DNA of 38,280 bases from Bacteroidota bacterium (GTDB taxonomy: Bacteria; Bacteroidota; Bacteroidia; Chitinophagales; JADIYW01). Of this stretch, positions 1 through 38,280 are shown piece by piece (within the stretch, counting starts at the first letter, position 1; the number at the start of each line of letters is the position of its first letter). The position numbers and the translations under genes are program-made. The stretch lies in the NCBI GenBank assembly GCA_028288625.1, contig JAQBNI010000143.1, positions 1-38,280 on the forward strand. Direction: 5' to 3'. The notes beneath the pieces were generated by a model. That model did not search any database. It saw only the letters and a program-made list of their open reading frames with translations, and was not told the DNA's origin.

Positions 1-6
1 AATATT

Positions 7-336
7 TTGGAGGAAATAATTACAATACTTTTGTTGCTTCTCGTTGCAAATTTCTTTATCATGGGTTTCTTTGGCTGGACTGCCTCTGCACTTGATTTGC
101 ATATATTTTATGAATATGAATTAGAGATAAATCCGGATCGCGATTATATCTTTTGGGGCGCGACAAACAAGATTGAAAGTTACCTGGAAGCAAATGATAT
201 AAGCAATGCAATCAAAACCAGGATCAGGATTTATTATATTCTGATAAAAATGGGAAGAATATTTTCGATCTTATTTTGTTTATTGATTTTAGCATTAATA
301 ATTTCAATTATGATTTGGGTGAGCAATGAATATTAA
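7..336 (+). CDS. small two-TM membrane protein, 5' end uncertain
   Basis: I do not recognise this family. The 109-residue reading has two hydrophobic segments, about residues 4-27 and 84-105, separated by a polar, charged loop of about 55 residues. This predicts a two-pass inner-membrane protein with a soluble middle part. The start is uncertain. A TTG at position 7 opens the frame, but the frame stays open to the window edge, so the true start may lie upstream. The first ATG is at 61 and would cut off half of the first membrane segment. The protein ends about 95 bases before thiG, which has its own promoter, so the two are probably not an operon. Confidence is fair that it is coding and low for any function. 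Confidence 0.5.
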   Translation: MEEIITILLLLLVANFFIMGFFGWTASALDLHIFYEYELEINPDRDYIFWGATNKIESYLEANDISNAIKTRIRIYYILIKMGRIFSILFCLLILALIISIMIWVSNEY

Positions 337-419
337 TTATGCAAATGATTTTTTTTCAATCGTAGTGTTATATAAAGTAAATTGAAAGGCGTTTATTTTT
401 ATATCTCGCGAATACCATA

Positions 420-427
420 TACTTTTG
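420..427 (+). promoter_or_regulatory. Bacteroidota -7 element (TACTTTTG) of thiG
   Basis: TACTTTTG matches the Bacteroidota -7 consensus TAnnTTTG exactly and ends only 4 bases before the thiG ATG at 432. With the usual spacing, transcription would begin at or within a base or two of the start codon, giving a leaderless or nearly leaderless mRNA. No TPP-riboswitch core is visible upstream. The -33 TTG is not clear. Confidence 0.6.
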
Positions 428-431
428 CAGT

Positions 432-1202
432 ATGCAGGATAAACTCGTTATAGCGGAAAAAGAATTTTCATCTCGTTTATTTCTCGGAACGGGAAAATTC
501 GGTTCGCCTGAATCGATGCGGGAAGCCGTAAATGCTTCCGGAACGGAGCTGGTCACCGTTGCATTAAAACGCATCGATCTTAAAACACAATCGGATTCTA
601 TCCTGATGTATTTAAAAAATACAAACGCAAATTTATTGCCGAATACCAGCGGTGTTCGAACTGCAAAAGAAGCGGTGTTCGCCGCGCAGGTGGCACGCGA
701 AGCACTGGAAACAAACTGGCTCAAACTCGAAATCCATCCTGATCCGCGCTATCTTTTACCGGATGCGATTGAAACATTAAAGGCAACCGAAGAACTGGTG
801 AAACTGGGATTTATTGTATTGCCTTACATACACGCGGATCCTGTGTTGTGCAAGCGTTTGGAAGAAGTGGGCACGCATGCAGTGATGCCATTAGGCGCGC
901 CTATCGGCAGCAACAAAGGTCTCGAGACAAAAGAATTCCTGCGCATCATTATTGAGCAAAGCAACGTGCCTGTGATAGTGGATGCAGGCATTGGCGCGCC
1001 ATCTCATGCAGCGTATGCGATGGAGTTAGGCGCGGACGCCGTGCTCGTAAATACTGCTATCGCGATTGCGCACGATCCCGCGCGGATGGCAGAAGCTTTT
1101 AAGATGGCAGTTGAGGCGGGACGAATGGCGTATAAAGCAAGACTGGGAAAATTATCCGATACTGCACAAGCCACCAGTCCGCTCTCTTCTTTGCTCGATT
1201 GA
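432..1202 (+). CDS. thiG: thiazole synthase ThiG
   Basis: ThiG condenses 1-deoxy-D-xylulose 5-phosphate, dehydroglycine (from ThiH) and ThiS-thiocarboxylate into the thiazole phosphate moiety of thiamin, in the cytoplasm. At 256 aa it is the normal size. Family hallmarks are the N-terminal FLGTGKF block (residues 17-23), LPNTSG (69-74), K98 in NWLKLEI as the expected Schiff-base lysine, [10 protein letters not shown] (102-111), GAPIGS, and a C-terminal TIM-barrel phosphate-binding stretch ending in VNTAIAIA. The start at 432 matches the usual ThiG start just ahead of the first beta strand. No thiS, thiC, thiE or thiF is adjacent. Its partner thiH lies about 13 kb downstream beyond two large cargo genes, so the usual thi cluster appears split. 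Confidence 0.97.
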
Positions 1203-1233
1203 TTTTTTATCCTAACTTTATTAAAACCGATCT

Positions 1234-2499
1234 ATGTCGAGACCGTTGCAATGTCCGCACTGTGGCGCCAGCGAAGCTAATTTATTACAGGATAATCTTT
1301 ATCAATGTAAATCCTGCGGAACTATTTATGAGTATGGGGAGAAGGATGAGCCTGTATCTGCATTAAAGCCTCAGGAATTTAAGGAAGAAAATTTACCGCA
1401 AGCCCAAAAGAAAATCACAGCGTCCATTGTACTTGGAATTGCATTGCTGATCATCGGTTTTGCAGCGGCGGTATTTTTTTCCGGAAAGATCAAAACAAAA
1501 TCATCTTCATCCATCAATAAAACTCTTTTTAAAAATTCTAATGAAACCAACAGCAGCTTTACAGTTGTAAATGCGGAGAAAGGTCCGCAGGTCTGGACTC
1601 TTTCCCGCAGAAATTCTGATGGATTGACAGAAGTGAGTTATTTTTTGAATCGCGTAGATGCCTTGAAAAATAAGGTGATCAGCTCACTGCAGATCGGGAA
1701 TACGATCACATGGAAACAAAGCTTTGAAGATGCATACAAGATCGGCGCGCTAAAAGCAATTGGCAATATTTGCTATGTTACCAATGGCAATCAGCTTATC
1801 GGTTTCGACGTCAACACACAGCAGCAGATCGTAAACAACGACACACTTATTAAAAGATTTTCGCCACTGGTAAATGGCATTGCAGCTGTTGAAGATGTGT
1901 ACGATCTCGATGGATTTCAATTGACAACTAAGGAGGGTTATAAATTCTATTATATTCCCGTACCGGGAAAACTGCTGACAGAAAAAGAATATAATGACAG
2001 AAAAAGCACGGATGATGAAGTGAGTACTATACAATATGTCTTTACAGACAGCAAGCGTCAGCAGCTGTATAAGATCAACAGGAAAACAGGAAAAATATTT
2101 AAAAATAGATTGAATGCTTCCATACTCAGTAATATTATTAATGACAAGAGTGATTGGTATAAGAAGACCTATAAAATAAATTCCCTGGAAGAGTTTATAT
2201 CAGGTGAGATTTTTTTCAATGGCAATGTTTTATATGCCGATGAAAATAAAATTTTAATTGTTTATCAAACCGAAGCAGAAGATAACTCGCCTGTGGAGGT
2301 AAAATATTTGAGCACTGATCAAAAACTTTTATGGACGAGATCCGGCGCAGATGCTGCGGTGTTTAAACCGATGGTAAAATCCGGGAATACTCAAAGCCTG
2401 TTGCATGGAAATCAACTGGTGGTTATTCAGCCTTACCAGGAAGCAATTTGTTTGAATGATGAAGATGGAAGTGTTTTATGGGTGTTCAAGCCTTATTAG
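1234..2499 (+). CDS. zinc-ribbon, single-TM protein with propeller-like C-terminal part
   Basis: This 421-aa protein starts with a zinc ribbon of two CxxC knuckles (C7/C10 and C25/C28), then a short charged linker and one membrane helix at about residues 61-83. The rest (about 90-421) is predicted outside the cytoplasm. It has repeated beta-rich stretches with W, G and D patterns, such as VWTLSRR, GNTITWKQSF, KLLWTRSG and GSVLWVFKPY, suggesting a PQQ-like or WD-like beta-propeller. I cannot name a family with certainty. A near-consensus -7 element TAACTTTA lies 13 bases before the ATG, and thiG ends 31 bases upstream, so the gene may be read through from thiG or have its own promoter. Its stop is only 3 bases from the stop of the convergent giant gene, leaving no room for a separate terminator. 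Confidence 0.75.
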   Translation: MSRPLQCPHCGASEANLLQDNLYQCKSCGTIYEYGEKDEPVSALKPQEFKEENLPQAQKKITASIVLGIALLIIGFAAAVFFSGKIKTKSSSSINKTLFKNSNETNSSFTVVNAEKGPQVWTLSRRNSDGLTEVSYFLNRVDALKNKVISSLQIGNTITWKQSFEDAYKIGALKAIGNICYVTNGNQLIGFDVNTQQQIVNNDTLIKRFSPLVNGIAAVEDVYDLDGFQLTTKEGYKFYYIPVPGKLLTEKEYNDRKSTDDEVSTIQYVFTDSKRQQLYKINRKTGKIFKNRLNASILSNIINDKSDWYKKTYKINSLEEFISGEIFFNGNVLYADENKILIVYQTEAEDNSPVEVKYLSTDQKLLWTRSGADAAVFKPMVKSGNTQSLLHGNQLVVIQPYQEAICLNDEDGSVLWVFKPY

Positions 2500-2502
2500 C
2501 GA

Positions 2503-5500
2503 CTAATGTACGGCAATCTTCGTAGTGTGAATACTGCTTCCGTCGACCACTTGTATGATATAAATACCGTCAGCCAGTTGCTTTTTAAGCTCGAGGTTTA
2601 GTTTATTAAAGCCTGTTTGCACCTGTTTATTTTCGTGGTATAATTGTTTCCCGGAAATTTCAAATACGTTGACTGCAACCTGCTTGTCTATAGAGGAATT
2701 TAATTCTACAATGATATTTTGCGGGCTGGAATAGATATGTAATGTTTCGGTTTCATTACATCTCACTTGTATGAGTGGGTAGATCGTTTGTTTGCCATTC
2801 CAGTCAACTTCTATCAGTCGGTAATAACTATCAGGAGATACCATTACAGAATCAGTAACAGTATATGTTTTCGGCGTGTTTGAATAACCGGCTGCAGCAA
2901 TGATCGCAACATCTGAAAACTGCGTGCCGTGAACAGAGCGCTGTAAAATAAATTTGCTGCTGTTTTGTTCGCTTGCAGTTTTCCATGTCAGCATCACAGA
3001 TCGTTCATCAATACAATTTCCAATAAAGCTGACCAGTTCAACAGGTAATGCCGAAGTGTATCCGTCGCCGCCGCCTGGTGCAAAATCTGAGAATCCTGAA
3101 TAACCCACGCCGATAATATTATAATAGCCCGATGTAAGGCAGGGATCGCCACCTCCGGCATAAGCGCTCCAGTCCACTGTTCCCGTAGGCGCTTTCAATG
3201 CACGGTATACATTTTTATAAACTAATCCAGATACGAGCACATCTTCATTCGGGTAGAGGTTTAAATTCTTCAGGTTTGGATGCAGGTAAATGTCATAATC
3301 AAAAGTAGTGCTTGTACTGCTTGCCATATTCCATTTTCCTTCACCGGTCATATCGGAATACTTATAAAATTTTTGTGCACCGCTGCAGGTGAAATAAATA
3401 GGACCAACCATGCAGATTCCGGGGTCGCCCGGAATAAATTTCGCAGCGGCTTTATCGCTGCCTAAGAAATTGGTAGATGATTTTATATCTATCTGCAGCG
3501 GATTATATGCTTCACCGGAGACAGCATCTCCAATCGGATATTCATAAGTTGCTGCCGAATTAATTCCTCTTTCCAAAGTTCCATAAACATATTTGTCATC
3601 ACCATAAATTCCGGTGCTGTTCGGTGTCTCATAACCTGTAACTGCACCTGCAACACTTGGATTTGTCACAGAAAATTTATTGGAATTTGTTTTTAAAATA
3701 CCACCGGAAAAATTCAGATTATTTGAAGTCGTTAAATTTACCTGCTGGTCAACCAGTGTTTGTGAAGGTTTCGCGAGTTCAACATTATAAAGGTTGAATG
3801 TCCCGCTGCCGCTGATCGTTTGTGTCCCACTTCCGGAAAGCTTAAGGATCCCGGTACCTGCATTGTTTGTGAGTGTACCATTATTTGTGATATCTCCCTT
3901 CACTTCAAGCCCTGTACCATTACCATAGCTCGCAGAACTGCCGCCATCATAAGATGCATTAGAGAATAAAGAACCGGTACCAATATTTATATTCCCGTTT
4001 ATCAGCATGAAGGAAGTACTGATATTATTGTTATATACAGTAACTGCAGATAAACCTGTAGTACCAATATTTAAATTTCCTTTTACTGTGCATAAACTTG
4101 TGGAAGCTGTGCCTCCACTCAGGATCATAAGTGAATTATTAAAAGAAAATGCAGAACCTGTTTTATTTTCAAAATACAGATCGGGATAATACATACCCGA
4201 ACTTACAACTGTTGGATTTCCATCGGCATTATATCGGTAGATAAATTTTCCTGATGCAGAAATATTACTAATGCCCGTTTCATAAAAATCTCTGTACTTG
4301 CTTGCAGAAGAAGTATTGGTTTTGATTACAGAACCTGCAGCGCCTAATGTCCAGGTAGCATCGTTAGAAGTTCCTGTATTGTCTTCATAGCTTACGCCAT
4401 TGACGCTCGAACCGCGATCATATAACGTGCCGTTTACAATCAGGTCGGCGCCGGTATGACCATTCATAACAGTCATTAATGCCGTGGTTGAAATTTCAAG
4501 CGTATCATCTGTATTGACCGTTACTTTATCAATATTAAGATTAACCGGCAGCGTAACATAATTTTGAATAGTTACTTCGTCACAATTTTTTGCAATCGGA
4601 TAGGTACATGCTGCAATCCATGGTCCGCCGGAAACATCACTCATTTCCCATGTTGACTCATTTGTCCATAAACCATTGGCAACAGACCTGTACATGAGTT
4701 TACTGGTTGGGTTATATTGGGCAGCATTGCTGCTTTCAACGCATTCGGGTGAGCCGGTAGAACCTACTTTCGAATAAAACTGGTAGCCCGTTAATTCAGC
4801 TGTACTTCCGCTGATGGTAATACTACTTGTGCCTGAACCGGAAACAGAATAAGCTGATGGTAGTGAACTGACCGTAGTCCAGCCGTTCATTGTGGATGGA
4901 TCATTGTAATACCATATGTAACTGGTAGATCCTGTAGAGCTCGTAGCAGCTACACTCAGTGAAATTGTATTGGCACAACCTACATCTGCAGGATGTGTTG
5001 TGATCGTAACCGTTCTTCCTCCCACTACAAATGGAGGGAAACCCAAATCACTGCAGGTTTCTGTGCTGATTACCCAATCACTGCTTGTATAAGTAGTATT
5101 CGGTCCAATTGCAGTGGCTTTGCGTACCTGGCTGAAACCTGGCTGAGAACCTGCGCCATAATTAGGATTATTCACCTTATCAATGATCGTTCCTGATTTT
5201 ACAAGAAACACCTGGTCATTACCATTCATGCCGCTTGCAGTCGGAATATCCCATGCCTTAGTAACAGAACATGAAGATGCGCTTGTTCCAAGACTGAATA
5301 TCTTAACAGCCCCGCTGCTGATCGATCCTGATAAGGAATAATCTATTGTATTTGTTCCACCTTTATTACCTGTGGTAACAATCCTTAGCACGTAACTGGT
5401 GAGCGTAATTGTAGAACCTGTAGGATTGAAAAATTCAACATAGCTAAGCGTGCCGCCGTTGTAATCATAAACTTCGGAAATATATACATCTGAGCCTGCA

Positions 5501-8500
5501 GAAGAAGTATTACAGCTGCCATTGTCTGCTAAAAGCGTATACTTTGCCGAAGAAGTTACAGTACAGGCGTCGGAGCCTTTCACTTTAATATAATCAGTTG
5601 GTGCACCTGAAGGCACTTGCGCGATGATCGTAGTATTGTCAACCACTGAAAAAGTAGTAGCGTTTACCGTGCCAAACTTTACGACAGTGGCGCCGGTAAA
5701 GCCGGTACCCGTAATAGTTACCCGTGTTCCAACCGGTCCGCTCGTTGGGTTAAATGAAGTGATGCTCGCTGATGGTGTGCACGGTAGATCTGTTATAACA
5801 GAAATTTCATTTGAATTGCCGGAAGTACAGCCACCGTTATCGGCTCTTACCACATAGTAATAAGTTGTAGAGGAATTCAGGTCTGTTACATCCAGTGAAT
5901 TTCCTGTAATATTTGCATTCTGATAGCCGGAAACAAAAGTTTGCATGTACTTTCCTTCAACGAGTATATTATCAATGCCGCTGGTACCGCCACTAGCAAC
6001 AGTGGTATTATTGACGTTGGTATTTGAAGTCATGATCCATCTCAAATAAACTGAAGATTGATTATCACATGCTGACGGTAAAGTGATATTCGATAATACG
6101 CCTGTAGTCCAGTTATCTCCAATCGTAACTGTAGCAGGTACATCGGTATAAGTACCTCCGGCGCCGATCTTATATTGAACTTTAAAATTTTTTGGTCCCG
6201 TACCCGATGATCTCTGCGCAGAAGAAAATCTCGTATTTGAGTAACCTGTAGTGGAGAAATTTACCTCCCAGTATTTAGAACCCGAACCATTATCCCATCC
6301 GGATATAGACGCCGCACTTGTACTGCTTGATTGAACAGGCGTATAAGTAATTGGACCCCCCGTTGCATTATTGGTCAGCGTCTGACTTGTATTTGCAGCT
6401 ATACCGCCATCCGCTGTTGCATTGTCAGGACTATTAGGAAAATTCCATGAAACTAAATTATCATACGTAGTCCCTATCGTATACACATCCACATAATAAC
6501 TTGTTGCACCGGAAACGGTATTCCAGTTTGCTGTAAAAGATGTGCTGCCGATAAATGTACCGGCAGTTGCAGTGGGTATAGCAGGTGTATTTATAGCAAC
6601 AGTGATGCCGTTAGAAGTAGCAGTAGTTGGCGAAGCACAGTTTGCTGTACTTGTCATGATACAAGTGATCACATCACCGTTGGTTAAACTGCCGCTGCTG
6701 TATGTAGCGCTAACCCCAAGATCCGTGCTGCCGTTTTTCCACCAGTGATAGGTTGGCGTTCCGCCATTGGTTGGAGTAGGTGTAAAAGTGATAGTCGTAC
6801 CTGTGCAAACACCGCCTGAAGGACTCGCGGCAATAGTTACAGAAGGAGTTACAGGCGAAGTGATCGACATCGTAATATTATTTGAATTGGCGGTAGCCGA
6901 TGTTACGCAACTTACCGTGCTTGTCATCACGCAGGCTATTACATCCCCGTTTGTTAAAGCGCTGCTGCTATAAGTCGCACTTACCCCGAGATCGGTGCCG
7001 GTGCCAATACCATTTTTCCACCAGTGATAGGTCGGCGTTCCTCCGTTGGTGGGCGTTGGTGTAAATGTTACATTGATGCCTGCACAAACGGCACCTGCCG
7101 GACTTGCAGCTATGCTTACAGCCGGTGTCACCGCACCGTTGATTGTTATATTGCTGCCATTGTCACCTGAATTAAAATAAGTAGGTGAGTTGTTGTTAAC
7201 CACCCGGACCCTGTATCCGGAGCCGGCAGTATAAGCTGCAGGAATTGTAGCAGTAACATCGCCGGCAGTACTTGATACATACGTCAGTAATTGTGATGTA
7301 GCATTTGTTGGAAATGTTCCTGTGTTGTTTGAAATTTGAATGTCAAAATGTGGAGTGAAAGAACCTGTTGTAGTAAAAGGTAATGTGATCGTATTCCCCG
7401 TACTGTTGCAAAATGGTCCGAAAGAAGTTGCAGTGGTAGTAATGGAAGATCTGTCTCCTAAAGCATAATATCCCGGAACCATACCGGCATTGGAAGTAAT
7501 GGTAGTACCGATGCTGTTATTGCCCACATATGTATAGTCGCCGGATTGAACACTGCTGCTGTATCCCATAGCTCCCGTTGTTGTTGATATGGAGTTTTCT
7601 GTTATCCGAACCGTGCTGCTTGTAAAAGTTCCGCTTACCGTTTCAAGCAGCCAGTTTCTCCCGTCGATGCCGGTTAAAGTTCCGTCAAAAGTACTTGCAC
7701 CCGTTTCCGATAAAGTAACTTTCATTACGGGGTTCGACGCTGTTATAGGATTTATGATTTCAAATGGTCTGTAATTATTTCCTCCATCAGACAACGGGAA
7801 TAAATAAGTAGCCGTTCCGTTGATCAGCTTCCAGGTCATTGGTCCTTTCACACATGTGCCGGAAGAGAAAGTTCCGGTGACTGCAGTAGTTGCAGTATTG
7901 TTTATGTTTACAAAATTTATTGAAGAAGTTATGAATTGTCCGCTTACAAGATTTAATGAGCCGTCAACAGTATTAAGTACTTTTAATGTAACCCCGCTGG
8001 AATTGTTTATGGTTAAATTATTGCAGGAAGCAGGTAAGCCGTTTCCTGTTACTTGTACAGCGTTTCCGATATACGTATAGTTTGCAGCCGTGCTGTAACT
8101 TCTTCCACCTGTTGTTAATATATTCCCGTTTGCAATAATGCCTGTAGTAATACCGGCTGTATGCGTTACTTCAATTGTACCACCGCTTGCCAGCGTAAAT
8201 GATCCCGCTCCTGTAACATTGTAAGGCGATGCCCCGGTTCCGCAGGTGAGCTTGCCGGTTACTGTACAGGACATTCCCGAAGCAACAGGTATGTCAGAAG
8301 CCAGAGTAACCTGTGCGCCGCTGCTAACATTGTAAAACATGCTGCCGTTATTCAGTGTTCCGGAACTTGTAAACGTTTGGTTACTCGTTCCGCCGAATAT
8401 AATGTTTAACTCTGATCCTGTACTTTGCAGTGATTCATCGAATGTAGCTCCCGTGCCTAATAAAAAATTACCTTTTAATGTCAGCGATTGCGGTACGCTT

Positions 8501-10248
8501 CCGCATGCCGTACTGGAATTCCAGAGTACGCTGCTGGTTCCGGATATTTCAAAATTCCCGTTTACGGTTAATGCATATGATGAGCATGCAGTTTTTAACC
8601 GGAGAATATTACTGTTCGTATTTAAAAATTTAAGGTTACCGTTGATGGTTGCCAGGCTACCGCCAAGAGAAGTAGTTGTGCCTAATGACTGTGCACTGCA
8701 TTCCCATGTAAAATGATGAAAGGTTTGGGACAGACCGGTCGGGATATTGTCTATAACTCCTGTAATATAACAAGTTGATCCGCTGCTCCATGTTGCTGTA
8801 GGAATAATTCCTCCGTCTCTCGCGTGCTGATAGATGCCGGTTGTTCCGATGGTTGTGGTGCCTGTGGAAGTATATGATGCGCCCGCATTGGATCCTGTAC
8901 CGTTTACTTTTAAAGTTCCGCTGATATCTGCAGTGGCAGATGCAGCAAGGATCATAGAAACTGAATTTGAAGAACTGTAATCCAGGGTTAATGAAGCTGT
9001 GCTTGCGACAGTAAGATCTGTTCCTGTAACATTTGAAATAGTTAATGTAGTGCTGGCTCCGGAATTTTGGAAGACAACTGTTTTGCCCGCATTGATCGTT
9101 AATGAACCAATGGTTGCTGTCGGAACGGATGCAATAGTGACATTTGAATTGACAATCACATTATCGAGCGCTGTCGAAGGCGTTGTTCCGTCACTTAGAT
9201 CCCAGTTTGTGGAGGTTGTCCAGTTGCCGCCGGTTGCGCCTGTCCAGGTATATGTTTTAGTGGCTGTTGTTGTAAGCGTTTGCGTACATGAATTCCCGCT
9301 GGTAGTTGGTGTAGCATTTACTGCCCTGACGCGATAATAATAAGTTGTACCCGGAGATAAGTTTGTGTTTACCGAATAAGTAGTCACATTACCTACATTC
9401 AATCCGTTATATCCTGTAACAAAGCTTGCAAAAGTTGAAGAGGTGGACACATCCAAAATATAACTGGAAGCGCCTGTTAAAGAACCCCAGTTTGCGGAAA
9501 AGCTTGAAGACGTGATTGCTGAAGCGGCAGAAGAAACAGGTCCTCGCAGGAAATTGATAAAATTGGTATTCGTAGAATTATTTCCCGATCCAAAACTAAT
9601 GGAGGCAGATCCACCGATGGTAACTCCGGATGTTCCTAAATTAAAATCTCCTATAACTGAGCTTGCATTATTTACATAAGCAATATCTGCCGCCGTGCTG
9701 GCACCGTTAGTATTGGTAGTAGTGCCAATTGTTGCCCCTGCAGCAATTGCAGTCCATTGAGTTCCTGCATTTCCTGCTCTTAATGTATGAATGTTACCAG
9801 CAGTACCGCTTGTACTGCCTGATTTGATCATACACATATCATTGTTACCCAGATCAAAACTTCCTGCGACTGTAAAATATGTTGTATTAGAGCCGCCGAT
9901 ATCCAGGTTAAAATCCGTACAGCTTGTAGTGATATCAGCCGCAGTAGCCACTGTTGCTTTTATCACTATTAATGTTCCGGCATGAATGCCATTCCAGAAA
10001 GAAATATTATTGAATGTTATAGAACCTCCGGCATCACCTGCATTGCTACCGGAAAAATCTTTTACAACGAGGTTTCTTAAATCAGCATTATCCTGGATAA
10101 CCAGTAATTCTATTATATCATTAGTACCACCGGTATTCCTGTATTTATTAACTACTACACTTTGTCCAAAAGAATTAATACTCCCGATCAACAGGAGTAA
10201 AAACAAAACAGCAGGGAGCTTTTTTTTAATGGTGTAAAATATCATCAT
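2503..10248 (-). CDS. giant multidomain secreted protein with T9SS C-terminal sorting domain
   Basis: This 2581-aa protein has a signal peptide (cleavage probably near FGQ, residue 29), then a lamin-tail-like domain (about 30-170), a fibronectin III-like module (about 235-325) and a long Ser/Thr/Gly/Asn-rich beta-helix-like stretch (about 330-1030). Two tandem Ig-like repeats of about 93 aa follow (about 1035-1225, sharing TYHWWKNG and YSS..LTNGDVI), then another Fn3-like region, an IPT/TIG domain (about 1490-1570), a second lamin-tail-like domain (about 1577-1740) and a second beta-helix-like region. The end is the typical LPVELVSF...YYRLIEVDWNGKQ module and a type A T9SS sorting domain ending GIYIIQVVDGSS...KIAVH. 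It is probably exported by the T9SS and anchored at the surface or released. The role (adhesion or matrix) is inferred from architecture; no catalytic domain was seen. Confidence 0.93.
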   Translation of the reverse strand: MMIFYTIKKKLPAVLFLLLLIGSINSFGQSVVVNKYRNTGGTNDIIELLVIQDNADLRNLVVKDFSGSNAGDAGGSITFNNISFWNGIHAGTLIVIKATVATAADITTSCTDFNLDIGGSNTTYFTVAGSFDLGNNDMCMIKSGSTSGTAGNIHTLRAGNAGTQWTAIAAGATIGTTTNTNGASTAADIAYVNNASSVIGDFNLGTSGVTIGGSASISFGSGNNSTNTNFINFLRGPVSSAASAITSSSFSANWGSLTGASSYILDVSTSSTFASFVTGYNGLNVGNVTTYSVNTNLSPGTTYYYRVRAVNATPTTSGNSCTQTLTTTATKTYTWTGATGGNWTTSTNWDLSDGTTPSTALDNVIVNSNVTIASVPTATIGSLTINAGKTVVFQNSGASTTLTISNVTGTDLTVASTASLTLDYSSSNSVSMILAASATADISGTLKVNGTGSNAGASYTSTGTTTIGTTGIYQHARDGGIIPTATWSSGSTCYITGVIDNIPTGLSQTFHHFTWECSAQSLGTTTSLGGSLATINGNLKFLNTNSNILRLKTACSSYALTVNGNFEISGTSSVLWNSSTACGSVPQSLTLKGNFLLGTGATFDESLQSTGSELNIIFGGTSNQTFTSSGTLNNGSMFYNVSSGAQVTLASDIPVASGMSCTVTGKLTCGTGASPYNVTGAGSFTLASGGTIEVTHTAGITTGIIANGNILTTGGRSYSTAANYTYIGNAVQVTGNGLPASCNNLTINNSSGVTLKVLNTVDGSLNLVSGQFITSSINFVNINNTATTAVTGTFSSGTCVKGPMTWKLINGTATYLFPLSDGGNNYRPFEIINPITASNPVMKVTLSETGASTFDGTLTGIDGRNWLLETVSGTFTSSTVRITENSISTTTGAMGYSSSVQSGDYTYVGNNSIGTTITSNAGMVPGYYALGDRSSITTTATSFGPFCNSTGNTITLPFTTTGSFTPHFDIQISNNTGTFPTNATSQLLTYVSSTAGDVTATIPAAYTAGSGYRVRVVNNNSPTYFNSGDNGSNITINGAVTPAVSIAASPAGAVCAGINVTFTPTPTNGGTPTYHWWKNGIGTGTDLGVSATYSSSALTNGDVIACVMTSTVSCVTSATANSNNITMSITSPVTPSVTIAASPSGGVCTGTTITFTPTPTNGGTPTYHWWKNGSTDLGVSATYSSGSLTNGDVITCIMTSTANCASPTTATSNGITVAINTPAIPTATAGTFIGSTSFTANWNTVSGATSYYVDVYTIGTTYDNLVSWNFPNSPDNATADGGIAANTSQTLTNNATGGPITYTPVQSSSTSAASISGWDNGSGSKYWEVNFSTTGYSNTRFSSAQRSSGTGPKNFKVQYKIGAGGTYTDVPATVTIGDNWTTGVLSNITLPSACDNQSSVYLRWIMTSNTNVNNTTVASGGTSGIDNILVEGKYMQTFVSGYQNANITGNSLDVTDLNSSTTYYYVVRADNGGCTSGNSNEISVITDLPCTPSASITSFNPTSGPVGTRVTITGTGFTGATVVKFGTVNATTFSVVDNTTIIAQVPSGAPTDYIKVKGSDACTVTSSAKYTLLADNGSCNTSSAGSDVYISEVYDYNGGTLSYVEFFNPTGSTITLTSYVLRIVTTGNKGGTNTIDYSLSGSISSGAVKIFSLGTSASSCSVTKAWDIPTASGMNGNDQVFLVKSGTIIDKVNNPNYGAGSQPGFSQVRKATAIGPNTTYTSSDWVISTETCSDLGFPPFVVGGRTVTITTHPADVGCANTISLSVAATSSTGSTSYIWYYNDPSTMNGWTTVSSLPSAYSVSGSGTSSITISGSTAELTGYQFYSKVGSTGSPECVESSNAAQYNPTSKLMYRSVANGLWTNESTWEMSDVSGGPWIAACTYPIAKNCDEVTIQNYVTLPVNLNIDKVTVNTDDTLEISTTALMTVMNGHTGADLIVNGTLYDRGSSVNGVSYEDNTGTSNDATWTLGAAGSVIKTNTSSASKYRDFYETGISNISASGKFIYRYNADGNPTVVSSGMYYPDLYFENKTGSAFSFNNSLMILSGGTASTSLCTVKGNLNIGTTGLSAVTVYNNNISTSFMLINGNINIGTGSLFSNASYDGGSSASYGNGTGLEVKGDITNNGTLTNNAGTGILKLSGSGTQTISGSGTFNLYNVELAKPSQTLVDQQVNLTTSNNLNFSGGILKTNSNKFSVTNPSVAGAVTGYETPNSTGIYGDDKYVYGTLERGINSAATYEYPIGDAVSGEAYNPLQIDIKSSTNFLGSDKAAAKFIPGDPGICMVGPIYFTCSGAQKFYKYSDMTGEGKWNMASSTSTTFDYDIYLHPNLKNLNLYPNEDVLVSGLVYKNVYRALKAPTGTVDWSAYAGGGDPCLTSGYYNIIGVGYSGFSDFAPGGGDGYTSALPVELVSFIGNCIDERSVMLTWKTASEQNSSKFILQRSVHGTQFSDVAIIAAAGYSNTPKTYTVTDSVMVSPDSYYRLIEVDWNGKQTIYPLIQVRCNETETLHIYSSPQNIIVELNSSIDKQVAVNVFEISGKQLYHENKQVQTGFNKLNLELKKQLADGIYIIQVVDGSSIHTTKIAVH
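6580..7140 (-). repeat. tandem pair of about 280-bp repeats inside the giant T9SS cargo gene
   Basis: Two diverged copies, about 6580-6860 and 6860-7140, encode the paired Ig-like modules of the giant cargo protein. Shared DNA landmarks such as CCACCAGTGATAGG recur about 280 bases apart. The copies differ mostly at third codon positions, pointing to an old internal duplication rather than a recent one. Confidence 0.75.
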
Positions 10249-10476
10249 ACCTCAAATACAACTAGTTTTTTAATATACAAAAATTTATAATGCATATTTA
10301 ATTATACCAACCCTCAAAATTATATAAAAACCACCAATAATGCTTATTAATTTATCAATACCTGAGTGTGGATGTTTATGACCATAAAACTCTTTTTTAT
10401 TAAAAATTGAGAAAATAGCGGTAATATATTGAGGAATTGTGTGGATATTTAATCTGTTTTCACCGAAAAGGAAAAA

Positions 10477-13400
10477 TTAATGAATTAACAGTTTTCCTGC
10501 ATGAACATCATTTCCATCAATCGTTTGCAAAATGTAGACCCCTTTCGCTAAATTTTTCCCCGTATTTAAAGTAAACCTGGAACTGCTCTTCACAATATTT
10601 TTACTTTCGTGATAAATAAGTTTCCCTGAAATTTCATACATATTAAATTGCATTTCTTTGTCTGCATCAGCATTCATCTGCACTACAATTCCTTCTTCAG
10701 GGCTGTAATAAGTTTGCAACACATCCACACCTGAACATTTCACAAAGATCATTTTATGTATCGTCTGCTTTCCATCCTTATCAACTTCTATCAGTCGGTA
10801 ATAATTTTCATTTGCAGTTACAGAAGAGTCAACTGCAGCGTATGATTTCGGCGAATTTGAAAATCCTGATGCCGCAATATTTTTTATGGAAGCGAAATGT
10901 TCTCCGTCTGAAGAATGCTGTAAAATAAATTCCTTGCTGTTGATCTCACTTGCAGTGTTCCAGTTCAGCAGCACCATTTGATCATCAACACAACTCCCCG
11001 AAAAATTTGTCAGTTCAACAGGTAAAGTATTTGAGATGCCTGTCGGTACAATTTCATTTCCTAATGCGTAACCGCTGAATGCGAGGAATCCATCATATTC
11101 AAAATAAGTATAGCTTCCATAGGCTCCATGCACCGGAGTGACTTGTTCCACTTGTATAGAAGAAGCTGCCGTCCATGCACGTACGCTTCCGCCTGTCCTG
11201 TATAAATATAATTTAGGGATGATCGTTGCAGGCGTGTAATTCATCGTTCCCGGAGTAAGAGCATAATAAACATCAAGCGTGTGATTCACATAATCACAAT
11301 AATTTTGCAGCTCCGTATTATTTACATAAAAGCGGATCTTATAATTGGTGGAAGCACTTGTAATTGTTGGCGTACCGATCCATGTTTTTTCCATAAATAA
11401 AGTAGGTGATGCGGAAATAAAATCATTTTCAAAACCTCTTCCGATAGAAGCCGTATTATAAAAATATGTTTCTGCCGTAAGATCGCCGTGATCAACATTC
11501 GCATTATTTTTTATGTAGAAAATAATTTTATCAACTGCATCTAAATAAAACCTGCTTTCATATTGCCGCAGCTGGCAGGTGTAATTCTGATCATCAGTAA
11601 CAATATCAAAATTTGCACGCAAAGATTGTATCCAGGTATTGTTTGCTGTATTGTTCGGCGACCCGGGAGTTTCTAATGCATTCGGTGACGGCGAAGTTGT
11701 TTTTGCCCAGTTGCGTTTGTACCTGTAGTCGTAATCAAGTGAATCTTCATTTGCATAAGTAACATTTGTTGTTCCGGAAAAATAAAGTGCATTGCTTCCA
11801 TACGTAGCAAAATCAGGGTGATTATTCGCGTTCATAGCACAAGTTATACAGTTTGAACCTCCTCCTTTGTTGCCATAGGATAATCCCATAAAATACGTTC
11901 CGGATTGATCGCGGATCTGCACGGCATCTCCCGCATTTCTAAATTGTACGGTTCCCATATCGGGACTTACATAAGTTGAAGGTGTATAAGAATCGTAAGA
12001 AGTGTTGCTCGGTAAATTGCAATCGCTGGAAAAATAACTGTTTGCAGATGCTGAAGAGCATTGTCCTGAATTATAATAATTCACGCCCACCACGTACACG
12101 TAATCAAGGTTAGCATCTGTCTCGTCGTCCGCTAATCCAAGGCTTGTGATCTTTCCATTTTTCGCCGGTGTTCCACCGGTTTGGTCGTTTGCATAAATCA
12201 CAATGATAGAACCCACCGGTACTTTTTCCCACGTGCAGATATTGCTAAATTTTATGTGACCGTCGGCAATACCAAGCTGCGTTCCATATCCGCCGCTGAA
12301 GATACCGCTGTTATCATCAATGATCCAGCCGCGCAAATCAACAGTAGTCCCCGGAACACCAATTACGACCAGTTCAATGTATGCTGCATTTCCTGCGCCT
12401 TGTGAAAATTCATTCAATACCACTCCTTCTGTTACGTCATCATCTATGATCGTCATTTGATGTACACTGGGCGAAGGCGTAACTGCAGAGCCGCTTATTC
12501 GCGTCAGCGAAAAATTCCTGTACTTATTCGATTCAGGAAGCGCATCATTTAAAATTGTTACCGTTGCATATTGCGTTTGAGGATATGTACCTGATGCTAA
12601 AAAAGTAAGATCGGTTGTTGAAAAAGTAAAATCAGTCACCGCAGATGCAGTTCCCGTTCCGGCATCAGCAACACGCAAAACAAGATCAGTACCCGGTGCC
12701 GTATTCACCGTTACGCCAATTTGATACGTTCCCGCATTTTCTATAATACTGCCCGAAGTAAATTCAAATCCGGCAGTCAACGGCGTAGTTACCGTTAAAG
12801 TTGCTGACGATGAAGTAACAGATGCACATGGTGAAGCTCCGCTAACAATGCACCGGTATTGCCAACCGTCCATAGCAAATGTAGTCGCCGGCGTTGTATA
12901 TGTAACTGATGTCGCCCCGGTAATATTATTCCATCCGCTTCCCTGGTTTTCCTGCCATTGATACGTTAATGATGTTCCTGTCGAAGTAACCGAAAATGCT
13001 GCAGTATTTCCGGAGGATACCGTTTTATTTACGGGAGACGCCGTTATAGAAACTGCAGTATTAATAACTACAGCATACGGTCCAATTGCACCGGTCGACC
13101 AGCAAAACGTGCCGTTGTCTTGTGCTCTCACATAATAATTTCCGCTTGTGCTTACATTTAAAGAAGAAGCGGCATCATTAGCTGTAGCAGTTCCTAAGGC
13201 TGCGGTTTCCCAGTAATATGTAATACCTGCAGGAGCAGATCCTGAAAAACTTAATGCAGTATTTGTGCACGCAGGCGTAGTTCCTGAGATACTTCCTGTG
13301 GGATCTGCAGGAGGAGAACAACTTAATATTCCCGTTAATTGCACGTCATCCACAAGCCATCGCTCGTTCGTAGAATTATTAAACAGCGTGATCCTGATCT

Positions 13401-13956
13401 GTAAATTCGCAACTGCCGGGAGCGAAGTAATATTTACAGTACTGTATCCATCCGTTGTCCTGCTGCCGCCTCCGCCCGGCGTAAATGCAACAGGCGTATT
13501 GTTGCCGTCATAAGCCGTGGTGGCAACACCTGTTGCGCTGTAAGCCCAGTACGCATTTGAATTTCCGTTTACCGTTATAGTACTCCACCAGTTCGTTCCG
13601 CCATCCGGACTGATCTCGATTTTAAACAAGTCAGCTGCATCCATCCCGTTTCCGGTACTGCCAATAGAAAACGCAGCAAGCCGCAGGGAAAGTTGTATAG
13701 ATGAATAACCGCCGGTATTGATAGAGGAAGAAGTAAGTGTAGCCGTTCCGTTACTCATTCCGTAAGCATGAGATCCTTCAATGGCAAAGGGTGAAGTTGC
13801 AGGTCGGTCGCCCGCAGCGGAATTTCCCGTATAATAACTTCCGCCTGATACCGTAAATAATGAAGAAGAATTATTTAATCCGTCAGACGTAATGACCGCA
13901 GCAGTTGATAATTGGCAAAGGAATACCAGTATAAGAAAAATGTCAAGTTTTTTCAT
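10477..13956 (-). CDS. secreted multidomain protein with Calx-beta, lamin-tail and T9SS sorting domains
   Basis: This 1159-aa protein has a signal peptide (about residues 1-19). An N-terminal jelly-roll-like region (about 20-210, with SPDGGTNWWST and RWLVDDVQLTG) follows, then two Ig-like modules (about 212-390, including SLTYQWQENQGSGWNNI). Next are a Calx-beta-like domain (about 391-510, ending in TIIDDD), a lamin-tail-like domain (about 512-700), an unassigned beta-rich region, the Fn3-like LPVELTNFSG...YYRLIEVDKDGKQ module and a type A T9SS sorting domain ending KGVYILQTIDGND...LLIH. Its last 180 or so residues are clearly paralogous to the end of the upstream-of-thiG giant protein, while the N-terminal parts differ. 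It lies 228 bases from that gene on the same strand, and both are probably surface proteins exported by the T9SS. Confidence 0.92.
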   Translation of the reverse strand: MKKLDIFLILVFLCQLSTAAVITSDGLNNSSSLFTVSGGSYYTGNSAAGDRPATSPFAIEGSHAYGMSNGTATLTSSSINTGGYSSIQLSLRLAAFSIGSTGNGMDAADLFKIEISPDGGTNWWSTITVNGNSNAYWAYSATGVATTAYDGNNTPVAFTPGGGGSRTTDGYSTVNITSLPAVANLQIRITLFNNSTNERWLVDDVQLTGILSCSPPADPTGSISGTTPACTNTALSFSGSAPAGITYYWETAALGTATANDAASSLNVSTSGNYYVRAQDNGTFCWSTGAIGPYAVVINTAVSITASPVNKTVSSGNTAAFSVTSTGTSLTYQWQENQGSGWNNITGATSVTYTTPATTFAMDGWQYRCIVSGASPCASVTSSSATLTVTTPLTAGFEFTSGSIIENAGTYQIGVTVNTAPGTDLVLRVADAGTGTASAVTDFTFSTTDLTFLASGTYPQTQYATVTILNDALPESNKYRNFSLTRISGSAVTPSPSVHQMTIIDDDVTEGVVLNEFSQGAGNAAYIELVVIGVPGTTVDLRGWIIDDNSGIFSGGYGTQLGIADGHIKFSNICTWEKVPVGSIIVIYANDQTGGTPAKNGKITSLGLADDETDANLDYVYVVGVNYYNSGQCSSASANSYFSSDCNLPSNTSYDSYTPSTYVSPDMGTVQFRNAGDAVQIRDQSGTYFMGLSYGNKGGGSNCITCAMNANNHPDFATYGSNALYFSGTTNVTYANEDSLDYDYRYKRNWAKTTSPSPNALETPGSPNNTANNTWIQSLRANFDIVTDDQNYTCQLRQYESRFYLDAVDKIIFYIKNNANVDHGDLTAETYFYNTASIGRGFENDFISASPTLFMEKTWIGTPTITSASTNYKIRFYVNNTELQNYCDYVNHTLDVYYALTPGTMNYTPATIIPKLYLYRTGGSVRAWTAASSIQVEQVTPVHGAYGSYTYFEYDGFLAFSGYALGNEIVPTGISNTLPVELTNFSGSCVDDQMVLLNWNTASEINSKEFILQHSSDGEHFASIKNIAASGFSNSPKSYAAVDSSVTANENYYRLIEVDKDGKQTIHKMIFVKCSGVDVLQTYYSPEEGIVVQMNADADKEMQFNMYEISGKLIYHESKNIVKSSSRFTLNTGKNLAKGVYILQTIDGNDVHAGKLLIH

Positions 13957-14136
13957 ACGTCTTGTTCAAGAAGATCGGGGGGAATCTACAGCTCTAAAGA
14001 ATTAGTACTCAAAAATAATTATAAAATCGCACATTTGATATATAAAACCAAGTTAACTCTTGTATAAATCGGGCTTTGTGTGTAAGTTGCAAAAAAATTG
14101 TGGATTGAAAATTAATGCTTTGAATTTCAATGATAT

Positions 14137-15252
14137 ATGTTCAAAAATAAGTATATAAATTATAGATGGGAAGATATTTCTGCATCAATTTTTGATGTGC
14201 ATCAAAATACCGTAAAAGCAATTTTATCGGGTGAAAATAAAGCAGCAGAAAAAATGGAAGATTTTTCTGCGCTGATCTCTCCCGCGGCATTTCCTTTTTT
14301 AGATGAAATGATAGCATTGAGTTCGCGAATTACACAGGAACGATTTGGTAAAAATATTCATCTTTTCATTCCATTATATCTCAGCAATGAATGCCAGAAT
14401 ATTTGTACGTATTGCGGGTTTTCTTTCACTAATAAAATTGCGAGGAAAACATTAACAGATGAAGAGATCATCAAAGAAATAGAGATCATAAAATCCTATG
14501 GCTATGATAATGTTTTACTCGTTACGGGCGAAGCAAACCAAACGGTTGGCGTTGATTATTTATTGAATGCAGTAAAAATTGTGAAGCAATATTTCTCGCA
14601 GGTTTCCATTGAAGTGCAGCCGCTTGAACAAGATGAATATGAATTATTAAAAAATGAAGGGGTGTATGCTGTCTTGGTCTACCAGGAAACTTACAACAAG
14701 GAAACCTATAAAAAATTTCACCTGAAAGGGAAGAAGTCGAATTTTGAATATCGACTGGATACGGCGGACAGGCTTGGAAAAGCAGGGGTTCACAAGATAG
14801 GGTTGGGCGTATTGCTCGGTCTGGATGACTGGAGAACGGATAGTTATTTTAATGCATTGCACCTGGATTATTTGCAAAAAAATTACTGGCAGACAAAATA
14901 TTCTGTTTCCTTTCCAAGGATCAGACCGCATGAAGGAGGCGATGACCAGGTTTCTGCGATGACTGAAAAGGAACTGGTGCAGCTGATATGCGCATATCGG
15001 ATTTGTTTTCCAGATGTTGAATTATCGCTGTCGTCGCGGGAGCGCGCACTGTTTCGCGATGCGATGATCTCCTGCGGTATCACCTCGATGAGTGCAGGAA
15101 GCAAAACAGATCCGGGTGGCTATGCTTCACAGGAAAATAATTTAAAGCAATTCGAAACGCACGATACACGTACTCCAGAGGAAATGTCGACCATCATCAA
15201 ATCAAAAAATTACGAACCGGTCTGGAAAGACTGGGATGCAATTCTTTACTAA
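14137..15252 (+). CDS. thiH: 2-iminoacetate synthase ThiH
   Basis: ThiH is a radical SAM enzyme that cleaves tyrosine to dehydroglycine (2-iminoacetate) and p-cresol, supplying the glycine-derived part of the thiamin thiazole to ThiG. At 371 aa it is the usual length. The cluster-binding CxxxCxxC motif is at C86, C90 and C93 (NECQNICTYCGFS). Other family stretches are LLVTGEANQTVG, VEVQPL-type and YQETYN, GLGVLLGLDDWR, SFPRIRPHEGG and the C-terminal SAGSKTDPGGY. The gene is divergent from the 1159-aa cargo gene across a 180-base AT-rich spacer, with no TPP riboswitch visible. Downstream is a strong palindrome that can end transcription before porQ. Confidence 0.96.
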   Translation: MFKNKYINYRWEDISASIFDVHQNTVKAILSGENKAAEKMEDFSALISPAAFPFLDEMIALSSRITQERFGKNIHLFIPLYLSNECQNICTYCGFSFTNKIARKTLTDEEIIKEIEIIKSYGYDNVLLVTGEANQTVGVDYLLNAVKIVKQYFSQVSIEVQPLEQDEYELLKNEGVYAVLVYQETYNKETYKKFHLKGKKSNFEYRLDTADRLGKAGVHKIGLGVLLGLDDWRTDSYFNALHLDYLQKNYWQTKYSVSFPRIRPHEGGDDQVSAMTEKELVQLICAYRICFPDVELSLSSRERALFRDAMISCGITSMSAGSKTDPGGYASQENNLKQFETHDTRTPEEMSTIIKSKNYEPVWKDWDAILY

Positions 15253-15257
15253 TTTTT

Positions 15258-15316
15258 AAACCACATAGATCACATAGAAACAAAGAGATAAATAAACGAT
15301 GTGATCTATGTGGTTT
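15258..15316. terminator. 18-bp perfect-arm palindrome after thiH (CAC-word element)
   Basis: AAACCACATAGATCACAT at 15258-15275 is matched perfectly by its reverse complement at 15299-15316, with a 23-base loop and then TATATTTTT. It starts 6 bases after the thiH stop and is well placed to act as a terminator. The arm is built from CACATAG words also seen in the larger element before cmk. Confidence 0.75.
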
Positions 15317-15341
15317 TATATTTTTAATGCACTATAATTTT

Positions 15342-15349
15342 TATATTTG
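15342..15349 (+). promoter_or_regulatory. -7 element (TATATTTG) of porQ
   Basis: TATATTTG is an exact match to TAnnTTTG and ends 5 bases before the porQ ATG at 15355, implying a leaderless or nearly leaderless transcript. It follows the palindrome after thiH, so porQ appears to be its own transcription unit. Confidence 0.6.
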
Positions 15350-15354
15350 CCATA

Positions 15355-16413
15355 ATGGTTTTTAAGCGTACATATTTCCTTCTATCCTTTTTATGTTCCT
15401 TTGCTTTTTGTAACGCACAAATAGGCGGGAAAAATATTTATGACTTCCTGCAATTTCCAACTTCAGCGAGAATGGAAGGATTGGGTGGAGGAATTCAAAG
15501 CATTAAAAATTCTACAGATGCAGACCTGTCGCTTGCTGTTTCAAATCCATGTTTTTTAGACAGCTCATTTCACAAGCAGCTTTCCATCACCAATTCTTTT
15601 TACATCGATAAAACAAACATCGGCAATATTTCCTTTGCATATCATCAACCGAAAATAAACACCACGTTTGCTTATACCATGCAATATGCGTCTTACGGAA
15701 AGTTTGACGGCAGGGATCCATCAGGAAATCCTACAGGAACTTTTCGGGCGGCAGATTTTAATTTGCAGGTGGGCGCGGGAAGGCACTGGAATAAATTTTA
15801 TTACGGTGTGAATCTCAAATTTATTATTTCCCATCTCGAACATTATTCTTCTGTAGGGTTTGCAACCGATGTTGCACTCGGTTATCACAATCCTAAAACC
15901 AAGTGGACAGCGAGTGTGATTCTCCGTAACGCCGGCATGGAATTGAAGCCATATGTAAAAGGAGAAGGGAGAGAAAAACTTCCCCTGCAGCTGGATGTAT
16001 CTTTTTCAAAACGTTTCAAGCATCTTCCATTAACGCTTTGTGTTACGGTACATGACCTGCAGGTATGGGATTTAAAATATCCGCAGGAAGAAGAGCAGAC
16101 TATTTTGCTCGGCACGCAAAAAAAGAAAAATAAAAGCACGGAGATCATCGATAATATTTTCCGCCATTTCGCGATCGGGGCGGAGATACAGGCAGGAAAA
16201 CCGGTGCGACTACGGTTCGGCTATAATCATTTACGACGCCAGGAATTAGGTGTCGGAAAGAAAAAAGGCTTTGCGGGAATTACTGCGGGCGTCGGTGTAA
16301 ATATTAAGCAATTTGCACTCGATTATTCATATGCGCAGTACCACAGAACAGGCAGTGACCATGAGCTTACACTGCGAATTAAGCTTGATGAATTCGGGCA
16401 TAAAGCAAAGTAG
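15355..16413 (+). CDS. porQ: type IX secretion system outer-membrane protein PorQ
   Basis: This 352-aa protein has a signal peptide (cleavage near FCNAQ, residue 22) followed by the characteristic start IGGKNIYDFLQFPTSARMEG, with GLGG and later NPCFLD. The remainder alternates amphipathic strands with aromatic ends, as expected of a FadL/PorV-type outer-membrane barrel. In the T9SS, PorQ belongs to the cell-surface attachment complex with PorU, PorV and PorZ, which removes sorting domains and links cargo to the surface. The neighbouring cmk gene supports the call, because porQ-cmk adjacency also occurs in Porphyromonas (recalled, not checked). Here the pair is separated by 300 bases of repeat-like DNA. 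The two T9SS cargo genes in this window are plausible clients. Confidence 0.9.
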   Translation: MVFKRTYFLLSFLCSFAFCNAQIGGKNIYDFLQFPTSARMEGLGGGIQSIKNSTDADLSLAVSNPCFLDSSFHKQLSITNSFYIDKTNIGNISFAYHQPKINTTFAYTMQYASYGKFDGRDPSGNPTGTFRAADFNLQVGAGRHWNKFYYGVNLKFIISHLEHYSSVGFATDVALGYHNPKTKWTASVILRNAGMELKPYVKGEGREKLPLQLDVSFSKRFKHLPLTLCVTVHDLQVWDLKYPQEEEQTILLGTQKKKNKSTEIIDNIFRHFAIGAEIQAGKPVRLRFGYNHLRRQELGVGKKKGFAGITAGVGVNIKQFALDYSYAQYHRTGSDHELTLRIKLDEFGHKAK

Positions 16414-16431
16414 ATGAGAGTTATGATTTTA

Positions 16432-16474
16432 GAATTACGATTTACGACTTATTGTAGACGCTTACGACTCACGA
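16432..16474. repeat. word repeat (ACGATTTACGAC family)
   Basis: This is a degenerate short tandem repeat of TTACGA-like words, GAATTACGATTTACGAC followed by TTACGACTCACGA. Its reverse complement reads as TCGTAAATCGTAA-type words, the same family as the repeat just before pyrD at 35708-35741. It lies 18 bases after the porQ stop. Confidence 0.6.
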
Positions 16475-16484
16475 AATAAAAATA

Positions 16485-16694
16485 AACCACATAGGACACA
16501 TAATAATTTTTAAACCACTTAAGGCACGAAGACACGAAGATTAAGAGCAGTTAATTTTATAGCAAAGAAAAGAAGCGTAGCTTCACTATTGTGATCTAAT
16601 ATAATAGAAGAATTCTATCGCCTATTTTGCTTTGTTCCTTAAGTTTCTCAGTGGTTAGAAAACATAGAAAACATTTCTATGATTCTATGTGGTT
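16485..16694. repeat. nested palindromic CAC-word element between porQ and cmk
   Basis: With its flanks, this fills the 300-base gap between porQ and cmk. The outer arms AACCACATAG (16485-16494) and CTATGTGGTT (16685-16694) are perfect inverted repeats. Inside them, AAACCACTTAAGG (16512-16524) pairs with CCTTAAG...CAGTGGTT (16637-16656). The left half continues with CACGAAG words (GGCACGAAGACACGAAG). No ORF of note lies inside. The size and nested inverted termini suggest a MITE-like or remnant element. Its inner terminus matches the ends that bracket the GxxExxY gene at 33144-33618. Confidence 0.65.
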
Positions 16695-16698
16695 AAAA

Positions 16699-16706
16699 TA
16701 TTTTAG
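16699..16706 (+). promoter_or_regulatory. likely -7 element (TATTTTAG) of cmk
   Basis: TATTTTAG is one mismatch from TAnnTTTG and ends 7 bases before the cmk ATG at 16714. It starts 5 bases after the outer arm of the palindromic element, so the repeat abuts the promoter and must carry or replace the -33 region. Confidence 0.4.
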
Positions 16707-16713
16707 ATAAACT

Positions 16714-17400
16714 ATGACTCGAAAAATCAACATTGCAATAGACGGTTACTCTGCTTGTGGAAAATCTTCCACCGCTAAACAGGTTGCAAAAAAATTAGAT
16801 TATATCTATATCGATACCGGCGCAATGTACCGCGCCGTTACCTTGTATTTTCAGCAGCATTTAATAGACGTCGACAATCTCGAGGAAATAGAAAATTCAT
16901 TGCCGCAGATCAAGGTTGATTTCAGGAAAGTGGGAGATGTGCATCATACTTTTTTAAATGATGTGGATGTGGAAAGTGAAATACGTCAACCGCTGATCGC
17001 AGCAGTAGTTTCGGAAGTGGCAGCCATGAGCAACGTGCGAAAAAAACTCGTGCAGCAGCAAAAAATTATGGCTGCAAAGAAAGGCGTGGTGATGGAAGGA
17101 AGAGATATTGGTTCTGTAGTCATCCCCGATGCTGAATTAAAATATTTTATGACTGCAGATCTCGATGTGAGAACAAAACGGAGACAGGAAGAATTGCGCA
17201 AGGATACGGGAAGATTATTTCCGCTGGAAGAATTAAAAGCCAACCTGCGGCATCGCGATAAAATAGATTCAACACGTGAAGATAGTCCGCTTACAAAAGT
17301 TCCGGACGCGATTGAAATTGATACGACTCATCTCACCCTGGAAAAACAAATTAATTTGATCTACGATAATGCGTTGGAAAAGATTGAAGGAAAGTTATAA
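16714..17400 (+). CDS. cmk: cytidylate kinase
   Basis: Cmk phosphorylates CMP and dCMP with ATP in the cytoplasm, a salvage and recycling step feeding CTP and dCTP. The 228-aa length is typical. The P-loop is GYSACGKSS at residues 11-19, in the Bacteroidota-like form. It is followed by DTGAMYRAVTLY, the substrate-binding GRDIGSVVIPDAELKYF (about residues 129-145), the arginine-rich VRTKRRQEEL lid region and RDKIDSTREDSPL, which contacts CMP. The ATG sits 7 bases after a probable -7 element. Upstream is porQ, the usual partner, separated by a palindromic element. The gene's end runs into an AAGTTATAAGTTAT word repeat that includes the stop codon. Confidence 0.96.
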   Translation: MTRKINIAIDGYSACGKSSTAKQVAKKLDYIYIDTGAMYRAVTLYFQQHLIDVDNLEEIENSLPQIKVDFRKVGDVHHTFLNDVDVESEIRQPLIAAVVSEVAAMSNVRKKLVQQQKIMAAKKGVVMEGRDIGSVVIPDAELKYFMTADLDVRTKRRQEELRKDTGRLFPLEELKANLRHRDKIDSTREDSPLTKVPDAIEIDTTHLTLEKQINLIYDNALEKIEGKL

Positions 17401-17428
17401 GTTATAAGTTATCTGTTATAAGTTATAT
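17391..17428. repeat. word repeat (AAGTTATAAGTTAT family) over the cmk stop
   Basis: Imperfect repeats of AAGTTAT run from the last codons of cmk across its stop: AAGTTATAAGTTAT, then CTGTTATAAGTTAT. The last cmk codons are therefore part of the repeat. Confidence 0.6.
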
Positions 17429-17466
17429 GGCTTTCGTCATTCGCAATACGCACTACGCATACTTTT

Positions 17467-17513
17467 CTCAACTCTCTTCTCTCACATCTTAACTCTACTT
17501 CTCTCCTCTTCTA
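17467..17513. repeat. pyrimidine-rich word repeat overlapping the end of the SRPBCC gene
   Basis: Repeats of CTC, AACTCT and TTCTCTC run through 17467-17513. The last residues of the minus-strand SRPBCC protein (RRGEK) are encoded inside this stretch, so the repeat supplies the present C-terminus. Nearby, 17436-17461 holds a related pattern, TTCGCAATACGCACTACGC. Confidence 0.5.
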
Positions 17514-17953
17514 AATTCAAAAGCTCCCTTTCTTAAATTAATTCCATATTCAACATACGCTTTTAGACACGCAAGAAAATTAGCCCAGCCTTCTGTATTT
17601 CCTTTCACCCAATTAATTCCCGCTTCATCATTTTTTTTGCTTTTTTCGGTAACAATGATGACAGTGGAATTATCTTCTTTTTCTGTAAGCGTCATTTCTA
17701 CAAGTGTCTGTTTGCCTTCAGCGCCCCAGTAATAAGAGACGTATTTATCCTTTTCTATTTTTCCGATACGCACCGGAACTTTTATATCGAATTCAGGAAA
17801 CCTCCACACCAATTCCTTTCCTTCTTCCATTCTGCCTGTACTTTCCGAAATAAAATAATTCGACATTTTCGCAGGATCAACAATCGCTTCAAAAACTTCA
17901 TTCGCCGTTTTTTGTATTTGTATGCCCGCTTTTATCTCCAGTTGGTTTTCCAT
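17495..17953 (-). CDS. SRPBCC / AHSA1-domain protein
   Basis: This 152-aa protein belongs to the START-like SRPBCC fold, close to the AHSA1 (activator of Hsp90 ATPase homologue) subgroup. It begins with the typical first strand and helix IQKTANEVFEAIVDPAKMSNYF, then EGKELVWRFPEFDIKVPVRI, TLVEMTLTEKEDNSTVIIVTE, and a C-terminal helix with W and F residues (EGWANFLACLKAYVEYG). Such proteins bind hydrophobic ligands, or assist chaperones in eukaryotes; bacterial members are mostly uncharacterised, so no substrate is proposed. It is a single gene convergent with cmk. The last residues fall within a pyrimidine-rich repeat and look like a repeat-derived tail. The ATG is clear and no signal peptide is present. 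Confidence 0.82.
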   Translation of the reverse strand: MENQLEIKAGIQIQKTANEVFEAIVDPAKMSNYFISESTGRMEEGKELVWRFPEFDIKVPVRIGKIEKDKYVSYYWGAEGKQTLVEMTLTEKEDNSTVIIVTEKSKKNDEAGINWVKGNTEGWANFLACLKAYVEYGINLRKGAFEFRRGEK

Positions 17954-18078
17954 TTTATTAATTTGTTTGTTTTTACCAATGAGTAAATTTAAAAGTAATG
18001 TTTGAAAAAAAGCATAAAATAAATTAACTGATTTTTTCTTAATTCAACTTTTTATTTATCTTTAAAAAAAATAATCAT

Positions 18079-18648
18079 ATGAAAAACATCATTTATCTTC
18101 TTGCCTTTTTAATCTGTTTCTCCTGTAAGAAATCCTCTACGACCACAAACAACAACAACAATAACAATACTGAACCTACAGTTACAGGTAAGTATTATGT
18201 GAAGTATAAACTGGATGGAAAATGGTACCTCTCTCAGGAAAATGAAGACCAGCATGCCGATCAGGAAACAGGAGCTGTTACCTGGACAGACGGATCATTT
18301 GTAATTTCACTGGGTTCCTTTTATATGCCAAGCGGTTTGGCTACTAAATCAAGTATCCTGGCACTGCAAGGTCAAACATTTACATTTGACTATACTACAG
18401 GTTCTAATATTGCAAGCATTGGGTCGCAAACGCTGGCATTTGATTCCTACTATGTGGGTGCTACAAATACCGGCACTTTGCATGTTAATACAGTAACAGA
18501 TTTAAATAAAGTGGATAGCTATAGCAATGAGTCAATGTTAGAAATGACAGGAACTTTTACAAATGCAAAAGTGGAAATGGATGCAGGCGGTACGAAAACG
18601 GTTACCGACGGTTCATTTAAAATACTGGTCGGAACAGAGATCTACTAA
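18079..18648 (+). CDS. small lipoprotein with Asn-rich linker
   Basis: This 189-aa protein has a lipoprotein signal peptide with the lipobox ICFSC at about residues 12-16 (lipidated Cys16). It is followed by KKSS and a run of seven Asn encoded by AAC/AAT codons, a microsatellite-like tract that probably acts as a flexible linker. The mature part (about 34-189) is beta-rich with many Thr, Gly and Ser residues, such as GKYYVKYKLDGKWY, VTWTDGSFVISLG and GTFTNAKVEM. It resembles small periplasmic or outer-membrane lipoproteins common in Bacteroidota, but I cannot name the family. It stands alone, convergent with the FISUMP lipoprotein 28 bases on. A TATCTTTA -7-like element precedes the ATG. Confidence 0.75.
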   Translation: MKNIIYLLAFLICFSCKKSSTTTNNNNNNNTEPTVTGKYYVKYKLDGKWYLSQENEDQHADQETGAVTWTDGSFVISLGSFYMPSGLATKSSILALQGQTFTFDYTTGSNIASIGSQTLAFDSYYVGATNTGTLHVNTVTDLNKVDSYSNESMLEMTGTFTNAKVEMDAGGTKTVTDGSFKILVGTEIY

Positions 18649-18676
18649 AGAATTCTTATAAGATATTTTTACAAGA

Positions 18677-19372
18677 TCAATCCTTGATACACCTTACGGA
18701 TATACCATCCACCTTGTAATCCTCATCTCCATATATAAATGTGAGGTTAAAGTCGAGGAAGTGATACCTCGCATAGCTGATGTCGCTGCCTTCCGTAGCA
18801 CTCCACCAGTAGCCGTTATAAGTGAGGTTATAAAAGGAGCCCGTACTGAATCGCGATCCGCCGGGAAGTCCCGTCCAGCCGCTTTCGTTGGTAGCTCCTG
18901 CATTCGGACTGTACCAATGCGCGGTGCCTGTTTCCTTCAGCTTGCCGCCGGGCGAAGCAGTTCCAACGAAAGTTTCCAGCGCTGTCCATTCCGCTTCTGA
19001 CGGAACATGCCAGCCAACGGGGCACAATAAACCGGAATTTACAGCGTACCAATTATATAGTCTTCCGTATGTTGCGCTGTTAGCGGGTAAATTGTTGTAA
19101 TCACAATATGCTCCGGTGGTTAGGTACGACCAATCTGTATAATCGGAAACGTTTGGTATCGGATCGCCGTTGCGGTATTTTGTTGTATTCAGGTTTTCCT
19201 TCATCCATATCTGTCCGCCAATATTTACCGTGTGATAAACATTGCCGTCGATGTCGGTAACGGTCGATGAATTATTGTTAGTGGTATTCGTCTTTTTAAC
19301 ACAGCTGATTGAAAGCATCGTCAAAGCGCAAAGCGTGATTTGCAGGATGCTTCTTTTAATTGTCTTTTCCAT
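18677..19372 (-). CDS. FISUMP-domain lipoprotein
   Basis: This 231-aa protein has a lipobox (SISC, Cys24 by count), a short N/S/T linker and one Fibrobacter succinogenes major paralogous (FISUMP) domain. Diagnostic stretches are VTDIDGNVYHTVNIGGQIWM, KENLNTTKYRNGDPIP, YGRLYNWYAV, LCPVGWHVPSEAEWTALE, GGKLKETGT, GFTGLPGG-like GWTGLPGGSR, GYWWSATE and the final VRCIKD. These domains are widespread in Fibrobacteres and Bacteroidota and are thought to act at the cell surface; a molecular function is not established. It is a single-gene unit whose end faces the preceding lipoprotein. The opposite strand shows several overlapping open frames, which are shadows of this GC-richer gene. Confidence 0.9.
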   Translation of the reverse strand: MEKTIKRSILQITLCALTMLSISCVKKTNTTNNNSSTVTDIDGNVYHTVNIGGQIWMKENLNTTKYRNGDPIPNVSDYTDWSYLTTGAYCDYNNLPANSATYGRLYNWYAVNSGLLCPVGWHVPSEAEWTALETFVGTASPGGKLKETGTAHWYSPNAGATNESGWTGLPGGSRFSTGSFYNLTYNGYWWSATEGSDISYARYHFLDFNLTFIYGDEDYKVDGISVRCIKD

Positions 19373-19425
19373 AGTGATTTTTTTATCGTGATGTGGAGCA
19401 GATTAAAATTAATCATTTCTAATTA

Positions 19426-20394
19426 TTATCCTGCATGTATTGCATGCCAGATAAAATAAAAATTCAGAATAATATAGGTGAACACATAAACCTGTGCGGA
19501 GATAATGTCGAACCGCTTGCTTTTCTCTATTTGTTCTTTTTTTACAAGATGTAACGAGTACGCTGTAGCAACGATCACTGCTAAAATAAATACAAGTGTG
19601 ATCTCGTGTAAAATATCTACTAATGTAAAAGTGATTGTTTCAGGAAGGGAAGAATCAATAATGTATTTATTTCCTACTACTGCAAATAGAGCGCCTACGC
19701 TTAATCCAAACCTCGAGTCAATGTTATCCGGGTGGATGAAAAAGCATGCGAACGCGATGAGGAATGAAATATACATTCCCAAAAATAATTTCCAGAATAA
19801 TCCCATCGGATCGCGTTTTAAAACGAGGCGTACCCTATAAGAACTGTATGTAGAGGTGGGCTGCAACTGCTCCATGCCAAATGTTGTGTTATAGACTTTT
19901 GACCTGACGTTTACTTTGCAGCTGTCAATTTCCCATCCGCGCAAAGCATATTTTTTATCATAATAATCTCCTGTAGAATCAATGGCAAAAACAAGCGCGG
20001 TGGTATCGAATTGTGAATTCTCAAATGATAACCGCAGGCTTTGGCGGTCGAAAGGAAAATTATCTGTTTTCCAGCTGTCCTTCATGATGCATTGTAATTT
20101 CATGGTCAGAAAATATCTGCCGCCGGAAGAATCCATGGTGGAATATGCTTTTGTAAAAGTTTTTGCCTGCGGGATCTCGAGGTTTTGCAAAAAATCAATT
20201 TCCCTTCTTTTATATTTCACCCACAGCCATAAATTAACCGTGTATTCTTTTTCCCTGAAATCGATATCATGGATGCTGGTGATGTAAATCCCGGTGAAGG
20301 CAGTATCCGGTGGAGTAGTTTGTGCGGTTGATGCTTCGTTTATAAGAAACAATAACATCAAAAGAAAAATAATTTTAATAGTTCTTATTGGCAT
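19426..20394 (-). CDS. pentameric ligand-gated ion channel homologue
   Basis: This 322-aa protein has a signal peptide (cleavage near STAQ, residue 25), a beta-rich extracellular domain (about 30-195) and four membrane helices: M1 at about 198-220, M2 about 226-249, M3 about 253-281 and M4 about 297-319. This is the layout of prokaryotic Cys-loop-family channels such as GLIC and ELIC. The loop signature FPFDRQSL (113-120) follows a tryptophan, as in the family. M2 starts after DSRFGLSV and ends in the conserved LP (250-251) of the M2-M3 loop. As in other prokaryotic members, there is no disulfide-bonded Cys loop. Ligand and ion selectivity cannot be told; the M2 sequence GALFAVVGNKYI is unlike GLIC. 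A TAATTTAG -7-like element lies 4 bases before the ATG. Confidence 0.82.
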   Translation of the reverse strand: MPIRTIKIIFLLMLLFLINEASTAQTTPPDTAFTGIYITSIHDIDFREKEYTVNLWLWVKYKRREIDFLQNLEIPQAKTFTKAYSTMDSSGGRYFLTMKLQCIMKDSWKTDNFPFDRQSLRLSFENSQFDTTALVFAIDSTGDYYDKKYALRGWEIDSCKVNVRSKVYNTTFGMEQLQPTSTYSSYRVRLVLKRDPMGLFWKLFLGMYISFLIAFACFFIHPDNIDSRFGLSVGALFAVVGNKYIIDSSLPETITFTLVDILHEITLVFILAVIVATAYSLHLVKKEQIEKSKRFDIISAQVYVFTYIILNFYFIWHAIHAG

Positions 20395-20454
20395 GCAGCT
20401 AAATTAGAAAAAGAATTTAATAAATATTGAGACGCACCCGCGTTAAAGTTTACC

Positions 20455-20533
20455 GTCATCCTCGCGAAAGCGGGGATCTCATGATTATAAAATACTGCTA
20501 AGTCCATGAGATTCCCGCCTGCGCGGGAATGAC
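20455..20533. repeat. REP-like inverted repeat (GTCAT...GGGATCTCATG)
   Basis: A 29-base arm at 20455-20483 starting GTCATCCTCGCGAAAG pairs with an arm at 20505-20533 ending GCGCGGGAATGAC, separated by 21 bases. The arms match imperfectly and are much more GC-rich than their surroundings. Each arm also folds on itself (CCCGCCTGCGCGGG). Repeats of this type are dispersed in many bacterial genomes. No REP-associated transposase gene is in the window. Confidence 0.7.
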
Positions 20534-20549
20534 GCAAGTGAGCACCGCC

Positions 20550-20569
20550 ATTGCGAGCGTGGCAATCCC
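20550..20569. repeat. fragment of a second REP-like repeat (TTGCGAGCGTGGCAATC)
   Basis: ATTGCGAGCGTGGCAATCCC is a short inverted-repeat unit (ATTGC...GCAAT) typical of another dispersed bacterial repeat. It lies 16 bases after the first REP-like hairpin, in the gap between the YciI-like gene and the channel homologue. Confidence 0.5.
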
Positions 20570-20595
20570 TAATAATTACGCACTTGTGATTTGCA

Positions 20596-20901
20596 TTATA
20601 GTGCATGTGAAAATGGATGCAATTCAGAAGTCATCACTTTTTGTTGAATGGCAGGGTCGTTGTTCATAAATCTTTCTGCGGATTCCGGGTCGGTTGCACT
20701 AAAGATCACAATGCCGAAATTTGACGGATTGTCTGCAGAATAATCTGTTTTCCCTACAAGAATAATTTGTCCGTCTTCTTTAAGCTTTTTCAAATAATTG
20801 AAATGAGTTGAAATAATTTTATTTGTTTCTTCTGTCCAGTTGTTTTTATTTTGATATTCAGGCAAAAGCTTAAGTACATAAATAAATTTGTGAGTTTCCA
20901 T
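20596..20901 (-). CDS. YciI-like protein
   Basis: This 101-aa protein of the YCII fold (ferredoxin-like dimer) reads from METHKFIYVLKLLPEY. An upstream in-frame ATG at 20919 adds six residues with no family support, so 20901 is preferred. Family features are the first strand, a conserved His (H33 in ISTHFNYLKKL), the DGQIILVGKT turn, the second half FGIVIFSATDPESAERFM, and NDP with D82. YciI proteins are small cytoplasmic enzymes or binding modules of mostly unknown substrate. It is the first of three minus-strand genes in this stretch (YciI-like, hydrolase, RidA-like), though gaps of about 190 and 23 bases make a single operon uncertain for this one. Confidence 0.78.
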   Translation of the reverse strand: METHKFIYVLKLLPEYQNKNNWTEETNKIISTHFNYLKKLKEDGQIILVGKTDYSADNPSNFGIVIFSATDPESAERFMNNDPAIQQKVMTSELHPFSHAL

Positions 20902-21088
20902 TGCGTTATTCTTATACAATAAAATTAAGAAAAATCATTTCAAACATGAGATTCAATAGAAGGATTCTTAGAATACAGTAACACAAGGATGAGTGCCTCT
21001 TAGCATGATATTAATAAATATGGAAGTGGTTTTACAAAAGGAAATTGCCACCAAGAATGCAGATTAATTCACGTAATTGCTTTCAGGT

Positions 21089-22027
21089 TTATTTTAAATG
21101 TGTATTAAGAAAAGTTACCTGCACTTCACTTGCTTCATCAAATAATGGACTTGGGTAATGAAGCAAACCAAAATGCCCCCCATCGATTTCCACTAATTGC
21201 TTAGGTTCGGGTGCAGCTCTATAGGCTGTTCTTGCAACTTCCGAATTGGCGCCTTCCATTTCATCATCGTAAGCCACCATCATAAGAATCGCGGCGCGGA
21301 TATATGGAATGCATAATACCGAATTAAATCCGGTGGGGACAGCCGGTTCTACATGCGTGACATTATTTTGCCATTTTGTGTTATATCTTCCACCATATTC
21401 TAAAAACCAACGGTAGGCAGTTAAAGGCGTTAATGCCGACGGAATAGTTGCCTGATCAAATGAAACAACTGGAATGGGACCTACAGTTGTTTCGGGAGTT
21501 CCTTTTACATTCCCATTCAGAAAAGTTTCCCGAATAGATTGAAAAAGGCTTCCATCCGGATCAGCAGGTGGCAGAGCGGCTCCGCACGCAGGTACTTGTG
21601 CAACTACAGTTTTTACTCTATGATCCATAGCCGCCACTACAATAACTTCAGAGCCGCTCATACTATCACCCCAAAGCCCAATTTTTGTGTGATCAACTTC
21701 TGGTAAAGTGTGAACGAAGTTTATTGCATCCCGATAACCGCGTGACTGTATCCACTTGTTGGTTTGCTGACGTGGCTCACCACAGCTGATTCCAAAGCCG
21801 TAATGGTCATATAATAATACGGCAAAGCCATGCCTGCAAAACACTTCAGCATAACGATCGGCAACCATTCCTTCGATCGTCGCCGAATAGCCGTGAGCCA
21901 TAATAATTACCGGTAGTTTCTCTTTTTTTTCCGGGGCATAAAACCTGCCACGGAGTTTAGCACCTTCAGAAGGGAATTCTATTATTTTAAACATATCATT
22001 CTTCATAAAAACGAGAATTTTAATCAA
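21089..22027 (-). CDS. alpha/beta hydrolase (dienelactone hydrolase / S15-like)
   Basis: This 312-aa serine hydrolase has the oxyanion-side motif IIMAHGYSA (about 41-49), the strand-turn AVLLYDHYGFGIS, and the nucleophile elbow WGDSMSG with S122 in a GxSxS form seen in relatives with a GxSxSGG elbow. The likely acid is in YDDEME, and the catalytic His is in DGGHFGLLHYP near the C-terminus. It lacks a signal peptide and is expected to be cytoplasmic. The sequence begins with three Met residues (1, 8 and 12); MFKIIEF (22-base-shifted start at 21994) is equally plausible. The RidA-like gene ends 23 bases upstream, so the two are probably co-transcribed. The substrate is unknown. Confidence 0.88.
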   Translation of the reverse strand: MIKILVFMKNDMFKIIEFPSEGAKLRGRFYAPEKKEKLPVIIMAHGYSATIEGMVADRYAEVFCRHGFAVLLYDHYGFGISCGEPRQQTNKWIQSRGYRDAINFVHTLPEVDHTKIGLWGDSMSGSEVIVVAAMDHRVKTVVAQVPACGAALPPADPDGSLFQSIRETFLNGNVKGTPETTVGPIPVVSFDQATIPSALTPLTAYRWFLEYGGRYNTKWQNNVTHVEPAVPTGFNSVLCIPYIRAAILMMVAYDDEMEGANSEVARTAYRAAPEPKQLVEIDGGHFGLLHYPSPLFDEASEVQVTFLNTHLK

Positions 22028-22050
22028 TCAAATCAGAACAATGTGCTATT

Positions 22051-22476
22051 TTAATTTTTATCTCTTTGAAGATGCGCAATTAATTCAACTTCCACCTGTG
22101 CATCAGCCCGAGCTGAAAATAATCTTGTGACCTGCAGCCAAGTAGCAGCGGGAAAATCATTGTGGTAAAAAGCTTTCCTGACGGAGTTGTTTTCCTTCAC
22201 AGCTTCTATATCAGTTGTATAAAGTGTTTCCTTAACCACATTCTGGTAAGTTGCGCCATATGCGTTTAAAATGTTTCCGAGGTCGGTATAAATTTTGTGG
22301 AGCTGCTCTGAAATTGTACCTCCACCAATAGCGCCTGAGAGATATAATATATTGTCTGCAAAAACTGCTTCTGTATATCCTGCATCGGGATCCTGATCAT
22401 CGAATTTTCCGCCATAAAATTTCTTTTTAATAATGTTGCAGCTTTGTTCTAAAGAGGGAGATGATGAGCTTTCCAT
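22051..22476 (-). CDS. RidA/YjgF-family protein lacking the catalytic arginine
   Basis: This 141-aa protein has the Rid fold: YTEAVFADNILYLSGAIG, then LGNILNAYGATYQNVVKETLYTTDIEAVKENN, FYHNDFPAATWLQV and VEVELIAHL. In RidA the stretch reads PARS and its Arg binds the 2-aminoacrylate carboxylate. Here P109-A110 is followed by A111, so the key Arg is missing. This places it among the Rid subfamilies that are not expected to be 2-imine deaminases. The actual substrate is unknown. The first 15 or so residues (MESSSSPSLEQ) are Ser-rich and non-conserved, so the start could be slightly downstream. It lies 23 bases upstream of the hydrolase in the same direction, so the two may act together. Confidence 0.87.
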   Translation of the reverse strand: MESSSSPSLEQSCNIIKKKFYGGKFDDQDPDAGYTEAVFADNILYLSGAIGGGTISEQLHKIYTDLGNILNAYGATYQNVVKETLYTTDIEAVKENNSVRKAFYHNDFPAATWLQVTRLFSARADAQVEVELIAHLQRDKN

Positions 22477-22690
22477 AAAATGGTTTAATTGTAAAAATAG
22501 ATTATAATATTCAAATTTTCCGAAGTATGCTGTTAGAGCATGGAATGCGGATTAAAAAATAAATGTAATAAAAAGATTTATTATAATTGATGACATCACT
22601 AGTCTCAATCTCTGCTAACTCTCTCCTTAAATAACACACTCTTTTAACATCCGCTTGATAATTATCAATGACAATACTGATCTGAGGCAA

Positions 22691-22698
22691 TAAATTTG
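22691..22698 (+). promoter_or_regulatory. -7 element (TAAATTTG) of the desaturase gene
   Basis: This is an exact TAnnTTTG match, ending 16 bases before the ATG at 22715. It allows a short leader of about 10 bases. The 238-base gap to the divergent RidA-like gene otherwise shows nothing recognisable. Confidence 0.55.
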
Positions 22699-22714
22699 TA
22701 GTAAATTAGAGATT

Positions 22715-23812
22715 ATGGAAATGGTTTTAGAAAACACGGCAACAGAACAAGTAACGGATGATCAGCGCACAAAGATCATCAGGAAGGAAATTCAAGGATC
22801 GTACAAAGAGTTTCGGACTAAGCATCCTTTCCTGAAGCATCAGAATGCAATTGGATTTACCATTTTTGCAGTGAGTATCGCGATGATCATTTTAGGTGCT
22901 GTATTTTATTTGCAACATAAAATTTCATTTTTAATTCTTCTTCCGTGGGTTGCGATATGGACATCACTGCTGCATGAACTGGAGCACGACCTTATTCACT
23001 TCATGTACTTCAAGAAAAATAAATTCGTACAAAACCTGATGATGCTCGGCGTTTGGGTTTTTCGTCCGATGACCATTAATCCCTGGCTTCGAAGAGATCT
23101 CCATTTTCATCACCACCGCGTATCCGGTACACAAACAGATATGGAAGAGCGCGCTGTTACGAACGGACAAAAATGGAATTTCAGAAGACTGATCACTGTG
23201 TCTGATGTATTGTTAGGCGGCATTCTTCGCGGTGCTATTATACGCAGGGATATTTTAGCTTCATTAAAAGCAGGAGAGATCACCAGGGAGCAAGCATATC
23301 ATTTTAAAAAAGTAAAATTCTACGGCATGCTGCCGTTCTCCATTTTCTTATATCTCGTGTGGTATTTTTTTCTTGGACATTATACAGTTCAATTTATCTC
23401 CAATATTTTTCATTTGAATTATCACAGTCCCGCATTTATTCAAGCGCAATTCCGCTGGATAAATCCGTTGGTCGCGATTTTAATTGCACCGAATTTATTC
23501 CGCATGTTCTCTCTTCATTTTATCACATCCAATATGCATTATTATGGTGATGTGGAATCGGGCAACGTAATGCAGCAAACACAAGTATTAAACAAATGGT
23601 ATTTTATCCCGATGCAGATCTTCTGCTTTAATTTCGGCGGTACACATGCAATTCATCACTTCGTTGTAAATGAAACTTTTTATATTCGCCAGCTCACCGC
23701 TGCGCGTGCACATAAAGTCATGAAGGAACAAGGCGTTCGCTTTAATGATATTGGCACTTTCAAAAGAGCAAATCGTTTTTATGAAAGCTTTGATTTAGCG
23801 CAAGCGAGATAA
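22715..23812 (+). CDS. membrane fatty-acid desaturase / hydroxylase-type diiron protein
   Basis: This 365-aa integral membrane protein of the fatty acid desaturase superfamily uses a diiron centre and O2 to oxidise lipid chains. The histidine boxes are HELEHDLIH (87-95), HFHHH (130-134) and HAIHH (311-315), with an extra HFITSNMHYYGD (about 268-279). Hydrophobic helices flank the boxes: about 46-66, 70-86, 203-225 and 248-266. The cytoplasmic N-terminus of about 40 residues is charged. The substrate (acyl lipid, sterol-like or other) cannot be decided. It stands alone with its own -7 element, and no ferredoxin or reductase gene is adjacent. Two near starts (M1, M3) make the exact N-terminus unsure by two residues. 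Confidence 0.85.
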   Translation: MEMVLENTATEQVTDDQRTKIIRKEIQGSYKEFRTKHPFLKHQNAIGFTIFAVSIAMIILGAVFYLQHKISFLILLPWVAIWTSLLHELEHDLIHFMYFKKNKFVQNLMMLGVWVFRPMTINPWLRRDLHFHHHRVSGTQTDMEERAVTNGQKWNFRRLITVSDVLLGGILRGAIIRRDILASLKAGEITREQAYHFKKVKFYGMLPFSIFLYLVWYFFLGHYTVQFISNIFHLNYHSPAFIQAQFRWINPLVAILIAPNLFRMFSLHFITSNMHYYGDVESGNVMQQTQVLNKWYFIPMQIFCFNFGGTHAIHHFVVNETFYIRQLTAARAHKVMKEQGVRFNDIGTFKRANRFYESFDLAQAR

Positions 23813-23813
23813 A

Positions 23814-23880
23814 ATTTCACGCAAAGTCACAAAGAAATTTTAAATCTCAAAGAGTTTTTTCTCTTCACCTCACGTGAAAT
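23814..23880. repeat. CAC-word inverted repeat after the desaturase gene
   Basis: ATTTCACG at 23814-23821 pairs with CGTGAAAT at 23873-23880. Just inside are CACGCAAAGTCACAAAG words, and AAAGAG faces CTCTT. It begins at the desaturase stop codon. It resembles, more loosely, the CAC-word palindromes before cmk and around the GxxExxY gene, and may work as a terminator. Confidence 0.45.
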
Positions 23881-23931
23881 AATTGGTTTGTTTTATCATC
23901 AGTTCATTATATTTATACAAAATCAAAACTG

Positions 23932-25542
23932 ATGAAATATTTTTTGCTTGTTTTCCTTGTATCATTTTCATGTATCGCCTTTTCCCAAACATTTCATATC
24001 AATTGGGGAGGTAGGACCGAGATAGAAGATGACAATTACAATGATCATTTAATTGCTGCTGATAAAGATGCTTTTTATTACCGTTTAACAAAAACAGGTT
24101 TAAAGAACGGAGCTCTGATAAATGAATTTAATACGGTTGTTAAAGCAACTGCGGATCAGAAAACGCGTACTGCCTATCCGATACTTACACAAAAAGATAA
24201 GAAAGAAGATATCCTTGCCATGGATGCTTTAGCAGTGAAAAATCGTCCTTTTGTATTTTACGGACAGGAAGATACCAAGTCAAAAATCAACGAGTATTTT
24301 TTTCGGAAATTCGACGGGGATAAATTTTCTGCAAACATTCCATTAATCTCCCTGCCCATTGAAGGCTATGCAAAATTTATGAGGTATCATTGTTCTGCTT
24401 CTCCGGACGGTTTAATGGAATCTATACTCCTGGAACGACGTGCAGACGATCGTAAAGGTACCTATTACTGGACGAAAGCATCCAACGAGAAAAATGTGAA
24501 ATTTGCTGTAACTGTGTTGAACGGGAATGGTGATAAAGTATGGCAAAATTCTATTGAGTTTAAGGATGTGCTGGAAGAAAACTTTCAACTTTTGAAAACA
24601 ACTGTCACTTCAGAAGGAGATATTTTTATAGTTGGCAGACTATTCGTCGCAGATGAGTTGAAAGAAGTAAGTGGTAAAAATAAAAAAGAAAAAGTGCGGC
24701 GCTATGAAACCGTTGTTTACCATATTGGTAACAAGGGCGGGAGTATTAAACGATGTGCATTGTTCGGACTGGATCTGAAATCATTTTCTATTGCTCTAAA
24801 TAGTAAGAATCATTTTTATTTACTTGGAAGTTATAACGATCAACAAGATATTCCTGCCGGAATGCATTTTATGGAAATTGACGCCAGCGGAGAAGTTGTA
24901 AAAAATTATAATGCACCCTTGCCTGCAGCTTATCTTTCATCTATTCATGCTGTTGGGGCTGCTTCAAAATATGCAGAAAGTGCAAGACAGATCTATGTTG
25001 ATACGGTATTAATTAATGAAAAAGACGAATTAACAGCAATAGCCGGTTATAAGTCACAATATGAGGTGGTGTATTCCGGAGCTTTGAGTGAATATATATT
25101 TACATGTGGCGATATATATTGTATAAAATTTGATAAGGATAAAAGCAATCTTATCTACTATTCACGGATTCCTAGTTTGGAAAGGTCAGTGTATGAAGGA
25201 TTATCACTAAACAGGTATGTAACTTTTTTAAATAACAAAGTGTATATATTTCGCAATACTCTTCAGGGTGTTTCACAATTCGAAATCATCGAAAATTTAT
25301 TTAAATTATCAAAAAAAATCGATCATGACCTTTTTCAACTTGTTGCAACTATTATTGATGAAGATGGGAAATACGCGGAAAAAACCATTCATAAAACAGA
25401 AGAGGAATATAAATTAGTCTATCCCGGAGAATTTATGACTATAAGTCCGGGAAAGATAATCGTTCCTTGTTTTCTATTGAAAGGAAGTACACAATTTTTC
25501 CGGAATTTCGATTACTATGGAGTTATGGATATTACACCATAA
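23932..25542 (+). CDS. secreted protein of unknown family
   Basis: I do not recognise this 536-aa protein. It has a clear signal peptide (about residues 1-19, cleavage at AFSQ), no lipobox and no further membrane segment, so it should be periplasmic or exported. It lacks a T9SS sorting domain. The mature part is beta-rich with repeated short strands and D/N/K-rich turns, such as ENFQLLKTTVTSEGDIFIVGRLF and NSKNHFYLLGSYNDQQDIP, which suggests a beta-propeller, but no named repeat can be assigned. A TATATTTA -7-like element lies about 20 bases upstream. The gene precedes rpsA with a 243-base gap and is not obviously linked to it. Confidence 0.7.
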   Translation: MKYFLLVFLVSFSCIAFSQTFHINWGGRTEIEDDNYNDHLIAADKDAFYYRLTKTGLKNGALINEFNTVVKATADQKTRTAYPILTQKDKKEDILAMDALAVKNRPFVFYGQEDTKSKINEYFFRKFDGDKFSANIPLISLPIEGYAKFMRYHCSASPDGLMESILLERRADDRKGTYYWTKASNEKNVKFAVTVLNGNGDKVWQNSIEFKDVLEENFQLLKTTVTSEGDIFIVGRLFVADELKEVSGKNKKEKVRRYETVVYHIGNKGGSIKRCALFGLDLKSFSIALNSKNHFYLLGSYNDQQDIPAGMHFMEIDASGEVVKNYNAPLPAAYLSSIHAVGAASKYAESARQIYVDTVLINEKDELTAIAGYKSQYEVVYSGALSEYIFTCGDIYCIKFDKDKSNLIYYSRIPSLERSVYEGLSLNRYVTFLNNKVYIFRNTLQGVSQFEIIENLFKLSKKIDHDLFQLVATIIDEDGKYAEKTIHKTEEEYKLVYPGEFMTISPGKIIVPCFLLKGSTQFFRNFDYYGVMDITP

Positions 25543-25707
25543 TCAGGAGTTTCTGCCAATTTCCGGTTAAAGAGTACAATCCTTGTTAAAAAGCCATTAA
25601 ATTGACCTAAGCCATCAATTATCTCATCTTCAAATTTATTCAATGTTAATTTTTTGAAAAAGGTGTTCAAGAATGCTAAAGCATTTTCAAATCCACTCAT
25701 TAATCGC

Positions 25708-25715
25708 TATCTTTG
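25708..25715 (+). promoter_or_regulatory. -7 element (TATCTTTG) of rpsA
   Basis: This is an exact TAnnTTTG match, about 70 bases before the rpsA start. Unlike most genes here, rpsA therefore has a real 5' leader of about 60-65 bases. Confidence 0.6.
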
Positions 25716-25727
25716 CAGTCCATTTTT

Positions 25728-25739
25728 CAGCATATGCTG
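25728..25739. promoter_or_regulatory. 12-bp palindrome in the rpsA leader
   Basis: CAGCATATGCTG is a perfect palindrome about 13 bases after the -7 element, in the early transcribed leader of rpsA. It could be an operator or a small RNA hairpin. Autoregulation is plausible because S1 represses its own mRNA in other bacteria, but the sequence alone does not show this. Confidence 0.35.
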
Positions 25740-25785
25740 TTCTTTGGAGAGAAAATCATTTTTTTAACCATTTAAACAGTCAATT

Positions 25786-27678
25786 TTGACAGAACAACAC
25801 GAAAACACGGCAGTTGATGCGCAAGACGACATCATCCCCGTACACAAAGAAAAAGAAATCATCGAACAGGAAACAGTAGAACTGGAGATCCCGGTCCTAA
25901 AAGCAGATGAGTTCGATTGGAACGTAAGCAAACGCGGCGCAAACCGTTACACCAAGGAAGAAATTGCTCAATTAGAAACTTTATACGATCAAACCTTCAA
26001 GCAAGTTGAAGACAACGAGATCGTGAAAGCAATCGTTACAGGAATTACCGATACAGATGTGATTTTAAACATCGGCTTTAAATCGGATGGCATGATCTCT
26101 AAATCAGAGTTCAAGGATATGACCGAGCTGAAGGTTGGCGATGAAGTAGATGTTTACGTAGAAAACAAAGAGAACAAGAAAGGTCAGCTGATCTTATCCC
26201 GTAAGAAAGCCAAGTTGACCAAGGCTTGGGATTATATCTGCGAAGCGCACCAGAACGATACGATCGTGAAGGGTCGCATAATCAGCAAAACTAAGGGTGG
26301 TTTGATCGTGGACCTGTACGGCATGGAAACATTCTTACCGGGTTCACAAATAGATGTTAAACCGATCACCGATTACGATCAGTTCGTAGGAAAAACAATG
26401 GAATTCAAGGTTGTGAAAGTAAATGAAGCAATCAAGAATGCCGTGGTTTCTCACAAAGCATTGATCGAAAGCGACCTGGAATCACAACGCCAGGAGATCA
26501 TCGGAAAATTAGAGAAAGGACAAGTGCTCGAAGGAACGATCAAGAATATCACCGATTTCGGTGCATTCATCGACCTCGGCGGCGTAGACGGGTTATTGTA
26601 CATCACAGATATTTCATGGGGACGTATCAACCACCCGAATGAAGTGTTGAAAATGGATCAGAAACTACAGGTTGTGGTAATTGATTATGATGATAACAAG
26701 AAACGTATCTCGCTTGGCTTAAAACAATTACAGCCGCATCCTTGGGATAGCTTGCCGGAAGATATCCAGGTTGGCGCTAAGGTGAAAGGTAAGATCGTGA
26801 ATATTGAAGATTACGGCGCTTTCTTAGAGATCGTACCGGGAGTTGAAGGTCTGATCCACGTTTCTGAAGTTACATGGAGCAACCAGCCGATCAATTCACG
26901 CGATTTCTTCAAATTGGGAGACGAGTACGAGGCGGTTGTTGTTACACTCGATAAAGACGAGCGTAAGATGTCGTTGAGCTTGAAACAAATGGGCGAAGAT
27001 CCATGGAAACATATCTCGGATAAATATCCTGTTGGCAGCAAGCTGAAAGGTCTGGTGAAAAACATTACACCTTACGGAGTATTTGTTGAGCTGGATGATG
27101 TTGTTGGCGGTATGATCCATATTTCTGATCTGTCATGGACAAAGAGATACAATCACCCGAGCGAATTTACAAAGATCGGCGCTGAGCTGGATGTTGTAGT
27201 ATTGGAAATTGATTCTGACAACCGCAAGATCGTTCTTGGTCACAAGCAATTGGAAGAAGATCCATGGGATACGTTCGAGAATTTATTCCCGATCGGATCT
27301 ATTCATGAAGCTACCGTTCTACGTCGTGAAGATAAAGGTGCATTGGTTCAATTGCCTTACGGAATTGAAGCTTTCGCTCCGACTCGTCATATCAAAAAAG
27401 AAGATGGCAAGTTAGCTGATGTGGACGAAGTATTGCCGTTCAAAGTTCTGGAATTCGATCGTGATGATAAACGCATCATTGTTTCTCATACACGCGTAAA
27501 CGAAGACAAGAAGCTGGACGAAAAGAAAAGTGTAGATAATGAGAAGAAGAAGGAAGTTAAGAAAACAAAGGAAGCTGTAAAAGATACAAACAGCAAGATT
27601 GAAAAATCTACCCTTGGCGACTTAAGCTCTCTTTCTGATTTGAAAGCGAAAATGGAAGGAAATGCAAAAGAAGAGTAA
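25786..27678 (+). CDS. rpsA: 30S ribosomal protein S1
   Basis: S1 binds mRNA on the 30S subunit and helps initiate translation. This 630-aa form has six S1 (OB-fold) domains at about residues 75-141, 157-225, 244-314, 328-401, 415-488 and 502-570. Domains 3-5 are the most canonical (ITDFGAFIDLGGVDGLLYITDISW, IEDYGAFLEI, ITPYGVFVELDD). A charged 40-residue N-terminus and a Lys/Glu-rich C-terminal tail flank them. The start appears to be TTG at 25786: an in-frame stop lies 10-12 bases upstream, and the next Met (M103) is already inside domain 1. A -7 element about 70 bases upstream gives it an unusually long leader for this window. A hairpin terminator follows the stop. Confidence 0.96.
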   Translation: MTEQHENTAVDAQDDIIPVHKEKEIIEQETVELEIPVLKADEFDWNVSKRGANRYTKEEIAQLETLYDQTFKQVEDNEIVKAIVTGITDTDVILNIGFKSDGMISKSEFKDMTELKVGDEVDVYVENKENKKGQLILSRKKAKLTKAWDYICEAHQNDTIVKGRIISKTKGGLIVDLYGMETFLPGSQIDVKPITDYDQFVGKTMEFKVVKVNEAIKNAVVSHKALIESDLESQRQEIIGKLEKGQVLEGTIKNITDFGAFIDLGGVDGLLYITDISWGRINHPNEVLKMDQKLQVVVIDYDDNKKRISLGLKQLQPHPWDSLPEDIQVGAKVKGKIVNIEDYGAFLEIVPGVEGLIHVSEVTWSNQPINSRDFFKLGDEYEAVVVTLDKDERKMSLSLKQMGEDPWKHISDKYPVGSKLKGLVKNITPYGVFVELDDVVGGMIHISDLSWTKRYNHPSEFTKIGAELDVVVLEIDSDNRKIVLGHKQLEEDPWDTFENLFPIGSIHEATVLRREDKGALVQLPYGIEAFAPTRHIKKEDGKLADVDEVLPFKVLEFDRDDKRIIVSHTRVNEDKKLDEKKSVDNEKKKEVKKTKEAVKDTNSKIEKSTLGDLSSLSDLKAKMEGNAKEE

Positions 27679-27702
27679 CATCAACTTTTGACATAAATAA
27701 AG

Positions 27703-27730
27703 GAAAGCCTGTTCAATTGGACAGGCTTTC
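27703..27730 (+). terminator. terminator hairpin after rpsA
   Basis: GAAAGCCTGT (27703-27712) and ACAGGCTTTC (27721-27730) form a perfect 10-bp stem with an 8-base loop, 25 bases after the rpsA stop. The downstream TAATTAAT tract is AT-rich but has no strong U-run. Confidence 0.75.
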
Positions 27731-27835
27731 TAATTAATACGTTGGATAATCTATAATGTTACCAAAACTTTAATCACTTTCATTCAACGCATTTTTCCTT
27801 ATTTTTACAGACCTTAATTTTCAAAATAAAATACA

Positions 27836-29437
27836 ATGGACGATAAAGGCGTGAAGAGCCCTCCTACAGATTTAAAAGCGCTTGGTTTTCAAAAGACTAC
27901 GCTGATCTGGAATGAAACCCGCGACGAACTTATACAAAGAACATTAGACCTGAATTTAGGCGTTTTAAGCGATACCGGCGCCTTATGTATCGATACCGGG
28001 GAATTTACAGGCAGGTCGCCTAAAGATAAATTTTCTGTAAGTGATTCAGTGACGGACAATACGGTAGACTGGAACAAGATCAACCATAAAATATCTCCCG
28101 AAAATTTTGATAAGCTGTATGATAAGATTTTTGCGCACCTCGATAAGCAAAAAGAAATTTATGTGAGAGATGTGTTTGCTTGCGCGGACGAGCGGTATAG
28201 AACCAATATCCGGGTGATCACGGCAACCCCGTGGGCGAGCCTTTTTGCAGATAATATGTTTATCCGCCCAGCCGAAAAAGACCTTCAATCATTTGATCCC
28301 GAGTGGACAGTTTTATGCGCGCCCGATTGTCACGCTGATCCTTCAATAGACGGAACCCGCCAGCATAATTTTTCAGTGATCAACTTCACTAAAAAAGTGA
28401 TCCTGATCGGCGGAAGCGGTTATACCGGCGAGATCAAGAAAGGAATTTTTACCGTGTTGAACTTTGTACTGCCGCACCAGAAAAATGTGCTGAGCATGCA
28501 CTGCTCTGCAAACATCGGGAGCGACGGAGATACCGCTTTGTTTTTTGGGTTGTCAGGCACAGGAAAAACAACACTGTCTGCAGATCCCAATAGGAAACTG
28601 ATCGGTGATGATGAGCATGGCTGGAGCGATGACGGTGTGTTTAATTTTGAAGGAGGATGTTATGCAAAGTGTGTTGATCTTACCGAAGAAAAAGAACCGG
28701 ATATTTATAAAGCGATAAGACACGGCGCGTTGCTGGAGAATGTGCGTTTTTATGACGGCACAAATAAAGTAAATTATGGGGATGTAAGCGTAACCGAAAA
28801 TACACGCGTTTCTTATCCAATCGATCACATCAACAACATTGCAGTGCCTTCTGTAGGTACTACACCGAAGAATGTTTTCTTTTTATCTTATGATGCGTTT
28901 GGCGTTTTACCTCCTATTTCAAAATTGACCGAACCACAGGCGATGTATTTATTTATGTCGGGTTATACTTCTAAAGTCGCAGGAACAGAAGCAGGCGTTA
29001 CGGAACCGCAGACGACTTTTTCAGCGTGCTTCGGTGCGGCATTCTTACCGCTGCATCCTGCAACATATGCGCAGATGCTCGGAAAGAAATTGGTGGAAAG
29101 CGGAGCGAATGTGTGGCTGATCAATACCGGGATTACAGGCGGTGCGTATGGCGTTGGAAAAAGAATGAGTTTAAAATATACAAGAGCATTGATCACGGCG
29201 GCGTTGAATGGTGAATTAGCGAAAACCGAATTTGAAACACTGCCGGTATTTGGTTTCCAGGTGCCAAAATCTTGCCCGGAAGTTCCGTCTGATATTTTGA
29301 ATCCGAGAAACAGCTGGGCAGATAAATCTGCATATGATGCAAAAGCAAAAGAACTGGCAGAAAAGTTTAATACCAATTTTGAAAAATTTGCTTCGCAGGC
29401 AAGCGCTGAAATTTTAGCTGCCGCGCCTAAAGTATAA
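27836..29437 (+). CDS. pckA: phosphoenolpyruvate carboxykinase (ATP)
   Basis: PckA converts oxaloacetate and ATP to phosphoenolpyruvate, CO2 and ADP, the entry step of gluconeogenesis. At 533 aa it has the normal size for the ATP-dependent family. Key stretches are the substrate-binding TGRSPKDKF (58-66), the P-loop FGLSGTGKTTLS (about 237-248), the metal-binding GDDEHGW (257-263), EGGCYAK (272-278), and NTGITGGAYGVGKRMSL with conserved residues for ATP and metal binding near the C-terminus. No signal peptide is present, so it is cytoplasmic. A TATTTTTA -7-like element precedes the gene by about 28 bases, and it follows the rpsA terminator, so it is an independent unit. Confidence 0.97.
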   Translation: MDDKGVKSPPTDLKALGFQKTTLIWNETRDELIQRTLDLNLGVLSDTGALCIDTGEFTGRSPKDKFSVSDSVTDNTVDWNKINHKISPENFDKLYDKIFAHLDKQKEIYVRDVFACADERYRTNIRVITATPWASLFADNMFIRPAEKDLQSFDPEWTVLCAPDCHADPSIDGTRQHNFSVINFTKKVILIGGSGYTGEIKKGIFTVLNFVLPHQKNVLSMHCSANIGSDGDTALFFGLSGTGKTTLSADPNRKLIGDDEHGWSDDGVFNFEGGCYAKCVDLTEEKEPDIYKAIRHGALLENVRFYDGTNKVNYGDVSVTENTRVSYPIDHINNIAVPSVGTTPKNVFFLSYDAFGVLPPISKLTEPQAMYLFMSGYTSKVAGTEAGVTEPQTTFSACFGAAFLPLHPATYAQMLGKKLVESGANVWLINTGITGGAYGVGKRMSLKYTRALITAALNGELAKTEFETLPVFGFQVPKSCPEVPSDILNPRNSWADKSAYDAKAKELAEKFNTNFEKFASQASAEILAAAPKV

Positions 29438-29490
29438 TTGAAAAATAGTTTTTACCGGATAGAACATCCTGCAATTTTGTAAATGATCTT

Positions 29491-29520
29491 CTAAATACTA
29501 AGTACTAAGTACTCACTACT
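29491..29520. repeat. word repeat (ACTAAGTACTAAGTACT) before queE
   Basis: CTAAATACTAAGTACTAAG runs on into TACTCACTACT. The units are about 8 bases and contain the palindrome AGTACT. It ends 7 bases before the queE start and so occupies the expected promoter or leader region. Confidence 0.65.
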
Positions 29521-29527
29521 ATTTCTC

Positions 29528-30142
29528 ATGCATTTCAATACCTCAAAATACATTCCCGTGATGGAGCACTTTTATACGCTTCAGGGAGAAGGTTATTTTA
29601 CGGGCGAAGCTGCTTATTTTATTCGCCTTGCCGGCTGCGATGTGGGTTGTGTCTGGTGCGATGTGAAAGAGTCGTGGACGGTGAATGAAGAACAGTTAAT
29701 GTTGATGGATGATCTCATAAATGAAGCGCTGAAATATCCCGGAAGATTGATCGTTATTACAGGAGGAGAGCCGCTGATGTATGACTTAAATCCCTTCACT
29801 ACAAAATTAAAAGAGAAAGGATTTAAAATAAATATTGAAACATCGGGTGCGTATCCCGTAAGCGGCGAATTGGATTGGATATGCGTATCACCTAAAAAAT
29901 TCAAACCGGTTTTGAAAGAAGTAATCCAAAAAGCAAATGAGTTAAAGTGTATCGTGTATAATAAAAGTGATTTTATTTTTGCGGAACAAAACCGCCGCCT
30001 CACAACAGACACATGTGAACTTTTTTTACAGCCGGAATGGAGCAAGAATGAAATTGTACTTCCGCTGATCATAGATTACATAAAACAACACCCCAAATGG
30101 AAGATATCTCTGCAAACGCATAAGTATATGAATATTCCCTGA
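29528..30142 (+). CDS. queE: 7-carboxy-7-deazaguanine synthase QueE
   Basis: QueE is a radical SAM enzyme that rearranges 6-carboxytetrahydropterin to 7-carboxy-7-deazaguanine in queuosine tRNA modification. The 204-aa protein has the family start EHFYTLQGEGYFTGEAAYF, a cluster motif CxxxCxxC at C37, C41 and C44 (AGCDVGCVWCD), the GGEP motif at 79-82 and a NIETSG-type strand at about 97-103. The small size is typical because QueE has a trimmed radical SAM barrel. No queC, queD or queF gene is adjacent. The ATG lies just after an ACTAAGTACT word repeat, and another repeat lies after the stop, so the gene is bracketed by repeats. Confidence 0.92.
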   Translation: MHFNTSKYIPVMEHFYTLQGEGYFTGEAAYFIRLAGCDVGCVWCDVKESWTVNEEQLMLMDDLINEALKYPGRLIVITGGEPLMYDLNPFTTKLKEKGFKINIETSGAYPVSGELDWICVSPKKFKPVLKEVIQKANELKCIVYNKSDFIFAEQNRRLTTDTCELFLQPEWSKNEIVLPLIIDYIKQHPKWKISLQTHKYMNIP

Positions 30143-30144
30143 GC

Positions 30145-30180
30145 GGTGTAAGAGGTAAGTAATAAGGTGTAAGAAATAAC
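30145..30180. repeat. word repeat (GGTGTAAGAGGTAAGTAATA) after queE
   Basis: Units of GTAAG and TAATAAG (GGTAAGTAATAAGGTGTAAG) begin 3 bases after the queE stop. The same words recur in reverse complement at 30264-30299, inside the signal peptide of the next gene, so the two form an inverted pair around its promoter. Confidence 0.6.
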
Positions 30181-30242
30181 ATTTTTTAGTTTTCAATATT
30201 ATAGCTTTATAGAATTAGGTATAATTTTTGAATATAAAGGTC

Positions 30243-32120
30243 ATGAAGATATTTAACAGCATACTCACTTTCACCTTACTACTTACTACTTATTACTCCT
30301 TTGCACAGCAGATACCGGCAAAAGCAATGGATGCTTATTTTAAAGCACGCGACTTTGGCAGCCGCACACAATGGGAAGAGGGAATTGAATCGCTGCAAAA
30401 GGCGATCAAGATATATCCGAAATTTACAGATGCAAAAATATTGCTTGCTGATTTTTATTACAGGCTGAGAAAGTATGACGATGCAATTACGGTTTTAGAA
30501 AGCTGTAAGAACGAAAGTGATTTTCCTCCCGGCTCCATATTTTTTCTATCTGAACTTTATTTAAAAAAGAATAACGGCAGCCAGGCAAAAGAATATGCTG
30601 AACAATATTTAGCGCAGCCAAAGACTATTCCGGCTGCCGTTCGGAAAGCACAACAAACTATTCGCAATGCAGATTTTGCAGTGGAAGCAAAAAAACATCC
30701 CGTCCCTTTTTCTCCGAAGAATTTAGGGGAAAATATCAATTCAAGAAACTGGGAATATTTTCCATACATGACACCGGACGGAAAATTGCTCGTCTTTACC
30801 CGGAAGCAATACAACCAGGAAGATCTTTTTTACGCGATGAAAGCTGATACCGGTTTTACTATGGCTGTTTCTTTTGGAAGAGAAATAAATACGGATAATG
30901 ATAACGAAGGTGCTGCAACGATGAATGCAGATGGTACACTTTTGTTTTTTACCGGCTGTGATAAAAGTGATGGTCTCGGCAGCTGCGATATTTATTTTGC
31001 TCAGAAAGTAAATAATACATGGTCGCAACCTGCGGGCATTGGTCAGCCTGTAAATTCAGGTGCATGGGAAGCGCAGCCCAGTTTTTCTTCGGATGGAAAA
31101 GCATTATATTTTTCAAGCAACCGTAAAGGCGGATTGGGCGGTTCGGATATTTGGGTAAGTTATTTAGATGAAAATATGAAGTGGAGCGAGCCAAAAAATC
31201 TGGGACCAAATGTAAACACATCGTTTGATGAGAAGAGCCCGTTCATTCATGCGGATAATCAGACATTATATTTTTCTTCCACTGGCTGGCCGGGTGTTGG
31301 CAATGCCGATATTTTTAAATCTTCTAAAGATGATACCGGCTGGACGAAGGCACAAAACCTGGGCTACCCCATCAATACGGAGAACGATGATAATTCGTTG
31401 ACGGTTTCATATGACGGGAAATCCGCGTTCATTTCATCAGATAGGGAAAATGGTTCAGGCGGATTGGATATTTATTCTTTTGAGCTTCCGGAAAATGTGC
31501 AGCCGCAAAAGATCACTTATATCAAGGCAACAGTAAAAGATGCAAAAACAAAGCAATTGCTGTCTGCTAATTATTCTGTCATCGATCTTGAATTAAAAAA
31601 AGAAGTGTACAGTGGTGTTACGGTAAATGGAAATTTCTTTGTCAGTATTCAATCGGATAAAAATTATGCATTGCAGGTGCAGAAAGAAAAATATTTATTC
31701 TATTCACAGAATATCAACCTGAAAGAAACACCGAAAGTAAAACCTTATGAATTAGAAATTTTGCTTGAACCGATCGCAGTGAATAATAAGATTGTTTTGA
31801 ATAATGTATTCTTTGATTTCGATCAGAGCGAATTAAAAACAGTTTCTTTTATTGAGCTGGATAAAGTAGTCGACTTATTGCAAAAAAATCCGGCAATAAA
31901 AATTGAGATCTCGGGTCATACAGATAATAAAGGCGATACAAAATACAACCAGGTATTATCACAAAAGCGTGCGGAAAGCGTAGTGAGTTATTTAGTGCAG
32001 AAAGGAATTGATAAAATGCGTTTAACTGCTAAAGGTTATGGTGAAACGCAGCCTGTTGCGCCCAATGATACGGAAGAAAACAAAGCGAAGAATAGAAGAA
32101 CGGAGATGAAAGTGTTGTGA
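30243..32120 (+). CDS. PorE-like TPR / PD40 propeller / OmpA-domain protein
   Basis: This protein of 625 aa, from the ATG at 30243 (an upstream TTG would add five residues), has a signal peptide ending SFAQ, TPR-like helices (about 20-100) and a WD40-like PD40 propeller with repeats such as PDGKLLVFTRK, ADGTLLFFTGCD, SDGKALYFSSN and DNQTLYFSSTG (about 160-410). A carboxypeptidase-regulatory-like domain (about 425-515) and a C-terminal OmpA peptidoglycan-binding domain follow, with GHTDNKGDTKYNQVLSQKRA and KNRRTEMKVL. This is the domain order of PorE, a T9SS-associated cell-envelope protein of Porphyromonas, but many Bacteroidota carry several paralogues. It shows no lipobox. The signal-peptide core TFTLLLTTYYS is encoded inside a word repeat. 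Confidence 0.88.
   Translation: MKIFNSILTFTLLLTTYYSFAQQIPAKAMDAYFKARDFGSRTQWEEGIESLQKAIKIYPKFTDAKILLADFYYRLRKYDDAITVLESCKNESDFPPGSIFFLSELYLKKNNGSQAKEYAEQYLAQPKTIPAAVRKAQQTIRNADFAVEAKKHPVPFSPKNLGENINSRNWEYFPYMTPDGKLLVFTRKQYNQEDLFYAMKADTGFTMAVSFGREINTDNDNEGAATMNADGTLLFFTGCDKSDGLGSCDIYFAQKVNNTWSQPAGIGQPVNSGAWEAQPSFSSDGKALYFSSNRKGGLGGSDIWVSYLDENMKWSEPKNLGPNVNTSFDEKSPFIHADNQTLYFSSTGWPGVGNADIFKSSKDDTGWTKAQNLGYPINTENDDNSLTVSYDGKSAFISSDRENGSGGLDIYSFELPENVQPQKITYIKATVKDAKTKQLLSANYSVIDLELKKEVYSGVTVNGNFFVSIQSDKNYALQVQKEKYLFYSQNINLKETPKVKPYELEILLEPIAVNNKIVLNNVFFDFDQSELKTVSFIELDKVVDLLQKNPAIKIEISGHTDNKGDTKYNQVLSQKRAESVVSYLVQKGIDKMRLTAKGYGETQPVAPNDTEENKAKNRRTEMKVL
30264..30299. repeat. word repeat inside the signal-peptide codons of the PorE-like gene
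   Basis: CACCTTACTACTTACTACTT and flanking bases lie in frame in the first 20 codons. The reverse complement contains AAGTAGTAAGGTGAAAG, matching AAGTAATAAGGTGTAAG of the repeat after queE at 15 of 17 bases. The hydrophobic core of the signal peptide is thus repeat-encoded. Confidence 0.6.
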
Positions 32121-32121
32121 T

Positions 32122-32157
32122 AATGTTGAATGATAAATGATGAATGTTGAATGAATG
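32122..32157. repeat. word repeat (AATGATGAATGTTGAATG) after the PorE-like gene
   Basis: Units of TGAATGTT and AAATGATG follow the stop codon directly. AATGATGAATGTTGAA (32136-32151) occurs again as an exact 16-base inverted copy at 33628-33643, overlapping the rarA stop, so the two copies bracket kdsA and the GxxExxY gene. Confidence 0.65.
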
Positions 32158-32226
32158 CATACGCCATGCTGAACTTGTGCTGCGCCTGTTCGCTCCAGTA
32201 CCTTTTCCATAGTGTTTATCTTTTCA

Positions 32227-32327
32227 GATCCTGAATCAAGTTCAGGATGAAGCCGGCAATGTGAGAGGATCGGCGAACGCCGATCCTCTCACAACATCTA
32301 CTGTCATCCCAAACTTGATTTGGGATC
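32227..32327. repeat. composite REP-like element with central 15-bp-arm palindrome
   Basis: The outer hairpins at 32227-32250 (core CCTGAATCAAGTTCAGG) and 32304-32327 (core, reverse-complemented, CCCAAATCAAGTTTGGG) are inverted copies differing only by paired, structure-preserving changes. Between them, 32261-32292 is a near-perfect palindrome with 15-bp arms (GTGAGAGGATCGGCG and its complement) around AA. The element fills the gap between the convergent PorE-like and kdsA genes and probably also ends transcription from both sides. A partial related unit, CATGCTGAACTTG, lies at about 32165-32177. Confidence 0.75.
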
Positions 32328-32340
32328 CAAGAAGAAAGAA

Positions 32341-33138
32341 CTATAACACCTCTTTCAACCTTGCCAATTTCTCCAATAAGCTTTTTACTTTATCTAATTG
32401 CAGCATATTTGCTCCATCGCTTAATGCTTTCGTAGGATCGGGATGTGTTTCGAGAAAGATACCATTTGCTCCGGCTCCAATGGCACATTTTGCAAGTGTT
32501 TCAATAAATTGTGGCTGTCCGCCGCTTGTGCCTGCTGAAGAATTGGGTTGCTGTACAGCATGTGTAACATCCATTACAACAGGAAAACCGGTTTGCTGCA
32601 TCAAGGGAATATTTCGGTAATCCACTATAATATCATTATAGCCAAACATCGAGCCGCGTTCCGTTAAAAAAATATTTTTATTGCCCGTAGACAAAACTTT
32701 CTCTACTGCGAATTTCATCATATCCGCATTTACAAATTGTCCTTTTTTTATGTTCACAGGTTTCCCGGTTTCTCCCGCCGCGATCAAGAGATCTGTTTGC
32801 CGGCAAAGAAATGCGGGGATCTGCAATGCATCGACAAAGTCATTTACTTTTGCAGCATCAAAAGTTTCATGTATATCCGTTATCACTGGGATATTAAAAT
32901 GCGATCTTACTTCTGCTAAAACCTGCAGCGCTTCATCGTCGCCGATGCCCGTAAAGGAATCTAATTTACTCCTGTTCGCTTTTTTGTAAGAAGCTTTGAA
33001 GATGAGCGGAATGCTGAGTTCAGCAGTAATTGCAGTTAACTGTTCAGCGACCTCAAAACAAACATCCTTGCTTTCCACCACGCATGGTCCCGCGATGAGA
33101 AAAAATGTTTTTGAAGATATGATCTCGTTATAATTCAT
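32341..33138 (-). CDS. kdsA: 3-deoxy-8-phosphooctulonate (Kdo-8-P) synthase
   Basis: KdsA condenses phosphoenolpyruvate with arabinose 5-phosphate to Kdo 8-phosphate, the first committed step toward the Kdo of lipopolysaccharide, in the cytoplasm. The 265-aa protein shows LIAGPCVVES (14-23), FKASYKKANRSK, SFTGIGDDEALQVL, ITDIHE, KGQFVNADMMKF, TERGSMFGYNDIIVDYR, DVTHAVQQPN, GTSGGQPQF and LETHPDPTKALSDG. Cys19 in GPC occupies the position that is Asn in the metal-independent Escherichia coli enzyme, so this should be the metal-dependent type. The start codon lies 5 bases from an AAACCACTTAAGG repeat that bounds the GxxExxY cassette, so the kdsA promoter or upstream reading must cross that cassette. 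Confidence 0.96.
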   Translation of the reverse strand: MNYNEIISSKTFFLIAGPCVVESKDVCFEVAEQLTAITAELSIPLIFKASYKKANRSKLDSFTGIGDDEALQVLAEVRSHFNIPVITDIHETFDAAKVNDFVDALQIPAFLCRQTDLLIAAGETGKPVNIKKGQFVNADMMKFAVEKVLSTGNKNIFLTERGSMFGYNDIIVDYRNIPLMQQTGFPVVMDVTHAVQQPNSSAGTSGGQPQFIETLAKCAIGAGANGIFLETHPDPTKALSDGANMLQLDKVKSLLEKLARLKEVL

Positions 33139-33143
33139 TTAAT

Positions 33144-33618
33144 AAACCACTTAAGGCACTTAAGATACTAAGAATTATAGCAATTCAGCAAAATACTGAT
33201 TTACTAGTGAGGTTGTATTATTTACAATATTGTCCGAATTAAAATTTATTAATAATCCTTTTGGTTTTTTTAAAAGCTTCATGTAAGTCAGTAATTGTGC
33301 ACTGTATAAAGGAAGCAAAGTTTCTACAGCTTTTAATTCAACGATAATAGAATTTTCTACAAGTATATCTAATCTTAAATCACAATCCATCTCAATGTCT
33401 TTATATCTTATTGGAAGTTTTAATTGTGATACTATATTCAGATTTTTTCTCTTTAATTCCTCTTCAAGACATCTTTGATAAATAGATTCAAGAAGACCAG
33501 GTCCCAGTTCTTTATGGACTTCTATCGCACAACCAACAATCTTGTATGATAAGTCATTTATGTATTTTTGTGTGATGACCATTTCTTTCTTTTGTTCCTA
33601 CAGTTCCTTAAGTGGTTT
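33144..33618 (-). mobile_element. putative inverted-repeat-bounded GxxExxY cassette
   Basis: AAACCACTTAAGG at 33144-33156 and its exact 13-base reverse complement at 33606-33618 bracket a single gene, the GxxExxY nuclease-fold ORF. In gene direction, the cassette opens with AAACCACTTAAGGAAC, and the ATG comes 23 bases after the repeat. The stop is 18 bases from the other repeat, which also has a doubled CACTTAAG unit. The cassette fits exactly into the space between kdsA and rarA. No transposase is present. The same terminal motif occurs in the gene-free element before cmk (16512-16524). Mobility is inferred from this structure, not shown. Confidence 0.5.
33175..33582 (-). CDS. GxxExxY family protein (PD-(D/E)XK nuclease-like)
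   Basis: This 135-aa protein of the GxxExxY family has the naming motif at G29-E32-Y35 in ELGPGLLESIY, preceded by the conserved AIEVHKELG helix. The PD-(D/E)XK-like core is visible as D72 in LRLDILVENS, then E82-x-K84 in IIVELKAVE. A C-terminal QLLTYMKLLKKPKGLLINFN segment also fits the family. These proteins are thought to be nuclease-fold proteins of unknown role and can occur in many copies per genome. The gene is complete and sits between inverted AAACCACTTAAGG repeats, which suggests it travels with them. It may provide the cutting activity for its own spread; this is speculation. Confidence 0.9.
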   Translation of the reverse strand: MVITQKYINDLSYKIVGCAIEVHKELGPGLLESIYQRCLEEELKRKNLNIVSQLKLPIRYKDIEMDCDLRLDILVENSIIVELKAVETLLPLYSAQLLTYMKLLKKPKGLLINFNSDNIVNNTTSLVNQYFAELL

Positions 33619-33627
33619 TATTATTAT

Positions 33628-33643
33628 TTCAACATTCATCATT
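33628..33643. repeat. inverted copy of the AATGATGAATGTTGAA word repeat at the rarA stop
   Basis: TTCAACATTCATCATT is the exact reverse complement of bases 32136-32151 and overlaps the first two bases of the rarA stop codon (33642-33644). It lies 9 bases outside the cassette repeat. Confidence 0.6.
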
Positions 33644-34898
33644 AATAATTATACTTTTCCTTCCACCTTGCTTTTAAAAACCTTCGCAGTTCTTCTTCAC
33701 GCGCATTATTTCCCGGCTCGTAAAATTTCGTTCCTGCGATTTCTTCCGGCAAGCATTCCATCTCTATAAAATTATCATCGAAATTATGCGCATACTTATA
33801 TCCCTTGTGATAATTGAGTTGCTTCATCAATTTTGTCGGTGCATTTCTCAAATGAAGTGGAACAGATAAGCTCATCGTTTTCTCAGCAGCCGACAATGCC
33901 TCTTCAATTGCCATATAACTTGCATTGCTTTTTGGCGACGCTGCAAGGTAGGTAACGCATTGCCCCAAAATGATCCTGCACTCGGGATAACCGATCGTTG
34001 TTACCGCCTGGAATGTTGCATTTGCCAGTAACAGTGCATTCGGATTTGCATTACCGATATCCTCAGAAGCAAGGATCAATAATCTTCGTGCAATAAATTT
34101 CGGATCTTCTCCGCCGTGGATCATTCGCGCCATCCAGTACAGTGCTGCATTTGGATCACTATTGCGGATAGATTTTATAAACGCAGAAATAATATCATAA
34201 TGCTGTTCGCCGCTTTTATCATATCGCGCAATGTAAGTTTGAATGATCTCTTCAACAAAAGTATTCGTGATCGTTTTATCTTCCTTTAAATTTTCACTCA
34301 CTAACTCTAGAATATTTAAAAGCTTTCTCGCATCTCCGCCGGAAAAATAAAACAAGGCTTCATATTCATTCACCTTCATATTTTCCTTCTTTAAAACTTC
34401 ATCATCACGCAAAGCCGCATCGACAATTTTTCTAAGATCAGGTTCTTCCAAAGATTTTAAAACATATACCTGGCTGCGCGACAATAAAGCCGAGTTCACC
34501 TCAAAAGAAGGATTCTCCGTAGTTGCGCCTATGAGAATTAATGTTCCGTTTTCTACTGCGCCGAGCAATGCATCCTGTTGAGATTTATTGAACCGGTGAA
34601 TTTCATCGATAAATAAAACGGTAGTGCCTTTTATTTTCGCTTCGTCGATAATTGCCCTGAGATCTTTTACGCCGGAAGAAATGGCGCTTACTTGCACAAT
34701 AGGCATATGAGCATGGTTTGCCAGCACGCGGGCGAGGGTTGTTTTGCCTACGCCGGGCGGTCCCCAAAAGATCATAGAATGCAGCTTTCCCTTATCGATC
34801 AGCTGGCGCAATGCCTTGCCTTTTCCCAATAAATGATCCTGTCCAACGATTTGGTCAATGGTGGTCGGGCGCATTCTATCGGCTAGCGGGCGTTGCAT
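33642..34898 (-). CDS. rarA: replication-associated recombination protein RarA (MgsA)
   Basis: RarA is a AAA+ ATPase of the MgsA/WRNIP1 family that acts at stalled replication forks with single-stranded DNA-binding protein. The 418-aa protein has LADRMRPTTIDQIVGQDHLLG at the start, Walker A GPPGVGKT (46-53), Walker B VLFIDEI (94-100) with HRFNKSQQDALL, sensor-1 IGATTENPSF, and the C-terminal tetramerisation part with SAFIKSIRNSDPNAALYWMARM, GEDPKFIARRL and LPEEIAGTKFYEP. A TATCTTTA element lies 4 bases before the ATG. The last codons run into a word repeat. Downstream (33625 to kdsA) is the GxxExxY cassette, which may have been inserted between rarA and kdsA. Confidence 0.95.
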   Translation of the reverse strand: MQRPLADRMRPTTIDQIVGQDHLLGKGKALRQLIDKGKLHSMIFWGPPGVGKTTLARVLANHAHMPIVQVSAISSGVKDLRAIIDEAKIKGTTVLFIDEIHRFNKSQQDALLGAVENGTLILIGATTENPSFEVNSALLSRSQVYVLKSLEEPDLRKIVDAALRDDEVLKKENMKVNEYEALFYFSGGDARKLLNILELVSENLKEDKTITNTFVEEIIQTYIARYDKSGEQHYDIISAFIKSIRNSDPNAALYWMARMIHGGEDPKFIARRLLILASEDIGNANPNALLLANATFQAVTTIGYPECRIILGQCVTYLAASPKSNASYMAIEEALSAAEKTMSLSVPLHLRNAPTKLMKQLNYHKGYKYAHNFDDNFIEMECLPEEIAGTKFYEPGNNAREEELRRFLKARWKEKYNY

Positions 34899-34902
34899 GG
34901 TA

Positions 34903-34910
34903 TAAAGATA
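34903..34910 (-). promoter_or_regulatory. -7-like element (TATCTTTA) of rarA
   Basis: TATCTTTA on the minus strand is one mismatch from TAnnTTTG and ends 4 bases before the rarA ATG at 34898, suggesting a nearly leaderless mRNA. Confidence 0.45.
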
Positions 34911-35016
34911 AGAATTTGGATTTGTCTACAGAGATCAACATAGTTAAGCATTGTTGTGGTGTGGTTCCAACACAACATTTCCCGTATTTGTTTAATGGAA
35001 TTTATTAATTCTTTTT

Positions 35017-35024
35017 TATATTTG
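35017..35024 (+). promoter_or_regulatory. -7 element (TATATTTG) of the small secreted protein gene
   Basis: This is an exact TAnnTTTG match, ending 15 bases before the ATG at 35040. It supports the ATG at 35040 over the earlier in-frame ATG at 34956, which would precede the promoter. Confidence 0.6.
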
Positions 35025-35039
35025 ATACAAATCATAAAT

Positions 35040-35651
35040 ATGAAAAAGATATTATTTAGCATCTTATTTACAATTCTCTGTATATCCGCATACAGCCAGA
35101 AAAATTTAGAAGAAGTTGTTTACCTGAAAAATGGTTCTATAATCAGGGGAACGATCATTGAGCAAATTCCTAATGAAACACTGAAGATCCAGACACGCGA
35201 TGGAAGTGTTTTTGTTTATAAATTTGATGAGATTATAAAAATTACTAAAGAACCTCCTGTAAAATCTGCTACCGGCGATGTTCAGAATGTGTTGCTGCAG
35301 GATAAAATGAAACGTGCCAAGACAACGGGAATTGCTTTAATAGCTACGGCAGGCGCCCTGATCGTTGCCGGCGGTACTTCTTTTGGAATTGGCAGAAGAA
35401 AAGAAGTAAGTTCCTTTGGTGATGGTGGATCACTCAGAGGTCCGGCTGTAGTATCGGGCATTGCATTAATGAGCGCCTCCGTCGCATTTTTAATTGCCGG
35501 TCCTATCGAATTGGCTAAATATGCCCGGTTGAAAAAGGAGTATAATAAAGGACTTTCATTTTCACCATGTATTCAGGATCATCATTTAGATGGTATGCTC
35601 ACTAATATTCCTGTAGTTACATACGGTGCAGCGCTGACGTTTAAATTTTAG
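35040..35651 (+). CDS. small secreted or membrane-attached protein, unknown function
   Basis: This is a 203-aa protein from the ATG at 35040. It has a signal peptide (about 1-19, ending SAYSQ), then a short beta module, EEVVYLKNGSIIRGTIIEQIPNETLKIQTRDGS followed by VFVYKFDEIIKITKE, that recurs in many Bacteroidota envelope proteins. Two hydrophobic segments follow (about 85-107, GIALIATAGALIVAGG, and about 128-150, VVSGIALMSASVAFLIAG). The C-terminus TYGAALTFKF looks like a closing outer-membrane strand. I cannot give a function. The gene is divergent from rarA, with a -7 element 15 bases upstream. Confidence 0.72.
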   Translation: MKKILFSILFTILCISAYSQKNLEEVVYLKNGSIIRGTIIEQIPNETLKIQTRDGSVFVYKFDEIIKITKEPPVKSATGDVQNVLLQDKMKRAKTTGIALIATAGALIVAGGTSFGIGRRKEVSSFGDGGSLRGPAVVSGIALMSASVAFLIAGPIELAKYARLKKEYNKGLSFSPCIQDHHLDGMLTNIPVVTYGAALTFKF

Positions 35652-35707
35652 GATTATTATCATTGTTTTTTACTGCAATGTTTTATACGAAAATAAATCG
35701 TGCCTTC

Positions 35708-35741
35708 AATCGTAAATCGTACATCGTAAATTGTAATTTCG
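35708..35741. repeat. word repeat (AATCGTAAATCGTACATCG) before pyrD
   Basis: ATCGTAA-type words repeat four times and end 4 bases before the pyrD ATG at 35746, so the repeat lies where the promoter or leader of pyrD should be. The last unit, TAATTTCG, resembles a -7 element. The reverse complement occurs after porQ at 16432-16474. Confidence 0.65.
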
Positions 35742-35745
35742 CCTT

Positions 35746-36834
35746 ATGTACAAACTCATAAGGTGGTTTTTATTTTTGATGGATGCGGAAAAAGCGCATC
35801 ACCTTACTTTGCGGGTAATGAATGTTGCAGTTCGATTTCCCTTCTTTAAAAAGCTTCTTCAAAAATTATTTGTTGTTGATGATATCCGGCTGCACCGCAA
35901 TGTATTCGGTTTAACATTTCCCAATCCTGTAGGACTTGCTGCAGGCATGGATAAAAATGCGGAAAGTATTGATGCATTTGCTGCCGTTGGTTTTGGATTT
36001 ATAGAGATCGGAACCGTAACGCCTGCGGGACAAGCCGGCAACGACAAGCCGCGATTATTTCGTTTGATAAAAGACCAGGCAATTATTAATCGCATGGGAT
36101 TTAATAATGTGGGGATGGCGGGAGTGAAGGGAAATATATTGAAGAGTTCACGGTTCACGGTTCACAGTTCACGGACAAATACGGTGAACAGTGAACTGTC
36201 ATCTGTGAACAACATTATCATCGGCGGCAACATCGGCAAAAACAAAATAACGTCAAATGAAAATGCGGTGGATGATTATTTGCAATGCTTCGATACTTTG
36301 TTTGATGTAGTAGATTACTTTGTAGTGAATGTAAGTTCTCCGAATACTGCGGATTTGCGGCAATTGCAGGAAAGAGAACCGCTGACAAAAATATTAACTG
36401 CATTGCAGGCGTCAAACCAATTAAGAGCGAAACCGAAACCTATATTATTGAAGATCGCCCCGGATCTGACTGAAACACAACTGGATGATATTATCAGCAT
36501 AGTTTTTGAAACAAAATTATCCGGTATTGTAGCCACGAACACTACGATTTTGCGCGATGATCTTGAAACGGATAAAAACAAAATAGAGATGATAGGCAAT
36601 GGGGGATTGAGTGGAAAGCCCTTATCTGCAAGATCGACCGAAGTGATCCGTTATATACATTTGAAATCGGGTGGAAAGATTCCGGTGATTGCCAGCGGTG
36701 GAATTATGACTGCTGAAGATGCCATAGAAAAATTAAATGCAGGAGCAACACTTGTCCAACTGTATACCGGTTTTGTTTACGAAGGACCGGCACTCATTAA
36801 AGAAATTAATGAAAGGTTATTGAAAGATAGTTAA
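35746..36834 (+). CDS. pyrD: dihydroorotate dehydrogenase (quinone), class 2, with in-frame repeat insertion
   Basis: PyrD oxidises dihydroorotate to orotate on the inner membrane, passing electrons to quinone, in pyrimidine synthesis. The N-terminal amphipathic segment [19 protein letters not shown] is the class 2 membrane and quinone part. FMN and substrate motifs include [32 protein letters not shown] (115-121), [10 protein letters not shown] (157-166), [11 protein letters not shown] with the catalytic Ser, and ASGGI with YTGFVYEGP. At 362 aa it is about 18-22 residues longer than usual. The excess is residues about 134-155, encoded by a 65-bp palindromic repeat between the MGFNN and IIGGN blocks. 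The frame is intact. The insertion falls in a variable stretch and may be tolerated. Confidence 0.95.
36146..36210. repeat. 65-bp palindromic word repeat inserted in frame in pyrD
   Basis: GTTCAC-word repeats at 36146-36174 (GTTCACGGTTCACGGTTCAC and on) are followed by a 7-base centre and an inverted copy at 36182-36210 ending ATCTGTGAAC. The two 29-base arms match at 23 positions after reverse complementing. The repeat encodes [11 protein letters not shown]...SSVN within pyrD without breaking the frame. Confidence 0.8.
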
Positions 36835-36847
36835 TGCCTGTTTGTAT

Positions 36848-37354
36848 TTATTTGACCTCAATTAATTTAAATTCAATCAAGCAAAAGTCAACTAATGTTA
36901 CACCAAATAGAGTTCTGCTGATTATGCCATATTCCTTCGTTAGAATGTGTAACAAAGTTAAATCTGCTATAAGACAACTGGATAAAATCCATACTATTTT
37001 TAAATAGTCTAAATGTGTTTTTTTATCCTTTTTAATGAATCTTATTAAATATACGATTCCAATGGTTGAGAGCGCGAATATGATCAAAGTGTCTGCTATT
37101 GAGAGATGAAGAATTTTCATCCATAAACCAATTAATAACATTGCGATACATACACATATTATTCTCCAATAAATGGTTTTTCTGATTGTACTATTTATAA
37201 ACAGTAAATACAGTCCGATTACTATAAGTATATCCAGTGATAGTATAGAAATAAAATTGATTGTTTCATTATACTTAATGGTGTCATAAAGCAATGCGGT
37301 CAAAGTGAGTATTGATAGAATTAAAATTATCCTGATTAATATCTTATTTGTCAT
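36848..37354 (-). CDS. five-TM membrane protein in the LytTR operon
   Basis: This 168-aa protein starts at 37354 (MTNKILIR). A longer frame to 37441 would overlap the LytTR gene and adds a charged tail, so it is rejected. Five hydrophobic helices are visible: about 3-24, 30-52, 58-79, 84-104 and 117-137. The loops are short and basic on one side. I do not recognise the family. It follows the LytTR regulator gene by 16 bases on the same strand, so it is probably co-transcribed with the kinase and regulator. It could be a target or accessory of that system, but the sequence does not show which. Confidence 0.65.
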   Translation of the reverse strand: MTNKILIRIILILSILTLTALLYDTIKYNETINFISILSLDILIVIGLYLLFINSTIRKTIYWRIICVCIAMLLIGLWMKILHLSIADTLIIFALSTIGIVYLIRFIKKDKKTHLDYLKIVWILSSCLIADLTLLHILTKEYGIISRTLFGVTLVDFCLIEFKLIEVK

Positions 37355-37370
37355 ATTGCAATGTTGCTGT

Positions 37371-38132
37371 TTAAAGCGTATCCGAGATCTTATCCAGTAG
37401 ATCATCTTTCTTTCTTCTCGATACTTCGATCTCTGCACCATTCACCATGATCACTTGTCCGCCATCGCCGCGAACATATCTTCGGATATGTTTCAGGTTA
37501 ATAATATGCGATTGATGCACGCGCACAAAATCGTAATCTTCTAGTAACTCTTCAAAATATTTTAAAGGTTTTGAAGACATGATCATATCTCCGGAGATCA
37601 GGAATATTTTTGTATAGGAAGAGTCTGCATCTACATGTATGATCTCATCCAGCGATGCAAAATAAATTCCTTCGAGTGTGGAGATCGCCAATTGTTTTTT
37701 ACCAAGCTCTTTATTGCCGATCTTTTGCTCGAGCAACTCGAACTGCCTGTTCTTTGTCTCTTCGGATTTCTTTACGGACAAGCGATGTACGGCGCGTACA
37801 AGTTCTTCGGGATCCACAGGTTTTAAAAGGTAATCGAGCGCACTGAAGCGAAATGCTTTCACTGCGTATTGGCTGTACGCAGTGGTAAAGATAACTTCAA
37901 ACGGACATTGATAATCATAATGTGCTAAAAGATCAAACCCATTTTTCCCGGGCATTTCAACATCTAAAAAAACAACATCGGGTGATCCTTGCTCAACTAC
38001 AGCGATAGCCGCGTCTACACTGTCACATTCCGCAACGACTCTTACTTGCGGACAGAATTTTTCTATCAGCTTCAGTAACGCAATGCGGTTGTTTTTTTCA
38101 TCATCAACAATAATTGCTTTTATCTTATCCAT
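37371..38132 (-). CDS. LytTR-family response regulator
   Basis: This 253-aa two-domain regulator has an N-terminal receiver domain (about 4-120) with acidic D10/D11, phosphoacceptor D57 (VVFLDVEMPG), T83/T84 and K104 (LLKPVD). The C-terminal LytTR DNA-binding domain (about 150-250) shows VDADSSYTKIFLISGD, HQSHIINLKHIRRYVRGDGG and VMVNGAEIEVSRRKKDDLL-type strands. It belongs to the LytS/LytR type, in which a 5TM or 7TM kinase phosphorylates D57 and the LytTR domain binds tandem promoter sites. A kinase gene ends 29 bases upstream on the same strand, and a membrane protein gene follows. Confidence 0.94.
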   Translation of the reverse strand: MDKIKAIIVDDEKNNRIALLKLIEKFCPQVRVVAECDSVDAAIAVVEQGSPDVVFLDVEMPGKNGFDLLAHYDYQCPFEVIFTTAYSQYAVKAFRFSALDYLLKPVDPEELVRAVHRLSVKKSEETKNRQFELLEQKIGNKELGKKQLAISTLEGIYFASLDEIIHVDADSSYTKIFLISGDMIMSSKPLKYFEELLEDYDFVRVHQSHIINLKHIRRYVRGDGGQVIMVNGAEIEVSRRKKDDLLDKISDTL

Positions 38133-38161
38133 AGTTTTAATTGTCTTGCAAATAATTGAGT

Positions 38162-38280
38162 CTAACTCATTTCCATTTCAATAACCACCTTTGTGCCTGT
38201 AGGTAAATGATTACTGTCATACAAATCTATGATTTCAACACGGTAATTGGTATCCCTTATTTTATGCAATGTTTCAAACA
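38162..38280 (-). CDS. sensor histidine kinase, C-terminal end (partial)
   Basis: Only the last 39 or so residues are inside the window; the gene continues beyond the right edge. The reading ends ETLHKIRDTNYRVEIIDLYD, then SNHLPTGTKVVIEMEMS, with the TGTKV-x-I-x strand typical of the end of a LytS/YehU-type HATPase domain. It lies directly before the LytTR regulator on the same strand. The assignment as its cognate kinase rests on the motif plus position. Confidence 0.72.
   Translation of the reverse strand, partial: FETLHKIRDTNYRVEIIDLYDSNHLPTGTKVVIEMEMS

Follow-up and report, generated by a model that had tools for sequence, protein, structure and literature searches.

The spacer between porQ and cmk in a Bacteroidota genome contains a long palindrome nested around a second one, and the inner palindrome begins with the same sequence that ends a GxxExxY gene cassette located elsewhere in the window (the whole 38,280-nucleotide stretch of DNA analyzed). 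This raises two questions: what kind of element the palindrome is, and what, if anything, it owes to the GxxExxY gene. The first-pass annotation had read it as a MITE-type element or a deleted derivative of the cassette, sitting in an otherwise conserved gene pair and grown by duplication of short units.

The nested palindrome between porQ and cmk

Profile matches identify porQ and cmk as the flanking genes, separated by a spacer of 300 bp that contains the 210-bp palindrome (Table 1). No gene was found within the palindrome, which has no listed ORF of at least 90 amino acids, and an Rfam scan of window positions 14000-18000 returned no match up to E = 1. The ends of the outer arms, AACCACATAG (16485-16494) and CTATGTGGTT (16685-16694), are complementary at 10 of 10 positions, and the nested, gene-free structure originally described is real. 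With its paired inverted repeats forming an intergenic hairpin, it resembles REPINs in this respect. A second palindrome of the outer type, between thiH and porQ, has perfect arms of 18 nt.

The inner left end is the 12-mer AACCACTTAAGG (16513-16524), followed by two CACGAAG words. Elsewhere in the window, exact copies of this 12-mer are confined to the two termini of the GxxExxY cassette (33145-33156, and 33606-33617 on the reverse strand), bearing out the proposal that palindrome and cassette share a terminus. The inner arms had also been described as complementary, and for these the left end is as claimed, but complementarity of the right arm is partial (CCTTAAG TTTCT CAGTGGTT, with 13-15 nt segments at 85-87%) and its end is a variant in which CACTGAG replaces CACTTAAG.

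Two further word arrays lie close by. In the left part of the spacer, the words TTACGATTTACGA...CTTACGACTCACGA are like the AGTCGTAAGTCGTAAG arms of a 23S-IVP gene on another contig (C35, locus L119). At the stop codon of cmk (17392-17427), a 7-bp word is repeated five times head-to-tail (AAGTTAT, with one CTGTTAT), following the period-7 grammar of the arms around 23S-IVP genes.

Table 1. Features of the window discussed in the text, with positions counted from its first nucleotide
Feature	Position	Strand	Remarks
Second outer-type palindrome, between thiH and porQ	15259..15315	.	57 bp; arms 15258-15275 / 15299-15316
porQ	15355..16413		Profile NF033711
Left part of porQ-cmk spacer, TTACGA-type words	16421..16474	+	Words resemble those around the 23S-IVP gene on C35
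Whole nested palindromic element, gene-free, outer CACATAG-word type	16485..16694	.	210 bp
Outer left arm, AACCACATAG GA CACATA	16485..16502	+	
Inner palindrome, CACTTAAGG/CACGAAG-word type	16513..16655	.	
Inner left arm, AACCACTTAAGG CACGAAG A CACGAAG	16513..16539	+	
Inner right arm, CTTTGTTCCTTAAGTTTCTCAGTGGT	16630..16655	-	Imperfect
Outer right arm region, CATAG words	16660..16694	-	End is CTATGTGGTT
cmk	16714..17400		Profile TIGR00017
GxxExxY cassette with AACCACTTAAGG ends	33145..33617	.	Between kdsA-like and RarA-like AAA genes
GxxExxY gene (TIGR04256 / PF13366), PD-(D/E)XK-like	33175..33582	-	135 aa

Copies in this genome and in relatives

The genome (3.71 Mb in 161 contigs) was surveyed for further copies, with each pattern read backwards as the control. 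There are 38 exact AACCACATAG sites genome-wide, against four for the reversed pattern; by reading of the site list these fall in 24 places, one of which, on C128, is apparently coding. Twelve exact inverted pairs are formed, spanning 36-448 bp, and several of the other sites are lone arms or arms that have decayed. No gene lies within eleven of the pairs, and the twelfth (C34) surrounds one of the four GxxExxY genes of this genome, so that full-length copies do not always carry a GxxExxY ORF. The element represented by the porQ-cmk palindrome has no gene, is present in many copies and has spread in one species.

The AACCACTTAAG end shows no excess in number (six sites, against five in the control), and four of these six sites are in the elements on C73 and C133. 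The entire nest, outer and inner arms included, has a second homologous copy on the minus strand at C133:16423-16786. This copy is 75% identical to the window element on the left and 77% on the right, has the same odd right inner end (CTCAGTGGTTA), and contains extra repeats of the left-arm unit between its two matching sides. The proposed growth by short units agrees with the tandem CACGAAG words of the window element, and such words are plainer still in the C133 copy. Because the whole nest recurs at C133, the two-layer form cannot be put down to a single event in which one element entered another and, as judged from these sequences, appears to be a composite unit that has itself been copied (C73 and C133).

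Most gene-free copies are alike only at their ends. Four of them (C39, C95, C136 and C153) also have a central hairpin region in common, and interiors related beyond 100 shuffles were found for C95/C153, C39/C136, C39/C153 and C136/C153. Derivation of the gene-free form from the GxxExxY cassette by deletion was considered and rejected: the gene-free interiors do not align with the C34 cassette or the window cassette beyond shuffles, the lowest shuffle count being 3/60 over 16 comparisons.

In seven other members of the genus, AACCACATAG is found at 1-8 sites against 6-24 for the control. There is no excess, and the family has therefore expanded in this lineage. The spacer between porQ and cmk is 17 bp in G296, 46 bp in G299 and about 2 bp in G305, a member of the same family, which supports the description of a repeated, mobile-like element in an otherwise tight gene pair. 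A single-copy sequence, or a spacer conserved among relatives, would have spoken against a mobile origin, and neither was observed. In two relatives from the genus (G297 and G300, loci L131 and L133) the porQ-cmk spacer contains an unrelated inverted word array, TAATTTGATAATT.../...CATCAAATTA, different from that of the window, which gives the impression that elements have landed in this spacer more than once.

Gene contexts and the question of terminators and MITEs

Of 24 sites whose gene context was called, 16 lie between co-directional genes and five between convergent genes, and divergent contexts are also found; these calls come from a simple ORF caller, which left one of the 24 uncalled on its left side. 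The elements are A/T-flanked hairpins, and a gap of 6-7 bp commonly separates the arm from a preceding stop codon. This distance was found at nine of 26 stop-facing sides in this genome, where the gap consists of A/T alone, in a count that excludes C135, and at seven of 32 in a panel of other loci (L147-L226); it may reflect either targeting or survival. Hairpins so placed could be host transcription terminators or mRNA-end structures that only look mobile. That explanation is very improbable given that the element is missing from the porQ-cmk spacer of genus relatives, the AACCACATAG excess is restricted to the species, elements are also found between co-directional and divergent genes, and homologous two-layer copies are present at unrelated loci.

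The resemblance to MITEs (NEMIS, RUP, ERIC and similar elements) is closer. These are intergenic, non-coding elements of 70-300 bp with terminal inverted repeats, and the porQ-cmk palindrome likewise has terminal inverted repeats, no coding capacity and multiple homologous copies in the genome, as shown by the AACCACATAG counts and the second nest on C133. To this extent the label "MITE-type" in the first-pass annotation holds. However, a classical MITE would owe its movement to a DDE transposase that has the same ends, and no transposase was found between the ends or among the eight neighboring proteins scanned beside them. Nor is there a target duplication that is consistent over 21 elements: exact flanking duplications of at least 4 bp are near chance, and the A/T-rich flanks, which limit this test, include a single 7-bp A/T duplication. 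With most copies alike only at their ends, and just four at their centers as well, a classical MITE is quite improbable as an explanation.

GxxExxY cassettes and their word arrays

The GxxExxY gene in the window exceeds the curated cut-offs of both TIGR04256 (144 bits against 35) and PF13366 (138.8 against 22). A scan of a genome collection provided 80 named GxxExxY loci from Bacteroidota, Planctomycetota, Pseudomonadota, Acidobacteriota, Verrucomicrobiota, Chloroflexota, Cyanobacteriota and other phyla. In 54 of the 76 testable loci the gene is flanked by inverted arms that surpass each of 100 dinucleotide shuffles, whereas control positions within these loci give two of 129; in the other 22 of 76 the arms fall short of beating every shuffle. 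Four of the 80 loci, at contig ends, were dropped from this count, and many match ends were set at a default of 1820, which differs from the tabulated ends by less than 20 bp. In a second set, drawn from this genome and its phylum, arms were found in 21 of 30 loci against 0 of 60 control positions, 30 of 34 loci being used (L097, L101 and L108 run off their contigs, and L107 has an internal stop). The cmk genes, taken as a further control, have inverted arms in 0 of 15 loci, three of 18 having been lost. Pairing of arms across loci is unfit as a control because the left arm of one locus and the right arm of another have words in common; it was dropped, and shuffles and other gene positions were used instead. 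Inverted word arrays framing GxxExxY genes are general, over many phyla.

The arms consist of tandem words, mostly CRCNNAG, in steps of 8-11 bp that read inward from ACCRC. This pattern, chosen after viewing the arms of the same loci, has a density of 14.1 and 12.7 per kb in the arm orientation, 4.0 and 4.8 on the opposite strand, and 1.6 in the control, and at least two CRCNNAG words are present in both arms of 39 of the 80 loci. Word identity between left and right arms is 0.46 within an element, compared with 0.15 between elements; this agreement of the two arms fits either recognition by a protein or hairpin DNA.

When word type is mapped onto a tree of 106 GxxExxY proteins (70 labelled), in which many forks are weakly supported, 21 changes are needed; 500 shuffles need 35.1 on average and never fewer than 31. 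Shuffling within phyla gives a minimum of 29. The copy in Algoriphagus boritolerans (L200) is the sister of the C34 copy from this genome (L033), and both have CACATAG words. Because word type tracks the protein tree, the gene and its arms pass down together as a unit; since the two are physically linked, the agreement between word and protein shows co-inheritance and not recognition.

Not every cassette is accompanied by gene-free relatives, and the ACACGGATT-type cassette on C132 has no gene-free population (eight sites, with eight in the control). On the same contig (L032, 1443-1921), a GxxExxY gene whose inverted ends are of the ACACGGATTATTATGAT type is placed by reading of the sequence between an sdhA-like and an sdhB-like gene, the latter being followed by a CACATAG palindrome of 40 bp. 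In-frame stops interrupt the GxxExxY copies in L164, L168 and L215, and word arrays are still present on both sides in L168 and L215.

Gene-free copies were also found outside this species. In G292, from another family of the same order, 13 of the 53 AACCACARAG sites in the genome were inspected, and seven of these are gene-free palindromes of 53-147 bp with no open frame above 48 amino acids and with ends like those of that genome's own GxxExxY cassette (L089). Among 296 genomes of the phylum, 151 of which carry PF13366, 19 are enriched in AACCACARAG (at least 20 sites and at least twice the control), and all 19 carry PF13366 (p 2e-6, uncorrected for kinship). Over all 296 genomes, the shift in AACCACARAG distribution with PF13366 presence falls short of significance (Mann-Whitney p 0.32). 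With the reverse criterion, 19 of 27 genomes are PF13366 carriers, so the gene may be commoner in larger genomes, and genome size is a possible confounder.

The GxxExxY protein

Eight residues are invariant in 30 GxxExxY sequences: G20, E23, Y26, D63, E73, K75, Q87 and Y91 (G..E..Y, D, ExK, Q...Y). This is the motif of RecB/Cas4-type PD-(D/E)XK nucleases. An alignment-based model has a pLDDT of 89.9, and a single-sequence fold made without the alignment (pLDDT 43.4) was set aside. The best fold match is 4ic1 (SSO0001), a Cas4 (Foldseek E 8.5e-3, prob 1.00; Z 9.3), followed by the Cas4 4r5q (Z 6.6), lambda exonuclease, MGME1 and restriction enzymes. These structural matches are weak, with none at E <= 0.001 in Foldseek, and a search of PDB sequences with the A1 profile found no solved relative up to E = 1. 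The D...ExK motif and the fold, the latter at weak E-values, are both those of PD-(D/E)XK nucleases, and motif and model together suggest that GxxExxY is a Cas4/RecB-like member of this group. A search of open-licence PMC papers found no function for the protein.

23S-IVP genes in a similar frame

A second gene occupies the same kind of frame. This is the 23S-IVP gene (PF05635), encoding a four-helix-bundle protein, which is carried by 116 of 148 genomes and is represented in the present genome by nine genes, eight of them over the cut-off. Inverted arrays surround 22 of 35 PF05635 loci, against 0 of 70 control positions; two truncated loci and one with N were left out of an initial 38, and the ninth match from this genome (L127, under the cut-off) was excluded. 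The arms have a period of about 7 bp and are built of other words (AGTCGTA, AGTATCA, TAGCTGT).

The 23S rRNA intervening sequences, in which a small S23/IVP ORF lies between inverted repeats, are a further point of comparison, IVP genes in the phylum carrying inverted word arrays of their own. The window element differs in its location between porQ and cmk and not in rRNA, in its words and in its lack of an ORF. According to PMC4990558, the intervening sequences are ORF-bearing stem-loops excised by RNase III, and it is conceivable that the arms described here likewise pair in the transcript and are excised, so that insertions within operons are tolerated. The shared layout of the 23S-IVP loci and the predominance of sites between same-direction genes are consistent with such a role. 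However, five of the 24 elements lie between convergent genes, and excision alone leaves their spread unexplained. Mismatches in the arms show no bias either, with 101 G.U against 116 A.C on the sense strand (p 0.34); this is as expected for action at the DNA level and lends no support to a purely RNA-level role. An intervening-sequence-like RNA is improbable on these grounds.

Relation to REPIN/RAYT systems and TIRtrons

The nearest published systems are REPIN/RAYT (PMC3116915) and the TIRtrons (PMC3733652). REPINs are described there as gene-free, intergenic inverted doublets with genome-specific words, occurring in clusters and having one cognate gene flanked by the same repeats (PMC3116915, PMC6006769). 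The present elements share all of these traits, being small intergenic inverted doublets with genome-specific words, clusters and a cognate gene between repeats. They differ in lacking the GTAG/CGTC foot, as their arms begin with AACCAC, in having arms made of arrays of 7-bp words, and in having a candidate cognate protein that is PD-(D/E)XK-like and not a Y1 transposase. In TIRtrons a gene is flanked by inverted repeats and gene-free copies form a family (PMC3733652), much as seen here. The protein in the present elements is GxxExxY (or 23S-IVP), however, and not a tyrosine transposase, and the published TIR motif GGGGWSAS is unlike the motif described here. In open-licence PMC papers, no description was found of GxxExxY genes, or of 23S-IVP genes outside rRNA, linked to such arrays, and neither PDDEXK_3 nor the 17-mer ACCACAGAGACACAGAG gave a literature match.

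Given these likenesses, the elements could instead be REPINs or TIR repeats of an unseen Y1 transposase (RAYT or TIRYT), with GxxExxY a passenger in one copy. The layout shared with TIRtrons (PMC3733652) favors this, and a candidate source would be the Y1 genes of Bacteroidetes subclass 2.6, which have atypical flanking structures according to PMC6006769. None of 416 open frames of at least 90 amino acids in the loci examined from this genome has an HUH plus Y motif, though, and the eight scanned neighbors include no transposase. The arms are moreover tied to GxxExxY genes over many phyla, and their word type tracks the GxxExxY tree. A Y1 origin is accordingly unlikely, but it is the most serious of the rival explanations because the Y1 search was confined to the loci examined from this genome.

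Proposed mechanism and implications

There is about an even chance, in our judgment, that the porQ-cmk palindrome belongs, without coding for anything itself, to a family of small elements specific to this lineage, on whose word arrays the GxxExxY nuclease acts. Each element comprises two inverted arrays of short tandem words around a variable center (here CACATAG, with CACTTAAGG/CACGAAG in the inner layer), and the cassettes bearing the GxxExxY gene are bounded by the same arrays. The protein would act at the DNA level, recognizing or cutting the word arrays either as such or folded into hairpins, and through this action both cassettes and gene-free copies would be kept and spread. GxxExxY would thus stand where the Y1 transposase stands in REPIN/RAYT or TIRtron systems. 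Insertions would persist chiefly where the gap between genes is short, and often at 6-7 bp past a stop codon. We infer both the action of the nuclease on the arms and the mobilization of gene-free copies in trans.

A broader reading, to which we give somewhat less than an even chance, is that these elements represent a widespread class of small mobile DNA without a known transposase. In such a class, a PD-(D/E)XK (GxxExxY) or four-helix-bundle (23S-IVP) gene would be located between inverted word arrays, each lineage having words of its own and populations of gene-free hairpins, and GxxExxY would be the mobilizing nuclease, an independently evolved counterpart of RAYT.

GxxExxY and 23S-IVP proteins are common in the phylum, and their occurrence in one element architecture gives them a testable role. 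The word arrays travel with the gene across phyla, together with gene-free copies, and elements of this kind would account for much of the repetitive spacer DNA in such genomes. The same architecture would also bear on the spread of 23S intervening sequences, for which no transposase is known.

Follow-up and report, generated by a model that had tools for sequence, protein, structure and literature searches.

A Palindromic Heptad Element within an Intact pyrD Gene

We analyzed a stretch of 38,280 nucleotides (hereafter, the window) of contig JAQBNI010000143.1 from a member of the Bacteroidota (assembly GCA_028288625.1). Near its end, the window contains a pyrD gene encoding a class-2 (quinone) dihydroorotate dehydrogenase (Table 1). 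The initial annotation of this region had considered pyrD as intact, and the reading frame is indeed open throughout, its product matching the Pfam family PF01180 (DHO_dh; 1.2e-84). The predicted fold of the protein is most similar to the structures 7t5k and 1f76 (TM 0.87–0.95), the latter being also the best match by sequence.

The same annotation had reported a 65-bp palindrome inside the gene, with arms (36146–36174 and 36182–36210) paired at 23 of 29 positions, and we recovered exactly this pairing. This is the top arm-pairing score of the window (the runner-up reached 20, and the maximum of 20 mononucleotide shuffles was 21). The palindrome is predicted to form an RNA hairpin of −33.6 kcal/mol (z = −6.1), which none of 200 shuffles equaled. 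The element is better described as two blocks of four heptads, inverted relative to each other and separated by an 11-nt spacer, than as a plain palindrome. At positions 36199–36201, the third heptad of the right arm presents TCA instead of the in-frame TGA that the family word GTGAAC would give.

Table 1. Features of the pyrD locus (window coordinates) and heptad arrays found in valS of two other genomes (coordinates within L286 and L250)
Feature	Position	Strand	Basis or remark
pyrD, class-2 (quinone) dihydroorotate dehydrogenase, 362 aa, intact	35746–36834	+	ORF; Pfam; 1f76/7t5k
AAATCGT/TCGTAAA heptad array, intergenic, other resident word family	35708–35740	.	just upstream of pyrD
Palindromic heptad element	36146–36210	.	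pyrD residues 134–155 of 362
Left arm, GTTCAC-G-GTTCAC-G-GTTCAC-A-GTTCAC	36146–36172	+	sequence
Spacer GGACAAATACG, 11 nt	36173–36183	+	varies across GTTCAC family members
Right arm, GTGAAC-A-GTGAAC-T-GTCATC-T-GTGAAC	36184–36210	+	sequence
Altered heptad GTCATC, third of right arm	36198–36203	+	sequence
Heptad array in valS of G057	L286:16639–16711		before ATQRPETIM
Heptad array in valS of Mucilaginibacter	L250:5465–5498		before ATTRPETIM

The Element Lies in a Predicted Disordered Loop of PyrD

When the protein was compared with the E. coli enzyme (1f76) using phmmer, a 19-residue gap was opened exactly at the element. The stretch that links the flanking conserved blocks has 53 residues in the window species, compared with 39–43 in six congeners and with 34 in most of the pyrDs that lack long linkers. 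The element had been estimated to add 18–22 residues: this holds relative to distant relatives, but the gain is of 10–14 residues within its own genus.

We modeled PyrD with AlphaFold using a 50-row alignment. The model has a mean pLDDT of 93.8 and is confident throughout except at the loop of the element, where residues 143–152 alone fall below 50. In the model, this loop is located between an alpha-helix (124–132/135–141) and the GGNIGKNK strand (158–163). The structural check proposed in the initial annotation therefore predicts a disordered loop at the element and an intact enzyme core. We infer that the insert is nearly neutral: it is probably neutral or mildly costly to the enzyme, and probably represents selfish DNA rather than a domain.

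GTTCAC Words Form a Resident Repeat Family

The genome of the window species was sampled by searches and by 60 stretches; 13 of the stretches and the window had been selected for containing matches and were excluded wherever an unbiased sample was required. Across 974 kb, we identified 35 strong arrays of period 7, against zero to five at each of the lags 4–6 and 8–12. As 7 is not divisible by 3, each copy of a word is read in a frame different from that of the preceding one. Selection at the peptide level therefore cannot account for this periodicity, which is made at the DNA level. The resident words include GTTCAC, GTCCAC/GTGGAC, AATGTTG, AAATCGT and ACTTACG. The GTTCACN triple GTTCACNGTTCACNGTTCAC yielded 30 matches with at most one mismatch, and its reversed control yielded none. 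Among 61 genomes, exact GTTCACN triples were found in the window species and in G010 only, and in none of the seven congeners searched. AAATCNN triples are common across the genus, and GATGACN triples were detected in G057 and G046 only.

About 20 GTTCAC loci of the genome were read individually. Arms of four heptads and inverted pairs of four plus four are common at these loci, both inside genes and between genes, and the copies (about 48–112 bp) have their heptads in common and differ in their spacers. The GTTCAC word is a resident repeat occurring in both contexts, which agrees with the earlier remark that the pyrD palindrome is of the same style as the intergenic repeats. A gene caller based on codon bias proved overly strict, with 53% of the sequence coding, and genes were defined by ORF length instead; by this rule, and in a partly chosen sample, nine of the 35 arrays are located well within ORFs of 200 aa or more, and most arrays are intergenic. 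Over several genomes, 26 of 169 arrays are accompanied by an inverted partner no more than 70 nt away (1–4 for shuffled words), and only four have a separate direct partner. The unit is the 7-bp word rather than a fixed palindrome, since the spacers are not conserved and the arms may differ from each other.

These arrays might have grown locally, a chance 7-mer being extended by replication slippage and its inverted copies arising from template switching in the hairpin. The excess of inverted partners is in line with such growth, as is the proposal, credited to Mrazek in PMC4679880, that slippage produces the heptanucleotide repeats that are the commonest long simple repeats of many bacteria. 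However, single 7-bp steps would shift the frame of pyrD, and a layout of about four heptads per arm recurs with unlike words. Moreover, the words match those of other loci of the same genome, which purely local growth does not predict. We consider this scenario unlikely.

In-Frame Copies in Other Genes and Stop Avoidance

Searching other ORFs of the genome for such palindromes, as the initial annotation had suggested, revealed in-frame copies of the GTTCAC family in at least seven recognizable genes besides pyrD: nadE (NAD synthetase), purD, fmt, odhB/sucB (E2 subunit), a PKS gene, trpF and a btuF-like gene (periplasmic-binding protein), all assigned with Pfam. A further copy lies in frame in a thiE-like ORF, which had no Pfam match and was named by eye, and other heptad words occur in ACC-deaminase-like and chorismate-binding genes. 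Comparison with congeners indicates that the array sites of Fmt and NadE are variable linkers; for the Fmt array, the loop is of nearly equal length in congeners and the net gain is only about four residues. Both fmt (L123:12627–13613) and odhB/sucB (L154:7511–8905) possess at least two arrays, built of different words and located in separate linkers.

Each canonical heptad of the reverse arms contains TGA. Over eight reverse arms located in ORFs, TGA was present in 0 of 8 in-frame heptads and in 23 of 24 out-of-frame heptads (P = 9e-7; Fisher test), a contrast that is conditioned on open ORFs and tells how frames stay open rather than the sequence of events. The in-frame TGA was replaced by TCA or TTA in these genes. 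In the pyrD of the congener L010, whose DNA we read directly, both AAATCTG heptads that would yield an in-frame TGA are altered likewise.

Reverse arms outside ORFs (L117:12087–12564, L105:437–548 and other intergenic copies) often deviate at the third heptad, as do the genic ones. Since several non-ORF arms show this deviation, the stop-free heptad may predate insertion, the source copies being perhaps already frame-friendly.

The Same Loops Contain Arrays of Other Words in Other Bacteroidota

We aligned pyrD from relatives and found none with the residues of the element; because of this, these residues cannot be regarded as a part of normal pyrD shared among relatives. Lag-7 arrays were detected in the same linker in 23 of 153 distinct Bacteroidota pyrDs, including one doubtful A-rich case (L252) and leaving out L173 (G070), which presents another repeat type (CCCCTAACCCCTCTCC). 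By comparison, 0–1 were detected at lags 4–6 and 8–13, and the shuffle mean was 0.055. The words differ across genomes: AAATCTG in congeners, GATGACN in G057, CTCAAAC in Mucilaginibacter, CACTCAC together with GAAGTAC, as well as AGTTGGC, CAATGGT/CATTCAC, CAACTGC, CAGTCGA, CCCAAAC, CTCACGA and others. In G057, a single-contig genome, copies of ATGACAG are followed by a spacer and then by four copies of GTCATCC. Whole or partial arrays of other words occupy this loop in five congeners and in many Chitinophagaceae-like genomes. The window thus has an in-frame coding palindrome, as had been claimed, but it does not represent a single event, since the same loop holds arrays of other words elsewhere. 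In L173, the pyrD loop contains, in frame, a repeat of a different type (CCTCACCCCTAACCCCTCTCCTAAGGAGAGGGG).

The window comes from a draft of 161 contigs, which could raise the suspicion of an assembly or binning artefact. Yet the frame is kept and the flanks are unique, the same phenomenon is found in the single-contig genomes G057, G337 and G305, and such loci occur in several independently sequenced named organisms; we judge an artefact extremely improbable.

Several pyrD copies present two unlike arms, or one array only, at the same site. This bears on the idea that the palindrome regulates the pyrD mRNA or confers a role on the loop. The strong predicted RNA hairpin would fit such a function, but many pyrDs carry a single array or two non-complementary arms at this position, and the peptides differ totally between species. 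In addition, the same words are found in unrelated genes and between genes, and the palindrome had no match in Rfam. A functional hairpin or peptide is thus very unlikely.

We reconstructed a tree of pyrD without the linker, on which arrays must have switched between presence and absence 17 times or more. On this tree, the window species and Mucilaginibacter (L250) fall apart from the main Chitinophagaceae-like cluster of array-bearing sequences. Further array-bearing loops of pyrD are located before GLGAGFDKN (L189, L198 and L218), before KPILLKIAP (L166 and L188) and between TTISR and IGAGGLSG (L031, L159, L194, L197, L270 and L277), with one more in L285. The valS genes of G057 and Mucilaginibacter, which are distant genera, contain heptad arrays of different words just before their common ATxRPETIM block (Table 1).

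Concerted evolution offers another scenario: an array that entered the loop long ago would have been overwritten in place, with gene conversion or recombination substituting the current resident words for its own time after time, and without any further insertion. Five congeners indeed have AAATCTG/AAATCTC heptads, complete or degenerate, at this position of pyrD; in genus g91, the left word alternates between GTACGAA and GGCACAA across all copies, with the site always occupied; and most array-bearing pyrDs belong to one large clade with generally long linkers. On the other hand, the window species and L250 stand outside that clade, the nearest relatives of L250 in the tree are array-free, and entirely new loops are occupied as well (pyrD sites A, C, D and E, and valS). 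We regard overwriting as plausible, although somewhat short of an even chance.

The arrays of pyrD share a word with 28% of the other arrays of their own genome and with 5% of those of other genomes (12 pyrDs for which further DNA of the genome was available; permutation P = 0.0011), with few arrays per genome and five of the 12 genomes without any shared word. In the window species, the match was one of 44 arrays in the unbiased sample. Finally, Chitinophagaceae-like pyrD linkers without clear arrays (L156–L171 and L186–L200; e.g., L166, L171-type) are still 3–12 residues longer than those of other Bacteroidota, and these perhaps represent decayed arrays.

Proposed Spread and Filtering of Heptad Arrays

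We propose that the pyrD palindrome represents a coding member of a short-repeat family resident in the genome, with a 7-bp unit, here GTTCACN. Members of the family usually comprise about four heptads and, beyond a short spacer that is not conserved, about four more in inverted orientation. Arrays of this kind would spread at the DNA level across Bacteroidota genomes, as arrays or as hairpins, and we infer that words move or are copied between loci. Arrays might arrive anywhere, purifying selection retaining those located between genes and those that genes can tolerate; genic copies would be filtered for a net length change that is a multiple of three, for the absence of a stop in the frame read and for an exposed variable loop. 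We consider it likely that resident arrays of 7-bp words spread in this manner and are kept between genes or in exposed protein loops. These results suggest that genes are invaded again and again by repeat DNA at sites where the protein can accommodate it.

At the pyrD site, the congeners already present longer or heptad-bearing linkers. Because no empty/filled pair was found among near-identical strains, our data do not demonstrate a clean insertion; the arrays may have spread by insertion, by conversion of older arrays or by both, and the jumping or growth inside genes implied by the initial annotation would be a possibility only. We observed no target-site duplication, and no empty site is close enough to define the ends of the element. 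We identified no mobilizing gene. Mobilization by a Y1 transposase (RAYT), as for MITE/REP sequences, was considered and set aside: the arrays have no fixed ends (e.g., a GTAG tag) beyond the word itself, and Y1_Tnp genes, found in 44 of the 61 genomes with or without these words, are not discriminating.

A broader reading is that genome-specific 7-bp words constitute a phylum-wide class of coding repeats, resulting from an undescribed copying process with a 7-nt step, with concerted turnover across loci and repeated writing at the same surface-loop sites of core proteins, yielding unrelated (7 aa)n peptides. We put this forward only tentatively and consider it rather doubtful.

Comparison with Known Repeats

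Palindromic elements inserted in frame within genes are known from Rickettsia (RPEs), and the RPE-bearing Gmk protein of R. conorii has been shown to be produced and active. RPEs (Ogata 2000 Science, 2002 Genome Res, cited in PMC6649704 and PMC2229807), of which similar elements exist in Wolbachia, are described in PMC2229807 as 105–146 bp long with a sequence conserved across the family. The RPE-like character suggested initially is supported in that the palindrome of the window is in frame within an intact conserved ORF and belongs to a family with many copies in and outside genes. As for RPEs, palindromic DNA is found both between genes and in frame within conserved genes, with a predicted hairpin, an open frame and a presumed neutral or selfish nature. 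In contrast, the heptad element consists of arrays of a fast-changing 7-bp word varying by genome, with a total length of about 50–80 bp. Its spacer is not conserved, its two arms can differ in word, and arrays recur in one and the same protein loop. The element thus resembles an RPE in its working but is not one, as RPEs are defined by a conserved sequence over 105–146 bp, including the loop.

Heptanucleotide repeats have been described as GGGAATC in Xanthomonas and GGGGA(T/C)T in Nostoc (PMC4692102), and as TAACTGA in Beggiatoaceae, Cyanobacteria and five Bacteroidetes (PMC4679880). They similarly consist of direct tandem 7-bp units, often imperfect, at many loci per genome, and inverted sets were noted in Xanthomonas. 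Unlike the in-frame elements reported here, the repeats in those accounts are of one word and mainly intergenic or upstream of genes. Single intragenic cases are known, e.g., at the end of purC (PMC4679880), but neither account includes in-frame palindromes of four plus four heptads that occupy core-enzyme loops and differ in word from genome to genome. The MITE-like coding repeats ERIC, Correia/NEMIS (107 bp) and RU are also short non-coding repeats fused in frame with genes (PMC2229807), but they have conserved ends, often a TA target duplication, and lack a heptad structure. The coding palindromes of Nematomorpha mitochondria (PMC6649704) are likewise inverted repeats within coding sequence; however, their perfect long arms encode conserved residues, without a repeat word and without an added loop.

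The initial annotation had been unaware of a described case in this phylum, and we likewise found no description of coding palindromes or in-frame heptads in Bacteroidota in the open-access literature. We found neither in-frame heptad palindromes nor reuse of the same loop with genome-specific words described in this literature, and for the words themselves it returned unrelated primers only. Our results join two facts that are usually kept apart, intergenic heptamer repeats and RPE-like coding palindromes. The loops of PyrD (and ValS), filled with different words in different genera, constitute a natural replicate experiment in which one can trace how coding repeats originate, spread, avoid stops and decay, and it becomes testable why bacterial repeats favor a 7-bp unit. 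Heptad arrays can also serve as markers of word turnover. They further call for caution, as some odd linkers of Bacteroidota proteins represent repeat DNA rather than function.

Other Repeats in the Window

Additional repeats were observed in the window. In an OmpA-like/PD40 protein gene starting from position ~30228, a CTTACTA heptad array (30275–30297) codes for LLTTYYS, a portion of the signal peptide. An AAGTTAT array (17391–17413) spans the stop of cmk, such that the final codon and the stop belong to the array. Finally, two 16-bp arms (TGTGAGAGGATCGGCG/CGCCGATCCTCTCACA) separated by a 2-nt loop form a perfect inverted repeat at 32260–32293, at the 3′ end of a kdsA-like gene (32341–33138), which is adjoined by another palindromic repeat, GTCATCCCAAACTTGATTTGGGATCC.
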